Source of the DNA: Thermoanaerobacter kivui
GTDB lineage: Bacteria > Bacillota > Thermoanaerobacteria > Thermoanaerobacterales > Thermoanaerobacteraceae
Assembly (NCBI RefSeq): GCF_000763575.1
Contig: NZ_CP009170.1
Span: forward strand, 769,501 to 833,500
Length of the DNA stretch: 64,000 bases
Direction of reading: 5' to 3'
Shown: positions 1-64,000 of the stretch, piece by piece
Position numbering within the stretch: the first letter of the stretch is position 1
Layout of the letters: each line of letters opens with the position of its first letter
Translations under genes and position numbers: made by a program
The notes under the pieces: model-generated
Database searches by the model: none
Told to the model about the DNA's origin: nothing
What the model saw: only the letters and a program-made list of their open reading frames with translations

Positions 1-222
1 ATGAGGCTATGAAAGAGAGGAGTAAGTGTATACTGGCTAAAGAGAGGGATATCCCATGGGCTGAAAGGATTCCCGCCAAAGGTACACTGAAGGTAGCTCT
101 GGAGCCTGTAAACCGAAGTTTAGTAGGTTTAAACGGGTCTGCCCGTTATAGCTTGAGTGATAAATGAAGGTGGTACCGCGAAATGCCCTTTCGCCCTTTG
201 TGGGTGAAAGGGTTTTAAAATT
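1..222 (+). promoter_or_regulatory. T-box riboswitch leader of valS
   Basis: The conserved T-box core (GGTGGTACCGCG) lies at about 169-180, followed by an intrinsic terminator and then valS. A GTA triplet near 94-96, in what would be the stem I specifier region, fits valine. By the known mechanism, uncharged tRNA-Val pairs with the T-box and stabilises the antiterminator, so valS is read when valine charging is low. Most of the leader seems present, but its 5' end and promoter may lie outside the window. Confidence 0.9.
186..216 (+). terminator. T-box attenuator terminator
   Basis: An 11-bp stem (CCCTTTCGCCC with GGGTGAAAGGG) with a short loop is followed by TTTT. It ends 27 bases before the valS start and is the terminator half of the T-box switch. 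Confidence 0.85.
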
Positions 223-242
223 CTGTAGAAGGAGTGTGAGGA

Positions 243-2882
243 ATGAAAGAGATAGCTAAAACCTACAATCCAAAGGAATTTGAAGATAGAATTTATGCTT
301 TTTGGATGGAAAAAGGATATTTTACTCCTAAAATAGACCCTGAAAAACAGCCATTTACCATTGTTATACCGCCTCCAAACATAACAGGGCAATTGCACAT
401 GGGACATGCACTTGATAATACTTTGCAGGACATATTGATAAGATGGAAAAGAATGCAGGGTTATGCAGCTTTGTGGATACCTGGCTCAGACCATGCCAGC
501 ATTGCGACGGAGATAAAAGTTTTAGACACGATAAGAGAAGAAACGGGGCTCACAAAGGAAGAAATAGGAAGAGAAGAGTTTTTGAAAAGGGCATGGGCAT
601 GGAAGGACAAATACGAAAACCGTATTTTAAGCCAATTAAAAAAGTTGGGTTCTTCTTGTGATTGGATAAGGACACGCTTTACTATGGATGAAGTATGTTC
701 AAGGGCGGTAAGAGAGGTTTTTGTTTCACTCTATGAAAAAGGGCTCATATACAGAGGTGATAGGATAATAAATTGGTGCCCAGACTGCAACACTGCTTTA
801 TCTGATGCGGAAGTGGAACATAAAGAGCAAAAAGGGCATTTGTGGTACATCAAATATCCCATAAAAGGGGAAGATGGATATGTAGTTATAGCTACTACAA
901 GGCCAGAGACGATGCTGGGGGATGTAGCAGTTGCTGTAAATCCTGATGATAAAAGGTATAAGGATGTGGTAGGTAAGACTTTGATACTGCCACTTGTGGG
1001 AAGGGAGATACCTGTAATTGCTGACAGCTACGTTGATCCTTCATTTGGAACAGGTGCTGTTAAAGTTACACCTGCTCACGACCCAAATGACTTTGAGATG
1101 GGGACAAGACACAATCTTCCATTTATCAATATAATGAATGAGAATGCGATAATCAATGAAAATGGGGGAAAATATAAAGGGCTTGATAGATATGAGGCGA
1201 GAGAAAAGATAGTAGAAGACCTCAAAAATCTCGGACTACTTCTAAAAGTTGAAGACCACGTTCACAATGTGGGACATTGTTACAGGTGCGATACGGTAGT
1301 TGAACCTCTACTTTCCAAGCAGTGGTTTGTAAAAATGGAGCCCTTAGCAAAACCTGCTTTAGAAGTTGTAAAAGAAGGAAAAATTAAGTTTGTCCCTGAA
1401 AGATTCGAAAAAATATACACTAATTGGTTAGAAAACATAAAGGATTGGTGTATTTCCAGGCAATTATGGTGGGGACACAGAATTCCTGCCTGGTACTGCG
1501 ATGACTGTGGTCATATAACTGTATCGCGTAAAGACCCGCAAAAATGTGAAGCGTGCGGAAGCATACACATACATCAAGACGAAGATGTATTAGATACTTG
1601 GTTTAGTTCTGCACTTTGGCCTTTCTCTACTATGGGTTGGCCAGAAGAAACAGAAGATTTAAGATATTTCTATCCGACAGATGTACTTGTTACGGGATAT
1701 GACATAATTTTCTTCTGGGTTGCAAGAATGATTTTTATGAGTTTGGAATTTATGAAAGAAGTGCCATTTAAGCATGTTTTGATACATGGTTTAGTCAGGG
1801 ATGCTCAAGGTAGAAAAATGAGCAAATCTCTTGGCAATGGAATAGACCCGTTAGAGGTTATTGAAAAGTATGGAGCAGATACTTTAAGGTTTACATTAGT
1901 TATAGGAAATGCTCCAGGAAACGATATGAGGTTTAGTCAGGACAAAGTTGAACTCAGCAGAAACTTTGCAAATAAATTGTGGAACGCTTCAAGATATGTG
2001 TTGCTGAATTTAACTGATAATGATACTAATCTTTATACAGAGGGGTTAACTATTGCTGATAAGTGGATTTTGACAAGGTATAACAATATAGTAAAAGAAG
2101 TGACAGAGAATTTAGAAAAATTTGAGTTAGGAATAGCCGCGACAAAGCTTTATGACTTTGTGTGGAGCAAATTTTGTGATTGGTATATAGAGCTTAGTAA
2201 ACCTGTGCTATACAGTGATAACCTTGAAGCTAAAAAGGTTACAAAGTCTGTTTTAAGATATGTGCTTGACAATACTTTGAGGCTTTTGCACCCCTTTATG
2301 CCTTTTATAACTGAAGAAATATGGCAGAATTTACCTCATGAGGGCGAGAGCATAATGATTGCTGAATGGCCGAAATACAAAGAAGAACTGGATTTCACTG
2401 AAGAAGCGAAAAATGCTGAGATTATAATGGAAGCTATTAGGACCATTAGAAATTTAAGAGCAGAAGCAAATGTTTCCCCTTCTAAAAAAGCAAAAGTTAT
2501 TGTGGCTGTTGAAAATGAAAATTATGTAAAGGTGTTTGAAGTGGGTACAAATTATATAATGAAACTTGCAGGTGCTAGCGAAGTTGTAATTGAAACAGAT
2601 AAAAGTAAAATTCCTCATAAAGCTTTGAGTGGAGCAATAGAAGGAGGATTGGTGGTACTTCCACTTGAAGATTTAATAGACTTAGAAGAAGAGATAAAGA
2701 GGCTTAATGAAGAAAGACAAAAAGTGATAAGCGAAATTGAAAGAGCACAAGGGCTTTTAAATAATGAAAATTTCGTCAAAAAAGCGCCAGAAAAAGTAGT
2801 AAATGCAGAAAGAGAGAAATTAGAAAAATACACTGCAATGCTTAAAAACATAGAAGAAAGACTTAAGTTATTAAAGAGTTAA
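243..2882 (+). CDS. valS: valyl-tRNA synthetase
   Basis: Class I aminoacyl-tRNA synthetase charging tRNA-Val in the cytoplasm. At 879 residues it has the usual bacterial ValRS length. The ATP-binding HIGH-type motif is H52-M-G-H55 and the KMSKS loop is at residues 525-529. The large CP1 editing insert lies between them, the anticodon-binding domain follows, and the last ~80 residues are a charged coiled coil typical of ValRS. The ATG has a good ribosome site (GAAGGAG) about 7 bases upstream. The T-box leader just upstream supports the valine assignment. The acetyltransferase and folC genes follow closely on the same strand and may share the transcript. Confidence 0.98.
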
Positions 2883-2899
2883 CCTCTAGGGGTATTTGT

Positions 2900-3436
2900 A
2901 TGTTATCTTTGTTTAAAAGGCCAAAAAAAGAGTCTCACCTGGTTATAAGAGAAGCTAAGATAAAAGATGCGAGGGGGATAATAAAGCTTTTAAGCAGTGT
3001 TGGAAGAGAAAAATTGTATATGGTGTCAGAGACATTTAACTGGTCTGAAGAGGAAGAAAAACAGCTTATAAAAAATTTAGACCGCAACAAAGATTTGATT
3101 TTGGTGGCAGACTACGGTGGAGAAATCATAGGCTGCCTTACTCTCTTTCGTTATTATGGAGGAAGGTCTCCTAAAGTACAACATGTAGGAGAAATAGGTA
3201 TAAGTATAGACGCTCGATTTAGGAATGTAGGAATCGGGACAAAATTGTTTACGGAAGCTATTAATTGGGCAAAAAGCAAAGGTTATGAAAAACTTTGCCT
3301 CAGTGTTTTTAGTACAAATGAGGTGGCAATACACCTTTATAAAAAATTTGGCTTTGAAGAAGAGGGCAGAAGAAGGCGGCAGTTTAAAATTGGAGATGAG
3401 TATGTAGATGAAGTTTTAATGGGATTGTTTTTGTAA
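2900..3436 (+). CDS. GNAT-family N-acetyltransferase
   Basis: A 178-residue protein with a GNAT fold from about residue 17 onward. The acetyl-CoA binding segment reads RNVGIGTKL (about residues 108-116), and the C-terminal part carries the usual SVFSTNEVAIHLYKKFGF stretch (about 138-155). The family transfers acetyl from acetyl-CoA to an amine; the substrate cannot be told from sequence. It begins 17 bases after valS and 28 bases before folC, so it probably belongs to that transcript. No fusion or truncation is visible. Confidence 0.85.
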   Translation: MLSLFKRPKKESHLVIREAKIKDARGIIKLLSSVGREKLYMVSETFNWSEEEEKQLIKNLDRNKDLILVADYGGEIIGCLTLFRYYGGRSPKVQHVGEIGISIDARFRNVGIGTKLFTEAINWAKSKGYEKLCLSVFSTNEVAIHLYKKFGFEEEGRRRRQFKIGDEYVDEVLMGLFL

Positions 3437-3464
3437 AATCAGTCTGTATAGGAGATGAGCTTGA

Positions 3465-4754
3465 ATGAATTATGAAGAGGCGATTAACTACATACACGGT
3501 ACTTACAAATTTGGCGTAAAATTAGGACTGGAAAATATAAAAAGATTATTAAGTTATATGGGAAATCCTCAAAAAAAACTTAAAATTATCCACGTTGCTG
3601 GTACAAATGGAAAAGGCTCTACATCAGCTTTTATAAGCAACATTTTGCAGCAGGCTGGGTACAAAGTAGCTTTATATACTTCGCCTTTCCTGGAAGAATT
3701 TGAAGAGAGAATGAGAATAAACGGAGAAAATATTTCCAAGGAAAAGTTGATTTATTATGTTGAATATATAAAGCCTATAATATCTCGCATGGTGGAGGAA
3801 GGATACAATCATCCGACGGAATTTGAAGTGGTAACTGCAATTGCTTTTAAATATTTTTATGATGAAAAAGTGGATTTTGTAGTGTTGGAAGTGGGGCTTG
3901 GGGGCAGATTTGATGCAACAAATGCTATAGATTCTTCTTTAGTTTCTGTCATAACGACTATTGATTATGACCACACAGACAGATTAGGGCATACTTTAGG
4001 AGAAATTGCTTATGAAAAAGCTGGAATCATCAAACAAAATGGAGTTGTCGTAAGTTTTTATCAACATCCTCAAGCGATGAAAGTTATCATGGAAGCATGT
4101 GAAGTGAGGAACGCATATTTGACTGTTCTTGAAAAAAGCAATGTGGTTATAAAAGAACAAAATGCAGATTTCCAAGTTTTTGACTATAAAAAACATAAAG
4201 ATTTAAAAATCACTATACTGGGAGAACATCAGATTTATAATGCTGCTTTGGCGATAGAGGCTGTTAAAAAGTTAGAAATGTATGGATATAAAATAACAGA
4301 AGAAGATATAAAAAAAGGGCTTTATAAAGCGAAATGGGCAGGAAGATTGGAAGTCATGAGGAAACAGCCTTATGTGGTGATAGATGGAGCTCATAATCCT
4401 CAAGGAATTTCTGTGCTAAAAAATTCTTTAAAGCTATTTAATTACGACAGACTGATTCTTGTGGTAGGGATGCTTAAGGACAAGGACACTCAAAATATGC
4501 TTAATATAATTGTGCCAAAGGCGGATGTAATAATAACGACGATGCCAATAAGTGAAAGAGCTTATAGGGCAAGTGAACTTGCACAAAAGATAGATAAAGA
4601 AAACGTAATTCCAATTGAAAATATTGAAGAGGCGGTAAAATACGCCTTGGATATAGCTAAGGAAGAGGATATGGTGCTTTTTTGTGGGTCACTCTACATG
4701 ATAGGTCATGTGAGATCATTACTTAAAAAGGTAATATTTAAGGGAGGGTTTTAA
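3465..4754 (+). CDS. folC: folylpolyglutamate / dihydrofolate synthase
   Basis: Mur-ligase superfamily enzyme that adds glutamate to folates, and in many bacteria also makes dihydrofolate from dihydropteroate. It has 429 residues, the usual length. The P-loop GTNGKGS is at residues 46-52 and the family signature EVGLGGRFDATNA near residues 142-154. The C-terminal domain carries DGAHNPQG and ends normally. The ATG follows a GGAGATGAG ribosome site. It is adjacent to valS, a common order in clostridia. The Mur-ligase-like protein at 45206 is a different, much shorter family member. Confidence 0.95.
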   Translation: MNYEEAINYIHGTYKFGVKLGLENIKRLLSYMGNPQKKLKIIHVAGTNGKGSTSAFISNILQQAGYKVALYTSPFLEEFEERMRINGENISKEKLIYYVEYIKPIISRMVEEGYNHPTEFEVVTAIAFKYFYDEKVDFVVLEVGLGGRFDATNAIDSSLVSVITTIDYDHTDRLGHTLGEIAYEKAGIIKQNGVVVSFYQHPQAMKVIMEACEVRNAYLTVLEKSNVVIKEQNADFQVFDYKKHKDLKITILGEHQIYNAALAIEAVKKLEMYGYKITEEDIKKGLYKAKWAGRLEVMRKQPYVVIDGAHNPQGISVLKNSLKLFNYDRLILVVGMLKDKDTQNMLNIIVPKADVIITTMPISERAYRASELAQKIDKENVIPIENIEEAVKYALDIAKEEDMVLFCGSLYMIGHVRSLLKKVIFKGGF

Positions 4755-4796
4755 TATAATGTAAGGTGTAAAGGACATAATAAGAAGGTGGTTGTT

Positions 4797-5030
4797 ATGG
4801 AAATAAATAATACTACGTTGCTACAGGAGATAGATAAGGCACTAAAGGTTATGAAAGAAGCAGAGAGAAATTTGGAGATGATAGAAAATGACAACTACCT
4901 TAAGACGAAATTGGCGAGATTAAAATACGATTTTGCAAGGCAGGAGTATATAAGACTTTTGAGAATTGCCAAAGAACAAAAAATAAAGTACAACATGAAT
5001 GAGCTGATGGAAAAAATAATAGACGCATGA
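4797..5030 (+). CDS. small charged helical protein, unknown function
   Basis: A small protein of 77 residues with no family I recognise. It is rich in Glu, Lys and Leu and predicted to be mostly helical, possibly a short coiled coil. I chose the ATG at 4797, not the GTG at 4788, because the GTG lies inside the ribosome site (GAAGGTGG) that serves the ATG. It follows folC by 42 bases on the same strand and could be the last gene of the valS-folC transcript. Codon use matches the neighbours, so it is probably real. Confidence 0.6.
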   Translation: MEINNTTLLQEIDKALKVMKEAERNLEMIENDNYLKTKLARLKYDFARQEYIRLLRIAKEQKIKYNMNELMEKIIDA

Positions 5031-5096
5031 TAAAAGCAGTTTTGTTTTATCGAATTATTATAAGAATAATAGCTTATCTCAAAATTATTAATGTAG

Positions 5097-5137
5097 GCCT
5101 TATGTGAGAAATAATTAATTTTATTTCCACATAAGGC
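5097..5137. repeat. AT-rich 18-bp inverted repeat, possible terminator
   Basis: The arms start with GCCTTATGTG and end with CACATAAGGC, pairing over about 18 bp with one single-base bulge and a short AT loop. It lies between the small gene ending at 5030 and the cooS promoter. It could end the valS-folC transcript, but there is no clean T-run, so this is uncertain. The rest of the 5031-5266 gap shows nothing else. Confidence 0.5.
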
Positions 5138-5266
5138 AATTTTCATCTTAACATTCATTCTGTTGCTACGCTCTAGCACAAAACTGTATAAAGACAAGTG
5201 TATAGTTCTTGTGTAATCATTTTAAATTAAAAACAAACATTAAGCGAAAAAAATTATTAATTAGTA

Positions 5267-5295
5267 TTGACTTTGATTTATAATGAAAGTAAAAT
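5267..5295 (+). promoter_or_regulatory. sigma-A promoter of cooS
   Basis: A -35 box TTGACT at 5267-5272 and a -10 box TAAAAT at 5290-5295 are separated by exactly 17 bp. The start of cooS is 43 bases downstream of the -10 box. No CooA/FNR-like palindrome was seen around it. Confidence 0.65.
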
Positions 5296-5337
5296 TATAT
5301 TATAAACAATAAATATAAAAAAAGGAGTTGTGATAAT

Positions 5338-7221
5338 ATGAGTGATAATTACATTTATTCTGCTGAAAAAGTCATTGATGAACTTTCTCGAAAGCCTGGT
5401 TTTGTTGATACGGCTATAAAACGTTGGGAAAAGCGTGATCCAAAATGTGGTTTCGGCTACAAAGGTATTTGTTGTAGGTTGTGTTCTAATGGACCTTGTA
5501 GAATAACCCCAACTCAACCAGTAGGAATTTGTGGTGCCACTGCAGATACAATAGTTGCACGCAATCTTTTGAGAGCAATAGCGGCCGGTACTTCTTGTTA
5601 TGTGCATCATTGTCGCAATGCGGCTAATACATTACTTTCCGTAGCTGAAGGTAAATCTTCTTATACTATTAAAGATGAAGAAAAGCTAAAAAAATATGCT
5701 AAAAAAATGGGTATAAATACTAACAAGGATATAAAAAGAATTGCTTATGAATTTGCTACAAGGGTTTTGAATGATCTTTCAAAGCCTTATACGGAAAAGG
5801 CTGAACTTGTTGAAAAATTATCTCTACCAGCAAGAGTTTCGACATGGAAAAGTCTTAACATAATGCCTGGTGGGGTGAATGAAGAAATTATTGCAGCTCT
5901 TACTAAAACTTCTACCAATTTGAATAGTGACCCTGTTGATATGGCAGTGCATTGTTTAAGACTTGGTATTATAACAGGTATATACGGTCTTGAATTAACT
6001 TGTATAATGCAGGATATATTGCTTGGAAGTCCAAAGATTGCTTCAACCTATTCTAATTTTGGTGTTATCGATCAGGGTTATATTAATCTTGCTACTATTG
6101 GAGGACATCAACAGGTTGTTTCAAATCGTATTTTGGAAATGGCGAGCAGCAAGGAATGGGTTAAGAAGGCTCAGGAAGCAGGTGCTAAAGGTTTTAAAAT
6201 ATATGGTGTAACCTGTGTTGGTCAGGATTATGAATTGAGATGTGCTTCCGATAAAAACAGTGCGTTTGGTGGATATGTCGGTAATAATTTCACACAAGAA
6301 TATATTTTGGGTACAGGAGCGATTGACCTTGTATTTTCAGAGTTTAACTGTACTTTACCTGGTATTGAACCAATATGTAAAGAATACTTGGTAAAACAGA
6401 TATGCCTTGATGATGTAGCCAAAAAAGTAGGGGCAGATCTCTATCAATTCCAGCCTGAAAAAGCTGATGAATATGCCGCTATTACTCTTGATGAAGCTAT
6501 AAAAGCTTACAAAAATAGGCGCGGAAAGGTTAAAATAGATGTCCCAACTGAGAAAACCCCAGCTATGACAGGATTCACTGAAGACAGTATTAAAGGAGCT
6601 TTAGGTGGTTCATGGAAACTTCTCATTGATTTAATAGTTAAAGGCGATATAAAGGGTGTAGCAGGTGTTGTTGGTTGTTCTAATATGGCTGCAAAGGGTC
6701 ATGGTATATATGGTGTTGAACTAACCAAAGAACTTATCAAAAGAGATATATTAGTGCTTGGCAACGGATGTGTAGGAGGAAATCTAGAAAATGCCGGACT
6801 TTACGGATTGGAAAGCATTGAACTGGCAGGTCCTAAGCTTAAAGAAGTATGCCGTAAATTAAACATACCTCCTGTTTTAAATATAGGTCCTTGTCTTTCT
6901 ATAGGAAGAATTCATATAATAGCAGAGGAAATTGCTGAAGAATTAAAAGTGGATGTTCCCCAAATACCTGTAGTTGCTTCTGCACCACAATGGCTTGAAG
7001 AACAGGCTTTAGCCGACGGAACCTTCGGAGTTGTTCTTGGACTTGACCTGCTTTTGGGGACCCCACCGGCTGTAACGGGCAGCAACTTAATAACAGAACT
7101 TCTTACATCAAAATTAAAGGATATGGTAGGTGCACGGTTTATAATAGAAGCTGATCCAATTCTCGGAGCCGATGCTATGGAAAGTTCTATAATGGAAAGG
7201 CGCAAACTACTCAATATATAA
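5338..7221 (+). CDS. cooS: divergent CO dehydrogenase-like protein (CooS family)
   Basis: Full-length CooS homologue (627 residues). Cluster ligands are intact: C37/C45 for the D cluster, C46/C49/C54/C65 for the B cluster, and H257, C293, C338, C447, C478, C519 for the C cluster. Aligned from memory to Carboxydothermus CODH-II, the second-sphere residues are changed. Catalytic H93 is Tyr88, the H96/H99/H102 histidine channel reads His91/Asn94/Asn97, K563 is Gln556, I567 is Asp560, W570 is Phe563, and the D219 region reads as Thr or Ile. It may therefore not oxidise CO efficiently. The start has a GGAG ribosome site, and a ferredoxin gene follows 25 bases downstream. No cooC maturation gene is adjacent. 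Family membership is sure; the activity is not. Confidence 0.85.
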   Translation: MSDNYIYSAEKVIDELSRKPGFVDTAIKRWEKRDPKCGFGYKGICCRLCSNGPCRITPTQPVGICGATADTIVARNLLRAIAAGTSCYVHHCRNAANTLLSVAEGKSSYTIKDEEKLKKYAKKMGINTNKDIKRIAYEFATRVLNDLSKPYTEKAELVEKLSLPARVSTWKSLNIMPGGVNEEIIAALTKTSTNLNSDPVDMAVHCLRLGIITGIYGLELTCIMQDILLGSPKIASTYSNFGVIDQGYINLATIGGHQQVVSNRILEMASSKEWVKKAQEAGAKGFKIYGVTCVGQDYELRCASDKNSAFGGYVGNNFTQEYILGTGAIDLVFSEFNCTLPGIEPICKEYLVKQICLDDVAKKVGADLYQFQPEKADEYAAITLDEAIKAYKNRRGKVKIDVPTEKTPAMTGFTEDSIKGALGGSWKLLIDLIVKGDIKGVAGVVGCSNMAAKGHGIYGVELTKELIKRDILVLGNGCVGGNLENAGLYGLESIELAGPKLKEVCRKLNIPPVLNIGPCLSIGRIHIIAEEIAEELKVDVPQIPVVASAPQWLEEQALADGTFGVVLGLDLLLGTPPAVTGSNLITELLTSKLKDMVGARFIIEADPILGADAMESSIMERRKLLNI

Positions 7222-7246
7222 TTGAAAAATATGGGAGGAATAAAAT

Positions 7247-7780
7247 ATGGATGTCAAAAGCGGCACAAAATATATATTTGCTGATATAAAAAAATGTCTC
7301 GGATGCCGTTGCTGCGAACAAGCCTGTGCTGATGCTAATGGAAACCGACCATATTGGGAGCTTTTAGGGTCTGGAATTCCTTTAAGCCCAAATATAAATA
7401 TTTTATATATTTTTCTACAGGATAAAAATTATCCTGTTATGGCTCAGGCAGTATGCCGACAATGTGAAGATGCTCCTTGTGTTAAAATATGTCCGGTAAA
7501 GGCTATAAGTGTAAATCCAGACGGTATAAAAGTAATTGATAAACAGCGTTGTATTGGATGCCACAGTTGCTCAATTGTATGTCCTTTTGGTGCAGTATAT
7601 ATTCCGGATAAACATGCCGTTGCGACAAAGTGTACACTTTGCATAGAAAGAAAAGGTGCGGAAGGGCAACCAGCCTGCGTAGAGGCGTGTCCAAACGGTG
7701 CTTTGCAATTAGTTGATACAAAAGAAATTGGACGGGAAAAAGTCAAAAAAATCGTTAGTGACACATTCTCAAATAAATAA
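7247..7780 (+). CDS. cooF: CooF-like four-cluster ferredoxin
   Basis: A 177-residue polyferredoxin of the CooF/DmsB type. Sixteen cysteines fall into four groups starting CLGCRCC (about 18-24), CRQCEDAPCVKIC, CIGCHSCSIVC and CTLC...CVEAC, enough for four [4Fe-4S] clusters. It has no signal peptide and should be cytoplasmic. It sits 25 bases after cooS with its own GGGAGG ribosome site, so it is the likely electron partner of the CooS-like protein. No hydrogenase or acetyl-CoA synthase genes are next to it, so its final electron acceptor or donor is unknown. Confidence 0.85.
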   Translation: MDVKSGTKYIFADIKKCLGCRCCEQACADANGNRPYWELLGSGIPLSPNINILYIFLQDKNYPVMAQAVCRQCEDAPCVKICPVKAISVNPDGIKVIDKQRCIGCHSCSIVCPFGAVYIPDKHAVATKCTLCIERKGAEGQPACVEACPNGALQLVDTKEIGREKVKKIVSDTFSNK

Positions 7781-7812
7781 TAAAACTCCCCATCAAAGGG
7801 ACTCCCCATAAG

Positions 7813-7826
7813 GTTTGTCAACAAAC
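7813..7826. repeat. palindrome GTTTGTCAACAAAC (repeat-family end motif)
   Basis: A perfect 14-bp palindrome next to a terminator stem. The same end motif closes the three long-hairpin elements at 19937-20201, 54588-54749 and 60655-60845, again touching terminators. Here only one end motif is present, so this may be a solo or decayed copy. Confidence 0.7.
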
Positions 7827-7828
7827 TA

Positions 7829-7848
7829 AAGCGGTCTTTTGACCGCTT
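7829..7848. terminator. terminator of the small Cys-rich gene
   Basis: AAGCGGTC pairs with GACCGCTT over 8 bp around a TTTT loop. It lies just beyond the stop of the minus-strand gene ending at 7852, and on the plus strand it can also stop cooS-cooF read-through. Confidence 0.75.
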
Positions 7849-7851
7849 AAT

Positions 7852-8025
7852 TTATTGCTCAGGTATTTTGGTTTCTTCGTGAAAATCGCATTTAGAATCT
7901 TTAAAGGCAATGCAAAAGCCGCTACAATTATAGATGCATGTAATTGCATTACATTTCTTCATACATTTAAGAGGTATATTTGCTGGCTTTGAAGAGCGCA
8001 TAAATGCTATTTCTAAATAATTCAT
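7852..8025 (-). CDS. small cysteine-rich protein, DUF1540-like
   Basis: A 57-residue protein with six cysteines in the pattern CMKKCNAITC...C...C...C, resembling small DUF1540-type proteins that probably bind a metal. I start it at the internal ATG at 8025, because a ribosome site (GAAAGGGCG) and a TATAAT-like box lie just upstream of it; the ATG 16 codons earlier (8073) sits in the promoter region. It stands alone, opposite in direction to cooF and the tRNA. The family call is tentative. Confidence 0.55.
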   Translation of the reverse strand: MNYLEIAFMRSSKPANIPLKCMKKCNAITCIYNCSGFCIAFKDSKCDFHEETKIPEQ

Positions 8026-8105
8026 AGTAATCGCCCTTTCTAGTTTGATAACTTTATTATAGACATAATTCATTTATCTGTGAAATGCGGGTTTTATTTC
8101 ACTTA

Positions 8106-8134
8106 TTGAAAAAAGAGAAAGAGTGTGGTAAAAT
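8106..8134 (+). promoter_or_regulatory. promoter of tRNA-Pro
   Basis: TTGAAA at 8106-8111 and TAAAAT at 8129-8134 with a 17-bp spacer; the tRNA begins 12 bases after the -10 box. Confidence 0.7.
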
Positions 8135-8145
8135 GAATATTGCGT

Positions 8146-8220
8146 CGGGGCATGGCGCAGCGGTAGCGCGCGCGGTTCGGGACCGTGAGGTCGCAGGTTC
8201 AAATCCTGTTGCCCCGACCA
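8146..8220 (+). tRNA. tRNA-Pro (anticodon CGG)
   Basis: A complete cloverleaf: acceptor arms CGGGGCA and TGCCCCG, a D arm, an anticodon arm with loop TTCGGGA (anticodon CGG, reading the Pro codon CCG), a T arm containing GGTTCAAATCC, discriminator A and an encoded CCA at 8218-8220. It marks the left edge of the gene-decayed accessory region. No duplicate of its 3' end was found in the window, so use as an integration site is not shown. Confidence 0.95.
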
Positions 8221-8326
8221 GATATAGTAATCATGCAGGTTTTATGACTTATCAACAGGCTAAAAAACGTGTGGTTGCGAAGTAATTAAAATGTTTGAAT
8301 AATGACAACAATATATCAGAAAGATA

Positions 8327-8368
8327 AGGCCACCCTAGTGTTAAAATTAACAAGAGGGTGGTCTTTTA
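8327..8368 (+). terminator. terminator after tRNA-Pro, overlapping the convergent pseudogene end
   Basis: GGCCACCCT (8328-8336) pairs with AGGGTGGTC (8355-8363), followed by TTTT on the plus strand. It ends the tRNA transcript and may also limit the minus-strand fragment that stops at 8366. The DNA between the tRNA and this hairpin holds no gene. Confidence 0.75.
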
Positions 8369-8986
8369 TAATTTCTTTATCACAAGTATGCCATTTTCCT
8401 TAGAAATTTCTAAATCATAAAACTTCCTGCAGGATTCTATAGTTGTTTTTATAAGTTTTTCCTGACCAGTTATTTCGAGTAAATGTATGGATTTAGATAA
8501 AGAGTCTTTGTATTCTTCTCTGCCTAGATTGTACTCTGCAATTGCTTTTCTAAAGTATAAAAGCCCCAAGCCACATAAAGTGTTATTTTTTGTACAGGTT
8601 TCTATGCCTAGATTTACATAATGTAAAGATTCTTCATAAAGAGAAAGAATATGATAATTATAAGATATGTTGTAATGAATTTTTATTTTTGTTTCCCATT
8701 CTTCTGGAGATAAATTTTCTAAACAGAATAAAAGCATTTTAAGGCTTTTTTCTACATTTTCTGTTTTTTTAATAATCAAAGCCATGTTCATTAAGATTCT
8801 AATTTCCATATCATTGTAAACAAAATCGGCATAATTAGAAAGAGAAAAATCAGGGATAGTGATTTTCATTGCCTCTTGGAGTTTTTCCATGGCTTTTCCA
8901 TAATCTTCATTGATTGTTTTTTCAAAAACAGAAATTATATTGGTGAAGATTTTGCAGGATAGATTTATAATAAGGGGTTTGGGCAT
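8366..8986 (-). pseudogene. N-terminally truncated XRE-TPR regulator (paralogue of 13092-14057)
   Basis: Its 206 residues match the C-terminal two thirds of the intact XRE-TPR regulator at 13092-14057 almost end to end. Shared blocks include KVTIPDFS/KITIPDFS, NLGREEYKDSL, EITGQ-KL and the ENGxxVI ending. The helix-turn-helix domain and first repeats are missing, and the first ~20 residues do not match the paralogue. The break coincides with a change of sequence near 8987, where an unrelated plus-strand reading frame begins. It is therefore a remnant made by deletion or recombination. A peptide-binding TPR domain could in principle still fold, but there is no clear ribosome site. Confidence 0.75.
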
Positions 8987-9139
8987 TTGAATAAAGAGTT
9001 AACAGAAAAAAATAGTGCAGCTGTTATGACGTATAAGAATTTGATAATTTTAGTTCAATATTCATCAACAAAAGAAGTGGATATAGGAGTAATGAATGAT
9101 GTAATGATAGAATTGGAAAAAATATTGAGAAAGTTTTAG
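8987..9139 (+). pseudogene. unidentified C-terminal coding remnant
   Basis: An open frame of 50 codons from a TTG with protein-like composition (it ends in IELEKILRKF before the stop). There is no convincing ribosome site. It begins exactly where the truncated regulator on the other strand loses similarity, so it looks like the tail of a gene whose front was deleted. I do not recognise the family. Confidence 0.35.
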
Positions 9140-9197
9140 TATTAATGAAAGTTAAGTATGTTCCACCTTATAGAAAATGAAGATTTTTTACTAAATT

Positions 9198-9243
9198 TAC
9201 GTTATAAATTTTTATTGACGTACGTTTTTATGTACGTTATAAT
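9198..9243 (+). promoter_or_regulatory. promoter with ACGT-type repeats before the antitoxin remnant
   Basis: TTGACG at 9215-9220 and TATAAT at 9238-9243 with a perfect 17-bp spacer. The spacer holds an inverted repeat (ACGTAC...GTACGT), and ACGTTATAA occurs at about 9199-9207 and again at about 9235-9243. Such repeats over the promoter are typical of autoregulated toxin-antitoxin operons. Confidence 0.65.
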
Positions 9244-9263
9244 TATCCACAGAGGTGATTTAA

Positions 9264-9476
9264 ATGAAGACAATGCCTGTAACAAAAGTAAGGCAGAACA
9301 TATATAAAATAATTGAGCAAGTAAGGGAAAACAGCGAACCAATCCAAATAACTTCTAGAAAAGGCAATGCAATTTTGATTGGGGATTTAAAAGGAAAATT
9401 TTCAAGAAGGATAAACATACAGCACAGGATAATATACGAAGTTTTGAAAGAAAAAATTGTAAAGGTTTATAAATGA
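9264..9476 (+). pseudogene. YefM-type antitoxin fused in frame to a YoeB-type toxin tail
   Basis: Residues 1-37 read as a Phd/YefM antitoxin N-terminus (start MPVTKVRQNIYKIIEQVREN, then SEPIQITSRKGNAILI). From residue 38 the sequence becomes the end of a YoeB/RelE-type toxin (LKGKFSRRINIQHRIIYEVL, then KEKIVKVYK). The antitoxin C-terminus and the toxin N-terminus are missing, so an internal in-frame deletion of roughly 300 bp seems to have joined the two genes into one 70-residue frame. The original autoregulated promoter remains. The toxin's final aromatic residues are also missing. It is probably non-functional as a toxin; DNA binding by the YefM part is possible. Confidence 0.8.
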
Positions 9477-9489
9477 GGATACACTATGA

Positions 9490-9797
9490 GTGAAAACAGG
9501 CAGGCTCAAAGCCGGTCTTTTTTGCATGTGTACTCTTATTTTTCTAACCCCTGGAGAAAGAGTTAAAAAAATAAGAAAAATGCTCAAAATGAAACAAAGA
9601 GGACTGCAATCTGAAAATATCACAAGAGGTTTTTTAAGCATGATTGAAAGTAACCGAACCACTATGAGCAGGGAAACGGCCTCTATCATTGCAGAGAAAT
9701 TTAATAAAAGAGCTCGGGAACTTGGCATTGATTTATTGATTTAAATATAGATAGTGACTACCTTTTAATGACTCCTGCCCAAGAAGCAGAGTATTAA
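9490..9797 (+). pseudogene. frameshifted XRE-family helix-turn-helix fragment
   Basis: From about 9550 the translation begins GERVKKIRKMLKMKQRGLQ and runs on to ITRGFLSMIESNRTTMS, the helix-turn-helix of an XRE regulator. The frame stops at 9744, but similarity seems to continue in another frame (DSDYLLMTPAQEAEY) up to a stop at 9797. So the gene has a frameshift near 9735-9745 and lacks the rest of its C-terminal domain. The apparent start at 9490 lies in unrelated sequence. Confidence 0.6.
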
Positions 9798-9836
9798 AGT
9801 GAATAAAATACATATAATTTACATTTTTTAGTGAGT

Positions 9837-9857
9837 AACCCCGATTCAAATCGGGTT
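9837..9857. promoter_or_regulatory. operator palindrome containing GATTCAAATCGG
   Basis: AACCCCGATT and AATCGGGTT form a near-perfect inverted repeat around CA. The core GATTCAAATCGG recurs at 14076-14087. In both places it directly abuts the -35 box of the next promoter with the same spacing, as expected for a class-II activator site. The XRE-TPR regulator at 13092 is the best candidate protein (inference). Confidence 0.6.
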
Positions 9858-9883
9858 GAATTTATGTAATTTAATGATATGAT
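9856..9883 (+). promoter_or_regulatory. promoter of the small secreted-peptide gene
   Basis: TTGAAT at 9856-9861 and TATGAT at 9878-9883 with a 16-bp spacer, overlapping the end of the operator palindrome. Confidence 0.5.
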
Positions 9884-9923
9884 GAAAGTGGGAGGAAAAT
9901 ATTAGGGCGGGAAGTGATGGGAG

Positions 9924-10067
9924 ATGAATGGAAGAGAAAAGATTATATTGAATATTTTAATTATGTTGTTGATACTTTGCTCCTACAGTGTAATGGCCTT
10001 TGAACAACTGGTTCCTTTAGGTGAAGTAGATCAGATAGTGCTTCATTCGATTGTTTTGCCTAGATAA
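9924..10067 (+). CDS. small secreted peptide precursor candidate
   Basis: A 47-residue frame with a short charged start (MNGREK), a hydrophobic segment of about 17 residues, and a 20-25 residue exported tail ending HSIVLPR. Size and layout resemble signalling pro-peptides such as PapR or Phr, which work with TPR-containing regulators; this is inference. The ribosome site (GGGAAG, about 9 bases upstream) is modest. Its promoter carries the GATTCAAATCGG palindrome shared with the secreted-protein operon at 14153. Alternatively it is the truncated front of a larger secreted protein. Confidence 0.4.
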   Translation: MNGREKIILNILIMLLILCSYSVMAFEQLVPLGEVDQIVLHSIVLPR

Positions 10068-10398
10068 ATTGACAAGCCAGTGGGATGATAAAGGAATGTA
10101 GAAAATGTTCTTGTTGCTTTTTGAGGCATGTCATAAACAAAAATTTAAAGCCTTTATCAAGGTGACGGAATTTATTTTAATTTAGAGAATCAATGAAAAC
10201 GGCTTTAAAACATTCATTAAAGTGTTTTCCAAATCTTTATGTAACAGTTGCTATAAGGTTTTATGACCTTCAAAAATTTTGGACTTATCTGACACAACAG
10301 GGTGTGATGCAGTGCAGCATTTCAGCGTGCAGATAATGTTATCAACTAGTTTGTATGCAGACCTATATTATTAAGGAAAACAAGGAGGAGTGAATAAT
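10068..10398. other. intergenic stretch without recognisable gene
   Basis: No open frame with coding character on either strand. It holds stop-rich AT sequence and short GC-richer patches (for example around 10300-10340), probably decayed DNA plus the promoter of the amidase gene. No clear promoter with good spacing was found. Confidence 0.5.
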
Positions 10399-11577
10399 AT
10401 GTCAACGGTAAGAAAAAGCTTGGTAAAACACATTGTGTGGCTTCTAGCGGTAGCTGTTATTATCTACAGTATTGGAATTAAAAGTAATGTTGTTAAAGCA
10501 GTAGACAATGACCTTAAATATCAGGGGGAAATAACGAATTTTATTAAGCAATGGATTGTAAATAATTGGTCCTATTATTATCACGTAAATAATGTAGATG
10601 TTGAAATTGCTGATTTTAAAAAGTCTGGAGATAAAGTTGAAGGAATTGCTAAAGTATGTGTTACTAAAGTGTTGAAAGCACAGAAAGTTGGTGAATTACC
10701 GTACATCAAAGGAATGTTAAGAAAAATCAACATGGCTGATTATGATGTTCAACTTCAAAAAGAGTATAAAATCAATAAAGTACTGAGTGCTAATAGTGGC
10801 GTACTTACAAAAGAAAAAGCACAGAGAGTGGTGAAGATGTTAGATGATAGGTACTCAGAACTCAAAGAATATATTGGGGTTCCGGATGAATCGTATATGA
10901 TATTAAAATTTGAGGCAGAACTCAGAGGAAGTAATATTGAGGAAAATGCGATAAAGTTATATGCAGAACAGATGAATACGTTTGTGCCGGCAGAGGAATT
11001 AATTCCAAAATCTCCTGCAGAATATGAAAATGCAGGATATAAAGAAATGGAGAGTAAATTAATTGAAGAAGGAACTTTTGCAGTAGCAGCTTTATATCCT
11101 TATTATGATAGGCTCAAAGCAAGAGATTATGCGAATACTTGGACCTCCAATGCAACTACTTATTGTCCTCATAATATTGCATTACAGGATATTGCTAAGT
11201 GGAATAATGCTAAATGGCCATATTATGATTGCTTCTGTCATAATGATTGTGCAGATTATGTTTCGCAAGCACTAAATGCTGGTGGTATACCTGTTGATCC
11301 AGGTAAATGGGAAAGATTAAAAGACAGTAGTAATAATTGGGCGTGGACATATGTTCCTGGTTTAAAAAATTATATGCTTAATCAAAAAGGATATTGGAAG
11401 AGATCGACATGGGAAAGTGCTGCAGCAGGTGGTGTTATTGTGATTCCAGATTCGCATGTAATGATGATTGTAAAAAACGATACTATTGAGAGGCTATTTA
11501 GCGCACATACTAATGATCGTTTAAAGTATCCATATGGAAAAAATACGACGTGGGAATATTATGTACTTTGGGAATAA
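10399..11577 (+). CDS. secreted amidase-domain (Amidase_6) protein
   Basis: A 392-residue protein with an N-terminal hydrophobic segment (about residues 12-28) that should export it. The middle region is charged and unassigned. The last ~150 residues form the putative amidase domain of the Amidase_6 type: the cysteine block NDCADYVSQALNAGGIP (about 285-301) and a later DSHVMMIV histidine block. Such domains are NlpC/P60-like and probably cut peptidoglycan cross-links. I start at the ATG at 10399, because the GTG at 10390 sits in the ribosome site GGAGGAG. A domain relative lies at 60869-62020. Confidence 0.75.
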   Translation: MSTVRKSLVKHIVWLLAVAVIIYSIGIKSNVVKAVDNDLKYQGEITNFIKQWIVNNWSYYYHVNNVDVEIADFKKSGDKVEGIAKVCVTKVLKAQKVGELPYIKGMLRKINMADYDVQLQKEYKINKVLSANSGVLTKEKAQRVVKMLDDRYSELKEYIGVPDESYMILKFEAELRGSNIEENAIKLYAEQMNTFVPAEELIPKSPAEYENAGYKEMESKLIEEGTFAVAALYPYYDRLKARDYANTWTSNATTYCPHNIALQDIAKWNNAKWPYYDCFCHNDCADYVSQALNAGGIPVDPGKWERLKDSSNNWAWTYVPGLKNYMLNQKGYWKRSTWESAAAGGVIVIPDSHVMMIVKNDTIERLFSAHTNDRLKYPYGKNTTWEYYVLWE

Positions 11578-11599
11578 GTTAGTTTAAGTATAGTAAGTT

Positions 11600-11650
11600 A
11601 GAGACGGGTTTTCTCCAATAAAGTGGGTAGTAAAGAGAAGACCCGTCTCT
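11600..11650. terminator. terminator-like stem after the amidase gene
   Basis: AGAGACGGGT (11600-11609) pairs perfectly with ACCCGTCTCT (11641-11650), and an inner TTCTC/GAGAA stem extends it. The T-run is weak, so it may act mainly by structure or with Rho. Confidence 0.6.
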
Positions 11651-11709
11651 AATAAAATTTCTAAATTATTCAAACAGAATTAAATTTTAAAAGACAAGGA
11701 GTTGAAAGA

Positions 11710-12861
11710 ATGGTAGTAAAAGAGCAAAAATTTAAACAAGTCTTGTCCTTCTTTATAACCTTTGTATTAACTTTTATAATGACCTGCGGTTGTTCTACTG
11801 AAGAGAAAAAAGAGAAGGTAAAATTGAATGGAAGTCCTTTTGCAATTCTTGAGGAGGAAGAAGGGGGAGTAAAAGCGAAGCTTTATTATTGGGACCTTGA
11901 ACATAAGAAAATAAAAAATGAATCAAAAAATATATATACCATTCTTAAAAAAGATGTACCGAAAGAAATTCACAAGAAGTCTCCAATTTCATGGGATGGG
12001 AAAGGGCATTTGGTAATTCCCTCATATGCACAAGTTTCTCAGGAGTATCAAGGAAACGTCGAGAAAGTAGAAGTTCCTCTGCAAGAAAAAATAATTTGGG
12101 GGAAAGGTGTAAAACTAGTCAGTAAAGGAAAGGGCAAGTACATTTTGGTTTTTACTGAGAATGGTAGGAATAAAGAAATAGAGCTGGTTATTCCTCCACA
12201 CTTTTTTAAAATGGATGATGGCAAAGAGTACAGCGTAGAGGAGTCAGGTACTATAGCAGGAATTACCAAAAATGGAAATGAGGTATTTATACTGTACTCG
12301 TGCTTTATACCAGGTACAGGGAAAATCTATGCAAAACTTTTCATAGCAAAATACGATCTTAAGGCAGAGAAAATAGAATGGGGAGAAGTAAAGATTCCAG
12401 AAGATGCAGAATTATCACCGGCGTTACCCCCTTTACCAGACAATACAACTTCTATTGAGAAAAGCTTTTTTATACCTACTCTCACAGTTCCTGCAGAAGT
12501 AGATATTGATACTATGAAACTTAAGCCAATCAACAATATTATAGAGTATCAGAAGAAATATGCTTCAGAAACATTGAAATCAGCCATGCCGGTTAATATA
12601 GAAATTTTGGGGAGCTATGAAAATATTTTATTTGTAGGCATTCAAATGGTGAAGCCCACCGAGCCTCCAGAACTCTATGTTTTTGCTTTAAGAGATGGGA
12701 AAATGATGGGCCTTTTGCACAGGACAGTGAAAGGGATAGAGCTAATAGACCAAGAAAATAAGGTAGTAGGAACATATGACATACCTAGAAACAGTAGTTT
12801 CGATGGAGGGAGGGATATAATTTTTCCAAATACAAGTGGAACAAATAGCATGATGGATTGA
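11710..12861 (+). CDS. lipoprotein of unknown function
   Basis: A 383-residue protein with a lipoprotein signal: charged start, hydrophobic stretch of about 17 residues and lipobox TCGC, putting Cys27 or its neighbour at the membrane anchor. The rest is beta-rich and polar without a domain I recognise; a propeller-like fold is possible. The ribosome site AAGGAG is well placed. It stands alone, 132 bases after the amidase gene, and is followed by 230 bases with no gene. Confidence 0.7.
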   Translation: MVVKEQKFKQVLSFFITFVLTFIMTCGCSTEEKKEKVKLNGSPFAILEEEEGGVKAKLYYWDLEHKKIKNESKNIYTILKKDVPKEIHKKSPISWDGKGHLVIPSYAQVSQEYQGNVEKVEVPLQEKIIWGKGVKLVSKGKGKYILVFTENGRNKEIELVIPPHFFKMDDGKEYSVEESGTIAGITKNGNEVFILYSCFIPGTGKIYAKLFIAKYDLKAEKIEWGEVKIPEDAELSPALPPLPDNTTSIEKSFFIPTLTVPAEVDIDTMKLKPINNIIEYQKKYASETLKSAMPVNIEILGSYENILFVGIQMVKPTEPPELYVFALRDGKMMGLLHRTVKGIELIDQENKVVGTYDIPRNSSFDGGRDIIFPNTSGTNSMMD

Positions 12862-13091
12862 AAACTTAAAAAATTATTTGGATACCATAGTACTGGCTGT
12901 AACTTGAATTTGAGCATTTATGTTTTAAAGACATTTAAACGCGTATATATTCTTGAAAGATTTTATTGATTTTTTAATTTTGCGTGATACAAAACATTGT
13001 GTTTTCCATTAGAATCTAAAAATGCTCTTACAGGTTTAGAAATAATAAAAAGCTAGGGTATTTTTACAGTCTGTATAGATTTTGTAGAAAT

Positions 13092-14057
13092 TCACAAGTT
13101 CCTTATCACAATCATACCATTTTCTTTAGTGATTTCTAAGTTATAAAGTTTTTTACAGGACTCTATGGTTATTTTTTTAAGCTTATCCTGACCAGTTATT
13201 TCAAATATATTTATAGATTTAATGAGGGAATCTTTGTATTCCTCTCTGCCAAGGTTAAGCTCTGCAATTGCTTTTCTGAAGAGTAAAAGTCCTAAGCCGC
13301 TTAAGGTATTATTTTTTACACAGGTTTCTATGCCTAGATTAGCGTAATAGAGTGACTTTTCGTAAATGGATAAAAGGTGATAAGTATATGAGATATTATA
13401 GTAAACTTTTATTTTAATTTCCCATTCTTCCTCTGACAACGCCTCAAGGCAGAAGAGCAACATTTCAAGGCCTTGCTGGCGTTTTTCCGTTTTTTCAAAT
13501 ACAAATATTAAAGCTATGTTCATTAAAATTCTGACTTCTAAGTCACTGTACACAAAATTAGCGTAGTTGTAAACAGAAAAATCAGGTATAGTTACTTTCA
13601 TTGCTTTTTCAAGCTTTATTAAAGATGTGTGTGGGTCTTTATTTACTGCTTTTTCATAAATAGATTCGGAAAGAAGCAGAAGTTGGCGCAAAAATTTTGC
13701 ATAATAAGGGCTCATTTTTTCTTCTTCAAGAGTTTTTAATTTTTCCATGTCTTCTTTTAACCCTTCAAAGTCTCCACTTTCAAGTTTATTCTCAATAGAG
13801 TTTTTTATTTTACAAAAAGTAGAGTAATCTTTAACTCTGTATTTGAGCAACACTTCATTTAGGTCTTTTTTGTAAAAATGAGAAAGCAAATCCAGGGTTT
13901 CCTGTTTGGGCATTACCTTGCCATTTTCAATTTTTCTTAAAGTATCTATGTTTATAAATGCTTGTTCAGCAACTTCGTTTTGAGTAAGCCTCAAGGACTT
14001 TCTTATGTTTTTCAATTCTTTCCCAAAGCCTTCCAGGTCGTAATAGAATCCATCCAT
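13092..14057 (-). CDS. XRE-TPR transcriptional regulator (RNPP-like)
   Basis: A 321-residue regulator. Residues ~9-65 form an XRE helix-turn-helix (ELKNIRKSLRLTQNEVAEQA, then FINIDTLRKIENGKVMP). The remaining ~250 residues are helical repeats of the TPR type with blocks such as NISYTYHLLSIYEKSLYYAN and LGLLLFRKAIAELNLGREEY. The layout and size match the RNPP group (PlcR, NprR, PrgX), which sense exported and re-imported peptides; membership is inferred from architecture. It is transcribed away from the secreted-protein pair at 14153, and the shared intergenic region holds a GATTCAAATCGG palindrome. A truncated paralogue lies at 8366-8986. Confidence 0.75.
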   Translation of the reverse strand: MDGFYYDLEGFGKELKNIRKSLRLTQNEVAEQAFINIDTLRKIENGKVMPKQETLDLLSHFYKKDLNEVLLKYRVKDYSTFCKIKNSIENKLESGDFEGLKEDMEKLKTLEEEKMSPYYAKFLRQLLLLSESIYEKAVNKDPHTSLIKLEKAMKVTIPDFSVYNYANFVYSDLEVRILMNIALIFVFEKTEKRQQGLEMLLFCLEALSEEEWEIKIKVYYNISYTYHLLSIYEKSLYYANLGIETCVKNNTLSGLGLLLFRKAIAELNLGREEYKDSLIKSINIFEITGQDKLKKITIESCKKLYNLEITKENGMIVIRNL

Positions 14058-14071
14058 TTTTTAACACCCCA

Positions 14072-14093
14072 TGCAGATTCAAATCGGCTTGCA
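14072..14093. promoter_or_regulatory. second GATTCAAATCGG operator
   Basis: TGCAGATT-CA-AATCGGCTTGCA is an imperfect palindrome in the divergent region between the XRE-TPR gene and the secreted-protein operon. The 12-base core is identical to the one at 9842-9854 and again ends one base before the TTG of a -35 box. Confidence 0.6.
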
Positions 14094-14117
14094 ATTGTTT
14101 CCTTTACCATGTATTAT
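14089..14117 (+). promoter_or_regulatory. promoter of the secreted-protein operon
   Basis: TTGCAA at 14089-14094 and TATTAT at 14112-14117 with a 17-bp spacer, starting directly at the operator's right arm. Confidence 0.5.
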
Positions 14118-14152
14118 ATAATTAAGGAAGAGATATGTAAAGGGGGGATAGA

Positions 14153-14890
14153 ATGAAAAAGAAATTGATGGTTATTTTCTTTATTGTCAATATCATATTT
14201 ACATCTTTTCAATTCGCGTTTTCTCTAAATAGCGCATTAGCAGTGCCTTTTGATGAAAGCTTACCAAGTACGAAAGATGATAGAATTATATTGAAATCTC
14301 AAATAATTATTCCGACTCAATTAGGTTCTGACAGGGGAATAGGAGTAGAATATATAGCTCCAGATTACGGAACTGTAAAAATAGAAGATGTTTTAACAAA
14401 AGAAGCAGGATATTTTAATGGAACTCCAAGGAAAAGTTTTACCAACTTTGAAACTTTTAAATATGCTTCAATATTAATAATTAAGGCAGTGCCTGGTATT
14501 GGGGATATATTTAGAAGAGGAGAAGAAATTTATAATGCGCTAAAGGCTGTTTATACGGATTTGTCGAATATTGACCCTTATAAAAAGGTCGAAGCTGAAA
14601 CGAAGTATACATATAGAGACTTTTATCACGATCTTTATGTCTGGGATTATAGCAAGACCTGGAAATATGTTGGTTATAGTTTAAGCAGATATTATTATAA
14701 GTATTATGGCATATGGTATTTCGATACAAAAATCGGAGAGTTTAGACATAAAGATGAACATTACACTCATCAAAATGGCTATCCTCCGGAGGTTATAGCA
14801 AAAGCTCCAAACTATATGAAATACAATATATTGAGTCAATTGGCATATGAAGCATGGAGGATGGGGAGAACGTATTATGAAACATATTAA
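14153..14890 (+). CDS. secreted protein of unknown function
   Basis: A 245-residue protein with a clear signal peptide (KKK start, hydrophobic core to about residue 27, cleavage near ALAVPF). The mature part is rich in Tyr, Lys and Asp with a strongly aromatic C-terminal half (about residues 160-200). I know no family for it. The ATG has a strong GGGGGG ribosome site. Its end overlaps the next gene by 14 bases, so the two are translated together. The promoter carries the candidate RNPP operator, suggesting control by the divergent regulator. It could be a secreted effector or toxin-like protein; nothing in the sequence proves that. Confidence 0.65.
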   Translation: MKKKLMVIFFIVNIIFTSFQFAFSLNSALAVPFDESLPSTKDDRIILKSQIIIPTQLGSDRGIGVEYIAPDYGTVKIEDVLTKEAGYFNGTPRKSFTNFETFKYASILIIKAVPGIGDIFRRGEEIYNALKAVYTDLSNIDPYKKVEAETKYTYRDFYHDLYVWDYSKTWKYVGYSLSRYYYKYYGIWYFDTKIGEFRHKDEHYTHQNGYPPEVIAKAPNYMKYNILSQLAYEAWRMGRTYYETY

Positions 14891-15419
14891 GAAGATGATT
14901 TTTTTTCATATTCTTTTCTCCTTTTTATTTTTAACTGGATGCAGATATTTTGCCACTCCTTTTCTCCCAAGTGTTGATTTTGTAATAGAAAGAATAAATT
15001 CAGGGGAAAGCGAAATAGATTATGAAAAATACGTAAAAATCGAAATGTATAAATCTCGATTGCTTTTCGATCATACCACAGAGGAAGGTGGTCCAGATAA
15101 TGAGTTATGCACTCTAATATACGGATTTAGAATATACAATATTTCCAATGAACCGATAAAATTAAACTATAAAAAATTTGTTCCTCCGGAATTAACTAAA
15201 ATAATTATAGCTGGGATAGTGGATGAATTCTACCCTCCTCATAGATACTTGGAGTTGAACCCGGGAGAAAGAATATTTGATGAAGGAGGAGTATTGATGA
15301 AGCATTATAATAAACTTTCAGAAAAAGAAAAGGAGATATTCAATAAATATAAAGATACCCTTTATTTCGAGTTAAGGATCAATGGGAAGAGGGCTTATGT
15401 TAAAGTTTCTGCAGAATAA
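14877..15419 (+). CDS. lipoprotein partner of the secreted protein
   Basis: A 180-residue lipoprotein starting at the ATG at 14877, inside the end of the previous gene. This start gives a compact signal (MKHIKKMIFF then a hydrophobic core) and lipobox LTGC with Cys at about residue 22. The in-frame start at 14847 would add an unlikely polar leader. The rest is a mixed, possibly beta-sandwich domain with no recognised family. Tight coupling to the secreted protein suggests a membrane-anchored partner or an immunity-type role, but this is only inference. Confidence 0.65.
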   Translation: MKHIKKMIFFHILFSFLFLTGCRYFATPFLPSVDFVIERINSGESEIDYEKYVKIEMYKSRLLFDHTTEEGGPDNELCTLIYGFRIYNISNEPIKLNYKKFVPPELTKIIIAGIVDEFYPPHRYLELNPGERIFDEGGVLMKHYNKLSEKEKEIFNKYKDTLYFELRINGKRAYVKVSAE

Positions 15420-15722
15420 GTTAAATGTCACCTTCAGTGCATGATTGAACCAAGAGAAATGAAAAAATTGACCACCCCGTGGTGAAATACCCCTCCGATA
15501 CTAGTTAGAAGATCTAGGGGAAATAAGTGATATGGAGTAGATATACGCCAAGCCCGAGTTCCTTTTAATCAACAAAATAAACTACTTCACACTTGACGGC
15601 ATTGGTTCAAACTTTTTTCCAGCTAATAAGTGCCCGGCATGAAAAGGGGAGTACAATACTACCAGCAACGAAGGCTTTTGTAGCGTCAAACAAGAATATT
15701 AAGATTTCCTAAAAAATGGAGA
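15420..15722. other. decayed DNA before the IS
   Basis: No intact frame. A short GC-rich inverted repeat (ACCACCCCGTGGT near 15470-15483) and GC content above the neighbourhood suggest remains of another mobile element, but I cannot name it. Confidence 0.35.
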
Positions 15723-16696
15723 TCGCAGGTAGTAGTTGGCAAATTACAAGGAACAAAAGTAGCTGATCAATGGAAGTTATAGAGAATAATAAAGGAACTT
15801 TAACGAAAAAAGCGCACTTTACCCTTGCGGTAAAAAGACTGCTTTTAAATTCAGTCTAGTTTACCGTATAAACCTTAGAATCAGTTTGGCCCAACTATAG
15901 ACCTTTTTACCATACTTATCTTTAATGGATACAAGCGCTTTACCGTTAAAAACCTTATGAGGCTTTAAGTAATCGTAGTATAGCTGATACAGCAAGGCAT
16001 GGGCTATACAGCACCTTCAAAAGAACTAAAAGACTTATGGCGCTTGTAATGGGCCTTGTATGAACCGAAAAAAACTAAGCGGCATGGACTGCCACATCTC
16101 AAACCATCGCAAGCAGTAAAGCAGAAACAGTCTGTCTCAAAGAAAGCCCAAGACAATAAGTGAAGCGACTTTTAGCAAGGTTACAAGTAAAATTTTTTCT
16201 GGTTTTATCTTTGCTAAGAGCATAGCCGTAGAAAGGGCAGCGATAAGTAGGATGAAACTTTTTAGGTGCAGGCCTACCCGGAGCCCATTGGTGTTTACAC
16301 ACTTTACACTGGAGCTTTTGGAAGCCTTCAAGATCTTTACCGAAGCTATACAGGTAATCGGCAGGAGCGCCACAAACTGGGCACTTATCGATATCTACAC
16401 TAAGTGGTTTTATACGTCTGACGGGAGAAATAGGCTTACCCTGTGCTTCAGCGTCAGCGAGGATTTTCCTGTAATCTTTTTTCTCCACAACGGGCAAAGG
16501 GTCCTTTAGAGGAGATAAGATTTTGTAATTTGCAGGTTGAAGGTCAGCAGGTGGTTTGATATCGACTTTAAAATGTTTAGCAGTGAAAAGGAAGAGTTTC
16601 AGTAAAAAATTTAATAAATGAGCGAAGAGGAAAACGGGTAGTGGTTGTCGAAACATTAGGTTGATGGTGATTGTTTTTGGCAACTACTACCTACGA
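15723..16696 (-). mobile_element. degenerate insertion sequence with visible terminal repeats
   Basis: The left end reads inward TCGCAGGTAGTAGTTGGCAA (15723-15742). The right end, read inward on the other strand, is TCGTAGGTAGTAGTTGCCAA (16696-16677); 18 of 20 bases match. Between them lies a minus-strand transposase broken into an N-terminal open part (16099-16683) and C-terminal scraps (about 15856-15967), with stops and frame changes between. At 974 bp it is short for an IS with one transposase, so internal deletion is likely. No clear target duplication was found. The family was not determined. Confidence 0.75.
16099..16683 (-). pseudogene. transposase, N-terminal fragment
   Basis: An open part of about 194 codons. 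It contains a two-CxxC zinc-ribbon-like segment (CPVCGAPADYLYSFGKDLEG, then FQKLQCKVCKHQW) followed by a CPFYGYALSKDKTRKNFTC stretch, typical of the DNA-binding front of IS transposases. The last residues before the stop no longer look like transposase, which marks the frameshift. C-terminal sequence resembling the end of the enzyme (KPHKVFNGKALVSIKDKYGK) appears at 15856-15967 on the same strand. It cannot be active. Confidence 0.7.
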
Positions 16697-16820
16697 CACC
16701 AAGGGGAGGGAATCCTCCTTTTTCTCGAAAAAATTTTTATTCCAATGTTTTGGAGACTATAGATATGCGAATTTAAGGCTTTAATTTGACGTTACATGAT
16801 GAAAATGGGGAGGTCAAAAA

Positions 16821-17578
16821 GTGAAAAATGTTAAAGTTATTTTGATAATTTTAATAATAGGTTTATTATGGGGCGGTGTATAAAAGGCGGTTCATGGCCT
16901 GGAGAAGCTTTGGGAAGGATGTTTATTACATTTCCTGTTTTTGGATGGTTTGCATTAATTGTCTTTACACTTTTAGGAGGAATTATTTTTGTTGCTCTAC
17001 TTAGTTTAATTTCAAACTGGATGGCATATTTAATAGTGAAGCTTGCAAAAACAAAAATAAAGCCTTTTAATAAAGTTGCAACTCTTAAGAAAATTATAAT
17101 GGTTGGTTTGTTATGGGGAATAACAGGAATTTTTGCTAGGGCTAGTATTGGGGATTTCCGTGGAGGATTTACATCTGAGAGTATTGGTGAAGAATTAATT
17201 AAATATGGTGGTTTTACTTGGCCTATGAGCCATGTAATTGGAACAATTATTCCAATATTATGGCCACCTGCAGGGGTGAGAGGCAGAATTATGTTACATG
17301 ACTTTTTTACAGTACCCCTGAGGCACATTTCTCGCTTACCTTACTCAGTAGGGATAGATTTAGCTATATGGACGATTGGGCTGATAAGTTGGATAGTAAT
17401 GGGGGGCAGAGGGCCAGGAGAAGCAATAGGGAAAATGTTTATTGCATATCCTTGCTTTGGAGTATTTGTATTTGTTATCTTTGTACTTTTGGGAGGAATC
17501 ATAACTGCGGGATTGTTCTATTTAATAATGTGTGGAGTAGGTTATTTATTAAAAAAGCTGTCTAAAGCTACAGAATAA
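16821..17578 (+). pseudogene. membrane protein with internal duplication, frameshifted near its start
   Basis: A long open part (16868-17578) encodes about five hydrophobic segments. Two halves resemble each other: GGSWPGEALGRMF plus FTLLGGII near the start, and GGRGPGEAIGKMF plus FVLLGGII near the end. A better start is the GTG at 16821, with a strong GGGGAGG ribosome site and a membrane segment (MKNVKVILIILIIGLLWGG), but it hits a stop at about 16881. The same protein continues in the frame of the long part, so a small indel near 16875-16885 separates them. It is either a pseudogene or a sequencing error. Function unknown. Confidence 0.6.
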
Positions 17579-17729
17579 AATTTTAAAGAAAAAAACAACA
17601 AGCAAAGCACAACCATAGATGAAAATAAATTTTCAAGTTGCAAAAAATTCGCTTTTTGTTAAACTAAAATTAATAAGGAGAAAGGTTGATTTAGTTTTGA
17701 TGGATTAATACCTTGGAAATTAACCTAAT

Positions 17730-17823
17730 CTGATTACCTTTGAGCACAGCCAATTGTCGCCCCATATTGACTAATATGGGAACAGCACAGGTGTTAAGTT
17801 TCTTATTTTTCTCAGGTAATCAG
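17730..17823 (+). ncRNA. folded IS110 leader, bridge-RNA-like
   Basis: CTGATTACCTttGAG at 17730-17744 pairs with CTCAGGTAATCAG at 17811-17823 (13 pairs, one 2-base bulge). Inside is a second hairpin, CCCATATT-GACT-AATATGGG (17761-17780), and a large internal loop. It lies about 30 bases before an IS110-family transposase start, where IS110-group elements encode their bridge RNA. That the structure is such an RNA, and its exact ends, are inference. Confidence 0.5.
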
Positions 17824-17854
17824 CCCTGTAATAAATTTAACAGGAGTGAAGAAA

Positions 17855-18025
17855 ATGGCGGATTTACTAGAAGTTTGCTGTGGATTAGGTGTTCACAAAG
17901 AAACAATAGCGGCTTGTTTGCTTAAAGGCTCTGTCAATGATGAAAAGCCGGAAAAACGATAAGATTTTCCACTTTATTAAAAAACCTTGAAAAATTAAAA
18001 ACGATTGGTACGATTGCCTGGCTGA
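17855..18025 (+). pseudogene. IS110-family transposase, N-terminal fragment
   Basis: The frame opens MADLLEVCCGLGVHKETIAA, the typical RuvC-like front of IS110 transposases; the usual catalytic GLDVHK reads GLGVHK here, so the first Asp is lost. After about 36 codons a frameshift occurs and the sequence continues in another frame (TIRFSTLLKNLEKLK). It ends abruptly near 18025, where unrelated DNA begins. A good ribosome site (CAGGAG) precedes it. Clearly inactive. Confidence 0.75.
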
Positions 18026-18091
18026 ACGTAACAAGAATAAAGACTTATCAGTAAAACTTACAAAGTATACATAAAAGAAAATGAAAATGGC

Positions 18092-18331
18092 GTGATAAAT
18101 GTAGTTAAAAGCTTTTTTAAGCGAAGGCACAAGTACATACAAGCAGTAAAGGACATTTCTTTTACTGTAAATCAAGGAGAAATACTTGGACTGATTGGTT
18201 TAAACGGTGCGGGGAAAACTACTACTATTAAACTGGTATCTGGAATTATTAAAGCAGATGAAGGTATTATAAGAGTACTGGGAGAAGACCCCTTTTTACG
18301 AAGCAAAGATTACAGGTTAAAAGAATGGTGA
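18092..18331 (+). pseudogene. ABC transporter ATPase, N-terminal fragment
   Basis: The first ~75 residues of an ABC-2 type ATPase: VVKSFFKRRHKYIQAVKDIS, then Walker A GLNGAGKTT (about residues 38-46) and LVSGIIKADEGIIRVLGEDP. After KDYRLKEW it stops. The signature motif, Walker B and the rest are missing. It follows the IS110 fragment with no spacing, so a rearrangement joined the two. Not functional. Confidence 0.8.
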
Positions 18332-18367
18332 TTTGATATAGCAGACAAAGGAAGCTAAAAAGTTTCC

Positions 18368-18428
18368 CAAAGGCATTCCTCTGCATATTATGAAACTATA
18401 CTGGTATGTGGAGGGATGCCTTTTGTAT
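18368..18428. terminator. long hairpin before the beta-propeller gene
   Basis: AAAGGCATTCCTCTGCATA pairs imperfectly with TATGTGGAGGGATGCCTTT (about 18370-18424), followed by a short T-rich stretch. It overlaps the ribosome site of the next gene, so it may hide that site as well as end upstream transcripts. Confidence 0.5.
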
Positions 18429-19340
18429 TTATATGTAGCTAGTATGGGAGAAGATTTTGTTGATCGGATTGATTTGGAAAAACACTCAAGAGATTCTGTT
18501 AGAATAAAGTCTTATAACAATAAACATCTTCCATTAAATATCTATTCTAAATACCTCTGTGGACCTCATAGGTTGATTTTAGATGAAAATAGAAAGAAAA
18601 TTTACACTCTAAACTGTTATGATAATTCAATCAGCGTAATAGATAAAGAAAAGTTTGAATTTGAAGGATCGTGGTATGTAGGGCTTTACCCTGTTTATGG
18701 AGTTTTGTATAATGGCAATATCTTTATTGTAAATGCAGATTCTAATTCTGTTACTGTTTTCGATATAGAGGGAAAGAGAGTTATAGGGCAGTTTAAAGTG
18801 GGGAACTACCCGCAAAAAATAATCTACAACAGCAAGTATAATCTGTTTTTTGTAAGCAATATGATTTCAGGAGATATTTTATTAATTGAACCGGAGAATT
18901 ATACAATTTTGGATTTCATAATAACAGGACCTAATCCTACAGACATAATTTTTTCGGAAGATGAAGAGTATCTTTATGTAGCAAATAGCTATTTTGACTC
19001 CGGAGAGAATGGTAAAATTTCTATAATAGATTTAAGAGACTTTAAAATTGTGAAAGAGATAAATGCAGGAAAAGTCCCTATAAAAATTTACAAGGAGAAT
19101 GATTTTCTGTACATCTTAAGTAGTTATTCAAATACCTTTTGCCGGGTTAGTCTTATTACAAAAGATAAAGAAGAAGTATACTGTGGGGAGGCTCCTTCAG
19201 ATTTTTGTTTATATGACAACTACGCCTATGTAACTTATCTAGGAGACAATAAAATTTTTATTTTTGATTTATCAAATATGGAAAAGGTAGGGACTATAAA
19301 GACAAGAAAAGAGCCCCAAGGCCTTGTTATTGACCCGTGA
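18423..19340 (+). CDS. YVTN-type beta-propeller protein
   Basis: About 305 residues of repeated beta-propeller blades, each ending in patterns such as ISVIDKEKFE, VTVFDIEGKRV and ISIIDLRDFKIV with LYVANS-type starts, giving a six- or seven-bladed wheel. I start at the TTG at 18423, because GGAGGG ends 7 bases before it; the in-frame ATG at 18390 lies in the upstream hairpin and adds an odd leader. No signal peptide is seen with this start. Such proteins bind partners or surfaces; the role here is unknown. It ends 14 bases inside the convergent DUF4364 gene. Confidence 0.75.
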   Translation: MYLYVASMGEDFVDRIDLEKHSRDSVRIKSYNNKHLPLNIYSKYLCGPHRLILDENRKKIYTLNCYDNSISVIDKEKFEFEGSWYVGLYPVYGVLYNGNIFIVNADSNSVTVFDIEGKRVIGQFKVGNYPQKIIYNSKYNLFFVSNMISGDILLIEPENYTILDFIITGPNPTDIIFSEDEEYLYVANSYFDSGENGKISIIDLRDFKIVKEINAGKVPIKIYKENDFLYILSSYSNTFCRVSLITKDKEEVYCGEAPSDFCLYDNYAYVTYLGDNKIFIFDLSNMEKVGTIKTRKEPQGLVIDP

Positions 19341-19842
19341 GGACTTTTATTATGTATGCATATACGTCTTGAGATTTTTGTTTCCAATTATCGCAGATAA
19401 GTTTTGCCTGCTCGCTGTTTACTACATTTATATTTAGCTCAATCAAAACTATATCATTTTCTACGACTTTGCAATTAGCTATATATTGATTTTCGTCTTT
19501 TTTGTAATAAGTGGCTATATATTGAGATTCCTGTTTTATTTTTTCTTTGTTTAAAAGGATGTATTCGTCTATTTTTTGCCGTGTTTCAAAGGGGATTCTT
19601 GTGAAAAATAGTTTTAAAATGTTTATACCTTCTTCCGTAATAAAATATTTTTCTTCTTCTAATTTTATAAAGCCAGTTTCTATTAACTCGTCAAGGTATT
19701 GTCTTAAATAGAAATAGTTCATAAGTTTGTTATCTAAGATAATTTTGCTTATTTGCTCGTCTGTAATAGGCATATTTATTCTGTTTAAGATGTATAGTAT
19801 AATTAACTTGTTTTCTGCTAATTCTTGTATTTCGTACGCCAA
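19327..19842 (-). CDS. DUF4364 family protein
   Basis: About 171 residues. The first ~75 form a winged-helix-like segment (AYEIQELAENKLIILYILNR, then ITDEQISKIIL), and the C-terminal part fits the DUF4364 family common in clostridia. The function is not established; the winged helix suggests regulation. I start at the TTG at 19842, which follows GAGGTGG; the ATG at 19857 lies upstream of that ribosome site. The gene converges with and slightly overlaps the propeller gene. Confidence 0.75.
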   Translation of the reverse strand: MAYEIQELAENKLIILYILNRINMPITDEQISKIILDNKLMNYFYLRQYLDELIETGFIKLEEEKYFITEEGINILKLFFTRIPFETRQKIDEYILLNKEKIKQESQYIATYYKKDENQYIANCKVVENDIVLIELNINVVNSEQAKLICDNWKQKSQDVYAYIIKVLTGQ

Positions 19843-19914
19843 GTTACCACCTCGCATTATTACTACATGTGGTATATTTAAATTAATTCTATCACAAAAT
19901 ATACAATAATAAAA

Positions 19915-19936
19915 GAGAGTACACGAAATACTCTCT
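19915..19936 (-). terminator. outward-facing terminator, left of the long-hairpin element
   Basis: GAGAGTA pairs with TACTCTC around a 7-base loop; read on the minus strand it is followed by TTTT. It nearly copies the hairpin on the other side of the element at 20202-20224 (same stem, loop differing by one base). Confidence 0.7.
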
Positions 19937-20201
19937 CAGTTTGTTGACAAAGTTAAAAAATATTCAAAGGAGATATTTTGCATCGTCGCTCCGATGTTCC
20001 AAAGCGACAAAACTAAAGCTCGACCTTCGGGCTCCGGCAGGGTACCGGGCACAATCGGCCTCCTTGCCTCAGGTGCCCGCCTTCGCCATCCATGGCTTCG
20101 GCCCTGCCTCCACCCTCGGTCTTGCTAAGTTTTGTTACCGCTTTGTAACAAGTCGCTCCTTATGCAAAATATCTCCTTTACGAAAGTTTGTCTACAGTCT
20201 G
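19937..20201 (+). repeat. long-hairpin repeat element, copy B
   Basis: Ends are CAGTTTGTTGACAAA (19937-19951) and TTTGTCTACAGTCTG (20187-20201), imperfect inverted repeats. Next inside, AAAGGAGATATTTTGCAT (about 19967-19984) pairs with ATGCAAAATATCTCCTTT (about 20163-20180), so the whole unit can fold into one long stem. The centre (about 20030-20130) is strikingly GC-rich for this genome and has no coding character. It shares its ends, but not its core, with copies C and D. Confidence 0.75.
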
Positions 20202-20227
20202 AGAGAGTATACGAAATACTCTCTTTT
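20202..20227 (+). terminator. outward-facing terminator, right of copy B
   Basis: AGAGAGTA pairs with TACTCTCT around TACGAAA, followed on the plus strand by TTTT. Confidence 0.7.
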
Positions 20228-20234
20228 TCTCTTT

Positions 20235-20534
20235 CTATCTTTGCATGTATTCTGATTCGCTCCCTGCAGCACCTTGTGGGCCGCCTTGTGCAGGAGTAGA
20301 ACCATATATACTAATGCCTCTTGCCATGGCAGATTCAGCAAAATGAACCATTCGTCTTAACATTTGTCCTCCTACTTTGCCGCAATCTCTACTACTTATA
20401 TATCCCCAATAATCTTCAGAACCTTGCTTAACTGGAAGGCCAAGTTCTGATGCGATTTCGTATTTCATATTATCAAGGGCTTTGTGAGCCTCTGGTACCA
20501 TTTTTGGACGATCGTTCCAACTACCTCTTGCCAT
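20235..20534 (-). CDS. alpha/beta-type small acid-soluble spore protein
   Basis: A 99-residue SASP that coats and protects spore DNA. The conserved blocks are visible: MKYEIASELGLP (about 24-35), DYWGYISSRDCGKVGGQM (about 41-58) and RRMV just after. The germination protease site is expected in the first block. The C-terminal tail is longer and Gly/Gln-rich. A strong GGAGG ribosome site precedes the ATG. It is a forespore (sigma-G) gene in known species. It shows that the organism belongs to a spore-forming lineage. Confidence 0.95.
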   Translation of the reverse strand: MARGSWNDRPKMVPEAHKALDNMKYEIASELGLPVKQGSEDYWGYISSRDCGKVGGQMLRRMVHFAESAMARGISIYGSTPAQGGPQGAAGSESEYMQR

Positions 20535-20671
20535 TTAAATCCCTCCTTATTCTTTCTCATACTTAATTTGTGTAGGTGGATAAAAAATATACTTTGAAAA
20601 ATTTTAAAAAAATATATTTTGTTGTGCTAAAATATTTATATGCAAAAATTTTACTAAAAGGGTTGATAGAG

Positions 20672-21373
20672 ATGGAGAAACAAAAAATTTTAGAGCAAAA
20701 AATAAGGGAATGGGGAGCGTCTTTAGTAGGTTTTTCAAATCTTACAGGTATCCTTCCCGATACTCTTTCAGATATTCCGTATGCCATTGCAGTTGTAATA
20801 AAATTAGCGGATAGAATAGTGGATGAAATTGAGAATAAGCCTACTCACACTTATTATCACCATTACCGTTCTGTAAATACGCTAATTGACCAGATAACCT
20901 TAAGGACGGGTCTTCTTCTTGAAGAATGGGGCTATAAAGCATTAGCTGTTCCTGCGTCTCAATCGATTGCTGATTTGGGAGAATATAGAGGACTTTTTCC
21001 ACATAAAACTGCTGCTACAAGAGCAGGGCTTGGTTGGATAGGGAAAAATGGGCTTCTTGTGACTGAAAAATATGGACCAAGAGTGAGATTAGGAACAGTT
21101 CTAACAAATATGCCTTTTGAAACCGGAACCCCCATTACTGAAAGTAAATGTGGCAGCTGTAAATTATGTGTAGATGCCTGTCCTGCTATGGCACTTTATG
21201 GTACTCTATGGAAAGAGGGAATGCCGAGAGAAGAAATAGTTGACGCAAGAGCTTGTAGCGAATACATGAATAAAAAATTTAAACACATTGGAAGAGGCTA
21301 TGTCTGCGGTATTTGTATGGAAGTGTGTCCTTACGGAAGGAAAAAATCTGTTGACAGGTTAAAAGGTTTTTGA
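20672..21373 (+). CDS. double [4Fe-4S] protein, epoxyqueuosine reductase-like
   Basis: About 233 residues from the ATG at 20672; an earlier frame start at 20576 adds a leader with no family character and overlaps the SASP promoter. The N-terminal part resembles QueG-type corrinoid-dependent reductases (ASQSIADLGEYRG, LGWIGKNGLLVTEKYGPRVR), and the C-terminal half has two ferredoxin motifs (CGSCKLCVDACP and CGICMEVCP). It is shorter than true QueG and lacks its C-terminal HEAT part, so it is probably a related reductase with an unknown substrate. Its 3' end contains the promoter of the next gene. Confidence 0.7.
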   Translation: MEKQKILEQKIREWGASLVGFSNLTGILPDTLSDIPYAIAVVIKLADRIVDEIENKPTHTYYHHYRSVNTLIDQITLRTGLLLEEWGYKALAVPASQSIADLGEYRGLFPHKTAATRAGLGWIGKNGLLVTEKYGPRVRLGTVLTNMPFETGTPITESKCGSCKLCVDACPAMALYGTLWKEGMPREEIVDARACSEYMNKKFKHIGRGYVCGICMEVCPYGRKKSVDRLKGF

Positions 21374-21379
21374 TAAAAT
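21351..21379 (+). promoter_or_regulatory. promoter of the kojibiose operon regulator
   Basis: A consensus TTGACA at 21351-21356 and TAAAAT at 21374-21379, 17 bp apart, overlapping the end of the upstream gene. Confidence 0.8.
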
Positions 21380-21391
21380 GAAATCAAACAA

Positions 21392-21405
21392 CCAAAACGT
21401 TTTGG
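21392..21405. promoter_or_regulatory. LacI-family operator 1
   Basis: The perfect palindrome CCAAAACGTTTTGG lies 13 bases after the -10 box, so bound repressor would block transcript start. The central CG is the usual LacI/GalR contact. A close copy lies at 22450. Confidence 0.85.
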
Positions 21406-21421
21406 AAAAGGTGGATATTAA

Positions 21422-22432
21422 ATGGCTGTTACAATAAAAGATATAGCGAAATATGCGGGTGTATCTGTTACAACGGTTTCGAGAGCTTTAAACGGATATC
21501 CGGATGTAAGCGAGGAAACACGTGAAAGAATTAAAAAAATAGCGGAACAACTTAATTATACTCCAAACTCCATTGCAAGAGGACTTGTCACAAATAAGAC
21601 CCACACAGTTGGCTTGATTGTTTCTGAATTAATAAAACCTGGGGCGTATCATCCTTTCTTCCTCGAAGTGCTTGCAGGTATAAAAGCAGGATTAAAAAAA
21701 GATAAATATGACCTTATACTTTTTACTGTAGACCCGGAAAGCCAAGATGCCACTTCCTATGAGAAGCTTTGCAATGACAGAAAAGTGGAAGGGGCTATTG
21801 TAGAAGGTTTAAGATTGAGTGATCCTTACATTGAAGAAATAAAGAGAACACAAATTCCCACTGTTCTGATTGATATACCGATACTGACTGATAAAGTGGG
21901 ATATGTAAGTTCGGATAACGTTCAGGCGGCTTTTGAAGCTACAAGTTATCTTATAAAGTTAGGACATAGAAATATTGGATTTATAAATGGGCATAATGAT
22001 GCGGCTGTAAGCTTTGAAAGGTTAGAAGGTTATAAAAAAGCTCTTGAAAAAAATAATATACCTTACAAAGAGGAATATGTAGTTTTTGATGATTTTACTC
22101 AAGAAGGTGGATATAATTCTTTTAAGACGTTAGTTTTTGAACATCCGGAAATAACTGCTGTTTTCCATGCTTCTGATTTGATGGCAATAGGGTCTTTCAA
22201 AGCAGCAAAAGACTTAGGAATGAAAGTGCCTGATGACATCTCTATTGTAGGTTTTGACGATATTGAACTTGCATCCCTTATTACTCCTGGACTTACTACT
22301 ATAAGACAAGATACTTTTAAGATGGGATATAATGCAGCAAAACATCTTTTATCTATTATAAAAGGGGAAAAGCCTCAGCATATATTAATACCTCATAAGC
22401 TTGTAATTAGAGATTCAGCTAGAAAGATATAA
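21422..22432 (+). CDS. LacI-family repressor of the kojibiose operon
   Basis: A 336-residue LacI/GalR regulator. Residues 3-50 are the DNA-binding domain (TIKDIAKYAGVSVTTVSRAL) with hinge, followed by a periplasmic-binding-protein-like sugar domain to the end. It is flanked by two nearly identical operators, one over its own promoter and one between it and kojP, so it probably controls itself and the phosphorylase/transport genes. The likely inducer is kojibiose or a glucose phosphate (inference). Confidence 0.9.
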   Translation: MAVTIKDIAKYAGVSVTTVSRALNGYPDVSEETRERIKKIAEQLNYTPNSIARGLVTNKTHTVGLIVSELIKPGAYHPFFLEVLAGIKAGLKKDKYDLILFTVDPESQDATSYEKLCNDRKVEGAIVEGLRLSDPYIEEIKRTQIPTVLIDIPILTDKVGYVSSDNVQAAFEATSYLIKLGHRNIGFINGHNDAAVSFERLEGYKKALEKNNIPYKEEYVVFDDFTQEGGYNSFKTLVFEHPEITAVFHASDLMAIGSFKAAKDLGMKVPDDISIVGFDDIELASLITPGLTTIRQDTFKMGYNAAKHLLSIIKGEKPQHILIPHKLVIRDSARKI

Positions 22433-22449
22433 TTTTTTTTAAAAAGTAC

Positions 22450-22463
22450 CCAAAACGTTTCGG
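22450..22463. promoter_or_regulatory. LacI-family operator 2, before kojP
   Basis: CCAAAACGTTTCGG differs from operator 1 at one base and lies 34 bases before the kojP start. With the first site it could support a repression loop around the regulator gene. Confidence 0.8.
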
Positions 22464-22497
22464 ATAAAATTTTTAGCAGGAATCAGGAGGTATATAA

Positions 22498-24825
22498 GTG
22501 GTAAAGCACATGTTTTTAGAGGATGTAAACAATTTAATAAGTGATGACAAATGGCTTATTTTCCAAAATGAGTATAATACAGAGGTAAATCCTCGATATG
22601 AGACCCTTTTTACACTTACAAATGGTTACATGGGCGTAAGAGGTACTTTTGAGGAAGGAAGCGAGGGAGAAAAGCCGGGAAATTTTATTGCAGGAATTTT
22701 TGACAAGTCAGATGCGCAGGTTAGAGAAATAGTAAATGCTCAAAATTGGTTGAGAATAAAGTTGTATGTTGAAGGTGAAGAATTAAGTTTGGATAAATGC
22801 CAGTTGATAGAATTTAAAAGAATTCTTGATATGAAAAAAGGTATTCTATTTAGGAGTATGTTGATAAAAGACAGCAAAGATAGAATTACTCGAATTGAGG
22901 GATACAGGTTTATAAGCCGTAGCGACCTTCATCGTTCTGCAATTAAGCTATTTGTAACACCTGTAAATTACAGTGGTGTTGTAGGTATAGAGAGCATTAT
23001 TGATGGGACTGTTTTAAATTCAGCAGATAGCCCAAAGCATAGGGTAAAGCATTTGAAAGTGACTGACAATAGCAGTTTAAATAAAAGCGGAGTTTATCTT
23101 GAAACAGCAACTATTGACGATGATATTCGCATTGCAACAGGTAGTGCAGTGAGGTTATATCATTATGAGGATAAAGAGAAAAATAACATAGCTAAATTTA
23201 AGAGATTTTTGCCTTTAGGTGAAATGAGTATTGAATACTTTGAGTTTGATGGCACAGAGAACAAAACAGTAGTAATTGACAAATTTATTATAACCTATAC
23301 CTCAAGAGACGTAAAAAAAGGCCTATTAAAGAGTACGGTGGAAAAAGAACTCTTTGCTTTTGCTGGAGAAGGTATTGACAAAGAGTTGCAGAGACATATT
23401 GAGGTATATGAAGAACTATGGTCTGTTGCAGATATAAATATTGAAGGGGATGAAGAAGCAGATAAAGCTTTGAGGTTTAATATTTTTCATCTTATGAGTT
23501 CTGTCAATGAAAATGACCCCATGGTAAGTATTGCTGCAAAGGCCCTTCATGGTGAGGGATACAAAGGCCATGTCTTTTGGGATACAGAAATATTTATGCT
23601 TCCGTTTTTCATATATGTGCATCCAAAAGCGGCAAAGACACTTTTGATGTACAGGTACAATATGCTGGATGCAGCGAGAAAAAATGCGGCTTTAAACGGG
23701 TATAAGGGAGCACAATACCCTTGGGAATCTGCAGATACAGGAGAGGAAGAGACACCTAAATGGGGATTTGATTACATGGGAAACCCTGTAAGGATATGGA
23801 CGGGTGATTTAGAGCATCATATAACTGCTGATATAGCTTTTGCAGTGTGGGAGTATTTTAGAGCGACAGAGGATATTGAGTTTATGTTGAATTACGGTGC
23901 AGAAGTCATTTTTGAGACTGCAAGGTTTTGGGTATCTAGATGTGAATATGTAAAAGAATTAGACAGGTATAAAATAAACAATGTCATAGGTCCTGATGAA
24001 TTTCATGAGCATGTTGATAATAATGCTTATACTAATTACCTTGCAAAATGGAATATTAAAAAGGGACTTGAACTAATCAATATGTTAAAAGAAAAATACC
24101 CTGAACATTATCATGCTATATCAAACAAGATATGTTTGACAAATGAGGAAATGGAAAAGTGGAAAGAAGTTGAAGAAAAAATATATATACCTTATGACAA
24201 AGACAAAAAGCTGATAGAACAATTTGAAGGCTATTTTGATAAAAAAGATTATGTTATTGATAAATTTGATGAAAACAATATGCCTATATGGCCTGAAGGT
24301 GTTGATATAACAAAATTGGGTGATACCCAGCTTATTAAACAGGCTGATGTTGTTATGTTAATGCTTTTGTTAGGTGAGGAATTTGACGAAGAAACGAAAA
24401 GAATCAATTACGAATATTATGAAAAGCGGACTATGCACAAGTCTTCTTTAGGTCCAAGTATGTATGCCATTATGGGTTTAAAAGTTGGGGACCACAAAAA
24501 CGCGTACCAATCTTTTATGAGAAGTGCCAACGTTGACCTTGTGGACAATCAGGGTAACACTAAAGAAGGTTTGCATGCTGCATCTGCTGGTGGTACATGG
24601 CAAGTAGCTGTTTTTGGATTTGGCGGAATGGAAATTGACAAAGAAGAGATATTAAATATAAATCCGTGGCTGCCAGAAAAATGGGATAAACTTTCCTATA
24701 AAGTATTCTGGAAAGGCAATTTAATTGAGGTAATTGTTACAAAACAGGAAGTGACAGTAAAAAAATTAAAAGGAAAAGGAAATATAAAAGTAAAGGTAAA
24801 AGGGAAAGAGCTGACAATAGAATAG
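22498..24825 (+). CDS. kojP: kojibiose phosphorylase (GH65)
   Basis: Splits kojibiose (glucose-alpha-1,2-glucose) with phosphate into glucose and beta-glucose-1-phosphate in the cytoplasm. The 775 residues match my memory of the Thermoanaerobacter brockii enzyme almost throughout. Fold order: N-terminal beta-sandwich (about 1-260), helical linker, (alpha/alpha)6 barrel, C-terminal beta domain. The likely general acid is Glu501 in GPDEFHEHVDNNAYTN, and phosphate-binding blocks such as HKSSLGPSMY and HAASAGGTW are present. The GTG start has AGGAGG 7 bases upstream. The operon continues with transporter and beta-phosphoglucomutase genes, matching the product. Kojibiose rather than another disaccharide is inferred from similarity. 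Confidence 0.93.
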   Translation: MVKHMFLEDVNNLISDDKWLIFQNEYNTEVNPRYETLFTLTNGYMGVRGTFEEGSEGEKPGNFIAGIFDKSDAQVREIVNAQNWLRIKLYVEGEELSLDKCQLIEFKRILDMKKGILFRSMLIKDSKDRITRIEGYRFISRSDLHRSAIKLFVTPVNYSGVVGIESIIDGTVLNSADSPKHRVKHLKVTDNSSLNKSGVYLETATIDDDIRIATGSAVRLYHYEDKEKNNIAKFKRFLPLGEMSIEYFEFDGTENKTVVIDKFIITYTSRDVKKGLLKSTVEKELFAFAGEGIDKELQRHIEVYEELWSVADINIEGDEEADKALRFNIFHLMSSVNENDPMVSIAAKALHGEGYKGHVFWDTEIFMLPFFIYVHPKAAKTLLMYRYNMLDAARKNAALNGYKGAQYPWESADTGEEETPKWGFDYMGNPVRIWTGDLEHHITADIAFAVWEYFRATEDIEFMLNYGAEVIFETARFWVSRCEYVKELDRYKINNVIGPDEFHEHVDNNAYTNYLAKWNIKKGLELINMLKEKYPEHYHAISNKICLTNEEMEKWKEVEEKIYIPYDKDKKLIEQFEGYFDKKDYVIDKFDENNMPIWPEGVDITKLGDTQLIKQADVVMLMLLLGEEFDEETKRINYEYYEKRTMHKSSLGPSMYAIMGLKVGDHKNAYQSFMRSANVDLVDNQGNTKEGLHAASAGGTWQVAVFGFGGMEIDKEEILNINPWLPEKWDKLSYKVFWKGNLIEVIVTKQEVTVKKLKGKGNIKVKVKGKELTIE

Positions 24826-24830
24826 TCAAA

Positions 24831-24864
24831 AAGGTATAGGCAGGTGGATAACCTGCTATACCTT
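24831..24864 (+). terminator. intergenic hairpin after kojP
   Basis: AAGGTATAGCAGGT-type arms (AAGGTATAGG.. and ..CTATACCTT) pair over about 14 bp without a T-run. It is probably a partial terminator or mRNA-stabilising element tuning enzyme versus transporter levels. Confidence 0.55.
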
Positions 24865-24969
24865 AAAATAAATTGATTATGTTTTAAGGGGGGATAAGTG
24901 GAGTTAGAGTAAAATTTTAAGTTCTCAATCAGATATTTTACTATAAAATTGTGAAAGGGGAAAGTGGTA

Positions 24970-26232
24970 ATGAGTAAAAAACTTTTAAGCATCTTTGTAT
25001 TGACGATCTTTGTATTAGCTACTGTTTTAGCTGGTTGTTCATCCAGTAAAAATAATACTTCCAGTGCCAATGAGACAAATACACAAAAACAAGAGACAGC
25101 AAAACCAGTTACTATAAAATTAGGCATGTGGTCTTCATCTCCAGCAGAAAAGAAGATAGTGGATGACCAAATAGCTAAGTTTAAAGAAAAATATCCAAAT
25201 ATAGATGTGCAAATTGAGACAATTGTGGGAGATTACATGCAAAAATTACAAACAGAACTGGCGTCAAATACAGCACCAGACATATTCTATCTTGACAGCA
25301 TGCCGGCACCACAGCTTATGTCTTCAGGAGTTTTAGAGCCATTAGATGATTATATTAAGAAATACAATGTGGATGTAAATGATTTCGAGCCAGCATTGCT
25401 TTCCGCTTTTCAGTGGGAGGGAAAAACTTATGGTTTACCAAAGGATTTCAATACTCTAGCTTTGTTTTACAACAAAGACATGTTTAAAGCGGCTGGAATA
25501 AATGAGCCTCCAAAAACATGGGAGGAATTAAGAGATGTAGCTAAAAAGTTGACAAAAGACGGTGTCAAAGGTTTGGTTTTATCAGCAGACCTTGCAAGAT
25601 TTGATGCTTTTATAAATCAAAATGGCGGTTCAGTATATCAAGATGGAAAAGTTACTTTAAATCTGCCAGAGAATGCACAAGCTCTTGATTTTTATGTAGG
25701 CCTCATTACAAAAGACAAAGTTGCTGACACACCACAAAACATGGGAGAAGGCTGGAATGGAGATGCTTTTGCTGCTAAAAAAGCTGCAATGGCAATAGAA
25801 GGTGGCTGGATGATACCATTCCTCAAAGAAAAAGCTCCTGATTTAAACTATGGTATAGCAGAGCTTCCAGCAGGAAAGCAAAAATCTACAATGGCTTTCA
25901 CTGTTGCATATGTGATGAATAAAAACAGCAAACATAAAGATGAAGCCTTTAAACTTATTGAATTTTTAACCGGTAAAGAAGGACAGCAATTTGTAGTAGA
26001 TTCAGGCCTTGCACTTCCATCGAGAAAGTCTATGCAAGAAGGATTTAAGGAGAAATATCCTGAAAGAGCTGCCTTTGTAGATGGTGCTTCTTATGCGGTA
26101 CCATGGCAATTCGGTTTGTATGGCACAAAGGTAGTAGATGCGGCTAATAAAGCCTGTGAAGCATTAATAATGAAGCAAATAAGTAGTGCTCAGCAAGCTC
26201 TTGACAACGCACAAAAGGAAGTTGGACAATAA
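24970..26232 (+). CDS. sugar ABC transporter substrate-binding lipoprotein
   Basis: A 420-residue extracytoplasmic solute-binding protein of the MalE-like group. Lipobox LAGC puts the anchor Cys at about residue 23, followed by a Ser/Asn/Thr linker and then the two-lobed binding domain (LGMWSSSPAEKKIVDDQIAK, then a family GLPKDFNTLALFYNKDMF block). The ATG at 24970 is preferred over the GTG at 24964, which lies in the ribosome site. It should capture the disaccharide that KojP splits. It is followed by a strong hairpin, as often seen after highly expressed binding-protein genes. Confidence 0.9.
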   Translation: MSKKLLSIFVLTIFVLATVLAGCSSSKNNTSSANETNTQKQETAKPVTIKLGMWSSSPAEKKIVDDQIAKFKEKYPNIDVQIETIVGDYMQKLQTELASNTAPDIFYLDSMPAPQLMSSGVLEPLDDYIKKYNVDVNDFEPALLSAFQWEGKTYGLPKDFNTLALFYNKDMFKAAGINEPPKTWEELRDVAKKLTKDGVKGLVLSADLARFDAFINQNGGSVYQDGKVTLNLPENAQALDFYVGLITKDKVADTPQNMGEGWNGDAFAAKKAAMAIEGGWMIPFLKEKAPDLNYGIAELPAGKQKSTMAFTVAYVMNKNSKHKDEAFKLIEFLTGKEGQQFVVDSGLALPSRKSMQEGFKEKYPERAAFVDGASYAVPWQFGLYGTKVVDAANKACEALIMKQISSAQQALDNAQKEVGQ

Positions 26233-26241
26233 TTTAAGTAA

Positions 26242-26269
26242 GCAGCACCTTACTAAAATAAGGTGCTGC
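26242..26269 (+). terminator. hairpin after the binding-protein gene
   Basis: GCAGCACCTT pairs perfectly with AAGGTGCTGC around an 8-base loop, followed by AATTATG, not a T-run. Likely a 3' stabiliser or partial terminator raising binding-protein yield over the permeases. Confidence 0.65.
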
Positions 26270-26307
26270 AATTATGATTTTTTAAGGTTGAAGGGAAGGA
26301 TGTATTT

Positions 26308-27204
26308 ATGGAAGCTAAAATGACTATGAAAAAGAGGTATTTATACGAAGCTTTGTCAGGGTATGCTTTTGCGTTGCCTTTTATTGCTTCAATATCTATT
26401 TTTTTGATAGGACCATTAATTTATGCTTTTATTATAAGTTTTAAAGAATTTTTTTTAAATCCTGAAGCAAGCCGATGGGTTGGATTTACAAATTATACAA
26501 AATTATTCAGTGACCCAACGGTTAAAAGAGCTCTTTTAAATACAACACTTTATTCTTTAGGAGTAGTACCAACACAGCTAATTATTGCCTTAATACTAGC
26601 ATTAATTGTAAATTCGGATATTAAAGGTAAAACATTTTTTAGAGTTGCCTATTATATACCAACTGTTACATCCACAGTTGCAGTTTCTGTAATATTTTTA
26701 TATCTATTTAAAGCAGATGGTTTAGTTAATGCTTTGTTAGCTAAATTTGGCATACAAGGGCCTACTTGGTTCAATGACGTCAGGTTTGCGCTTCCTTCTA
26801 TCATGATGATGGCAATATGGTCTTCTGTAGGTAATTACATGGTGATTTTTCTTGCAGGATTACAAGATATACCATCAGAATTGTACGAGGCTGCAGAAGT
26901 AGATGGGGCTAATAAATTTCAAAGATTTTTCAAGATTACTCTTCCAATGTTGCGGCCAATAGTGTTTTTTAATCTAGTAATGTCATTAATTGGTACTTTC
27001 CAGGTTTTTGACCAAGCCTATGTAGTATCGCAAGGGACTGGTGGGCCTCTTGATGCTACAATGACAGTCGTGCTGAATATATATAGGACAGGATTTAGAG
27101 ATTTTAACATGGGTTACGCTTCAGCTATGGCTTTTGTATTATTTGTAATAATCTTGATATTGACTCTTATACAGCGAAAGCTTTTCAAAGAAGAAACCTA
27201 TTAG
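26308..27204 (+). CDS. sugar ABC transporter permease 1 (MalF type)
   Basis: 298 residues with six predicted membrane segments. The ATPase-contact EAA loop reads ELYEAAEVDGANKFQRFFKI (about residues 192-211) and PML follows. It starts at an ATG after AGGGAAGG. It pairs with the next permease 13 bases downstream. No ATPase gene is present in the cluster, so a shared ATPase of the MsmK type encoded elsewhere probably drives import (family knowledge). Confidence 0.9.
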   Translation: MEAKMTMKKRYLYEALSGYAFALPFIASISIFLIGPLIYAFIISFKEFFLNPEASRWVGFTNYTKLFSDPTVKRALLNTTLYSLGVVPTQLIIALILALIVNSDIKGKTFFRVAYYIPTVTSTVAVSVIFLYLFKADGLVNALLAKFGIQGPTWFNDVRFALPSIMMMAIWSSVGNYMVIFLAGLQDIPSELYEAAEVDGANKFQRFFKITLPMLRPIVFFNLVMSLIGTFQVFDQAYVVSQGTGGPLDATMTVVLNIYRTGFRDFNMGYASAMAFVLFVIILILTLIQRKLFKEETY

Positions 27205-27217
27205 GAGGTGGCAATAG

Positions 27218-28027
27218 ATGAAAAAGGTGTTGCGGTTTTTATTTTATACCGTTGTTGTAGGATATGCAGTAATTACACTTGGCCCTTTTATTTGGTCTAT
27301 AATAACATCTCTAAAACCCACCAGTGAATTAAATACTTTTGTTGTAAATATAAAGCATTTAACTTTAGATAACTATAAAATGATAATCACAAAATTTCCC
27401 TTTTTGAGATGGTTTATAAATAGTGCTATAGTTGCAGCTATAGTGACGTTTGGAAATATGCTGTTTAATTCTATGGCAGGGTATGCACTTGCAAGAATAA
27501 ATTTTCCTGGAAGAAATTTATTGTTTATGGTTGTGCTTGCTCTCATGATGGTGCCAGGACAGGTAGTGATGGTGCCGACTTATATCCTTCTCAGCAAATT
27601 AGGCTGGGTAAACACTTACATGGGTCTTACAATTCCGTTTTTGACCAGCAATTTTGGAATATTTTTAATGAGGCAATTTTTCTTATCTCTTCCCAAAGAG
27701 TTAGAAGAAGCAGCTACAATTGACGGTTTGTCACGATTTGGGATTTTCTTTAAAATAGTTTTGCCTTTGTCTAAACCTGCTCTTGCAACTCAATTCATTT
27801 TTATGTTTACTGGCAATTGGAATAGTTTCTTGTGGCCTAGCCTCTTGACGTCTAGTGATGATATGTATACACTGCCGGTAGGACTTAATTCCTTTTACGG
27901 GCAGTATTATCAATTTTGGAACCAGGTAATGGCAGGAGCTATACTTTTGACATTACCGACTATATTAATATTCTTAATATTCCAGAGATATTTTGTAAAA
28001 GGAATATCTACAACGGGATTAAAATAA
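27218..28027 (+). CDS. sugar ABC transporter permease 2 (MalG type)
   Basis: 269 residues with six predicted membrane segments. The EAA loop reads ELEEAATIDGLSRFGIFFKI (about 170-189), followed by VLPLSKPALAT. The C-terminus ends FVKGISTTGLK, the usual MalG-type ending. It overlaps nothing, has an AGGAGG ribosome site and completes the importer with permease 1 and the binding protein. Confidence 0.9.
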   Translation: MKKVLRFLFYTVVVGYAVITLGPFIWSIITSLKPTSELNTFVVNIKHLTLDNYKMIITKFPFLRWFINSAIVAAIVTFGNMLFNSMAGYALARINFPGRNLLFMVVLALMMVPGQVVMVPTYILLSKLGWVNTYMGLTIPFLTSNFGIFLMRQFFLSLPKELEEAATIDGLSRFGIFFKIVLPLSKPALATQFIFMFTGNWNSFLWPSLLTSSDDMYTLPVGLNSFYGQYYQFWNQVMAGAILLTLPTILIFLIFQRYFVKGISTTGLK

Positions 28028-28048
28028 ACGTAACGAAGGAGGAATAAA

Positions 28049-28696
28049 ATGGCAAGATATTGTGGAGTGATTTTTGATTTAGATGGTGTTATTACAGATA
28101 CTGCAAGATACCACTATTTGGCATGGAAAAAGCTTGCTGATGAGTTAGGAATATATTTTGATGAAGTTATCAATGAGAGGCTAAAAGGTGTAAGTCGTTT
28201 AGAATCTTTAGAGATAATTTTAGAAAAAAGTGATAAAAAATATTCTCAAGAAGAAAAAGAATATTATGCAAATAAGAAGAATGAGTACTATAAAGAGATG
28301 ATAAAAAAGATCACGCCTGAGGATTTATTGCCTGGAGTGGAGAGATTTATTGAGGAACTTAAAAAAAGAGGTATTAAAACGGCAATTGCTTCTGTCAGTA
28401 AAAACGCTTTTACTGTTGTTGAAAATTTAAAAATAAGAGATAAGTTTGACTATATAGTGGATGCAAATGAAATTAAGCATGGAAAACCTGACCCTGAGAT
28501 ATTTTTAAACGCAGCAGAGCATCTTGGCATTTCTCCTGAAAAGTGTATTGGAATAGAAGATTCTGCTGCGGGCATCACTGCAATAAAAAGAGCAGGAATG
28601 TTTGCAGTAGGAGTGGGCAATCCTGAAACGGTGAAAGAAGCAGACTTAATTTTAAAGGATTTAAGTGAAGCGGATAAAATATTAGAATTGCTGTAG
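28049..28696 (+). CDS. pgmB: beta-phosphoglucomutase
   Basis: A HAD-superfamily enzyme of 215 residues that turns beta-glucose-1-phosphate into glucose-6-phosphate through a glucose-1,6-bisphosphate intermediate. The nucleophile Asp10 and acid/base Asp12 are in FDLDGVITDT. The cap domain follows, then K and GIEDSAAGI motifs near the C-terminus. As last gene of the kojP operon it handles exactly the product KojP makes, and it could also serve the trehalose phosphorylase at 36118. Confidence 0.93.
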   Translation: MARYCGVIFDLDGVITDTARYHYLAWKKLADELGIYFDEVINERLKGVSRLESLEIILEKSDKKYSQEEKEYYANKKNEYYKEMIKKITPEDLLPGVERFIEELKKRGIKTAIASVSKNAFTVVENLKIRDKFDYIVDANEIKHGKPDPEIFLNAAEHLGISPEKCIGIEDSAAGITAIKRAGMFAVGVGNPETVKEADLILKDLSEADKILELL

Positions 28697-28754
28697 TGTG
28701 GAAATATTCCCCTGTATTTGGATGTCATTTCTCAAATTAATTTAGCCTAAAACC

Positions 28755-28845
28755 GACAGTGTAAAATTTCTGTAGGAAAATGACGTTAAAGTTCTTCAAT
28801 GATAAGTTTATCTAAAACCATCTCCTACAGTATCTTTACACTATC
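28755..28845. mobile_element. MITE-like element, 91 bp
   Basis: Terminal inverted repeats of 23 bp: GACAGTGTAAAATTTCTGTA.. (28755-28777) matches the reverse complement of 28823-28845 at 18 of 23 positions. The 45-bp middle has no coding sense. The ends resemble those of IS256-type elements (from memory), so it may be a deletion derivative. No target duplication seen. Confidence 0.55.
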
Positions 28846-28861
28846 AGTTGACGAATACAGA

Positions 28862-28890
28862 TTGAATTTTTGCTTGTTTGTTGTTATAAT
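28862..28890 (+). promoter_or_regulatory. promoter of the thiamine operon
   Basis: TTGAAT at 28862-28867 and TATAAT at 28885-28890 with a 17-bp spacer, about 65 bases before the TPP riboswitch. Confidence 0.75.
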
Positions 28891-28954
28891 TAAAATTAAG
28901 AACAACTAAGACATTTATCATAGCTTCTTAGCAAAGTTTGCAAAATCGAATATT

Positions 28955-29062
28955 GGGGGGAGCTGAGCGGGGCAAAAGCTCGGCTGAGAGTAGGCACTTA
29001 AAAAAATCCCTGTGCCTTGACCCTTTGAACCTGCTTCGGGTAATGCCGGCGAAGGGAGAGAA
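28955..29062 (+). promoter_or_regulatory. TPP riboswitch
   Basis: The conserved THI elements are present: GGGG...GCTGAGAGT near 28955-28990 and the 3' block ACCCTTTGAACCTG (about 29019-29032) followed by CGGGTAATGCCGGCG. It binds thiamine pyrophosphate and lowers expression of the thi genes; a terminator directly follows. Confidence 0.95.
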
Positions 29063-29071
29063 AGAAGATGA

Positions 29072-29109
29072 AGCCTTTAATGCAATATTCCGGCATTAAA
29101 GGCTTTTTT
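29072..29109 (+). terminator. TPP-riboswitch expression-platform terminator
   Basis: AGCCTTTAATGC pairs with GCATTAAAGGCT, followed by TTTTT. It is the likely switch terminator, although an antiterminator pairing was not traced. Confidence 0.8.
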
Positions 29110-29153
29110 GTTTAAGTTGATACAAAAATCGGTGTTTTTAAATTTAAAACCAC

Positions 29154-29179
29154 AAGCCGCCGGTAAAAGCGGCTTTTTT
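29154..29179 (+). terminator. second terminator before thiS
   Basis: AAGCCGC pairs with GCGGCTT followed by a T-run, 28 bases before the thiS start. Two terminators in tandem between riboswitch and gene are unusual. Confidence 0.75.
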
Positions 29180-29206
29180 ATTTTGGATTTTTAGGGGTGA
29201 TCAAAG

Positions 29207-29398
29207 TTGATAAAGGTAAATGACAAAGAGATGGATTTTAATGGCAGTGTAAAAGAGCTTTTGCTTTCATTAGGTCTTAATCTGAATGCGTGCGCTGTGC
29301 TGGTAAATGGGGAGATTGTAAAAAGAGAAAGCTGGGAAGATTTTCGGCTAAAGGATGGGGATTTTGTTGAGATTGTCAGCTTTGTTGGTGGTGGTTAA
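29207..29398 (+). CDS. thiS: thiamine sulfur carrier protein
   Basis: A 63-residue ubiquitin-like sulfur carrier. It ends in the required Gly-Gly (SFVGGG), with one extra Gly; the C-terminal glycine is adenylated by ThiF and then holds the sulfur for ThiG. It starts at a TTG with AGGGGTGA upstream. It is first in the thiSGHFE operon under the TPP riboswitch. Confidence 0.92.
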   Translation: MIKVNDKEMDFNGSVKELLLSLGLNLNACAVLVNGEIVKRESWEDFRLKDGDFVEIVSFVGGG

Positions 29399-29462
29399 AA
29401 AAACAAATTGGTTTTAAATATTGCTTTGATAAACATAGAATTTCAAATAAGGAGTGGGAAAG

Positions 29463-30227
29463 ATGTTTAAAATAGGCGGAAGAATTCTAAAGTCAAGGCT
29501 TTTTGTTGGAACAGGGAAGCTTCCTGATTACTCACTTATTGAGAAAATGTATAGCGAGGCTAAAGTCGAGGTTTTTGCGGTGGCAGTGAGGAGAATAGGA
29601 CCAAACACAAAGCATACCAAAAATGTCTTAGAGTATATTCCAAAGGATGCAATCACCATGGTAAACACATCAGGGGCTATGAATCACAAAGAGGCAGTAA
29701 AGATTGCGCAGATAGGAAGGGAGCTGACATCATCAGATTGGGTTAAAGTGGAGATTGAAAAGGATACAAAATATCTTTTCCCTGACAACTACGAAACCTT
29801 AAAGGCGTGTGAAATCCTTGTTAAAGAAGGGTTTAAGGTCTTTCCGTATATTTATCCTGACCTGAATATAGCAAAAGAGCTTGAGCAAATTGGGGTTGAG
29901 GCGGTCATGCCACTTGGCTCGCCAATCGGCACGAACAAAGGGATTGGCTGTGAAGTATTGTTAAAACCTATTATAAACGAAGTTAAAATTCCTGTGATAA
30001 TCGATGCAGGCATAGGAAGGCCATCCCATGCAGCACATGCAATGGAGCTTGGTGCAGATGCTGTTTTGATAAACACAGCAATTGCGACCTCGTCTGACCC
30101 GGTGAAAATGGCGGTTGCCTTTTCAAAAGCGGTTGAAGCAGGAAGGCTGGCTTTTGAGGTTGGGCTTTTGAAGGAATATGAGTATGCACAGGCTTCATCG
30201 CCACTTGACGAATTTATCAAAGGCTAA
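29463..30227 (+). CDS. thiG: thiazole synthase
   Basis: A TIM-barrel enzyme (254 residues) that joins 1-deoxyxylulose-5-phosphate, dehydroglycine and sulfur from ThiS into the thiazole ring. The Schiff-base lysine is probably Lys96 in WVKVEIEK. Phosphate-binding GIGRPSHAAHAMELGADAVL is near the C-terminus. I start at the ATG at 29463, because the GTG at 29454 is part of the ribosome site GGAGTGGG. Its partner ThiH follows. Confidence 0.95.
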   Translation: MFKIGGRILKSRLFVGTGKLPDYSLIEKMYSEAKVEVFAVAVRRIGPNTKHTKNVLEYIPKDAITMVNTSGAMNHKEAVKIAQIGRELTSSDWVKVEIEKDTKYLFPDNYETLKACEILVKEGFKVFPYIYPDLNIAKELEQIGVEAVMPLGSPIGTNKGIGCEVLLKPIINEVKIPVIIDAGIGRPSHAAHAMELGADAVLINTAIATSSDPVKMAVAFSKAVEAGRLAFEVGLLKEYEYAQASSPLDEFIKG

Positions 30228-30259
30228 AAATTTTGGATTTTCAAGAAGGTGTTTTAAAG

Positions 30260-31372
30260 ATGATGGAGTATTTAAAAGAAGCCCTTGAAGTTTACAGCCA
30301 ATATGAAAACTACATTCCCTCATTTGATGAGGCAAGAGAGATTCTGATAAAGGAGTTTCTGGATAAGTCCGACCTTGTAAAGCTTTTAAACATTGAGGAT
30401 GAAAGACTAATCAGGATAATGGCTAAAAAAGCCAAGAAATTGACAGAGGCAAACTTTGGCAAGGTGATTATGCTCTTTGCTCCCCTTTATATATCAAACT
30501 TTTGCCAAAATGGCTGTACCTATTGCGGATTTTCAAATTTGAAAAACTGCCCTCGTGAGAGACTTGAGAGAGAGCAGATGGAGATTGAGATGAAAAGTCT
30601 CAAAGACGAAGGGATTGACTCTGTGATAATTCTAACAGGCGAAGACAGGGTAAATTCGGATTTTGAATATATAAAAAGCGCATGCTCTGTTGCAGTAGAC
30701 TACTTTTCTGAGGTTTCAATTGAGGTATACCCGCTTTTGGAAAATGAATATGAAGAGCTTGCAAAGATAGGAGTTGTTGGCATAACAATCTATCAGGAAA
30801 CTTATCAAAAGGATGACTACGAAAAGCTTCATCTTTTTGGACCAAAAAAAGATTATGAGTTTAGACTTCTCACACCAGAAAGAGCACTCAAGACTGGCTT
30901 TCACGAAGCGTGTGTTGGCCCACTTTTGGGCCTTTCTCATCCCGAAAAAGATGCTTTTTGTGCAATCTTGCATGCCGAGTATTTGATGAATAAATTCCCC
31001 AAAGCCGAGATTTCTCTATCCTTTCCTCGCTTTAGGGATGCCAATACAGGTTTTAAACCAAGCTATTTGGTATCTGATAAAGAATATATAAAGTTTTTGC
31101 TGGCTGCAAGGATATATTTGCCAAGGGTTGGGATTGTGATTTCAACAAGGGAGAGAGCGGCTTTGCGTGATGCTTTAATGGATATTTGCATAACAAAGAT
31201 GTCTGCAGGCTCTAAAACAACTGTCGGTGGTTATGCAACTTCAAAGGATGAAAAACTTGGACAGTTTGAAATAGACGATTCAAGAAGTGTCAGCGAAATT
31301 GTAAATGTAATAATTCAAAAAGGACTAAGACCAGAGTTTACAAACTGGGTAAAAGGTGTGGGCAAATTATGA
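30260..31372 (+). CDS. thiH: 2-iminoacetate synthase (tyrosine lyase)
   Basis: A radical-SAM enzyme of 370 residues that splits tyrosine to p-cresol and dehydroglycine for thiazole synthesis. The CxxxCxxC motif is Cys82, Cys86, Cys89 in FCQNGCTYCGF. Presence of ThiH rather than glycine oxidase ThiO fits an anaerobe. The start is the ATG at 30260 with AGAAGGTG upstream. Its stop overlaps the thiF start by 4 bases, so translation is coupled. Confidence 0.95.
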   Translation: MMEYLKEALEVYSQYENYIPSFDEAREILIKEFLDKSDLVKLLNIEDERLIRIMAKKAKKLTEANFGKVIMLFAPLYISNFCQNGCTYCGFSNLKNCPRERLEREQMEIEMKSLKDEGIDSVIILTGEDRVNSDFEYIKSACSVAVDYFSEVSIEVYPLLENEYEELAKIGVVGITIYQETYQKDDYEKLHLFGPKKDYEFRLLTPERALKTGFHEACVGPLLGLSHPEKDAFCAILHAEYLMNKFPKAEISLSFPRFRDANTGFKPSYLVSDKEYIKFLLAARIYLPRVGIVISTRERAALRDALMDICITKMSAGSKTTVGGYATSKDEKLGQFEIDDSRSVSEIVNVIIQKGLRPEFTNWVKGVGKL

Positions 31373-31980
31373 GCTTGTTTGAGCTTATGCTAAGAAATTA
31401 CTTTGATGAAAAAATGCTTGAAAAACTTGGAAAAGTAATGGTTTTGATTATTGGCTGTGGTGGTCTTGGTTCGAACATTGCAGCTATGCTTGTGAGATGT
31501 GGAATAAAAAATCTTACCATAGTTGACTTTGACAAGGTTGACATATCAAATTTAAATAGGCAAAACTATTTCTTCTACCAAGCTGGGCAAAATAAAGTCT
31601 CTGCACTTTCTCAAATTCTTACAAAGATAAATCCATATATTAGCATAAAGACTCTAAATACCAAGGTTGATGAGTCAAACATAGATAAGATTATTGCAGA
31701 ATATGATGTAATTGTTGAAGCGGTTGACGATGAATGTACTAAAGCCTTGATATTTGGCAAAGCATTAGAGCACAGCAAAAAAGTGGTTTTAGCATCTGGC
31801 ATTGCAGGCTTTGGCGATTGTGAGAACATCAAGGTCAAGCGGGGCAAAGGTTTTGCGATAGTTGGTGATTTTTCCACTTCAGAAAAGGATAAAAAGCCAT
31901 ATGCGCCAAAAGTGCTTGCGGTGGCAGCAATTCAAGCAGATGAAGTTTTAAGGATGGTGAGTGAGCTTGACAAAGAATGA
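31369..31980 (+). CDS. thiF: ThiS adenylyltransferase, ThiF family
   Basis: An E1-like enzyme of 203 residues with the nucleotide-binding GCGGLGSN loop (about residues 29-36) and the DFDKVDISNLNRQ block. It adenylates the ThiS C-terminus. It is shorter than E. coli ThiF and lacks the two CxxC zinc pairs, as in the short clostridial type. It starts by ATGA overlap with thiH. Confidence 0.9.
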   Translation: MSLFELMLRNYFDEKMLEKLGKVMVLIIGCGGLGSNIAAMLVRCGIKNLTIVDFDKVDISNLNRQNYFFYQAGQNKVSALSQILTKINPYISIKTLNTKVDESNIDKIIAEYDVIVEAVDDECTKALIFGKALEHSKKVVLASGIAGFGDCENIKVKRGKGFAIVGDFSTSEKDKKPYAPKVLAVAAIQADEVLRMVSELDKE

Positions 31981-32626
31981 AAAATTAAGGCTTTTTCAAG
32001 ACTATAACATCTATTGCTTGACAGCCGAGAAATTTTCAAAAGGCCGTAGCAATATTGAGGTTGTGAAAGATATGCTTGAATCTGGAATAAAGATTATTCA
32101 ATACAGAGAAAAGTATAAAACTTTAAAAGAGAAATATCATGAATGTTTGAAGATTAGAAAAATGACCAAAGAATTTGGTGCAATCTTGATTGTGAACGAC
32201 CATGTGGACCTTTGCATGATGGTTGGTGCAGATGGAGTTCATATAGGGCAGAATGATTATCCAATAAAAGAGGTGAGAAAACTCCTTGGTGATGAGTATA
32301 TAATCGGTGTGACAGCTCATACAAAAGAGCAAATCAAAGAAGCTGAAAGCAATGCTGACTATGTTGGTGTTGCTCCGATATTTCAAAGCTTTACAAAGGA
32401 TAATCCTTTGCCTCCTATCGGGCTTGAGATGGTAAAGTGGACGGCTGAAAATTGCAAGCTCCCATTTGTTGCAATAGGTGGGATAAAAGAAGGAAATCTA
32501 AAAAGTGTTTTGGATATGGGTGCAAAGTGCGTATCGCTAGTGACAGAGATTGTTGGCGCAGATGATATTAAAAATAAAATCAAAAAACTACAGGAAATAA
32601 TGATGTCTAAAAAGGCTGAGTTTTAA
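31961..32626 (+). CDS. thiE: thiamine-phosphate synthase
   Basis: A TIM barrel of 221 residues that couples HMP-pyrophosphate and thiazole phosphate. Conserved blocks: QYREK (about 47-51), NDHVDLCMMVGADGVHIGQ and VGVAPIFQSFTK. It starts at a GTG 20 bases inside thiF after AAGGATG. The operon lacks thiC and thiD, so the pyrimidine half must be made or imported elsewhere. Confidence 0.92.
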   Translation: MSLTKNEKLRLFQDYNIYCLTAEKFSKGRSNIEVVKDMLESGIKIIQYREKYKTLKEKYHECLKIRKMTKEFGAILIVNDHVDLCMMVGADGVHIGQNDYPIKEVRKLLGDEYIIGVTAHTKEQIKEAESNADYVGVAPIFQSFTKDNPLPPIGLEMVKWTAENCKLPFVAIGGIKEGNLKSVLDMGAKCVSLVTEIVGADDIKNKIKKLQEIMMSKKAEF

Positions 32627-33001
32627 ATTTCTCAAAAACAATAAAAGGAGTGAAGATTGTAATCATTGATTTTAAAACTGTCTTTACAACATCTCGGCCT
32701 GTTAAAGAAAAACCTGCTTTATATCTCACTAATGCTTCTCTACAAGCAAGAGAAGCTCCATCTCTTTACATAATATATAAACTTTCTTTTTATTGATTTT
32801 TATACCAACATCACTTAATTTTTGCTCGCTTTTTTTAACAGTTTGGACAACTTTTAGAGGGTTAAAAAAATTGTCTATACAGTCGATGCTTGTTTTTGCA
32901 TGTATGAATTTAAAGAAATTAGCGACATGGTTATGGAAAAAAGATAGGGGACCCTCACTCTTATTTCATTATATTTATCAAATTATAGTTAAAAACAACG
33001 A
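32627..33001 (-). pseudogene. decayed minus-strand gene remnants
   Basis: No intact gene. On the minus strand two pieces have protein-like character: one containing NHVANFFKFIHAKTSI and VVQTVKKSEQKLSDVGIKI (about 32730-32945), and one containing DGASLACREALVRYKAG and LTGRDVVKTVLKS (about 32655-32750), in different frames. They may be parts of one broken gene; I do not recognise the family. Confidence 0.35.
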
Positions 33002-33042
33002 AAACCTCACTTTTTGTATTAGTTAAAAGTGGGGTTTGTCTT
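33002..33042. terminator. terminator between thi remnants and the trehalose locus
   Basis: AAACCTCACTTTT pairs with AAAAGTGGGGTTT (one G-T pair), followed by TGTCTT on the plus strand and AT-rich sequence on the other. Confidence 0.65.
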
Positions 33043-33093
33043 CAAACTGAATATTCTCCTATGTTTGGGGAATAATTTTTTTGTAAAAAACTC

Positions 33094-33122
33094 TTGCATT
33101 TTTAAAAAGGTAGTAATATAAT
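33094..33122 (+). promoter_or_regulatory. promoter of the second LacI regulator
   Basis: TTGCAT at 33094-33099 and TATAAT at 33117-33122, exactly 17 bp apart. Confidence 0.8.
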
Positions 33123-33125
33123 ATA

Positions 33126-33143
33126 ACTGTAAGCGGTTACAGT
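33126..33143. promoter_or_regulatory. LacI-family operator at the trehalose locus, site 1
   Basis: ACTGTAAGCGGTTACAGT is an 18-base palindrome with one mismatch, directly after the -10 box, with the central CG of LacI/GalR sites. A second copy follows the regulator gene. Confidence 0.85.
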
Positions 33144-33165
33144 AAATTGAGAAAAGGGTGTCAAA

Positions 33166-34179
33166 ATGGCGACAATAGACGATGTAGCAAAATTAGCAGG
33201 AGTTTCTATTGCAACTGTTTCGAGAGTTTTTAATAATAGCCCTTTGGTAAGTGAAAAAGCAAGGCAAAAAGTTTTAAAAGCTGCAGAAGAGCTGGGATAC
33301 AAACCCAGTATGCCAGCCAGAAGCCTGGCGATGAAGAAGACAAACACTATAGGGCTAATTGTGCCTGATATATCAAACCCTTACTATGCAGAAGTAGTAA
33401 GAGGTATTGAAGATGTCTGCAATATTTATAAATACAATATTACTTTGTGCAATGCAGACAATAAAAGAGAAAAAGAATTTCAATATATAGAAATGCTAAA
33501 AAATCGGTGGGTTGATGGAATAATATTTCACTGTGACTATTTTTCTGAAGAGCATTATGAAGTCTTTAAAAATGACAATATAAAGGTGGTACTTGCAGGA
33601 AGAACAACAAAGTTTGATGTGCCTTATGTAGGGATTGATAATTTTAAAGCGGCTTATGATGCAGTGAATTATTTGATATCATTAGGCCACAAGAGGATTG
33701 GAATTATTCATGGCCCTCTTGATGACATGAAAGAGACAATAGATAGCGTAGACAGGCTAAAAGGGTATAAGCAAGCTCTTATTGATAATGGCTTACCAAT
33801 TTATGATAAATTTATTAAAGAAGCAAATTTTAAGTATAAAGGCGGATATAATGCGGCGATGGAAATGCTAAAAGGCGAAATGAGACCTACTGCTATTTTT
33901 GCGATAAGTGATATTATGGCAATGGGAGCAATAAATGCGGTGTTTGACAGTGGACTTTCATGTCCTGAAGATATTTCTGTGATGGGCTTTGATAATATTG
34001 ACTTGTCAGAAGCTACAAGGCCTTCTCTTACGACTGTATCACAGCCTATGTATGAAATAGGGGCTGTTGCAGCTAGAATGCTTATAAAAATGTTAAATGG
34101 GGAAGAAATTGATGATTATCAAATAATTTTAAAACACAAAATTGTGTTAAGAAATTCTTGTATATCTCCAAAAGATTAA
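33166..34179 (+). CDS. LacI-family repressor of the trehalose phosphorylase locus
   Basis: A 337-residue LacI/GalR regulator with a standard N-terminal domain (TIDDVAKLAGVSIATVSRVF) and sugar-binding core. Operators TGTAAGCG-CTTACA flank it at 33126 and 34199, different from those of the kojP regulator, so the two systems are separable. The likely effector is trehalose or trehalose phosphate (inference). Confidence 0.9.
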   Translation: MATIDDVAKLAGVSIATVSRVFNNSPLVSEKARQKVLKAAEELGYKPSMPARSLAMKKTNTIGLIVPDISNPYYAEVVRGIEDVCNIYKYNITLCNADNKREKEFQYIEMLKNRWVDGIIFHCDYFSEEHYEVFKNDNIKVVLAGRTTKFDVPYVGIDNFKAAYDAVNYLISLGHKRIGIIHGPLDDMKETIDSVDRLKGYKQALIDNGLPIYDKFIKEANFKYKGGYNAAMEMLKGEMRPTAIFAISDIMAMGAINAVFDSGLSCPEDISVMGFDNIDLSEATRPSLTTVSQPMYEIGAVAARMLIKMLNGEEIDDYQIILKHKIVLRNSCISPKD

Positions 34180-34198
34180 ATTTTGTTTTATTTTTTAA

Positions 34199-34216
34199 AT
34201 TGTAAGCGCTTACAGT
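34199..34216. promoter_or_regulatory. LacI-family operator at the trehalose locus, site 2
   Basis: TTGTAAGCGCTTACAG is a near-perfect palindrome. It now abuts the deletion point that removed the front of the first permease gene. Confidence 0.8.
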
Positions 34217-34999
34217 TTTAAGCATGAAAAGCGCATCATTCAAACTATTACTTTAAGTTTTCAAGACCAGTATACTAAAGCATTCACATTGGCAAATTAT
34301 AAAGAGATTATAGGAAAAACAGAATTTAAAAATGCTTTTTTCAATACCATAGCTCTTACATTTATAAGTCTCACTTTGGAAATGACTGCAGGCCTCGTCA
34401 TTGCGCTTATTTTAAAAAGGAATTTTAAAGGAAAAGAGCTTTTGAGGTCTTTGATGTTGGTTCCTATGGGAGTTCCTACTCTTGTGTCAGGTGTTGCGAT
34501 GACCTATATTTTTGGGTTGTATGGTTATTTTAATGCGCTTTTGCAAAAACTACACATTATTGAAATGCCTATAGATTGGGCAAGTGGTGGTTTTAAGACA
34601 TTACTTATGGTTTCTGTAGCGGATATGTGGAAAGTTACTCCGATGGTCATACTTTTGCTTTTGGCTGGTCTTGAAAGTATACCAGATGAAGTTTATGAAG
34701 CTTCCAATATTGACGGGGCAACTGCGTGGCAAACTTTTAAATATGTGACATTGCCACTTTTAAAGCCCTCTATAACGATGGCCTTGATATTAAGAGCGAT
34801 AGATGCTTTTAGAATATTTGAACTTGTACTTGTTCTTGCAGGCCGTGCTACTCCTGTTATTTCTACCTTTGCGTATGATGAGTATAACAATTATGCAAAT
34901 GCCTATACATCCGCAGCAGCATCTACAATATTGCTTTTAATGATAGCGGTATTTATAGTGAGCTACTTAAAAATAGCTGGTACTAAGGAGGAACAATGA
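34202..34999 (+). pseudogene. sugar ABC permease 1, N-terminally deleted
   Basis: The open part from 34289 gives 236 residues of a MalF-type permease with the EAA loop EVYEASNIDGATAWQTFKYV. The frame is open upstream to about 34202 and reads LSFQDQYTKAFTLANYKEII, but it has no start codon with a ribosome site, and the first ~50 residues of the family are absent. The cut lies right after operator 2, so a deletion has joined promoter DNA to the gene body. The TTG at 34289 is unlikely to start translation. Confidence 0.75.
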
Positions 35000-35512
35000 T
35001 GAGAAAAATAGATATTAGTGAAAAGATTTCAAATACAGCGTATATTCCAATAGCTATAATAGCGGCAATATTCATGATTATACCAGTATATATACTTTTT
35101 ATAACTTCTTTTGCAGTGCCAAGTGATATATTAAAGCCTCATCCAGACTTTTTCATCACTCGCTTTACTTTGGACCATTGGAAAGACAAATATATGGCCT
35201 CCTTTTAAAAAAAGTTTTGTAGTGGCAACAATGACTACTATCATCGCAATTATAATAGCTGCTTCAGCGGCTTATGTTATAGCGAGGATGCCATCGAAAG
35301 TAAAATACGCAGTAGTATTATCACTGTTTTTTACAAGGATATTTCCTGATGTAGGTATTGCTCTTCCGATAGCAGTTGAGTTTATAAAATTAAATTTAAT
35401 GGACACTTATTTAGGATTAGTTATGGCACACCTTATTGTAAATTTACCTTTTGCAGCATGGATATTGGTTGGAACTTTTGAGACAATACCAAAGGACTTA
35501 TTCTCCTGACTC
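34996..35512 (+). pseudogene. sugar ABC permease 2, frameshifted and C-terminally deleted
   Basis: A MalG-type permease begins at 34996 and stops at 35208 in a TTTTAAAAAAAG tract. The same protein continues in another frame from there (KKSFVVATMTTIIAIIIAAS) up to about 35497. So a one-base indel lies in the homopolymer. At about 35498 it changes abruptly into binding-protein sequence, losing its last ~70 residues including most of the EAA region. Confidence 0.85.
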
Positions 35513-36038
35513 AAAGAAAGCTGACTGGAATACACCTGTAGAATATCTTGCAAAAGAGAGCGTATATTTGGTTCAAAATTGGCCGTACACTGCAAACGTT
35601 CTTGTAGAGCAGTATGGAAAAAAGAACATTTTGTCATCTCACGGATGGACAGGTCCGGTTAAAGAGTCCCACGTTTTGGGAGGAAAAGTTATAGGAATAC
35701 CAACTGGTGCACCTAATAAAGAGATGGCTATAAAGTTTATGGAATACCTTATGAGTAAAGAAGTTCAAGAGAAACTTGTCACTAAATTAGGATGGCCATC
35801 AATGAGAAGCGATGCTTATGGTAAAGTTGCAGATTGGCAGAAGCCATATTTTGAGGCTATAAATGAGGTATTAAAACATGCAGAACCAAGGCCAAACCTT
35901 GTATACTGGGCTGATGTGGATAAGGCTATAAATGGAGCATTGAGAGAAATAATATTTGAAGGCAAAGATATCAAGACAACTCTTGATAAATATCACAACA
36001 TGATAGAAGAAGCTAAGAAAGCTGCAGAAAGCAAGTAA
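35499..36038 (+). pseudogene. sugar-binding protein, C-terminal fragment
   Basis: About 179 residues of the C-terminal lobe of an ABC binding protein (TYSPDSKKADWNTPVEYLAK, then GGKVIGIPTGAPNKEMAIKF). Signal peptide, lipobox and N-terminal lobe are gone. It directly joins the broken permease 2, so one deletion removed the end of one gene and the front of the other. It cannot be exported. Confidence 0.85.
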
Positions 36039-36057
36039 ATGTTTTAAATTGTTTTTA

Positions 36058-36081
36058 GTCGGAAACGACTTTGTTTCCGAC
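36058..36081 (+). terminator. hairpin before treP
   Basis: GTCGGAAAC pairs with GTTTCCGAC, followed by CAAAATTTT. It probably marked the end of the binding-protein gene. Confidence 0.6.
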
Positions 36082-36117
36082 CAAAATTTTGAATTAAAGT
36101 AAGAGTGGAGGATGGAT

Positions 36118-38460
36118 ATGGCCAACAAAACGAAGAAACCAATTTACCCTTTTGAAGATTGGGTTATAAGAGAGACGCAGTTTAGCATAGATACTAACTA
36201 CAGAAATGAAACTATTTTTGCTTTAGCAAATGGATATATTGGAATGAGAGGAACTTTTGAAGAAGGATATTCAGGGCCTAAAAATACTTCTTTTAATGGG
36301 ACGTATATCAATGGGTTTTATGAAATACACGATATAGTTTACCCTGAAGGGGGATATGGTTTTGCAAAAATAGGTCAGACAATGTTAAATGTGGCTGATA
36401 GTAAAATAATAAAATTGTATGTAGATGGGGAACAGTTTGATTTACTAAAAGGGAAAATCCTATTTTATGAGAGAGTACTTGACATGAAGAAGGGGGTTGT
36501 AGAAAGAAAAGTAAAATGGGAATCCCCTACAGGAAAAGTTTTAGAGGTAAAAATAAAGAGAATTGTATCATTAAATAGGCAACATTTAGCGGCAATTTCT
36601 TTTACTGTGGAACCTGTAAATTTTAGCGGAAAAATTAGATTTATTTCCGCTATTGACGGAAATGTTTCAAATATAAATGATAGTGAAGATGTAAGAGTAG
36701 GGTCAAATTTAAAAGGAAAGGTTTTAAAGACGATAGATAAAGGTGTAGAGGGTTTAAAAGGGTGGATTGTTCAAAAGACGCAAAAGAGCAATTTCTCCTA
36801 TGTTTGCGCGATAGACAATGTATTAGTGAGAGATAGTAAATATGAAGTCTCAAATAGTTTAGAAGAAGATGGAGTAAAAGTAATTGTAGATCTAGAGGCT
36901 GAAAAAGGCACCTCATACACATTGAATAAATTTATTTCCTATTACACTTCAAAGGATTTTGATGAAAATAAATTGGTTGCTCTTGCTTTAGAAGAAATAG
37001 AAAAAGCCAAAAATGACGGCTTTGAAACGATAGAAAAGGAGCAGGAAGAATTTTTGAATTCTTTTTGGAAAAATGCTGATGTAATCATAGAAGGAGATAA
37101 AGCTCTGCAGCAAGGCATACGCTTTAATGAATTTCATCTACTTCAATCTGTCGGGAGAGATGGAAAGACAAACATTGCAGCAAAAGGGCTGACTGGAGAA
37201 GGTTATGAAGGTCATTATTTTTGGGATTCTGATATTTATATAATGCCTTTCTTTCTTTATACAAAGCCCGAAATTGCAAAAGCTTTGGTAATGTACAGGT
37301 ATAATCTTTTGGATGCAGCAAGATCCAGGGCAAAGGAATTAGGTCACAAAGGAGCTTTGTATCCTTGGAGAACGATAGATGGGCCTGAATGTTCTGCATA
37401 CTTTCCAGCTGGTACGGCACAGTATCACATAAATGCTGATATAGTTTATGCTTTAAAAAGATATGTGGAGGCTACAAATGATTTGGACTTTCTCTATGAC
37501 TATGGCTGTGAAATATTATTTGAAACTGCAAGATTTTGGGAAGATTTAGGAGCGTATATTCCTCTTAAGGGCAATAGATTCTGCATAAACTGTGTCACTG
37601 GTCCGGATGAGTATACGGCATTAGTCGACAATAACGCTTATACCAATTACATAGCAAAAATGAATTTGGAATATGCCTATGATATTGCAAATAAAATGAA
37701 AAAAGAAGTGCCTGAGAAATACCAAAAAATTGCTTCTAAGTTAAATCTAAAAGATCAAGAAATTAATGCGTGGAAAAAAGCTGTTGACAATATGTACCTT
37801 CCTTATTCAAAAGAACTTGATATTATACCACAGGATGACAGTTTTTTGTATAAAGAAAGGATAACAGTGGATGAAATACCACAAGATCAATTTCCACTTT
37901 TGTTGCACTGGCATTACCTAGATATTTATAGATATCAAATATGTAAACAGCCTGATGTGTTGCTTTTGATGTTTTTACAGAGAGAAAAATTTACTAAAGA
38001 TGAACTTAAAAAGAATTACGATTATTATGAACCTATTACCACTCACGACTCCTCCTTGTCGCCAGCTATATTTAGCATACTAGCCAATGAAATAGGATAT
38101 ACTGACAAAGCTTATAAATACTTTATGATGACTGCAAGAATGGATTTGGACGACTACAATGACAATGTTAAGGACGGAATTCACGCTGCTTCTATGGCAG
38201 GGACATGGAGCGCAGTTGTGAATGGTTTTGGTGGAATGAGGGTTTATACAAATGAACTGCATTTTGAGCCGAGATTGCCAAAAGAATGGAATTTGCTTTC
38301 TTTTAATGTGAGATACAAAGGGAGAAAAATAAATGTCAAATTAACCAAAGAAAATGTTGTGTTTGCATTATTAGAAGGAGAGCCTATAGAAATCTACTGC
38401 TTTGACGAAAAAATTTTACTTGAAAAAGGAGAAAATAAAGTAGAAAGTCGCAATAATTAA
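36118..38460 (+). CDS. treP: trehalose phosphorylase (GH65)
   Basis: Splits trehalose with phosphate into glucose and beta-glucose-1-phosphate. The 780 residues agree closely with my memory of the T. brockii enzyme. The likely general acid is Glu498 in GPDEYTALVDNNAYTN; THDSSLSPAIF and HAASMAGTW phosphate-site blocks are present. I start at the ATG at 36118, since GGAGG ends 6 bases before it and the ATG at 36112 touches the ribosome site. It is intact although the importer genes just upstream are destroyed. The closest functional alternative would be nigerose phosphorylase. Confidence 0.9.
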   Translation: MANKTKKPIYPFEDWVIRETQFSIDTNYRNETIFALANGYIGMRGTFEEGYSGPKNTSFNGTYINGFYEIHDIVYPEGGYGFAKIGQTMLNVADSKIIKLYVDGEQFDLLKGKILFYERVLDMKKGVVERKVKWESPTGKVLEVKIKRIVSLNRQHLAAISFTVEPVNFSGKIRFISAIDGNVSNINDSEDVRVGSNLKGKVLKTIDKGVEGLKGWIVQKTQKSNFSYVCAIDNVLVRDSKYEVSNSLEEDGVKVIVDLEAEKGTSYTLNKFISYYTSKDFDENKLVALALEEIEKAKNDGFETIEKEQEEFLNSFWKNADVIIEGDKALQQGIRFNEFHLLQSVGRDGKTNIAAKGLTGEGYEGHYFWDSDIYIMPFFLYTKPEIAKALVMYRYNLLDAARSRAKELGHKGALYPWRTIDGPECSAYFPAGTAQYHINADIVYALKRYVEATNDLDFLYDYGCEILFETARFWEDLGAYIPLKGNRFCINCVTGPDEYTALVDNNAYTNYIAKMNLEYAYDIANKMKKEVPEKYQKIASKLNLKDQEINAWKKAVDNMYLPYSKELDIIPQDDSFLYKERITVDEIPQDQFPLLLHWHYLDIYRYQICKQPDVLLLMFLQREKFTKDELKKNYDYYEPITTHDSSLSPAIFSILANEIGYTDKAYKYFMMTARMDLDDYNDNVKDGIHAASMAGTWSAVVNGFGGMRVYTNELHFEPRLPKEWNLLSFNVRYKGRKINVKLTKENVVFALLEGEPIEIYCFDEKILLEKGENKVESRNN

Positions 38461-38500
38461 AGAAGTATAGAGCCAATCGGCACCATACTTCTTTAATTAT
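38458..38500. terminator. bidirectional terminator between treP and the protease
   Basis: TAAAGAAGTAT pairs with ATACTTCTTTA, with A- and T-rich flanks on both sides; it serves both convergent genes. Confidence 0.75.
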
Positions 38501-38501
38501 T

Positions 38502-40232
38502 TTATATGTCGTTATTTGAAAGGGTGAGTGAACCGCCGCCCGTACTTAAATCAAGGTAATAATTTCCACTGCCTCTATATGAATATACTCTGATATAATA
38601 GGTTCCCGTTTGTGTTGGAGTATATGTTATTGTCTCCTGCCTTTGTGTTCCAGTGGAACTTTTAACAAGAGTACCAGTTGGGTCATAGAGATATATATCG
38701 AAATCAGGGTTATAGTTTGCCCAATCAGGTATTATGAAAGTTATTGCAATAGGGTATGATGTGTCTGTCACGTTAAATGTCCAAATGTCACTGTAACGAG
38801 ACCCAGGGAGTGAATCTTTAGCATAATAGTGGTTTGGTACAGATATATTAGTTCCTGTGAAATTTCCAGCTGTTTTAATTGCTTCATATGCATCCAATCT
38901 TCCTGCACCATAGTCAATGTTTTTGCTTGGAGGTCCCCAACTTTTTGCAGTAGTCATTATTATGTTTTTTACATCAAGTGGTGCAAGGCTTATATTTGCA
39001 TTGAGCATAAGGGCTACTGTACCTGCTACAAAAGGTGTTGCCATGCTTGTACCACTGTATGTCACATAACCATTTATAGAGTTTGCTTTTGCGGCGGTTA
39101 TATTATATCCGGGTGCTGCAATGTCAGGTTTTATCCTTCCGTCAGCTGTGGGGCCACGGCTGGAGAAACTTGCAAGGTTAAATCCAAGTTCTCCTACATC
39201 CGCCATTGCTGCAACGGTTATGGCTTTTTCTGCTGCACCAGGTGATCCTATGGTGTACCTTGCAGGGCCTGAATTTCCAGCTGCAACTACTACTACAATT
39301 CCGCTATCTACGGCGCTGTTTACTGCTAATGAGGTAGAGTCAGTTCCATCAGAACTTGTAGAAGTGCCGAGGCTTAAATTTATAACTTTGATTCCGTATA
39401 CATCTTTGTTTTGAACAGCCCAATCAATTCCTGCCGTTACAGTGCTCATACTTCCGCTTCCATTTGAATCGAGTACTTTTATTCCTACCAAAGCTGCACC
39501 AGGAGCAACACCTGTATAAAGGCTGTTCCCTGTCCCAGTGCCTGCCGCAATGCTTGCTACATGAGTTCCATGTCCATTATCATCGTAAGGGGTAGTTTTA
39601 CCGTTTACAAAATCTTGCCATCCTATTATTTTGCCACCAGCAAGGTCAACATGGGATCCATCAATACCTGTATCAATAACTGCTATTACTATATCATTCT
39701 TGGAGTAAGAGGAAGGATTACCATCTTTGTCTCCAGTTACGCCAAAGTCACTTCTCGCTTTTGTAACGCCAAACCATTTTGTTGCAGTGTCTAATGTCGC
39801 ATATACAGGCTCGTCATACTCAATTTGCTTTACTATATCTAATTTTGACAAAGCGTTTATTTGTCCTTTAGTTAAAGTAGCAGCAACTCCTGGAATAATT
39901 TTGTATTTATGCTTTATATTAAACTTTCCAATGGATTTAGAAATATTTAATAGTTCGTTATCATCTATGTTTTTGTTGAAGGTTATTATGACAGGGAATT
40001 CCGCACTGTCAGGCTTATCAGTAAGCTTTGCTTCCAGGTTATCAAAGATTTTGTTTTTGTTAGAATCTTGCATCAAAATTTTTTGAATTTGAGGCGAGTA
40101 ATTTTTTGTTGGAGAGTCGCCAGATAAGTTTGTTAAGTTGGGCTGCGCTTTGACTAATACTCCACTTAGCGACATTAAAGCTACAATTAACACAAAAGCC
40201 AGTAAAGCTTTTAATGTTTGTCGGTTCTTCAT
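38502..40232 (-). CDS. secreted subtilisin-like serine protease (S8)
   Basis: 576 residues. Signal peptide (about 1-29), then an inhibitor-I9-type propeptide (about 75-145), then a peptidase S8 domain with Asp187 (VIDTG), His221 (NGHGTH), Asn320 (AAGNSG) and Ser396 (SGTSMATP), then a C-terminal pre-peptidase domain (about 455-565, GTYYIRVYSY) that is often removed in maturation. All catalytic residues are present. The ATG follows AGGAGGAAG. It is alone on the minus strand, with a long upstream region. Confidence 0.93.
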   Translation of the reverse strand: MKNRQTLKALLAFVLIVALMSLSGVLVKAQPNLTNLSGDSPTKNYSPQIQKILMQDSNKNKIFDNLEAKLTDKPDSAEFPVIITFNKNIDDNELLNISKSIGKFNIKHKYKIIPGVAATLTKGQINALSKLDIVKQIEYDEPVYATLDTATKWFGVTKARSDFGVTGDKDGNPSSYSKNDIVIAVIDTGIDGSHVDLAGGKIIGWQDFVNGKTTPYDDNGHGTHVASIAAGTGTGNSLYTGVAPGAALVGIKVLDSNGSGSMSTVTAGIDWAVQNKDVYGIKVINLSLGTSTSSDGTDSTSLAVNSAVDSGIVVVVAAGNSGPARYTIGSPGAAEKAITVAAMADVGELGFNLASFSSRGPTADGRIKPDIAAPGYNITAAKANSINGYVTYSGTSMATPFVAGTVALMLNANISLAPLDVKNIIMTTAKSWGPPSKNIDYGAGRLDAYEAIKTAGNFTGTNISVPNHYYAKDSLPGSRYSDIWTFNVTDTSYPIAITFIIPDWANYNPDFDIYLYDPTGTLVKSSTGTQRQETITYTPTQTGTYYIRVYSYRGSGNYYLDLSTGGGSLTLSNNDI

Positions 40233-40663
40233 TTTTTCTTCCTCCTTAAAAATTTAATATTTTTTAAAATTTAAGTCAGCCCTTCTAGTTGCTAAGTGAA
40301 ACTTTGCTTTTCCTTATTCATCATCTCCTTTCTGTAACATTTTTCTACAATAAAACTTAAGCAACTTTTATGCCAGTTTATTGTATATAGACAAAACCTA
40401 TAAAAGTTTTTGAAATGTATAATTTTTTATACACATTTTTATACATTTAAAAAAATAATGTAGTTGGTGCTAAAAATAAAACCATTATACTATAAAAATT
40501 TTCCAGTGTATAACGTTTTGCTTATATAAAAAAATTTGCAAAGAAAAGAATAGATTAATAATTTGACGAATTATGTAGAAAAAATCTTTTTTTAAAAAAG
40601 AAGGAAAATTTGTATTTGTATCGAAATAATAATATATGGGAAATTAAATAAATTTTGTCGAAA
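40233..40663. other. AT-rich intergenic region
   Basis: About 430 bases with no coding frame. They should hold the protease promoter (minus strand) and the promoter of the riboswitch transcript (plus strand), but no hexamer pair with good spacing stood out. Confidence 0.4.
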
Positions 40664-40742
40664 AAAGCAAACTCGTCGAAAGGCGGGGACGCAAAGCCAC
40701 GGGTCTAATGCAATAGTTTTGCTATGATAGCCGGGCTGCCAA
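40664..40742 (+). promoter_or_regulatory. cyclic di-GMP-I (GEMM) riboswitch
   Basis: The conserved core is visible: GGGGACGCAAAGCCACGGG (about 40684-40702) and the 3' block TAGCCGGGCTGCC (about 40728-40740). A terminator follows, then the LevR-like gene. It senses c-di-GMP in the nascent transcript; which way it switches cannot be read from the sequence alone. Confidence 0.9.
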
Positions 40743-40754
40743 CTATAATGTAGG

Positions 40755-40784
40755 AACTCCTGCCTTTGAGCGGGAGTTTTATTA
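40755..40784 (+). terminator. riboswitch terminator
   Basis: AACTCCTGC pairs with GCGGGAGTT, followed by TTTATT, 13 bases after the aptamer and 22 before the gene. Confidence 0.8.
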
Positions 40785-40805
40785 ATTGATAAAGTGGTGT
40801 GTCGT

Positions 40806-42119
40806 ATGACTAACAAAGAGAAAATTTATAACATTATTTTGGAAAAAAGTGAAGATTTTAAAATTGAAGATTTTTTGATTGACAGAAAGGGTGGAATTAC
40901 CACAGAAGAAATAGCAAAACTGTTAAAAATCGCACGGCCTAACGTGTCTTCAATTTTGAATCTTCTTGTAAAAGAAAAGAAAGTTGTGAAAATAATTTCA
41001 AAACCTGTGTATTATGTCGAAAAAAATAAATTAGAAAAGGTTTTAGGGGAAGAAGTCAAAGAAAAATTAATATTGGAAGAGTTGATTAATTTTGCGACTT
41101 TTAAAAAAGAAAAAAAGCTGTGTGCTTTTGAAGATATTGTTGGGTATAACGGTAGCATTAAAGAACAAATAGAACAAGCTAAGGCAGCAGTATTGTATCC
41201 TCCCTATGGACTTCATACTCTTATCATTGGACCACCTGGTTGTGGTAAGTCTTATTTAGCGGAAACCATGTATAAATTTAGCCTTCAACACGGTAGGAAA
41301 GGACCTTTTGAAGTGCTAAACTGCGCAGACTACTATAATAATCCTCAGCTTCTCATGTCACATTTATTTGGTCATGTTAAAGGAGCCTATACTGGAGCTG
41401 ATGTAGATAAGATAGGATTAGTAGAAAAAGCTAATAAAGGGATATTATTTCTTGATGAAGTTCATAGATTACCTCCAGAGGGGCAAGAGATGCTATTTTA
41501 CCTTATTGACAAGGGAGTATATCGGAGATTAGGGGATACTGTTGAAAGAACAGCTAATTTGATGATTATAGCAGCTACTACAGAGAAACCTGGTTCTTTT
41601 TTAAAAACTTTTATGAGAAGAATACCTGTCGTCATCCAACTCCCCTCTTTTGAGGAAAGGCCTCTTAATGAAAAGGTGGAAATATTGACAGGACTGTTTA
41701 AAGAAGAGGCGAAGCGCTTGAATTTGAATATCATTGTACATCCTGAAATAATTTCTACAATTTTGTCTATTAATTATGAAGGTAATATTGGAGAGTTGAA
41801 ATCGTTTATTCAACAACTTTGTTCAAAAGCTTTTTTAAGGTATTATGGGTTAACAGCAAATTTACTAAAAATTGATTCAACTCTTTTACCTGAAGATTAC
41901 TTATTAAAGTTGAGTGTGCATGCAATTTTTGATAAATTTTTAATCATTTCGTCTGATTTTAGAGAATGGAAAATAGATAAATATGATTTTTATGAGTTGA
42001 TAGCGGCGAAATATCACGAATTAAAGAAAAGTGGTTTGGATGGAGCAGTGCTTAAAGAACAATTAAATAATTATATGAATAATTTCTTAAAAAACCTTTT
42101 GAACGGCAATTTTATCTAA
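40806..42119 (+). CDS. LevR/ManR-like sigma-54 activator lacking PTS domains
   Basis: 437 residues: an N-terminal winged helix (about 2-75, TTEEIAKLLKIARPNVSSIL), then an AAA+ sigma-54 interaction domain with Walker A GPPGCGKS, the sigma-54 contact loop GAYTGA (usual form GAFTGA) and Walker B GILFLDEVHR. LevR-type proteins continue with PRD, EIIA and EIIB domains to about 900 residues; here the frame stops just where PRD1 should begin, ~170 bases before an IS607 element. It may be truncated or a naturally short form. The c-di-GMP riboswitch upstream suggests second-messenger control. The ATG at 40806 is preferred over GTGs upstream. Confidence 0.8.
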   Translation: MTNKEKIYNIILEKSEDFKIEDFLIDRKGGITTEEIAKLLKIARPNVSSILNLLVKEKKVVKIISKPVYYVEKNKLEKVLGEEVKEKLILEELINFATFKKEKKLCAFEDIVGYNGSIKEQIEQAKAAVLYPPYGLHTLIIGPPGCGKSYLAETMYKFSLQHGRKGPFEVLNCADYYNNPQLLMSHLFGHVKGAYTGADVDKIGLVEKANKGILFLDEVHRLPPEGQEMLFYLIDKGVYRRLGDTVERTANLMIIAATTEKPGSFLKTFMRRIPVVIQLPSFEERPLNEKVEILTGLFKEEAKRLNLNIIVHPEIISTILSINYEGNIGELKSFIQQLCSKAFLRYYGLTANLLKIDSTLLPEDYLLKLSVHAIFDKFLIISSDFREWKIDKYDFYELIAAKYHELKKSGLDGAVLKEQLNNYMNNFLKNLLNGNFI

Positions 42120-42355
42120 AAGTGGAAAGGTTCTATAGATTAGTATATCTAAGAATATATCACTATAATATATCATTCTGGAGATATTTTTAATTAACGG
42201 AGAATTATCGGGAAATACGAAAGATGACAATATTGATAGAAGAGTTTATAATTGTAATCGAATTAACTCCTGCTATCGCGCAACAATAGAAAGGAGGTAG
42301 GTAACAGTTGAAGATAGTCATGCAAAGTGGTATAATTTTAATTGGGTGATAACAA

Positions 42356-42932
42356 ATGTTACTAAGCATGCAAAAAGTAAAGGAAATGTACTCAATTAGT
42401 CGAAGAACACTTATAAACTGGGAAAAGGAAGGATTAATAACACCTGTGAGAACTCCAAAAGGCATCAGAAGGTATAAAAAAGAAGATATAGAGGAGTTAT
42501 TAGGCATGCTGGAAGAAAAACCAAAACCTAAAGTGAGTGTCCACAAAGAAACAAGAAGAATATCTTAAGAATCAAATTAGAAGGCTTGAAGAATACGCTA
42601 ATTCCAAAGGATGGCAGTATGAAGTCATACATGAGATAGCAAGTGGGGTAAATGAAAATAGAAGAGGCTTATTAAAGCTTTTGAACAAGATAAAAAGAGG
42701 AGAAGTTGAAAAAGTTGTAATAGAATATCCTGATAGACTAGCGAGATTTGGCTTTGAATATCTCAAATTTTTCATGGAAAGTTTTGGGGTAGAGCTTATA
42801 GTTTTAAACGGGAAAGAAAACGAAGAAGATACAAATAAAGAGCTAGCAGAAGACTTAATAGCAATAGTAACATCTTTCGCAGCAAGAATTTACGGGCAAA
42901 GGGGCAAAAAACATGATAGTGATACAGGCTAA
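42356..42932 (+). pseudogene. tnpA: IS607 serine recombinase TnpA, frameshifted
   Basis: The front (42356-42568) is a MerR-like domain (MQKVKEMYSISRRTLINWEK) and the back (42537-42932) is the resolvase core (STKKQEEYLKNQIRRLEEYA, GEVEKVVIEYPDRLARFG). The expected joining segment KVCVYARVST, with the catalytic Ser region, is shortened: a deletion of about 14 bases near 42535 removes the CVYAR residues and shifts the frame. The recombinase is therefore probably dead unless supplied by another copy. Confidence 0.8.
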
Positions 42933-44349
42933 ACTCATTTTTCCAAATCAACAAGACAAACAAATAGTATTAGATCTTCTGAGAAGATGGTCATCCTGCG
43001 TAAGATACGCATACAAAAGGCTTCTAGAAGGTTATGATAGAAAAACATTAAAAAGAGACCTTCAGGGAATATTTGACTTAAACTCAAGATATGTAGATGA
43101 TGCAATAATGAAAGCAAGGAGTACACTGGAATCTGCGAAAGAACTAGGTAAAAGTCCAAGAAAAGTCATTTTTGGCGGGAAAAAACTGTTTAGAAAACTT
43201 CAAAAACATCATTTAAATGGTAAAGCATATAAAAAATTAAAAATTAGGTGGCAGGAGAAAAGAAAAGGAAATCTCTATTCAAGAGGGGATAAAAGCAAAA
43301 AAGGAAATCTCAACACAAGAATAGAAGTAAGAAAAAACGGCACTTTCTTAAGGATAAATGTAGGGGAAAGAAAATATGTATACGCCAAAATAGAAGCAGG
43401 CTACAAAAAGAATAAAAAAAGAAAAGAACTCCTGCAGGAAATTGCCCAATCAAACATACCATACTCTGTAGAACTAAAACTCAAAAATGGCAGCATATGC
43501 GCCTATTTTGCCATTGAAGAAGAATATCCAGAAATAAAAATAACAAAAGAAAAAGGAATCATAGGAATAGATGTGAACGCATATCCGGACAACATATCAT
43601 GGGCAGAGGTAGATGAAAAAGGAAATCTAATAAGCTATAGCAGTATACCGATGCCGGAACTTGCAAGCGGCAATTCAGATAAAAGAGAGTATTTCAGATG
43701 GCAGTATGCTCATGAGATAGTAAAGATAGCAAAAGAAAAAAGAAAAGCAATAGTAATTGAAAAATTAGACATAAAAAACAAAGGAGAAAAAGGAGACTTT
43801 TCAGGCAAAAAGTCAAGGAGAATAAGACATAACTTTAGCTACAAATCCCTTTTAAAAAAGATAAAAATTTTAGCAAAAAAGGAAGGGATAGAAGTAATAG
43901 AAGTCAATCCTTCTTACACCTCAATAATAGGCATGTTAAAATATGCGCCGCAGTACATGATAACAAAAGACATAGCAGCAGCTTACGTAATAGCAAGAAG
44001 AGGATTAGGCAGAGAAGAAAAGATACCAGACAATTATATAAAGTTTCTTAACGCACTAACTATAGATGAATTAGAAGAATTAAAAAAGCATGTAAAGAAA
44101 ACAGTCAGGAACAAGCAGTTGAAGAAAAAACACTTAAAAGAGATAAAGAAAGCGGTAGAATTTCTACAAAGCCTTGAGAGTGAGCCAGGAAGGGTACTAA
44201 AACCTCTGGATGGAACAAGTTTTAGTGCCCATGATTTCTGGCAAGTTCTCAAGGTAGCGGTGGTAACTCCACTCTCCCCTGAGAAGGTGCCAAGAGACTT
44301 CTCTGCCCTAAAAAAGCTGTTAATTCAGGGCAAGTGGGGAGACCCATAA
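42913..44349 (+). CDS. tnpB: TnpB RNA-guided nuclease, compact form without zinc finger
   Basis: 478 residues; ancestor-type relative of Cas12. The RuvC triad is Asp220 (GIIGIDVNAYPD), Glu283 (VIEKLDIKNK) and Asp353 (TKDIAAAYVIARRG). The four-cysteine zinc finger normally between the last two motifs is absent; the segment reads NPSYTSIIGMLKYAPQYM. An ~110-residue C-terminal extension follows the last motif. It starts 20 bases inside tnpA after AAAGGGGC. By family knowledge it cuts DNA next to a TAM using an omega RNA from the element end; activity is untested here. Confidence 0.85.
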   Translation: MIVIQAKLIFPNQQDKQIVLDLLRRWSSCVRYAYKRLLEGYDRKTLKRDLQGIFDLNSRYVDDAIMKARSTLESAKELGKSPRKVIFGGKKLFRKLQKHHLNGKAYKKLKIRWQEKRKGNLYSRGDKSKKGNLNTRIEVRKNGTFLRINVGERKYVYAKIEAGYKKNKKRKELLQEIAQSNIPYSVELKLKNGSICAYFAIEEEYPEIKITKEKGIIGIDVNAYPDNISWAEVDEKGNLISYSSIPMPELASGNSDKREYFRWQYAHEIVKIAKEKRKAIVIEKLDIKNKGEKGDFSGKKSRRIRHNFSYKSLLKKIKILAKKEGIEVIEVNPSYTSIIGMLKYAPQYMITKDIAAAYVIARRGLGREEKIPDNYIKFLNALTIDELEELKKHVKKTVRNKQLKKKHLKEIKKAVEFLQSLESEPGRVLKPLDGTSFSAHDFWQVLKVAVVTPLSPEKVPRDFSALKKLLIQGKWGDP

Positions 44350-44490
44350 AGGCGCGAGTTCCTGCTTCTTGGGGCAGGGGCTATGGCTTTCCCAAAAACC
44401 GCCTGCTGGGGCTGGGAAAGTCTGAAGGGCGGACTACAAATACCCCAGCTACCAAACTGCACAGTCTTGCACAGTTTGGGTAACCAGGAA
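44200..44490 (+). ncRNA. probable omega RNA at the IS607 right end
   Basis: The end of tnpB and the ~145 bases after it are much more GC-rich than the neighbourhood and full of stems: CTTTCCC with GGGAAAG (about 44388-44426), CCTGC/GCAGG pairs, and CCAAACTG with CAGTTTGG (about 44453-44480). That is where TnpB omega RNAs lie; the guide would be the first bases beyond the element end (from about 44485). Ends not determined. Confidence 0.6.
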
Positions 44491-44494
44491 ACTG

Positions 44495-45106
44495 ATGATG
44501 AAGAATAAAATTTTGAAAATTGCTGTAGCATATTTAATGATATTTATAATGATATTTGGAGGAATTACTTCGGCGTACGCTTACGACAAAATCCACGTTG
44601 TTTCAAAAGGTGAATCGTTATATTTAATAGCTAAGTGGTATGGCAGTGATGTAAATAGCATAAAAGAGGCAAATGGGAATTGGAGCGACTTAATATATCC
44701 GGGTGAAAAATTGGTTGTGCCAGTAAATGAAAATAGCGCTTATTACAATTATTTTGTGGACAGGTATCTAATTGCAAAAATGATTTACGCTGAAGCTCGA
44801 GGAGAAAGCTTTGAAGGTCAGGTAGCTGTAGGTGCGGTGATTTTAAATAGAGTAAAAAGTGGTATTTTCCCTAACACTGTGGCAGGAGTTATATATCAGC
44901 CAGATGCTTTTGAATCTGTGGCAAACGGAGAATTTTTCAATCATGAACCTGACCTTACAGCTTTTAAAGCGGCAGATGCAGCTTTAGCCGGATGGGACCC
45001 AACAGGAGGAGCGTTGTATTTCTTCAATCCAGCTACTTCAACTTCTTGGTGGATATGGACAAGGACAATTACAAATGTAATCGGACACCACTGGTTTGGA
45101 ATATAG
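44495..45106 (+). CDS. LysM and SleB-type cell-wall hydrolase
   Basis: 203 residues: signal peptide (about 1-29), one LysM peptidoglycan-binding domain (about 33-77, IHVVSKGESLYLIAKWYG), and a SleB/hydrolase-2 domain (about 85-203) with the AKMIYAEARGESFEGQVAVG signature carrying the likely catalytic Glu. SleB types act in spore cortex breakdown or wall remodelling. The ATG is directly next to the IS607 end, so the native leader and promoter may have been replaced; AGGAAA from the element is the only ribosome site. Confidence 0.88.
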   Translation: MMKNKILKIAVAYLMIFIMIFGGITSAYAYDKIHVVSKGESLYLIAKWYGSDVNSIKEANGNWSDLIYPGEKLVVPVNENSAYYNYFVDRYLIAKMIYAEARGESFEGQVAVGAVILNRVKSGIFPNTVAGVIYQPDAFESVANGEFFNHEPDLTAFKAADAALAGWDPTGGALYFFNPATSTSWWIWTRTITNVIGHHWFGI

Positions 45107-45128
45107 GAAGGCATGATGCCTTCCTATA
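45102..45128 (+). terminator. terminator of the SleB gene
   Basis: TATAGGAAGGCA pairs with TGCCTTCCTATA around TGA, followed by TTTC; the stop codon lies in the left arm. Confidence 0.8.
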
Positions 45129-45205
45129 TTTCATATAATTGGCATTATAATAATTAATGTTTAAGAAAACACTAAAAATAGCACTCAAAAATGGGAGCTG
45201 ATCCT

Positions 45206-46081
45206 ATGAAAAATATTCTAATCGGTGGCAGCAGAGGGAAAACCACAATTTCAAAATTTATATTCCATTGTGTTAATCCAAAAGAAGCTTATATACAAGA
45301 GTTTACGGAACAAAACAAAAAAGTTGACATTTTAATTATTTCTAATATTTGCGAGAAAGATGATTTTAAGAAATTAAAAAATTATGTTGCTAAGAATTTG
45401 GCTAACAACATCATAATTAATGCGGATGATAAAAATGTAAACAAGCTTTTTATGGAGGACATAAATTCCACTCTTATAACATGTGGCATGAATCCCAAGT
45501 CCTCTATCACTGCTTCTTCTATAGTATATGAAGAAGGCGGTTATAAGTTTAACTATTGTGTCCAAAGGTCTTTTTTTAATTTAAGAGGTGAATTGATAGA
45601 GCCCATGGAAATACCTGTTGAAATAAAAATGTATGGACAGTATAATATATATAACTCGTTGTTTGTAATAACCGTTTTATTGCTTTTAGGCTATGAAATT
45701 GAGGATATAAAAAATGCTATTAAGGGCTTTAAAAATGATGGCAATTTTGAAATACTGTACGATGGTAATTTTAAAGTGATGTTTCACTATGCTCGTAAAC
45801 AAGTAGATTTTATTAATGCTTTTAATGCTCTTTGTGATGTTTCTTATGAAAACTTATATCTTTTGTTGAGAAGAGAGGATAAAGAAATGTTAAAAAGTGT
45901 TTTAGAAAGCAACAAAGATTTATTGAATATTAAAGAAATTATTGATATAGATGAAAATAACTTTTATTCTTATGATCGCTATATTGAAGATATTGGAGAA
46001 AATGGTTTGTTTTTAGCGATAGGGAACTTTAAAGAAGGTTTTAGCAAAACTTTTTTAAATTACATCCATAACCTGTCATAA
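45206..46081 (+). CDS. short Mur-ligase-like protein
   Basis: About 291 residues. An ATP loop GGSRGKTT is at residues 7-14, followed by a Mur-ligase central-domain-like region (NIIINADDKNVNKLF, YGQYNIYNSLFVITVLLLLG). It lacks the UDP-binding N-terminal domain and most of the C-terminal ligase domain, so it is shorter than MurC-F, FolC or MurT. The substrate is unknown; related proteins amidate or modify cell-wall precursors. The ATG at 45206 is used because GGGAG lies upstream of it; the in-frame GTG-type start at 45191 does not have one. Confidence 0.6.
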   Translation: MKNILIGGSRGKTTISKFIFHCVNPKEAYIQEFTEQNKKVDILIISNICEKDDFKKLKNYVAKNLANNIIINADDKNVNKLFMEDINSTLITCGMNPKSSITASSIVYEEGGYKFNYCVQRSFFNLRGELIEPMEIPVEIKMYGQYNIYNSLFVITVLLLLGYEIEDIKNAIKGFKNDGNFEILYDGNFKVMFHYARKQVDFINAFNALCDVSYENLYLLLRREDKEMLKSVLESNKDLLNIKEIIDIDENNFYSYDRYIEDIGENGLFLAIGNFKEGFSKTFLNYIHNLS

Positions 46082-46144
46082 ATACCTTCCGAGTTTAATA
46101 TATATTCTTAGAAGGTACACATGATGGAAGGGGAGAGTGAACAC

Positions 46145-46792
46145 ATGGCAGGGAACTTTTTGGAAAACAATGCAGTTGTAGTAGTGGGAAAGATATTTAC
46201 AGATTTCGAATACAGCCATGAGTTATATGGGGAGCAGTTTTTTAATTTTATTTTAGAAGTGCCAAGGCTGAGCGAAACTAAGGATTATCTTCCGATTACT
46301 ATTTCTAACAGGTTATTTGAAGGTATGAATTTACAAGTGGGAACAAGGGTAAAAATTGAGGGGCAATTGAGGTCATACAATAGAAAATCTCCAGAAGAAG
46401 GGAAAAATAAGCTGATTTTGACCATATTTGCCCGAGACATAATGGTATTGCCAGAAGATGAAATAGTAAAGAATCCGAATGAAATTTTTTTAGATGGCTT
46501 TATTTGCAAAAAACCTGTTTATAGAACAACTCCCTTTGGAAGAGAGATAACTGATTTGCTTATTGCTGTAAATAGGCCTTATAACAAATCCGACTACATA
46601 CCTGTTATAGCATGGGGGAGGAACGCTAGATTTTCTGAAAAATTAGAAGTAGGAGATCGAATACGGTTATGGGGAAGAGTACAGAGCAGGGAATACCAGA
46701 AAAAGATTAACGATGAAGTGGTTACAAAAATCGCTTATGAGGTTTCTATTACGAGGATGGAAGTAGTTGAAAAGGAAACCCAAAAGAGTTAG
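46145..46792 (+). CDS. SSB-like protein with two OB folds
   Basis: About 215 residues with two successive single-strand-binding (OB) domains: one at about 8-105 (VVVVGKIFTDFEYSHELYGE, with RVKIEGQLRSYN) and one at about 113-205 (IFLDGFICKKPVYRTTPFGR, with RIRLWGRVQSREY). Such duplicated SSB relatives occur in clostridia beside a normal ssb gene; they probably bind single-stranded DNA or help the primosome. The start is the ATG at 46145 after GGGGAGAG. Confidence 0.75.
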   Translation: MAGNFLENNAVVVVGKIFTDFEYSHELYGEQFFNFILEVPRLSETKDYLPITISNRLFEGMNLQVGTRVKIEGQLRSYNRKSPEEGKNKLILTIFARDIMVLPEDEIVKNPNEIFLDGFICKKPVYRTTPFGREITDLLIAVNRPYNKSDYIPVIAWGRNARFSEKLEVGDRIRLWGRVQSREYQKKINDEVVTKIAYEVSITRMEVVEKETQKS

Positions 46793-46828
46793 AATGAAAT
46801 TAACAGAAGATAAAAGGGGGGATAAGTT

Positions 46829-47356
46829 TTGGAAAGAGGACTTATACAAGTTTATACTGGAGATGGTAAAGGAAAGACTACAGCTTCTATTGGGCTTGGC
46901 ATAAGGGCAGTGGGCAGAGGCTTTAAAGTTTATATGGTGCAGTTTTTAAAAGAAACAGATACAGGAGAACTTCATACACTTAAGAATATTGAAAATTTTA
47001 AAGTTTTTAGGTTTCAATCTTCAGATAAATTCTTTTGGACGTTAAATGAAGAAGAGAAAAAAGTTCTTGCAAAAGAAATGAAAAAGGCTTATGAATTTGT
47101 TGTAGATGTGTTGGAAAACAAAAAATGCGATGTGCTTATTTTAGATGAGATAATGGCAGCTATACATAGTAAGATGTACACTGTGGAGGATGTACTAAAA
47201 TTAATAGAAATAAAACCCAAAGAGATAGAACTTGTTTTGACGGGTAGAAGTGCTCCTCAAGAAATTATTGAAAAAGCAGACTTGGTTACAGAGATGAAAG
47301 CGATTAAACATCCTTTTGAAAGGGGAATACCGGCGAGATACGGAATAGAATATTAA
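46829..47356 (+). CDS. cobO: cob(I)alamin adenosyltransferase
   Basis: CobO/BtuR-type enzyme of 175 residues that attaches adenosyl to cobalt of corrinoids, making coenzyme B12. The ATP loop GDGKGKTT is at 11-18, and DEIMAAIHSKM and the C-terminal RGIPARYGIEY are the family blocks. TTG start after GGGGGG. It is not in a cobalamin operon here, so it probably serves salvage. Confidence 0.92.
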   Translation: MERGLIQVYTGDGKGKTTASIGLGIRAVGRGFKVYMVQFLKETDTGELHTLKNIENFKVFRFQSSDKFFWTLNEEEKKVLAKEMKKAYEFVVDVLENKKCDVLILDEIMAAIHSKMYTVEDVLKLIEIKPKEIELVLTGRSAPQEIIEKADLVTEMKAIKHPFERGIPARYGIEY

Positions 47357-47383
47357 AAACACCCGACAAAATCGGGTGTTTTA
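47355..47383. terminator. bidirectional terminator between cobO and dapH
   Basis: AAAACACCCGA pairs with TCGGGTGTTTT around a short loop, with A/T runs on both sides; shared by two convergent genes. Confidence 0.9.
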
Positions 47384-47384
47384 A

Positions 47385-48101
47385 TTAACCTCTTAAGTCC
47401 TCCATGAGTTTTGTCTTTTCACGGGTTTTGTCGCCTACTATTTTTACAATTTTTGCCGGAACTCCTGCGACTACTGTGTTAGGTGGTACATCTTCTGTCA
47501 CAACTGATCCTGCTGCAACAACAGCGCCATGACCTACTCTTACTCCTTCTAATATAACTGCATTTGCCCCGACAAGTACGTTATCTTCAAGCACAACTGG
47601 TACACTGCTGGGGGGTTCTAACACTCCTGCTATGACAGCTCCAGCTCCTACATGGACGTTTTTGCCTATAATTCCTCTGGCTCCTATTACTGCGTTCATG
47701 TCTATCATAGAGTTTTCACCAATTTCTGCACCTATGTTTATTACTGCACCCATCATTATCACAGCGTTTTTGCCTATTTTTACTTTATCTCTAATTATTG
47801 CACCTGGTTCTATTCTTGCATCAAGATGCTTAATATCCAGCAAAGGAATTGCAGAATTTCTGCGATCATACTCTAAGCGATAATGTTTTATTTTATCTTT
47901 ATTTGCTTCAATCAATTTTTCGACGACGTACAATTCACCAAAGACGACTTTAAAGTTGTCACAGCCATATACTTCCAATTCTTCGGTTTCTTCAATCTCT
48001 ATATTCCCTTGTATGTAAGCCCTAACAGGTGTGGATTTTTTTGCTTCTTTGATGTATCTTGCAATTTCATAAGGGGTTGTCAAGTTATCATTTGTGTTCA
48101 A
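47385..48101 (-). CDS. dapH: tetrahydrodipicolinate N-acetyltransferase
   Basis: 238 residues. The N-terminal alpha/beta part (about 1-85) precedes a left-handed beta-helix of hexapeptide repeats ([20 protein letters not shown] onward). It acetylates tetrahydrodipicolinate in the acetylase branch of DAP/lysine synthesis. Start is a TTG at 48101 with AAGGATG upstream. It is the last gene of the asd-dapA-dapB-dapH operon. Confidence 0.93.
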
Positions 48102-48107
48102 ATACTA

Positions 48108-48863
48108 TCATCCTTTCTTTACAAGGTCTTCCATGTTGTATAATCCAGGGTTTTGATTTATTATGAATTTTGCAGCTTTTAAAGCGCCATAACCAAAAAT
48201 TTCGCGGGATTGGGCAGAGTGACTTATGGTGATTACTTCATCGTGACCTGCAAAAATGACTTGGTGCTCACCTACAATTGTGCCGCCCCTTACTGCGTGT
48301 ATCCCTAGTTCGTTTGGTTTTCTCTGTTCAGTTTTGGTATGACGTCCATATACGTATTCTTTTTTATCATTTAGTACTTGGTTTATGGCATCGGCGATCA
48401 TCAAAGCAGTACCACTTGGGGCATCTTTTTTCATGTTGTGATGCTTTTCTATTATTTCTATGTCAAAGTCTTGCTGTAAGATTTTTGCAGCTTCTTTTAC
48501 GAGGTTTATAAGTATATTTACTCCAAGTGACATATTTGCAGATTTAAAAATCGGTATTTCTTTTGATGCTTCTTCTATAACTTTTAATTCTTCTTCACTG
48601 AGTCCTGTTGTAGCTATGACTACAGGAAGTTTCTTTTGAGCGGCGGCTTTGACCATATCAGGCACAGCTTCATGGTATGAAAAGTCAATTACTACATCTG
48701 CTTCTTCTTTTACTTCTTTTAAATCGCTGTAAACAGGAAAATCGAGAGGAGAAGTGTTTTTATCTACTCCTGCTACGACTTTGAAATCGGGACTTTCTGC
48801 TGCCAATTTTGCTATGACTTTTCCCATTTTTCCATTGCAACCGTGAATTATTATTTTAATCAT
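48108..48863 (-). CDS. dapB: 4-hydroxy-tetrahydrodipicolinate reductase
   Basis: 251 residues. The NAD(P)-binding loop is GCNGKMGK near the start, and the active-site region EKHHNMKKDAPSGTAL (about 139-154) carries the catalytic His and Lys. It reduces the DapA product. Its ATG overlaps the dapA stop (TAATG type), so the two are translationally coupled. Confidence 0.95.
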   Translation of the reverse strand: MIKIIIHGCNGKMGKVIAKLAAESPDFKVVAGVDKNTSPLDFPVYSDLKEVKEEADVVIDFSYHEAVPDMVKAAAQKKLPVVIATTGLSEEELKVIEEASKEIPIFKSANMSLGVNILINLVKEAAKILQQDFDIEIIEKHHNMKKDAPSGTALMIADAINQVLNDKKEYVYGRHTKTEQRKPNELGIHAVRGGTIVGEHQVIFAGHDEVITISHSAQSREIFGYGALKAAKFIINQNPGLYNMEDLVKKG

Positions 48864-49756
48864 TAATGAGCCTCCTTCAATAAACCATATTTTGCAAGAA
48901 CAGATTTCAAATATTCTAAGTTTTTATCACTCATTTCAACCAATGGGAGACGCAAAGGTCCTACATTGAATCCCATTAAGTTCATAGCAGTCTTTACAGG
49001 TATAGGATTTGTTTCTATGAAAAGAGCTCTGTTTAATGGATTAAGTTCTAACTGCATGTCTCTTGCTTTTTCAATATCTCCGTTTAAGTAAGCGATTGTC
49101 ATTTCATGTATTTTTGCAGGAATTATGTTTGCTGTAACAGATATTACGCCCAGCCCTCCTAAAGACATTATTGGTATTACTTGGTCGTCATTTCCTGAGT
49201 ATATTTCAAAAGATTTACCCATAATGCGGGCAATTTCAGCTACCTGTACGATGTCACCGCTGGCTTCTTTTACACCTACTACATTGTCTACATGTTTACT
49301 TATTTCAAGGAAGGTTTCAGGCTGCATATTGAGGGAGGTTCTGCTGGGAACATTATAGACGATAATAGGTATATCTACATGCCTTGCTATTTCGGTAAAG
49401 TGAGCCACTAATCCTTTTTGTGTCGTTTTGTTGTAATAAGGTGTTATAACTAAAAGAGCATCAGCGCCTACAGATTGAGCGTACTCACTCATTTCAACAG
49501 CGTGGGCGGTGTTGTTAGAACCAGTCCCTGCAATTACCGGTATTCTTCCGGCAACTTTCTCTACTGTAAATTTAATTGCCGCTTGTTGCTCTTCTTGTGT
49601 CATTGTGGAGGCTTCACCAGTGGTACCACATATGATGATAGCATCAGTTCCTTCTTTTATATGCCATTCTATAAGCTCGCCAAGCTTTTCGAAATTTACA
49701 CCTTTTTCGTTAAAAGGGGTGACAATGGCGACGCCCGAACCTTTAAAAACAGGCAT
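48863..49756 (-). CDS. dapA: 4-hydroxy-tetrahydrodipicolinate synthase
   Basis: A TIM barrel of 297 residues. Catalytic Tyr134 (YNVPSRT) and Schiff-base Lys163 (GVKEASGD), plus the GTTGE substrate loop at 44-48, identify it. It condenses pyruvate with aspartate semialdehyde made by the Asd enzyme 13 bases upstream. Confidence 0.96.
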
Positions 49757-49769
49757 AATTATTCTCCTT

Positions 49770-50759
49770 TCACATATTTTTGATTAAAAGTTCTGCTATT
49801 TGAACAGCGTTTGTAGCCGCTCCTTTTCTTATGTTGTCGGCTACAATCCACATGTTCAGACCGCTGTAAACTGTTTCATCTCTTCTTATTCTGCCGACAA
49901 AAACTTTGTCTCGCCCTGAGGCATAGGTTGCAAGGGGATAAATGTTGTTTTGTGGGTCGTCTTCTACAACAACGCCTGGGGCATTTTTTAAAATTTCTAT
50001 TAATTCTTTCATTTCATAAGGTCTTGCAAATTCTACGTTGACAGACTCACTGTGAGAGTTTGCAACAGGTACTCTTACTGTTGTTGGAGATACCTTTATT
50101 GAACTATCTCCCATGATCTTCTTGGTTTCGTTTATCATCTTTAATTCTTCTTTTGTGTATCCGTTTGGTGTAAAGGAGTCTATGTGTGGAATGCAGTTAT
50201 TTGCAATAGGGTGAGGGAATACTTGGCATGGTTCTCCTCTTAAGCTTCTTTCAAGGTCATCTACGCCTTTTTTGCCTGCTCCGGATACTGCTTGATAAGT
50301 TGATACAACTATTCTCTTTATTTTATATTTGTCGTGAAGCGGTTTTAAAGGAACTACCATTTGAATGGTAGAGCAATTTGGATTTGCTATTATTCCTTTG
50401 TGCCATGAAATGTCCTCCGGATTTACTTCAGGGACAACCAAAGGTACGTTTTCGTCCATTCTCCAAGCGCTGGAATTATCTATAACTACTATTCCATGAG
50501 ATGCTGCTATTGGCGCAAAGTGTTTACTTATAGTTGCACCAGCGGAAAAAAGAGCGATTTGAATGTCTCTTTTAAAGCTTTCTTCAGTAAGTTCTTCTAC
50601 AATGTATTCATTACCTCTAAATGTGATTTTTTGTCCTGCAGATTTTGAAGAAGCAAATAGATAAAGTTGGTCAACAGGGAAATTTCTGTCTTCCATTACT
50701 TTAAGAAAAGTCCTTCCTACCATTCCGGTAGCTCCTACAATTGCTACATTAACTCCCAT
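49770..50759 (-). CDS. asd: aspartate-semialdehyde dehydrogenase
   Basis: 329 residues. NADP loop [10 protein letters not shown] at 10-19 and catalytic Cys129 in NPNCSTIQM. It makes the branch-point metabolite for DAP, threonine and methionine. It is first gene of the lysine operon, with AGGAGG before its ATG. No lysine riboswitch was seen upstream. Confidence 0.96.
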
Positions 50760-50830
50760 TATTTATCCTCCTCTAAAAAATAACAAGATTTCAATTGTAC
50801 CCTGCATTAAAGTATGTTTATTTAATTTAA

Positions 50831-50859
50831 AATATATCATTATTATTATATGAAGTCAA
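50831..50859 (-). promoter_or_regulatory. promoter of the asd-dap operon
   Basis: Read on the minus strand, TTGACT (50859-50854) and TATATT (50836-50831) are 17 bp apart, about 70 bases before asd. Confidence 0.7.
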
Positions 50860-50905
50860 TAAAATAAGGATTACAAATGTACAAAAAGCCCAAAAAGTAC
50901 AAAAA

Positions 50906-51730
50906 CTACTTTTTAGGCTTTGAGGTTTTTTCAAGAGATTTTATGTCTTGAAGAAGTACGTCAGCTTTTATTTTAATTAAAACTTTGTTTTGGGATTTTA
51001 CTGCTTTTTCAAGTTCTGAAAGCCCTGCTTCAAATTTATCAGCAGAATTTTTAGCCTCTTTAGGAAGCTTTGGCTTTAAAGTTTTCCACACAGAATTCAT
51101 ATCTATTATATCTTTTGAGACTTCATCCCATTTTTGGACCTCGCTTTTAAAACTTATATCCTGTGCATAAAATTTTAATCTTTTTATATCAGTAGGTGTC
51201 TCTGTTTGAAAGAGGTCTTCTAAATCAGGGATGTATTTATATACGTTATTTGCACTTATTAATACATCAATTTTCGATTTTTTGTTTGTTGTTATAGTAA
51301 AATCGTTTATGGCTGCACTCATGCTGTTTATTAAATTTAATTTTGCACCTGCTTTGACGGCAATGGGATTTAATGAATTCCAATTTATATGAATATCTTT
51401 TGTTAATTTATCAACCTGCTCCCACGATTTTTCTTCTGGGGTTTTTTGAGTAATTTGTTTTGATTTGTTTTTATCTTTTTCTTTTTTCTCGTCTTTTTTG
51501 TCTTTTTGGGCGTTTTGTGCTGTTTGCGTTTTTTCTTTTATCTTTTGAACTTCTTTTATTATTTTTTCTATATCTTCTTCTATTTTGGATAGTTCCTTTG
51601 GCAATTCTGTTTTTTGACTCGTTTGGGGCTTTTTTTGAGGTTTATTTTGTTGTTTATTTTTACAACCGGATAAACTAAATAAAAGTAAGAAAATAAGGAG
51701 GGCACATACTATTTTAGAGTATTTTTTCAC
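50906..51730 (-). CDS. lipoprotein with charged linker, unknown function
   Basis: 274 residues. Lipobox LSGC puts the anchor Cys at about 23. A long linker rich in Lys, Gln, Glu and Pro (about 24-105) leads to a mostly helical domain that I do not recognise. It sits outside the membrane. Single gene, divergent from nothing, 70 bases downstream of the dap promoter region. Confidence 0.7.
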   Translation of the reverse strand: MKKYSKIVCALLIFLLLFSLSGCKNKQQNKPQKKPQTSQKTELPKELSKIEEDIEKIIKEVQKIKEKTQTAQNAQKDKKDEKKEKDKNKSKQITQKTPEEKSWEQVDKLTKDIHINWNSLNPIAVKAGAKLNLINSMSAAINDFTITTNKKSKIDVLISANNVYKYIPDLEDLFQTETPTDIKRLKFYAQDISFKSEVQKWDEVSKDIIDMNSVWKTLKPKLPKEAKNSADKFEAGLSELEKAVKSQNKVLIKIKADVLLQDIKSLEKTSKPKK

Positions 51731-51841
51731 ACTATCACCTCAAAAATAGTATGTCCATCCTAAATTTTAGTATGCTAGTTATGCTTCCTTTTCTATTAAT
51801 TGGTCTTTGTACTGCAGCATATATAAATTGTAATATAAGCC

Positions 51842-52102
51842 TTACATTGACATCCCCATTATTTTCATTCGCCAAATAAATCTAAAAGCAAATACCAAAA
51901 TAGCTATACCTATTATCCAAAACGAATACGTTAATAGTACTTTTGGAGTTAAATCTTTACTTTTAAATAAATCAGTTACTGAACCTAGTAAATGGGGAAC
52001 TATCATTTGAAGCAAGTCTACTGCTAATAAAAAAATTATACCTATTATGTAATCCCACTTGTGCTTTTTTATAAATGGAATAACTATTGTAAAACTTTTC
52101 AT
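51842..52102 (-). pseudogene. ABC exporter membrane domain, N-terminal fragment
   Basis: About 86 residues starting MKSFTIVIPFIKKHKWDYII with two membrane segments, matching the first quarter of a YheH/YheI-type heterodimeric ABC exporter half. The frame stops after WRMKIMGMSM; the rest of the membrane domain and the whole ATPase domain are missing. Start taken at 52102, preceded by GGGGGA. Confidence 0.65.
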
Positions 52103-52202
52103 AAAATCCCCCCTGAAACTACAGACAGGCATAATTATTTTTGGATATAATATAATTATAACGTAAACATTTAAAATTTCAAAAAAGGAAGGAGGTGTTA
52201 AA

Positions 52203-52484
52203 ATGTGGAATTATAAACTCAAAAAAATATCTGTTTTGTCAGTTTTTAAATTTACTTTGATTTACGGGATTGTGATAGGCCTAATTCTGGGACTCATTGG
52301 TGGTTTATTTGGTGGACTTTTTGCAAACAGCTTTGGAGCTTTTGGTGCAGGAATAATTGGTGGCCTCATTGGCGGAATAGTTTATGGCATAATTTTTTCT
52401 ATAGTTAGTGCTTTTGGAGCATGGCTTTTCAACGTAGTTTCTGGTTGGATTGATGGCATTGACATACTAGTAGAGAAAAAATAG
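52203..52484 (+). CDS. small Gly-rich membrane protein
   Basis: 93 residues with two or three hydrophobic segments and Gly-zipper patterns (LILGLIGGLFGGLFA and IIGGLIGGIVYG). Such segments pack closely in membranes. No recognised family and no clear link to neighbours. The ribosome site GGAGGTG is strong, so it is probably expressed. Confidence 0.65.
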   Translation: MWNYKLKKISVLSVFKFTLIYGIVIGLILGLIGGLFGGLFANSFGAFGAGIIGGLIGGIVYGIIFSIVSAFGAWLFNVVSGWIDGIDILVEKK

Positions 52485-52505
52485 CAAAAAATTATTAAAA
52501 CTATA

Positions 52506-52533
52506 TTGCACTGTGAAAAAAATGTGATATAAT
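52506..52533 (+). promoter_or_regulatory. glnA promoter
   Basis: TTGCAC at 52506-52511 and TATAAT at 52528-52533 with a 16-bp spacer. Confidence 0.7.
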
Positions 52534-52573
52534 ATTTCTTAGTTAAAATTTAATAATAATTTATAGGGAAGGC

Positions 52574-52628
52574 AAGGGCGTCTTCAAATGGGTATTGGCA
52601 CCCTATTTGAGTGCGCCCTTAATTTATT
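52574..52628 (+). promoter_or_regulatory. glnA leader terminator, possible ANTAR target
   Basis: AAGGGCG (52574-52580) pairs with CGCCCTT (52614-52620), with an inner TCAAAT...ATTTGA stem, followed by AATTTATT. It lies between the glnA promoter and gene, so transcription could stop here. The ANTAR-domain protein encoded after glnA is the natural candidate antiterminator (inference). Confidence 0.65.
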
Positions 52629-52642
52629 AGAGGAGGAAGATT

Positions 52643-53977
52643 ATGGGTAAAAAATATAGCAAAGAGGATGTTTTAAAACTGGCAAATGAGTATGGAGTGG
52701 AATATGTACATCTTCAATTCAGTGACATCTTTGGAGTCATGAAAAATGTTTCTATCCCAGTAGAAGAACTAAATAAAGCTCTCAACAATGAAATTATGTT
52801 TGACGGATCTTCAATTGACGGATTTGTGAGAATCGAAGAATCAGACATGTATTTAAGGCCGGATCCTGATACGTTTGTGATCTTCCCATGGAGGACAAAC
52901 TCTGGTGTAGAGGCAAGACTCATATGTGATATTTACAATTACGATGGAACTCCCTTTGAAGGAGACCCTCGCTATGTTTTAAAAAGAAATTTAGAAGAGG
53001 CGAAGAAATTAGGTTATCAATTTAATGTAGGGCCTGAATGCGAGTTTTATCTCTTTTTGACGGATGAAAAGGGTAATCTTACAACAATAACTCAAGATAA
53101 TGCAAGCTATTTTGATATGGCACCTGTAGATTTAGGAGAAAGCGCAAGAAAAGAAATGGTATCCACTCTTAAGCAACTAGGGTTTCAAATTGAAGCATCT
53201 CATCATGAAGTAGGACCAGGACAACATGAGATAGATTTCAAATATGACGATGCATTAACTACTGCTGACAATGTGATGACTTTTAAAATGGTGGTAAGAA
53301 TAATTGCTCAAAAACATGGGTTACACGCCACCTTTATGCCAAAACCAGTTTTTGGCATTGCGGGTTCTGGAATGCATATGAACATGTCACTTACAAAAGA
53401 TGGTAAAAATGCTTTTTATGACCTTTCTGACCCTATAGGGCTAAGTAAAGTATGTTATAACTATATAGGAGGAATTATAAAACATGCAAAAGCTATGACA
53501 GCTATTACTAACCCTATTGTTAATTCTTATAAACGCCTAGTTTCAGGCTATGAAGCTCCTGTAAATATTGCTTGGTCTGCAAGAAACAGAAGTCCTTTAA
53601 TACGAATTCCTGCCAAAAGAGGAGAATCTACAAGGATAGAACTTAGAAGTCCTGATCCAACCAGCAATCCTTATCTTGCTTTGGCTGTTGCATTGGCAGC
53701 AGGATTAGATGGTATAAAGAATAATATAACACCGCCACCACCTGTAAATGCAAATATATACCATATGAATAAAGAAGAATTAGAAAACTTAGGAATTGAA
53801 AGACTGCCAGGCTCTTTAGAAGAAGCTTTAAACGAGTTAGAAAAGGATGAAGTTATAAAAGAAGCATTAGGCGATCATGTGTATACAAAATTCTTGGAGG
53901 CTAAAAGAGCAGAATGGGATGAGTACAAAATATACGTTACTCAATGGGAATTAGATCAATATCTATCTAAATTCTAA
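52643..53977 (+). CDS. glnA: glutamine synthetase, type I
   Basis: 444 residues, the GSI-alpha length. Metal and substrate blocks: [10 protein letters not shown] (about 53-62), GPECEFYLF (131-139), [10 protein letters not shown] and NRSPLIRIP. The adenylylation Tyr region of GSI-beta is absent, as usual for Gram-positives, which use feedback inhibition instead. It makes glutamine from glutamate and ammonia. AGGAGG precedes the ATG. Confidence 0.96.
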
Positions 53978-53997
53978 GTTAAATTAGAGGTGTCTCG

Positions 53998-54579
53998 ATG
54001 AGCCAATGGCGAATTGTTTTGGCAGACAGCAGCGATTTGTCTCGGCAGTTCATAAAGAATGTGTTATTAGCGAATGGACACTTGGTTTATGAAGCGAGAG
54101 ATGGCGGAAGTGCTATAAGGCTTTGTCGCGCTCTCGCTCCTGATTTAGTTATAGCGGATTTGAATCTTACTAACATGAATGGTTTTGAAATTGGACGCAT
54201 TATAAATGAAGCAGATATAGCCCCTGTAATTTTGATGACACCTACTCTTTCAAGAGATTTTATCGAAGAAGTAAGAAAATACTCTGTATTTTCTTATCTA
54301 TTAAAACCTATAGACAGAACGGTGCTTTTAGCGACAGTGGAATTTGTCATAGAAAATTACAAAAAATTTAGAAGTATGAAAGAAGAAATTCAAAAATTAA
54401 AGCATGAACTTGAAGCGAGAAAAAAGATTGAAAAAGCAAAAGGGTATATTATGAAAGCTAAAGGATTGAGTGAGGATGAGGCTTATAAAACTATGAGGAA
54501 GATGAGCATGGATTTGTCTATTCCAATGGAGATAATAGCTGACATGATTTTAAAAGAGTATCAAGAATATAAGACGTAA
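53998..54579 (+). CDS. response-regulator/ANTAR antiterminator
   Basis: 193 residues: a receiver domain (about 5-120) with phosphoacceptor-region LVIADLNLTNMNG, a coiled-coil linker, and an ANTAR RNA-binding domain (about 135-190, KAKGYIMKAKGLSEDEAYKT). ANTAR proteins bind paired hairpins in leaders and prevent termination. It follows glnA by 20 bases and probably controls the terminator in the glnA leader. A cognate kinase is not in the window. Confidence 0.9.
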   Translation: MSQWRIVLADSSDLSRQFIKNVLLANGHLVYEARDGGSAIRLCRALAPDLVIADLNLTNMNGFEIGRIINEADIAPVILMTPTLSRDFIEEVRKYSVFSYLLKPIDRTVLLATVEFVIENYKKFRSMKEEIQKLKHELEARKKIEKAKGYIMKAKGLSEDEAYKTMRKMSMDLSIPMEIIADMILKEYQEYKT

Positions 54580-54587
54580 AATCGCCT

Positions 54588-54749
54588 CAGTTTGTTGACA
54601 AACTTTTTACGTATAAATTAAAGTCTCCAGCTTTATATTAAAGTGCAGGCTCACGTATCTAAGTCGTGTCTATGGCTCGTTTTGGGCAGTAGGATGCACT
54701 TTATGCATAAAAGCGGAGACTTTTTAAAAGTGACTTTGTCTAAAGTCTA
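54588..54749 (+). repeat. long-hairpin repeat element, copy C
   Basis: Ends CAGTTTGTTGACAAA (54588-54602) and TTTGTCTAAAGTCTA (54735-54749). Inside, AAAGTCTCCAGCTTT and AAAGTGCA pair with TGCACTTT and AAAGCGGAGACTTT, making a long stem. The part GTGCAGGCTCACGTATCTAA followed by GTCGTG (about 54641-54668) occurs almost unchanged, inverted, in copy D. No coding sense. Confidence 0.75.
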
Positions 54750-54770
54750 AGGCGTTTTCGCGCCTTTTAT
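54749..54770. terminator. terminator of iadA, touching copy C
   Basis: AAGGCG pairs with CGCCTT around TTTTCG, followed by TTATT on the plus strand. A lone CGCCT at 54584-54588, left of the element, could pair with AGGCG here across the whole element. Confidence 0.7.
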
Positions 54771-55942
54771 TCTTCAAACATGCCTTTTTTAACTGATTTC
54801 TTCTCATTTATCATGAATCTTCCCTTTGCAATGACAGAGTGAATGTTTAAGTTATTGTCTAATATTACAATGTCTCCGTCTGACTTTTCTTTGATACAGC
54901 CTTTATTAGGATACAGATTTAATACTTTTGCTACATTTTCTGTTATTATCTTAATTGCTTGTTCTATTGGCAGTATCCCTTCCACTATAACTTCTCTTAA
55001 ATCGCGGTATAGAGTTTGTGCACTTCCCACCATAACCTTTACCAATCGCTTATTTTCATCAAATACAGGAATGCTACCATTGCTATCAGAGCTCATAGTG
55101 ACTTTTTCTATAGGTAATTTGTTTTCTACGATTTTTTTAATTGCTTCTTTTGGTGTTAAAGCAGTTTTTGTGTGGGCGTCCGGCTTTATATCAGAAGTAA
55201 GGTCAATTACGCCACCCATTTCTATAAATTTCAATCCTTGCTCAAAAAGGTGTCCTATTCTGTTTATATGAGTCGGGACAAATTGCGTAATAGGTATTTC
55301 TGTATTTTTTACTATCTCAAAAATAGGAGTGAGCCCTCTTATCCCATCTCCAACGTGGAGGTGAACTACTCCGGGCTTATTGCCTAAAAGTCCACCGACT
55401 CTCGCTTCTGCAGCAAGTTTTGTCAAGTCTTCAATAGTTGGTTGTGCAGACCTGTGGTCTGAAATGGCTATTTCGCCAGTTCCTATAACTTTATCTATTA
55501 AAACTAAATCAGATCTTACACTTCCTGTTAAAGTTCGAGTGGGAAGTTCATAAGCTCCTGTGTAAATGTATGTAGTTATGCCTTCTTGTTCTAATGCTCG
55601 CGCTTTTGCAAGAAGTGAGGCCATGCTTCGGGTTATTCCATCAGCTCCTAAAAGGCCTACGACTGTGGTAATGCCGCCTTTTATAATGTCAGAAAGCTTT
55701 ATTTCTGGAGTTCTTGTGATAGGTCCTCCTTCTCCGCCGCCTCCTGCTATGTGTACATGTTGGTCAATAAAACCGGGAACTACAATGAAGCCTTTTAAAT
55801 CTACTGTTTCTACATTGCCAAACTCATTGGTGGCTTTTATTTCATCTGCGATTTTTAGTATTTTACCGTTGCATATCAGTATGTCTTTTCTTCCCAAAGG
55901 TTCAGGAGAGTACACTTCTCCACCTTTTAAAAGCAAAAACAT
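54767..55942 (-). CDS. iadA: isoaspartyl dipeptidase
   Basis: 391-residue amidohydrolase that cleaves beta-aspartyl dipeptides from damaged proteins. Metal ligands are visible: GFIDQHVHIAGGGGEGG (about 57-73), VHLHVGD and PTHINR, and the late Asp in SSDSNGS. Length and motifs fit IadA well. It is transcribed divergently from the MocR regulator, which might control it. Confidence 0.92.
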   Translation of the reverse strand: MFLLLKGGEVYSPEPLGRKDILICNGKILKIADEIKATNEFGNVETVDLKGFIVVPGFIDQHVHIAGGGGEGGPITRTPEIKLSDIIKGGITTVVGLLGADGITRSMASLLAKARALEQEGITTYIYTGAYELPTRTLTGSVRSDLVLIDKVIGTGEIAISDHRSAQPTIEDLTKLAAEARVGGLLGNKPGVVHLHVGDGIRGLTPIFEIVKNTEIPITQFVPTHINRIGHLFEQGLKFIEMGGVIDLTSDIKPDAHTKTALTPKEAIKKIVENKLPIEKVTMSSDSNGSIPVFDENKRLVKVMVGSAQTLYRDLREVIVEGILPIEQAIKIITENVAKVLNLYPNKGCIKEKSDGDIVILDNNLNIHSVIAKGRFMINEKKSVKKGMFEE

Positions 55943-56036
55943 AGTTTCACCTCGCCAAATTTCTTTTTAATATTTTTTTACCTACATCCATTATAATACA
56001 TTTGATATTTAAAAAGAATTTTTGTTGTGATAATGG

Positions 56037-56060
56037 TATAATAATTGTAACGATACAATT
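56037..56060 (+). promoter_or_regulatory. -10 box and operator of the MocR gene
   Basis: TATAAT (56037-56042) is followed at once by AATTGTA-ACGA-TACAATT (56043-56060), a perfect 7-4-7 palindrome. Its position over the transcript start suggests autorepression by the GntR-type domain. Confidence 0.65.
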
Positions 56061-56075
56061 CTGTGGGGTGTTAGT

Positions 56076-57512
56076 ATGAATAAAATAACGATTGATAAGA
56101 ATAAAAATATACCTTTGTACATGCAAGTCTACAGCCAAATAAAGAGGTTTATAGAAAACGGCAGTCTCCCAGGAGGTTACAAACTTCCCACAATAAGAAG
56201 TCTTGCAAAAGAGCTGGGTGTAAATAACATTACCATAATAAATGCTTATAAACTTTTGGAGCAAAACGGTTATGTATATACCAAAGTAGGAAGTGGAACT
56301 TATGTTTGTGAAGATATAAAAAAAGACGATGAAATGGAGGAAAACATTAAATCATTGGACCAAGGGCAGTTTGCCCTGCGAAAAGGTATGATAAATTTTG
56401 CTTCTTCTTCTCCTAACCCTGAACTTTTTCCTGTAGAAGATTTTAGGGAATTAATTAACAGGGTATTGAAAAGAGATGGAGGATATGCTTTTGAGTATCA
56501 AGACACAAAAGGATATAAACCTCTTAGGGAATCTGTCAAAGAATTTGTAAAAAAAGACCAAATATTTACCTCTATAGACAATATACAAATAATATCGGGA
56601 GGACAGCAAGGGATAGATGTTGTATCCAAAGCTCTTATAAATTTCGAGGATGCCATAATTGCTGAAAGACCGACTTATTCGTGGGCTTTGGCTTCTTTTG
56701 AGTCCCGCGGAGCAGAAATATTAGAAGTGGAATTGCAAAAGGATGGGATAGACTTGGAAGAATTAGAAGATAAACTAAAAAAATTTAAGCCCAGATTTAT
56801 ATATGTAATACCCAATTTTCATAATCCTACAGGGATTACCTACAGTGAAGAAAAAAAGAAAAAATTGATTAGTTTAGCAGAAAAGTACGAAACTTATGTG
56901 GTGGAAGATGACTTTGCCAGCGAACTTAGCTTTACAAAAGAAAAAACATTGCCTCTTAAGGCATATGACAAACACGACAGAGTGATTTACATAAAAAGTT
57001 TTTCTAAAGTATATATGCCAGGGTTGAGACTTGGTTTTATAATTGCTCCTGAGAGATTTGTGAGTTCTTTTTTAAAAGCTAAATACGTATCAGACCTTTC
57101 TACATCGGGACTCATGCAGAGGGCTTTTGATTTGTATTTAAGAGAAAATATCTGGGTGAAACATGTTGAAAGTATAAAACAGGTAATGTATGAAAGATTT
57201 AGTGAGATGGGAAGGCGTCTTGAAAACCTTAAAAACTACACAGAGTTTGAACATCCCAAAGGAGGGTTTTATTTTTGGTTAAAGCTTAAAAATAATCTTT
57301 CTGCTAAAAGTTTGTACTCAAAGTGTTTGGACAGAAATTTAATGATAGTACCTGGCGATATATTCTTTATGGGTAAAAAAGAAAATAGCTTTGTAAGGCT
57401 GAGTTTTGCTTCTTGTGAGGTGAAGGAAATAGCAAAGGGCATTGAAATATTAGGAGAAATTTTAAAAGGATATTTTGATGAAAACAACAATGTGTATGTG
57501 CCAATAATTTAA
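56076..57512 (+). CDS. MocR-type GntR/aminotransferase regulator
   Basis: 478 residues: a GntR winged helix (about 10-78, IPLYMQVYSQIKRFIENGSL) fused to a fold-type-I aminotransferase domain with PLP lysine Lys311 (IKSFSKVYMPGLRLG). Family members sense PLP and amino compounds, for example PdxR, GabR or DdlR types; the target here is not known. The divergent iadA and its own palindrome are the nearest candidates. The ribosome site is weak (GGGGTG). Confidence 0.9.
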   Translation: MNKITIDKNKNIPLYMQVYSQIKRFIENGSLPGGYKLPTIRSLAKELGVNNITIINAYKLLEQNGYVYTKVGSGTYVCEDIKKDDEMEENIKSLDQGQFALRKGMINFASSSPNPELFPVEDFRELINRVLKRDGGYAFEYQDTKGYKPLRESVKEFVKKDQIFTSIDNIQIISGGQQGIDVVSKALINFEDAIIAERPTYSWALASFESRGAEILEVELQKDGIDLEELEDKLKKFKPRFIYVIPNFHNPTGITYSEEKKKKLISLAEKYETYVVEDDFASELSFTKEKTLPLKAYDKHDRVIYIKSFSKVYMPGLRLGFIIAPERFVSSFLKAKYVSDLSTSGLMQRAFDLYLRENIWVKHVESIKQVMYERFSEMGRRLENLKNYTEFEHPKGGFYFWLKLKNNLSAKSLYSKCLDRNLMIVPGDIFFMGKKENSFVRLSFASCEVKEIAKGIEILGEILKGYFDENNNVYVPII

Positions 57513-57513
57513 G

Positions 57514-57538
57514 AAAGGCCGCATGGCCGGCCTTTTTT
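57514..57538. terminator. terminator between the MocR gene and bactofilin
   Basis: AAAGGCCG pairs with CGGCCTTT around a 6-base loop, followed by TTT; bidirectional. Confidence 0.85.
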
Positions 57539-57541
57539 AAA

Positions 57542-57940
57542 TTATTTTTTTTGTTCGTCATTTTTAACAGGATTGCTTTGAGGAGATTTTAACATTTTAC
57601 ATTTGCCGTCAAAAATGGCTCCATCTTCTATTATCAAGTTTTGAACTTCTATATCGCCGGAAAGTTTTCCTGTAGAAGTAAGTTGCAATTGTCCTTTTGC
57701 AAATATGTTTCCTTTTACTTCACCGGAAAGAATGATGTTATCTGTAGTTATATTGGCTTCTACTTTAGCTGATTCGCCTATTATGATGTTGCCTTTTGTC
57801 TCTATTTGGCCAGTGAAATTACCATCTATTCTGAGGGTACCTTGTGATTTAATGGTGCCTTCAAAAGTTGAATTTTTGCCTATGACAGTGTCTATTTTGT
57901 CTGGGTTAACTTCCAAAACTTGCTCTTTCCTTTGAAACAT
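57542..57940 (-). CDS. bactofilin (polymer-forming cytoskeletal protein)
   Basis: About 132 residues. The beta-helical bactofilin core (about 15-115) shows the repeat pattern TFEGTIKSQGTLRIDGNFTG and GEVKGNIFAKGQL. Bactofilins form filaments at the membrane and often work with M23 peptidases on cell shape. The ATG at 57940 is used (GGGGAATTGAT upstream) and touches the stop of the M23 gene, a classic bactofilin/M23 pairing. Confidence 0.9.
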   Translation of the reverse strand: MFQRKEQVLEVNPDKIDTVIGKNSTFEGTIKSQGTLRIDGNFTGQIETKGNIIIGESAKVEANITTDNIILSGEVKGNIFAKGQLQLTSTGKLSGDIEVQNLIIEDGAIFDGKCKMLKSPQSNPVKNDEQKK

Positions 57941-57941
57941 A

Positions 57942-58916
57942 TCAATTCCCCTTTGCAAGATAGTTCATTGGATTTACAGGGTTGCCATTTACCCTAACTT
58001 CAAAGTGAACATGGGGCCCAGTGCTTCTTCCAGTATTTCCTGATTTTGCAATTATATCTCCTCTTTTCACAGTTTGGCCCACTTTGACGATGATTTGTGA
58101 ATTGTGTCCATAAACCGACTGAATACCATATCCGTGGTCTATTATTACAGCTTTTCCGTATCCTGAAAGCCAACCTGCGTATGTAACTACTCCTTTTCCT
58201 GCAGCTCTTACTGGAGTACCAACTGAGACTGCTATATCAATTCCTGGATGAAATTCAGTGCCATATCCGTAAGGTGACTTTCTCGTTCCAAAAGGAGAAG
58301 TGATGGTACCCTGTACTGGATAGGTACTGGGTATTGATTCGAGGTAATCCAGTCTTGCTGCTACCTTTGAAATGAGGTCTTTTAAATCTTGTGTTTTTTG
58401 ATCTATTTCTGAAGTGAGCTGTGCTGTTGTTTCATTGTCATAGGTAATGCTGCCTTCATTTCTGGCATCTCTTGAAAGGCCACCACGGCTGGTAGTTGGA
58501 GTTGACAATCCTACCATTCGCCTTACCTTTTCTTCAAGTTCATTTAAACTCTTAATTTTTTCGTTGACTAATTGTGCGTTTTTATCGAGCGTGGCAATTT
58601 TTTTGTCTTGTTCTTCTTTAATTGACGTCAATTGTGCAATTTTTTCATCTTTTTCTCTGATTACAGTATATAAATAAGAGGTGGTTTTTCCAAAATACAC
58701 TAAAGAAAGTGTAGCAGCCAGAAATATTGAAAAAGTTATTATCGCCGTCGTTTTTATAAGGGGAATAGAAACCCGTGTGAGCACCTTCCCAACGGCAACC
58801 TTAAGCGGCGCCGTCGTTTTTATAAGGGGAATAGAAACCCTAAAGCTTTTGATTTGGTGGTTTGAGTCGGGAATTATCATTATGTTTAAATATTTCTCTT
58901 TTTTCTTTTTTTTCAT
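57942..58916 (-). CDS. membrane-anchored M23 metallopeptidase with in-frame repeat-spacer insert
   Basis: 324 residues: cytoplasmic start, a membrane segment (about 58-76, AIITFSIFLAATLSLVYFG), coiled coil (about 80-185) and a LytM-type M23 domain (about 200-320) with zinc ligands in HPGID and HVHFE. It should cut peptidoglycan cross-links near a bactofilin scaffold. Odd feature: peptide RVSIPLIKTTA occurs twice (26-36 and 48-58), separated by PLKVAVGKVLT. In DNA this is a perfect 32-bp repeat around a GC-rich 34-bp spacer. The 66-bp unit keeps the frame. The catalytic domain looks intact. Confidence 0.9.
   Translation of the reverse strand: MKKKKKEKYLNIMIIPDSNHQIKSFRVSIPLIKTTAPLKVAVGKVLTRVSIPLIKTTAIITFSIFLAATLSLVYFGKTTSYLYTVIREKDEKIAQLTSIKEEQDKKIATLDKNAQLVNEKIKSLNELEEKVRRMVGLSTPTTSRGGLSRDARNEGSITYDNETTAQLTSEIDQKTQDLKDLISKVAARLDYLESIPSTYPVQGTITSPFGTRKSPYGYGTEFHPGIDIAVSVGTPVRAAGKGVVTYAGWLSGYGKAVIIDHGYGIQSVYGHNSQIIVKVGQTVKRGDIIAKSGNTGRSTGPHVHFEVRVNGNPVNPMNYLAKGN
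58743..58840. CRISPR. CRISPR-like repeat-spacer-repeat inside the M23 gene
   Basis: Two identical 32-bp copies, 58743-58774 and 58809-58840, starting CGCCGTCGTTTTTATAAGG and ending GGGGAATAGAAACCC, flank a 34-bp spacer (58775-58808) of about 60 percent GC in a gene of about 40 percent. The copy ends in GAAAC and contains GTTTTTA, as Thermoanaerobacter-type CRISPR repeats do. No second spacer copy exists, so it is not a simple tandem duplication. No cas genes are nearby. Shape is certain; CRISPR origin is inference. Confidence 0.5.
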
Positions 58917-59083
58917 TTAATACCCCCACCCTTAAAAAAATGGACAACTATATCTATTCTATACAAAGGTATGAAAATCCTTCTTGAAACTTAAATTTTA
59001 AATTTTAACAATTTTAAAACAAATCATTTTGTTTATCGTTTGTGATATAATCGAAATATAATCTGGTGAAATCGAGGTGGAAT

Positions 59084-59425
59084 ATGAAAAAGGGAATTAT
59101 TTTAGGAATTGTTATGGGAATAATAGCTATAGTGTCAAATATTATTGTAAATGGTTTTTACACCTCTTTTGTATATTACAGCAACTATCTTTTTTTGGCA
59201 GGTACAGCAGTGGGATTATTAGGAGGAATATTGTACATATCTTATTGGATAAATGACTTGAAGACAGTTAAAAAAATTTACTACCACGAAGAATTGCCTG
59301 AAAAAAGAAAAGAAATAGAATTTATGGAAAGATGGGGAAGTTATCTTGTCATTGCTATGATTGTGATGTGGCTTTTGTCTTTAGTTTTTGTATTAGTAGG
59401 AGAGATGTTTACAAGTATAAAATAA
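59084..59425 (+). CDS. small membrane protein, DUF3899-like
   Basis: About 113 residues with three membrane segments (roughly 3-22, 32-54 and 88-108) and a charged loop HEELPEKRKEIEFMERWG between the last two. Similar small proteins of the DUF3899 type are common in Firmicutes, with unknown function. ATG at 59084 after GAGGTGG. Confidence 0.6.
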   Translation: MKKGIILGIVMGIIAIVSNIIVNGFYTSFVYYSNYLFLAGTAVGLLGGILYISYWINDLKTVKKIYYHEELPEKRKEIEFMERWGSYLVIAMIVMWLLSLVFVLVGEMFTSIK

Positions 59426-59472
59426 CTGCTGTGGAGAATACTATTTGGTAAAGGGAATCAGGAGGTGTTGTG

Positions 59473-59724
59473 ATGGGGAAAAAGGTAGCAGTGGAAAGCC
59501 AGCTTTCTAATATTAAAAATTATTTAAAAGAAAGAGGATATGAAGTTGTGGAATTGGAGGAATACCTTTTGAGCAAAAACAATTTTAATGCCTATGATGC
59601 TGTTGTCATTACAGGCCAAAGTAGAAATATGTTGGGGATGGATGATATTTCAACGAAAGCTGCTGTGATAGATGCGACAGGTATGACACCTTTTGATGTA
59701 GAGGAAAGGATAAAAAGATTGTAG
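59473..59724 (+). CDS. UPF0180 (YkuS-like) protein
   Basis: 83 residues matching the UPF0180 family: VAVESQLSNIKNYLKERGYE at the start and DAVVITGQSRNMLGMDDIST in the middle. Function unknown. The ATG at 59473 follows AGGAGG by 7 bases and is preferred over the GTG at 59470. Confidence 0.8.
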   Translation: MGKKVAVESQLSNIKNYLKERGYEVVELEEYLLSKNNFNAYDAVVITGQSRNMLGMDDISTKAAVIDATGMTPFDVEERIKRL

Positions 59725-59735
59725 GTGGTGGTTTT

Positions 59736-59939
59736 GTGGTAAGTGTTGAACAATTGAGGACAGTTGGAAAGAATTGCAAGGACTTTGAATTAGACCAGTC
59801 CCTTTATGCTAATAATTTTTCTATGTCTATTGCTAATGGAGATAGAAGCTGTGAAATATGTCGCCATTGGGATGTCAATAGAAAAATTTGCAGAATAGGT
59901 GTTTTTGATGATGTGTTATCAAGTCTTGACCAAAGTTAA
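59736..59939 (+). CDS. small protein with CxxC...C motif, unknown
   Basis: 67 residues starting at a GTG after AGGTGG. The motif CEICRHW...NRKIC (about 39-52) could bind a metal ion. It follows the UPF0180 gene by 11 bases and is probably co-transcribed. I do not recognise the family. Confidence 0.55.
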   Translation: MVSVEQLRTVGKNCKDFELDQSLYANNFSMSIANGDRSCEICRHWDVNRKICRIGVFDDVLSSLDQS

Positions 59940-60001
59940 AAATTTAAGGTTTGGAAGGATTTTTTAAAACTTTGTTAAATATTATAATATATACAAGTAA
60001 A

Positions 60002-60144
60002 ATGAAATTTTTTGTGTGTGGTAAATACATTAAACCTCTCAATGAGGACAGAGAGCTTTATATTGACATGAAGATATGTTTTGATATTATAAAAAAGGCG
60101 AGTTGTTAGATGCGCTTGAAAAAGAGGGAATACTGTTAGATTAA
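60002..60144 (+). pseudogene. small frameshifted gene (A6 tract)
   Basis: From the ATG at 60002 the frame encodes MKFFVCGKYIKPLNEDRELY onward and stops at 60109. At the AAAAAA tract (60091-60096) the other frame continues protein-like as GELLDALEKEGILLD up to 60144. One more A would give a 48-residue protein. It may be a pseudogene, a read error or a slippage-decoded gene. Family unknown. Confidence 0.45.
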
Positions 60145-60155
60145 AAGGTGATTTT

Positions 60156-60632
60156 GTGAATAGAGTATTGCAGTATTTCAAGTCTTTGACTGCTGGCATT
60201 TATGATAGGGATTATGAATTTTTAAAGAAATTTTTAACCAAAAGAGAGTTAGAGTATTTTAATAGGCTTCCTGTCTATGAAAAAAGGCATTCTTTGGATG
60301 TGTGTTATACTCTCATGGATAAATATAAGGTAAAAGATGAGGAACTTTTAAAAGCTGCCCTTTTTCATGACATAGGCAAAATAAAGGTTAAAATAACCCC
60401 TGATAAAAAAGCAATTGCTGTGTTGATAAAAAAGATACCACCTTTGGCAAGATATCTTGAAAAGCGTTTGTATTTTTTACAAGTGTATTATAACCATGCA
60501 GAATATAGTGGAGAAATTTGCAAAGAAATTGGATTAAGCGATAAAGTAATATATATTGTCAAGCACCACCACGACAAAAATGTAAAGGATGAAGATGTAA
60601 TAAAACTTCAAAGGGCAGATAAAGAAAATTAA
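60156..60632 (+). CDS. HD-domain phosphohydrolase
   Basis: 158 residues. The HD motif is ALFHDIGKIK (about 68-77), with an earlier His in RHSLDVCYTLM and a later HHHDKN that complete the metal site. Such small HD proteins hydrolyse nucleotides or cyclic nucleotides; the substrate is unknown. GTG start after AAAGGTG. Confidence 0.85.
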   Translation: MNRVLQYFKSLTAGIYDRDYEFLKKFLTKRELEYFNRLPVYEKRHSLDVCYTLMDKYKVKDEELLKAALFHDIGKIKVKITPDKKAIAVLIKKIPPLARYLEKRLYFLQVYYNHAEYSGEICKEIGLSDKVIYIVKHHHDKNVKDEDVIKLQRADKEN

Positions 60633-60633
60633 A

Positions 60634-60654
60634 GATAGAGATTTTTCTCTATCT
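60634..60654 (-). terminator. outward-facing terminator, left of copy D
   Basis: GATAGAG pairs with CTCTATC; on the minus strand it is followed by TTTAATTTT. It lies 2 bases after the HD gene stop. Confidence 0.7.
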
Positions 60655-60845
60655 CAGACTGTAGACAAAGTCCTTTCGCTTCTCTCAGGCTTCTGCTGCG
60701 CACCTCCTCAGGATGACCCATGAAAGAAAGCGAATTCAGAAGCTGCTCAAAACGAGCCTTAGGCACGACTTAGATACGTGAGCCTGCACTTTAATATAAA
60801 GCAAGAGACTTTAAATTACTCACAAAAAGGTTTGTCAACAAACTG
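60655..60845 (-). repeat. long-hairpin repeat element, copy D (inverted)
   Basis: Ends CAGACTGTAGACAAA (60655-60669) and TTTGTCAACAAACTG (60831-60845). Read on the minus strand, 60815-60745 matches 54620-54690 of copy C at about nine of ten bases. The other arm differs (contains CTTTCGCTTCTC and GAAAGAAAGCGA, which can pair). It lies between two outward terminators with the same stem. Confidence 0.75.
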
Positions 60846-60872
60846 AGATAGAGAGGCTTTCTCTATCTTTAA
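60846..60872 (+). terminator. outward-facing terminator, right of copy D
   Basis: AGATAGAG pairs with CTCTATCT, followed by TTAATC on the plus strand. The right side overlaps the end of the convergent amidase gene. Confidence 0.65.
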
Positions 60873-62020
60873 TCATTTATATGTATGAATCTGTAAATTA
60901 CCCTTTTGTCCCACCCTAAATCGAAGGGGACATGGTATCTATCAGAAGTGTGAGTGTTTACAACAGGGATTCCTATGGAGTCAAAGCCTGTCACTACTCC
61001 AAAGTGAACTATTTCTCCCTTTTCTTCATAGCAAATAAGGTCTCCTTTTTCAATTTCTCTTATTGCCCCTTTTGGATGTTGTTCGGTGGGTTGTACCATG
61101 TCTAAATAATAGCCCTTTGCAATTAATTTTCCTTTTCCTGTATAAATGAGATAATTAAAAAGTGCCGGCGCTTGTGCCCAAGCAGTAGAAGAGTCTTTTC
61201 CATTAAAATTCCATACGTAGTCCATTGGAAGGCCTCCACCTTCATGTAGCACTTGTGATGCAAAATTTGTGCAGTCTCCTCCAAGACCATTGTAATCTCT
61301 GTATTTTTTGTTGTACTCGTAGTTGTTGCCACTTCCCCATGCGGCTCCTGCATATTTATCTGCATAGGCTACTGCTCCTTCTCTGTCGTACTTTCCTTTC
61401 TTTTTAGGTTTTGATTCTTCTTCGGTGACAGGTTTTGAACTGGCAGGGGTAATTTCAGGGATTATACCTTCGGCGGGGCTGACATCTATAAAAGCAGAGT
61501 CTTCGTCAAGGGGGTCATAATACCAATCTCTTCTTATAAGCCATTTTCCATCAACTTTTACGAGCTGTATGGAATGCCGTATACCTAATCCCATGTAATT
61601 TATTACATCGCTTTTTATGTTGTAAGCGTATCCCATTTTCATAGTTTCCACAAGATACACCCAAATAGAGTTTTCACCAGCTTTTACGCTTTTTATCCTG
61701 TAAAAAGACTCTGCTTCTGTAAACTTAAGATCTCTCTTTTCAGACCATCCTTTAACGTATTCGATTCGCCTCCTTTCATGGTCCAATGCCCATTTGCCGT
61801 ATGTAGATGACTTGTCGTAAAAACCTTCTATTTCTCTTATGTCGCCGCTTAAAAGTACACTTCCTCTTCTTTTAAAAAATTCATCCAGTACAGTTTTTAT
61901 CTCTTCTTTATTGTCTGCAACTGTCTCTATGGTTTTATTGAAAAAGGAAATAGAAAAGTAAGTTAAAAAAATGAGTGCTAGTAAAAGGAGAATTGGTTTG
62001 TAATATTTTTTGGTGTCCAA
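60869..62020 (-). CDS. secreted amidase-domain (Amidase_6) protein
   Basis: 383 residues: N-terminal membrane anchor or signal (about 8-27), a polar region, a Pro/Ser/Lys linker (about 190-208), and a C-terminal amidase domain starting YDREGAVAYADKYAG with the cysteine block GGDCTNFASQVLHEGGG and a later EIVHFGVVTG histidine block. It likely acts on the cell wall. It shares the domain, but little else, with the protein at 10399. Confidence 0.85.
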   Translation of the reverse strand: MDTKKYYKPILLLLALIFLTYFSISFFNKTIETVADNKEEIKTVLDEFFKRRGSVLLSGDIREIEGFYDKSSTYGKWALDHERRRIEYVKGWSEKRDLKFTEAESFYRIKSVKAGENSIWVYLVETMKMGYAYNIKSDVINYMGLGIRHSIQLVKVDGKWLIRRDWYYDPLDEDSAFIDVSPAEGIIPEITPASSKPVTEEESKPKKKGKYDREGAVAYADKYAGAAWGSGNNYEYNKKYRDYNGLGGDCTNFASQVLHEGGGLPMDYVWNFNGKDSSTAWAQAPALFNYLIYTGKGKLIAKGYYLDMVQPTEQHPKGAIREIEKGDLICYEEKGEIVHFGVVTGFDSIGIPVVNTHTSDRYHVPFDLGWDKRVIYRFIHIND

Positions 62021-62195
62021 TAGCTCTCCTCCCTGTTAATGTAATTCAAAATAATAATATGAAGTTTAAAAGTTTTTTAATACTACCTTTTGGCTGAAAA
62101 TACAAGAAAAAATGATAAAATTTAATAAATTTATTGGCAAATTTTGAACGAAATTATGTTATAATAAAAAAAGTGATAGGGTGGAGGTGTAAAAC

Positions 62196-62918
62196 TTGAT
62201 AGAATTAAAAGGCGTTTCAAAATCTTACAATAAAGGTAAAATAAAAGCTGTTGACAACATTGACCTTGTTGTAAATCCCGGTGAAATATTTGGATTTTTA
62301 GGTCCTAACGGTGCTGGCAAAACTACTACGATAAAAATGATAGTAGGTCTTCTGTCTCACGATACAGGAGAAATTAAAGTAGACGGAATTGATATCGACA
62401 AAAATCCTATAGAGGTTAAAAAGCGCATAGGATATGTTCCAGACAGCCCTGATATTTATGACAAACTGACAGGCATAGAATATCTCAATTTTATTGCAGA
62501 TGTGTATGGCGTATCTGAAAAAGACAGGAAAGAGAGGATTGAATATTTCTTGGAGGCTTTTGATCTAAAGAATGCCATTGGAGACTTAATACAAAGTTAT
62601 TCTCATGGAATGAAACAAAAGCTCCTCATTACAGCCGCACTTATTCACAATCCTTCTGTTTGGATTTTGGATGAACCCATGGTAGGGCTGGACCCAAAAT
62701 CTGCCTTTTTACTTAAAGAGCTTATGGCAGAACATACAAAAGCAGGTTTTACTGTGTTTTTTTCAACACACGTCTTGGAAGTTGCAGAAAGGCTGTGCGA
62801 TAAAATAGCGATAATAAACAAAGGCAAAATTATAGCCTGTGGAACAATGGAAGAAATAAAAAGCCAACACGAAAGGGAATCCTTAGAAAAAATATTCTTG
62901 GAGTTGACAGAAAAATGA
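62196..62918 (+). CDS. ABC transporter ATP-binding protein
   Basis: 240 residues with Walker A GPNGAGKTT (about 35-43), Q-loop, signature SHGMKQK and Walker B VWILDEP. It is of the ABC-2 export type (DrrA/CcmA-like). It overlaps the following membrane gene by 4 bases (ATGA), so the two form one transporter. The substrate is unknown. Confidence 0.92.
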   Translation: MIELKGVSKSYNKGKIKAVDNIDLVVNPGEIFGFLGPNGAGKTTTIKMIVGLLSHDTGEIKVDGIDIDKNPIEVKKRIGYVPDSPDIYDKLTGIEYLNFIADVYGVSEKDRKERIEYFLEAFDLKNAIGDLIQSYSHGMKQKLLITAALIHNPSVWILDEPMVGLDPKSAFLLKELMAEHTKAGFTVFFSTHVLEVAERLCDKIAIINKGKIIACGTMEEIKSQHERESLEKIFLELTEK

Positions 62919-64000
62919 GGGAGTTTTTATCGCTTTTAAGAACACAAATGAAAGTTTATTATAGCATTTCGGCAATGAGATATAAATATTTTGTTAAAAA
63001 GAAAGATTTATGGGAAATAGTGCTTGCTCTATTTGGAATGGCTGTTGGCGGGGGAACATTGCTTTTTATGTACATAATGTATTTAAACAGCATGTATGCA
63101 GCAAGCATGTTAATTAACCAGCCTCAGCTTATGCCTGTGACAGTCCTTCTTTTAGCTCAGCTTTTGACATTGGTATTCGGCTTTTTTTGGACTATTTCTG
63201 TGTTTTATTTTTCTGATGATATAAATATTTTGCTTCCTCTTCCTATACAGCCTTATAAAATAGTTTTGTCAAAATATAGCATAATTTTATTGAATGAATA
63301 TGTTACATTGGCATTTTTAATGCTACCAGCAATCTTTATATATGGCATTGGCACGCAGGCAGGAATTTTATACTATCTCGTTTCATTTATTGTATTTATA
63401 TTTACACCTATTATACCTCTTTCTATTGCGGCAATTGCTTCTGTTTTAATTATGAGATTTGTAAATTTGAAAAGGAAAAAGGACTTGTATACAGTTATAG
63501 TGAGTATATTAGCGCTAATTTTCTTCTTTACAATACAATTTTTTATCAATCGGATTCCTCAAAATGGAGAACAACAGGCAATAGAAAATTTTATTTTGCA
63601 AAATGCTAACCTTGCAAAGATGATATCTAGAAGTTTCCCTCCTGCTTTATGGGGAGCAGTTTCTATGACGAATTATAATACTTTGTCAGGGTTTTTAAAT
63701 CTTTTGATGTTTATCGCTGTATCAATAATATTTACAGCCGTTTTGGCTGTTTCTGCTCAAAAAATGTACTTAAAAGCTGTAATTTCAGGGCAAGAGGTTG
63801 AAGCAAAAAGAAAAGAAGTTTCATTGAAAAAAGAAATAGTGAGGTCCAGCCTATTGAAGGCATTGCTGGTAAGGGAATGGAAGCTTTTTATAAGAGTTCC
63901 TGTATATGCTATGAATGTGTTGCCTGTGGCTATAATAATTCCCTTTGTATTTCTTGTTTCTTTTGTGGGGAATCCACAAATTGGGCTTGAAATGGCTATA
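62915..64000 (+). CDS. ABC-2 type permease, cut by the window end
   Basis: The first 362 residues, with at least six hydrophobic segments, start MREFLSLLRTQMKVYYSISA. It shows a large cytoplasmic loop (about 285-320, with EVEAKRKEVSLKKEIVRSSL) before the next membrane part. Pairs with the ATPase gene it overlaps. The gene continues past 64000. Confidence 0.85.
   Translation, partial: MREFLSLLRTQMKVYYSISAMRYKYFVKKKDLWEIVLALFGMAVGGGTLLFMYIMYLNSMYAASMLINQPQLMPVTVLLLAQLLTLVFGFFWTISVFYFSDDINILLPLPIQPYKIVLSKYSIILLNEYVTLAFLMLPAIFIYGIGTQAGILYYLVSFIVFIFTPIIPLSIAAIASVLIMRFVNLKRKKDLYTVIVSILALIFFFTIQFFINRIPQNGEQQAIENFILQNANLAKMISRSFPPALWGAVSMTNYNTLSGFLNLLMFIAVSIIFTAVLAVSAQKMYLKAVISGQEVEAKRKEVSLKKEIVRSSLLKALLVREWKLFIRVPVYAMNVLPVAIIIPFVFLVSFVGNPQIGLEMAI

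Follow-up and report, generated by a model that had tools for sequence, protein, structure and literature searches.

What kind of element joins the same ends to different cores and comes to lie, repeatedly, beside terminators? The question is raised by three short elements, B, C and D, in a 64,000-nucleotide stretch of the Thermoanaerobacter kivui chromosome (the window; NZ_CP009170.1, positions 769,501 to 833,500), which the original prediction took for a dispersed family whose ends stay constant while the cores vary, either a MITE targeting terminators or a conserved RNA 3' element. The most likely answer, judged from sequence, is that B, C and D are MITEs that carry the ends of an IS1182-family insertion sequence (IS) of the same genome and would have been moved by it (Table 1).

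Table 1. Positions of the three elements, their flanking hairpins and the solo end in the window; MITE is the most likely assignment
Feature	Position	Strand	Sequence and remarks
Element B, 265-bp type II MITE	19937..20201	+	long foldback arms
B left hairpin copy	19914..19936		AGAGAGTACACGAAATACTCTCT
B right hairpin copy	20202..20224		AGAGAGTATACGAAATACTCTCT
Element C, 162-bp type I MITE	54588..54749	+	ends CAGTTTGTTGACAAA and TAGACTTTAGACAAA
C left hairpin copy, decayed	54580..54587		3' arm aatcgcct alone left, as judged from the empty site AAGAGGCGTGAGACCGCCTCTT of relatives
C right hairpin copy, terminator-like	54749..54766	+	AAGGCGTTTTCGCGCCTT
Element D, 191-bp type I MITE	60655..60845	-	ends CAGACTGTAGACAAA and CAGTTTGTTGACAAA; orientation opposite to C
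D left hairpin copy	60633..60654		AGATAGAGATTTTTCTCTATCT
D right hairpin copy	60846..60868		AGATAGAGAGGCTTTCTCTATCT
Solo element end	7814..7828	-	TAGTTTGTTGACAAA on the - strand, adjoining hairpin aagcggtcttttgaccgctt

B, C and D have imperfect terminal inverted repeats in common (CAGTTTGTTGACAAA / CAGACTGTAGACAAA), and all three adjoin hairpins, as had been noticed for C and D at terminators. The end motif reported in C and D, TTTGTTGACAAA, is indeed present in both (54591-54602 on the + strand and 60831-60842 on the - strand), occurs in B as well (19940-19951, +), and stands alone beside a hairpin at 7814-7825 (-), the solo end already noticed in the first reading. The whole genome holds 31 exact matches to this motif versus 1 for a reversed control pattern, so its frequency is far above chance. 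Adjacent to the 7814 motif, no convincing partner end was found, and its orthologous site was not found in the other nine genomes; it is probably a truncated copy. The stretch of C that recurs inverted in D is real but longer than the roughly 70 bases first estimated, with 90 nt at 88% identity (54600-54689 versus 60743-60832), or 103 nt at 89% when the ends are included. A feature that the first reading had missed is that the same hairpin stands on both sides of B and of D; at C there is a decayed half and a full copy, and base 54749 is assigned twice, as the last of the element and the first of the right hairpin copy. Copies such as D (60633-60868) and L213 show that duplicated hairpins often keep their stems and differ in their loops, and these loop differences exceed what simple drift might suggest.

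Two further observations in the window concern other sequences. At 58744-58840, two CRISPR-like repeat copies (cgccgtcgtttttataaggggaatagaaaccc) with a short unique stretch between them lie near the start of a peptidase-like gene and resemble a stray mini-array. The segments 8365-8885 and 13091-13617, about 4.7 kb apart, are 77% identical and are probably paralogous genes.

The family is dispersed well beyond the window. A DNA search of the window's own genome gave 33 matches to C and 36 to B, and the possibility raised at the outset, that Thermoanaerobacter genomes might hold no further copies, did not materialise: they hold many. Pairing of ends of the form CAGNNTGTNNACAAA yielded 44 candidate pairs, 40 of which were kept for analysis. 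Elements with these ends fall into at least three core types. Type I elements (about 102-312 bp) comprise C, D and their relatives, type II elements (about 258-333 bp) comprise B and its relatives, and the third type is a 1,566-bp element with a single long ORF. B, C and D are short, non-coding and multicopy, with shared terminal inverted repeats and a target duplication, as is characteristic of MITEs. Two other copies in the genome are 99-100% identical to B, and three of the five copies of the 1,566-bp IS are identical over their full length, so the family has been mobile recently. The GC-rich core of type II also occurs without IS1182-type ends (L108 and L110, near genome positions 1988500 and 1553950), where it carries an inner hairpin GGCACTCAA...TTGAGTGCC; a second foldback family seems to share this core.

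Contrary to the original prediction, which knew no named family with these ends, they match those of the 1,566-bp element, an IS1182-family IS whose five copies all lie outside the window; the transposase with matching ends that the prediction proposed to look for thus exists elsewhere in the genome. The IS has ends CAGACTGTTGACAAA / CAGTTTGTTGACAAA with a single ORF of about 490 aa between them, in keeping with the IS1182 plan of one ORF between terminal inverted repeats in about 1.5-2 kb. Its product scores 496.4 bits against NF033551.1 over residues 7-442, above the curated cut-off of 270, and carries the Pfam domains DDE_Tnp_1_6, DUF772 and DDE_Tnp_1. Like some reported members of the family, it has palindromic targets. 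IS and MITE ends agree at 15/15 bp at one (left) end and 14/15 at the other (that of D), and beyond the outer ~15 bp the two have no interior sequence in common. The MITE cores are not internal deletions of the 1,566-bp IS, so a different IS that shares these ends may have been the founding partner of the MITEs.

The most telling feature of the family is its junctions. Typically, an element abuts a hairpin exactly at its foot, and a second copy of that hairpin stands on the element's far side. In 31 of the 40 paired copies, the overlap between flanks exceeded the 99th percentile obtained with swapped flanks, and the duplications, mostly 19-30 bp, run from foot to foot across the whole stem-loop. 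Stems of at least 8 lie within 3 nt of the right junction in 23/40 copies and of the left junction in 18/40, versus 0/400 control positions. Examples of such duplicated hairpins are AAATAACCTCCGAAGAGGTTATTT at 1857310, AGACTTAGCCGATGGCTAAGTCT at 1998550, and AAAGATAGAGAAAAAATCCTCTATCTTT flanking the IS at 753307; near 2381000, a tandem pair of elements has three copies of one hairpin between and outside them. A terminator-like A- or T-run lies outside a flanking hairpin in 31/40 copies. The pattern has exceptions: by the flank test, nine of the 40 copies show no duplication, among them the IS at 399533, whose flanks suggest about 6 bp at most, and the IS at 2082947, which has a one-sided hairpin. 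Older-looking copies, C among them, retain stems with drift in the loops or in one hairpin, and loops often differ between paired hairpins, which under whole-hairpin duplication requires later drift.

One IS copy separates the palindrome from the terminator. The palindrome occupied by the IS at 2286447, AACTCCATTATGGAGTT, belongs to the coding sequence of a cas10-like ORF (an identity read by eye), and comparison with the uninterrupted relative in genome G007 gives a 19-bp palindrome duplication. A palindrome is thus what the element targets, and terminators probably receive insertions by virtue of being palindromic; the predicted MITE at terminators holds, but not the terminator as its target. 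The IS at this site (L095, 2286447-2288012) is intact, the ORF it interrupts is of a type III CRISPR kind, and the gene is probably inactive in this strain.

Other Thermoanaerobacter genomes preserve the sites before insertion and show them used again. The site orthologous to that of C is empty and has one hairpin in three relatives (G001, G002 and G008), that of D in six (G002, G003, G004, G007, G008 and G009), and that of B in three (G001, G007 and G008). Elsewhere the same sites are occupied by something else: in G006, the C site holds a type II element between two copies of AAGAGGCGTGAGACCGCCTCTT, one of them with a single change; the D site holds a full IS in G005 and another core in G001; and the B site in G009 holds a type II element that is oriented the other way. 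The same hairpins have been hit by independent insertions. All eight IS copies read in G002 show whole-hairpin duplication. That genome also has a 559-aa IS1182-like lineage with other ends (GATTCTAGTG) and apparent short duplications of about 6 bp, so not every IS1182-like element duplicates hairpins. Transposases 50-63% identical come with the same architecture in a Bacilli MAG, an Erysipelotrichaceae MAG, Paenibacillus, Sutcliffiella, Cytobacillus and Enterococcus casseliflavus. Copies in Exiguobacterium and E. faecium have unlike hairpins on their two sides, which could stem from recombination or deletion.

We are highly confident in an account in which B, C and D were most likely moved in trans by the transposase of the genome's IS1182-family IS, and in which joining at the hairpin foot duplicates the whole stem-loop. 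The sequences themselves show the common ends, the IS, the duplicated hairpins, the single hairpins of empty sites and the repeated use of one hairpin; the role of this particular IS in moving the MITEs, the extrusion of the target, the strand chemistry and the gap repair are inferred. A DDE transposase made from the 1,566-bp copies would act on the non-autonomous B, C and D and would recognise a palindrome able to extrude as a hairpin or cruciform, in most cases an intrinsic terminator. On each strand, the 3' end of the transposon would attach to the hairpin's 5' foot; the stagger would then equal the length of the hairpin, and gap repair would leave a complete stem-loop on both sides. The polarity of the junctions fits such joining of 3' end to 5' foot, with the stem-loop duplicated on repair.

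The same element might instead use single-stranded hairpin DNA at the replication fork as its substrate, rather than a double-stranded cruciform. We regard this as a tentative alternative: both routes predict attack at the hairpin foot and duplication of the whole hairpin, but both orientations occur at one hairpin, which in these small numbers indicates no strand bias. It is very improbable that the element replaces or cuts the hairpin in the manner of IS1272, with the flanking pair arising from neighbouring terminators or from recombination between copies. IS1272 and TnSha1 do delete all or part of their target hairpins, and in a few of the present copies the hairpin is one-sided or the two hairpins are unlike, but exact duplications of 19-32 bp, loops included, occur at many sites, and where IS1272 would leave neither hairpin nor duplication, a hairpin stands on both sides of the element and a single one at empty sites, with continuous outer flanks. 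A conserved RNA 3' element, as a stable small RNA or readthrough structure kept at gene 3' ends, is less credible still: B and C have fold z-scores of -15.1 and -4.1, and the check for covariation did find arms of type II changing together, with two-sided changes in 21 of 71 consensus pairs among 19 copies, many of them in subterminal arms, but we judged folding and covariation alike to be explicable by foldback arms, which are expected in MITEs and which palindrome-templated repair can keep symmetric, while the folding of D does not surpass that of shuffles (z -1.2), none of the four Rfam hits in the window at the gathering score lies in B, C or D, and the presence, identity and orientation of the elements differ at orthologous terminators, which in relatives are empty, differently occupied or oppositely oriented.

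Transposition by attack at a hairpin foot also offers a reading of a rearrangement already described in T. kivui. In the laboratory, cells adapted to CO give rise to TnCO-1, a circle of 85,811 bp that carries an IS1182-like transposase; its P1/P2 junction was published as aaaacagggcacttaagtgccctgtt-cagactgttgacaaaatatcggga and ascribed to a degenerate repeat, IRR', and its discoverers called the excision elusive (PMC12056078). The main text of that paper makes no mention of hairpins or palindromes. aaaacagggcacttaagtgccctgtt holds a 24-bp perfect palindrome that is unique in the genome (1935712-1935735), and cagactgttgacaaaatatcggga matches the terminus of the IS at 1841581; in the junction this terminus is flush with the palindrome foot. 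In the window, a position falls 1 nt or less from the foot of a perfect stem of at least 12 at a frequency of only about 1e-4. The IS1182-like element of TnCO-1 very probably corresponds to an IS copy of the present family, that at 1841581, and its end appears to have struck a terminator-like hairpin located about 94 kb from it in the same chromosome. With the P3 half at 1901656 and the P4 half at 1910027 (junction 1901680/1910027), the distance from IS end to palindrome foot minus 8,346 bp (P3-P4) is 85,809 bp, 2 bp off the published circle, a gap that can be explained by the TT ending both junction sides. Published and present-genome coordinates of TnCO-1 differ by a near-constant offset of 1,622-1,624. 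The P3/P4 junction is without such an IS end and is not accounted for by hairpin attack. We think it reasonably probable that a subgroup of IS1182 transposases, found in both thermophilic and mesophilic Bacillota, reads DNA shape and strikes an extruded hairpin at its 5' feet, that its target duplication accordingly varies in length with the hairpin and keeps the terminator twice, and that the same reaction, directed within the chromosome at a terminator some 94 kb distant, starts the CO-dependent megatransposon TnCO-1.

These sites form a natural insertion series in which hairpin structure sets both target choice and duplication length, and they support a pathway drawn by the authors of the IS1272 work. 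They suggest how dozens of intergenic elements can sit in a genome without destroying its terminators, and they offer a direct explanation, open to testing, for one of the junctions of TnCO-1, the circle behind the CO adaptation of T. kivui. A transposase that finds terminators by their shape could also serve genome engineering.

The IS1182 family and its preference for palindromes are already known. We found no earlier description of whole-hairpin duplication, of such MITEs in Thermoanaerobacter, of the cross-species reuse of the same terminators, or of the hairpin reading of the TnCO-1 junction; nor did we find a phage relative of B. Among freely readable papers, only those on IS1272 were found to bear on whole-hairpin duplication by IS1182 elements. 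The duplication lengths of IS1182 elements in ISfinder are very variable, so some hairpin duplications may be on record there.

The closest known elements are compared here with the T. kivui family. ISEfa7-type IS1182 elements of Enterococcus and of Bacillaceae plasmids share 54-63% transposase identity across about 90% and have TGTNGACAAA-type ends. In Sutcliffiella, Cytobacillus and E. casseliflavus they show whole hairpins exactly duplicated, but in some of their copies the two sides carry different hairpins. The 160-169-bp MITEs of ISMac2 in Methanosarcina acetivorans are, like B, C and D, short and assigned to an IS1182-family partner; unlike them, they have direct repeats of at most 4 bp on one reading of the table columns, and the part of that report consulted here describes no hairpin target (PMC3852290). 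The staphylococcal IS1272 and TnSha1 remove all or part of the hairpin they target and make no duplication (PMC5678879, PMC4923244), and Fig. 13 of PMC5678879 draws a hypothetical hairpin-duplication route, pathway b, beside the IS1272 deletion route. These two elements resemble the present IS in their IS1182-family transposase and terminal inverted repeats of about 16 bp, and the present family in hitting hairpins, often terminators, that have no sequence consensus, with one hairpin hit repeatedly and in both orientations. They differ in the fate of the target: IS1272 and TnSha1 delete the hairpin completely or partially, whereas the T. kivui family duplicates it whole, as in pathway b.

Follow-up and report, generated by a model that had tools for sequence, protein, structure and literature searches.

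Cas1–Cas2 integration duplicates a repeat-sized target around the incoming spacer. Off-target integration, leading to neo-CRISPR loci, is said to have been described in E. coli in vivo by Nivala, Shipman and Church in 2018 (Nat Microbiol 3:310; cited in PMC9456107), who reportedly also pointed to Yersinia pestis and Sulfolobus islandicus as putative natural examples. Purified Cas1–Cas2 from S. thermophilus integrates into non-CRISPR DNA, favouring a G at the integration point and leader–repeat-like sites (PMC6895254), and off-target activity has been seen also for a type V-C Cas1 (PMC13034035).

Here we describe a repeat–spacer–repeat unit inside an M23 peptidase gene of Thermoanaerobacter kivui, located in a stretch of 64,000 nucleotides (contig NZ_CP009170.1, positions 769,501 to 833,500; hereafter the window). 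A first-pass annotation of the window had proposed an ectopic spacer integration at this place. That reading is supported by the derived state of the insert, its native dimensions, the presence of adaptation genes and the lack of a chromosomal source. Judged from the DNA sequence, the unit is very probably the scar of an off-target spacer integration. We infer that Cas1–Cas2 was its maker and that the inserted sequence was derived from a phage or plasmid.

The features of this locus (site 1) and of four further units are compiled in Table 1. As first noted in the annotation, two perfect 32-bp copies flank 34 bp, with a start-to-start pitch of 66 bp. Chance may account for as many as 2 bp of the identity, so that the unit can be divided as 32/34, 31/35, or 30/36; in only one 30/36 register does the native repeat end, ...GAAAC, fall on the border. 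The 32-bp repeat is found at just these two places in the 2,397,824-bp T. kivui genome (up to three mismatches allowed), and its 23-bp core was never produced by shuffled windows. The inserted spacer, at the same tolerance, has no second place in this genome. Its GC content had been described as about 60% and unlike that of the gene, which agrees with our values of 61% for the 36-bp cut and 39% for the gene. This composition lies in the upper tail of the native spacers, 3.9% of which are equally GC-rich.

Table 1. Coordinates and description of the site-1 features (window positions) and of the further repeat–spacer–repeat units.
Feature	Coordinates	Strand	Description
M23 peptidase gene, 324 aa	57942..58916	-	Carries the in-frame insertion after about codon 26
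Bactofilin gene beside M23 gene	57542..57958	-	Context: bactofilin–M23 pair
First copy of duplicated target	58743..58774	+	32 bp identical; the 30-bp register 58743-58772 has the GAAAC end of native CRISPR repeats
Inserted spacer, 30/36 register	58773..58808	+	61% GC; single copy in genome
Inserted spacer if the duplication is 32 bp	58775-58808	+	34 bp
Second copy of duplicated target	58809..58840	+	32 bp identical to first copy
Site 2	G000:C1 about 2369455-2369548 (L144:19456-19549)		Putative regulator gene remnant; 29-bp perfect repeats, 36-bp spacer with hairpin
Site 3	G000:C1 about 1921865 (L177:11865-11964)		Putative fdhD; in-frame unit of 69 bp, with a 38-bp spacer between 31-bp repeats (3 mismatches)
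Site 4	G000:C1 about 1413051-1413149 (L137:5052-5150)		5' end of putative mscL; 66 bp plus 1-bp indel
Site 5	G008:C1 about 904030 (L286:4030-4121)		ABC transporter ATPase gene, other Thermoanaerobacter species; 28/36, 64 bp

T. kivui contains three CRISPR arrays and type I-B plus type III cas genes (PMC12044746; genome paper PMC4320612), and CCA and CCC are active as PAMs in plasmid interference (PMC12044746). The largest array extends from 2,268,103 to 2,273,799 in the genome, the same coordinates as published for T. kivui DSM 2030 (PMC12044746). We located two cas4–cas1–cas2 sets in the genome, with full-length Pfam matches. Arrays A and B have 30-bp repeats and 153 spacers of 35–41 bp (mode 36); in array C the repeats are likewise 30 bp long and the spacers 35–39 bp (mode 37). 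The dimensions of site 1 correspond to the native ones: the duplication measures 30–32 bp versus 30 bp, the insert 34–36 bp versus a mode of 36–37 bp, and 30 + 36 gives the observed 66 bp.

Several irregularities were seen in and around the native arrays. In the middle of array B (G000:C1 about 2270855-2272399; L139), a run of repeats ending in GAAAT is bordered on either side by repeats ending in GAAAC, as would be expected had a leader-proximal repeat mutated and then reverted, or had a block been recombined in. Neighbouring spacers are duplicated in this array, and arrays A and B (L137, L139) hold spacers resembling variants of the same protospacers, e.g., ...CCCATACTGGCGGA...CTGCTA in both. 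What appears to be the remnant of an array lies at about 1405460-1405546 (G000:C1; L136), where a solitary repeat of the array-B type precedes ~36 bp and then a truncated repeat.

The first-pass annotation had named an alignment with other Thermoanaerobacter strains as a possible refutation of its reading, and this alignment found the 66-bp unit in no relative. All nine other Thermoanaerobacter genomes compared (9/9) have continuous flanks and one recognisable target copy with no insert, and the aligned members of the family also show continuous flanks without it. The spacer is likewise not a conserved coding sequence of the family in the alignment of relatives, the other possibility that the annotation had raised. 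On this comparison, the site-1 unit is a derived insertion with a target duplication of ~30 bp. Both copies in T. kivui carry substitutions that are absent in the relatives (at one edge, GGG in place of AAA on the gene strand). Since the identical copies share these T. kivui-only substitutions, the latter predate the duplication, or the copies were homogenised later.

Removal of the 66 bp leaves an open frame of 302 codons, in agreement with the proposed gain of 22 codons without a frameshift. The gene is still open, with 22 additional residues, because 66 bp (30 + 36) is a whole number of codons and no stop codon came with the insert. These residues are placed between the N-terminal tail and the membrane helix, i.e., before the membrane segment as had been predicted, and the M23 domain (residues 222–316) is unaffected. 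The neighbouring gene encodes a bactofilin. In other bacteria, the M23 protein of the bactofilin–LmdC pair binds its bactofilin through an N-terminal cytoplasmic tail (PMC10945521). The T. kivui locus is similar to this module in that a bactofilin gene adjoins a gene for a membrane-anchored M23 protein, and differs from it in the tail, which the insert has lengthened by 22 residues. The effect of the insert is unreadable from the AlphaFold model of the protein, because residues 1–57 have pLDDT values below 50.

We screened sampled stretches for direct-repeat pairs outside arrays with a pitch of 30–130. In T. kivui the stretches amounted to 1.40 Mb, or 58% of the genome, and in three relatives (G001, G008, and G009) to 0.4 Mb per genome; earlier pair screens had used stricter settings. 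Besides site 1, T. kivui yielded three units and G008 a fourth. These four additional units have duplications of 28–32 bp, spacers of 34–38 bp, and a size of 64–69 bp, and each is absent in a relative. Otherwise, almost no non-array pairs of such a shape occur in about 2.6 Mb. The remaining repeat pairs (tRNA-like repeats, coding repeats, and an inverted low-complexity repeat) were set aside, as their shape differs. Across the five sites the duplication length varies from 28 to 32 bp, in contrast to the uniform 30 bp of the array repeats. A possible further scar, from a genome within the order of T. kivui, is a 22-bp exact repeat whose copies are separated by 38 bp (pitch 60; L025:962).

Most of the gene identities at sites 2–4 were read from sequence. 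At site 2, a single copy is aligned on both sides in G006, where the downstream match continues just 16 bp past the copy. The insert at site 3 adds a cysteine-rich stretch and the unit is absent in G011; this case is weaker, because G011 belongs to a different genus. The leader end of array A is ~0.5 kb away from site 4, which lies in a gene called mscL from its conserved N-terminus. Its relatives are single-copy, several of them 98–99% identical around the site. The unit shifts the reading frame, the start codon is GTG in T. kivui versus ATG in the relatives, and the T. kivui mscL may be damaged. At site 5, the unit breaks the ATPase gene by a frameshift, and G007 provides a clean single-copy empty site with flanks of 98–100% identity.

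Site 1 came from the first-pass annotation, sites 2 and 4 from stretches adjoining CRISPR loci, and sites 3 and 5 from evenly spread samples. The figure of four units per 1.40 Mb can therefore not be read as an unbiased rate. Two units were found in about 132 kb beside CRISPR loci versus one in 1.2 Mb of spread samples, which hints, on very small numbers, at an excess of units near arrays.

The duplicated sequence had been considered close to Thermoanaerobacter CRISPR repeats. The likeness is strong only at the 3' end (10/11) and weak over the full 30 bp, where the site-1 repeat agrees with the host repeats at 15–16 of 30 positions and is, in a canonical-array test, near-identical to none of them. 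Among the three 30-bp placements, only 58743-58772 resembles the native repeat end (GGAATAGAAAC versus GGAATTGAAAC), and a 10/11 match has a background of 3.1e-5 per position. On the reverse strand, the same register matches the 5' part of the repeat at 13 of 20 positions. Testing the best of registers, strands, and repeats at site 1 gave a P value of 0.0009 with the 3' half, 0.005 with the 5' 20 bases, and 0.027 when all 30 bp were used. For the five targets pooled against the native repeats, Fisher P values were 0.0125 (30 bp) and 0.0023 (5' 20 bases), uncorrected for the several parts tried. This pooled resemblance is weak, and therefore does not explain most of the target choice. All five duplications can be cut with a G at both borders on one strand, a regularity spotted after the fact. 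Site 1 is unlikely to be a working neo-CRISPR locus, as no leader was recognised beside it by eye and its promoter-like matches are at chance level, within the range of shuffles.

The origin of the inserts was sought by sequence comparison. Searches of phages, plasmids, viral contigs, and 24 genomes of the order yielded no protospacer for site 1, and the five inserts together gave nothing beyond chance against phages and viral contigs (some also against plasmids, the own genome, and the 24 order genomes). One viral 18-mer match to an insert was rejected, with just 26 of 36 bases in agreement across the spacer. Native array B as a whole likewise has no match among phage records at E 0.1, so the missing protospacer says little. 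Compared with the native spacers of arrays A and B, the site-1 insert yields matches of only 8–10 bases. Inserts 1 and 2 have a single occurrence across the whole T. kivui genome and the 24 genomes of the order, as do inserts 3, 4, and 5 within the sampled sequence.

Other routes to the same structure have to be weighed against these data. Target duplications are typical of transposition and transposase genes are present near site 2, which would be compatible with a minimal remnant left by a different mobile element or integrase with a target duplication of about 30 bp. However, the five inserts are mutually different, none of them recurs in the sequence examined, and the target duplications of known transposons are far shorter. 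We regard this origin as very improbable, and give the same low weight to an ancestral coding repeat lost in the relatives, or a tandem duplication with a diverged middle. These readings would fit the read-through of the unit and its length, a multiple of three, yet the unit is absent from all aligned relatives in the genus and family. Furthermore, the two copies match at 100% identity, whereas the middle resembles neither the gene nor the genome. A simple tandem duplication had already been dismissed in the annotation, only the repeat being duplicated.

A repeat–insert–repeat structure would result equally if a foreign fragment of ~36 bp were joined into a double-strand break with staggered ends of ~30 nt and filled in, with no involvement of Cas1–Cas2. 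Homologues of the end-joining genes are indeed present in T. kivui, but no colonies were obtained when a repair template was omitted and efficient end joining is judged to be absent (PMC12044746). Moreover, end joining gives no reason for the lengths common to the five events, 28–32 and 34–38 bp, which are those of CRISPR repeats and spacers. We consider this route improbable, if somewhat less so than the preceding two. A sequencing or assembly artefact is the least credible of all: a single assembly of the species was compared, but no other part of the genome offers a source for the insert, the gene is still in frame, and scars of this shape are present at further loci as well as in a second species.

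Off-target spacer integration, the reading that we prefer, would proceed as follows. Cas1–Cas2 (with Cas4) would carry a prespacer of about 36 bp to the M23 gene, and both strands of the gene would be attacked about 30 bp apart, with a border sequence resembling the native repeat end. Gap filling would then copy the target on both sides, giving the repeat–spacer–repeat arrangement.

Similar scars within the genus suggest that the enzyme that writes CRISPR memory occasionally mutates ordinary genes. The CRISPR adaptation machinery of Thermoanaerobacter is probably a recurrent insertional mutagen, by which genes are either broken (mscL, ABC ATPase) or given an in-frame peptide (M23 peptidase, probably fdhD). 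Natural off-target integration is already known; its recurrence in one genus, together with empty sites and gene damage, looks new. The units would constitute natural, sequence-level evidence of Cas1–Cas2 writing spacers into genes over evolutionary time, with the empty sites preserved in relatives. This makes testable the rate at which CRISPR adaptation mutates its host, the targets accepted outside arrays, and whether new arrays or new protein segments arise from such scars. The screen itself is simple, requiring a non-array repeat–spacer–repeat of native dimensions and an empty site in a relative, and is applicable to all genomes.

With the neo-CRISPR loci reported in 2018, the units described here share the repeat-sized target duplication, the spacer-sized insert, and the location at non-array sites resembling the CRISPR locus. 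They differ in their hosts, which carry type I-B systems and belong to the genus Thermoanaerobacter, and in comprising five units with empty sites in relatives, one of them in frame in an intact gene and the others in damaged genes. Integration outside the array, at sites resembling the leader–repeat junction, is also common to purified S. thermophilus Cas1–Cas2, although that case concerns a type II-A system in vitro and probably half-site products (PMC6895254). In S. thermophilus, spacers are also acquired ectopically inside arrays, which is similar in that a spacer is added at the wrong place. This acquisition is reported to target true repeats within the array (PMC7999890), whereas the target in T. 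kivui is an ordinary gene.
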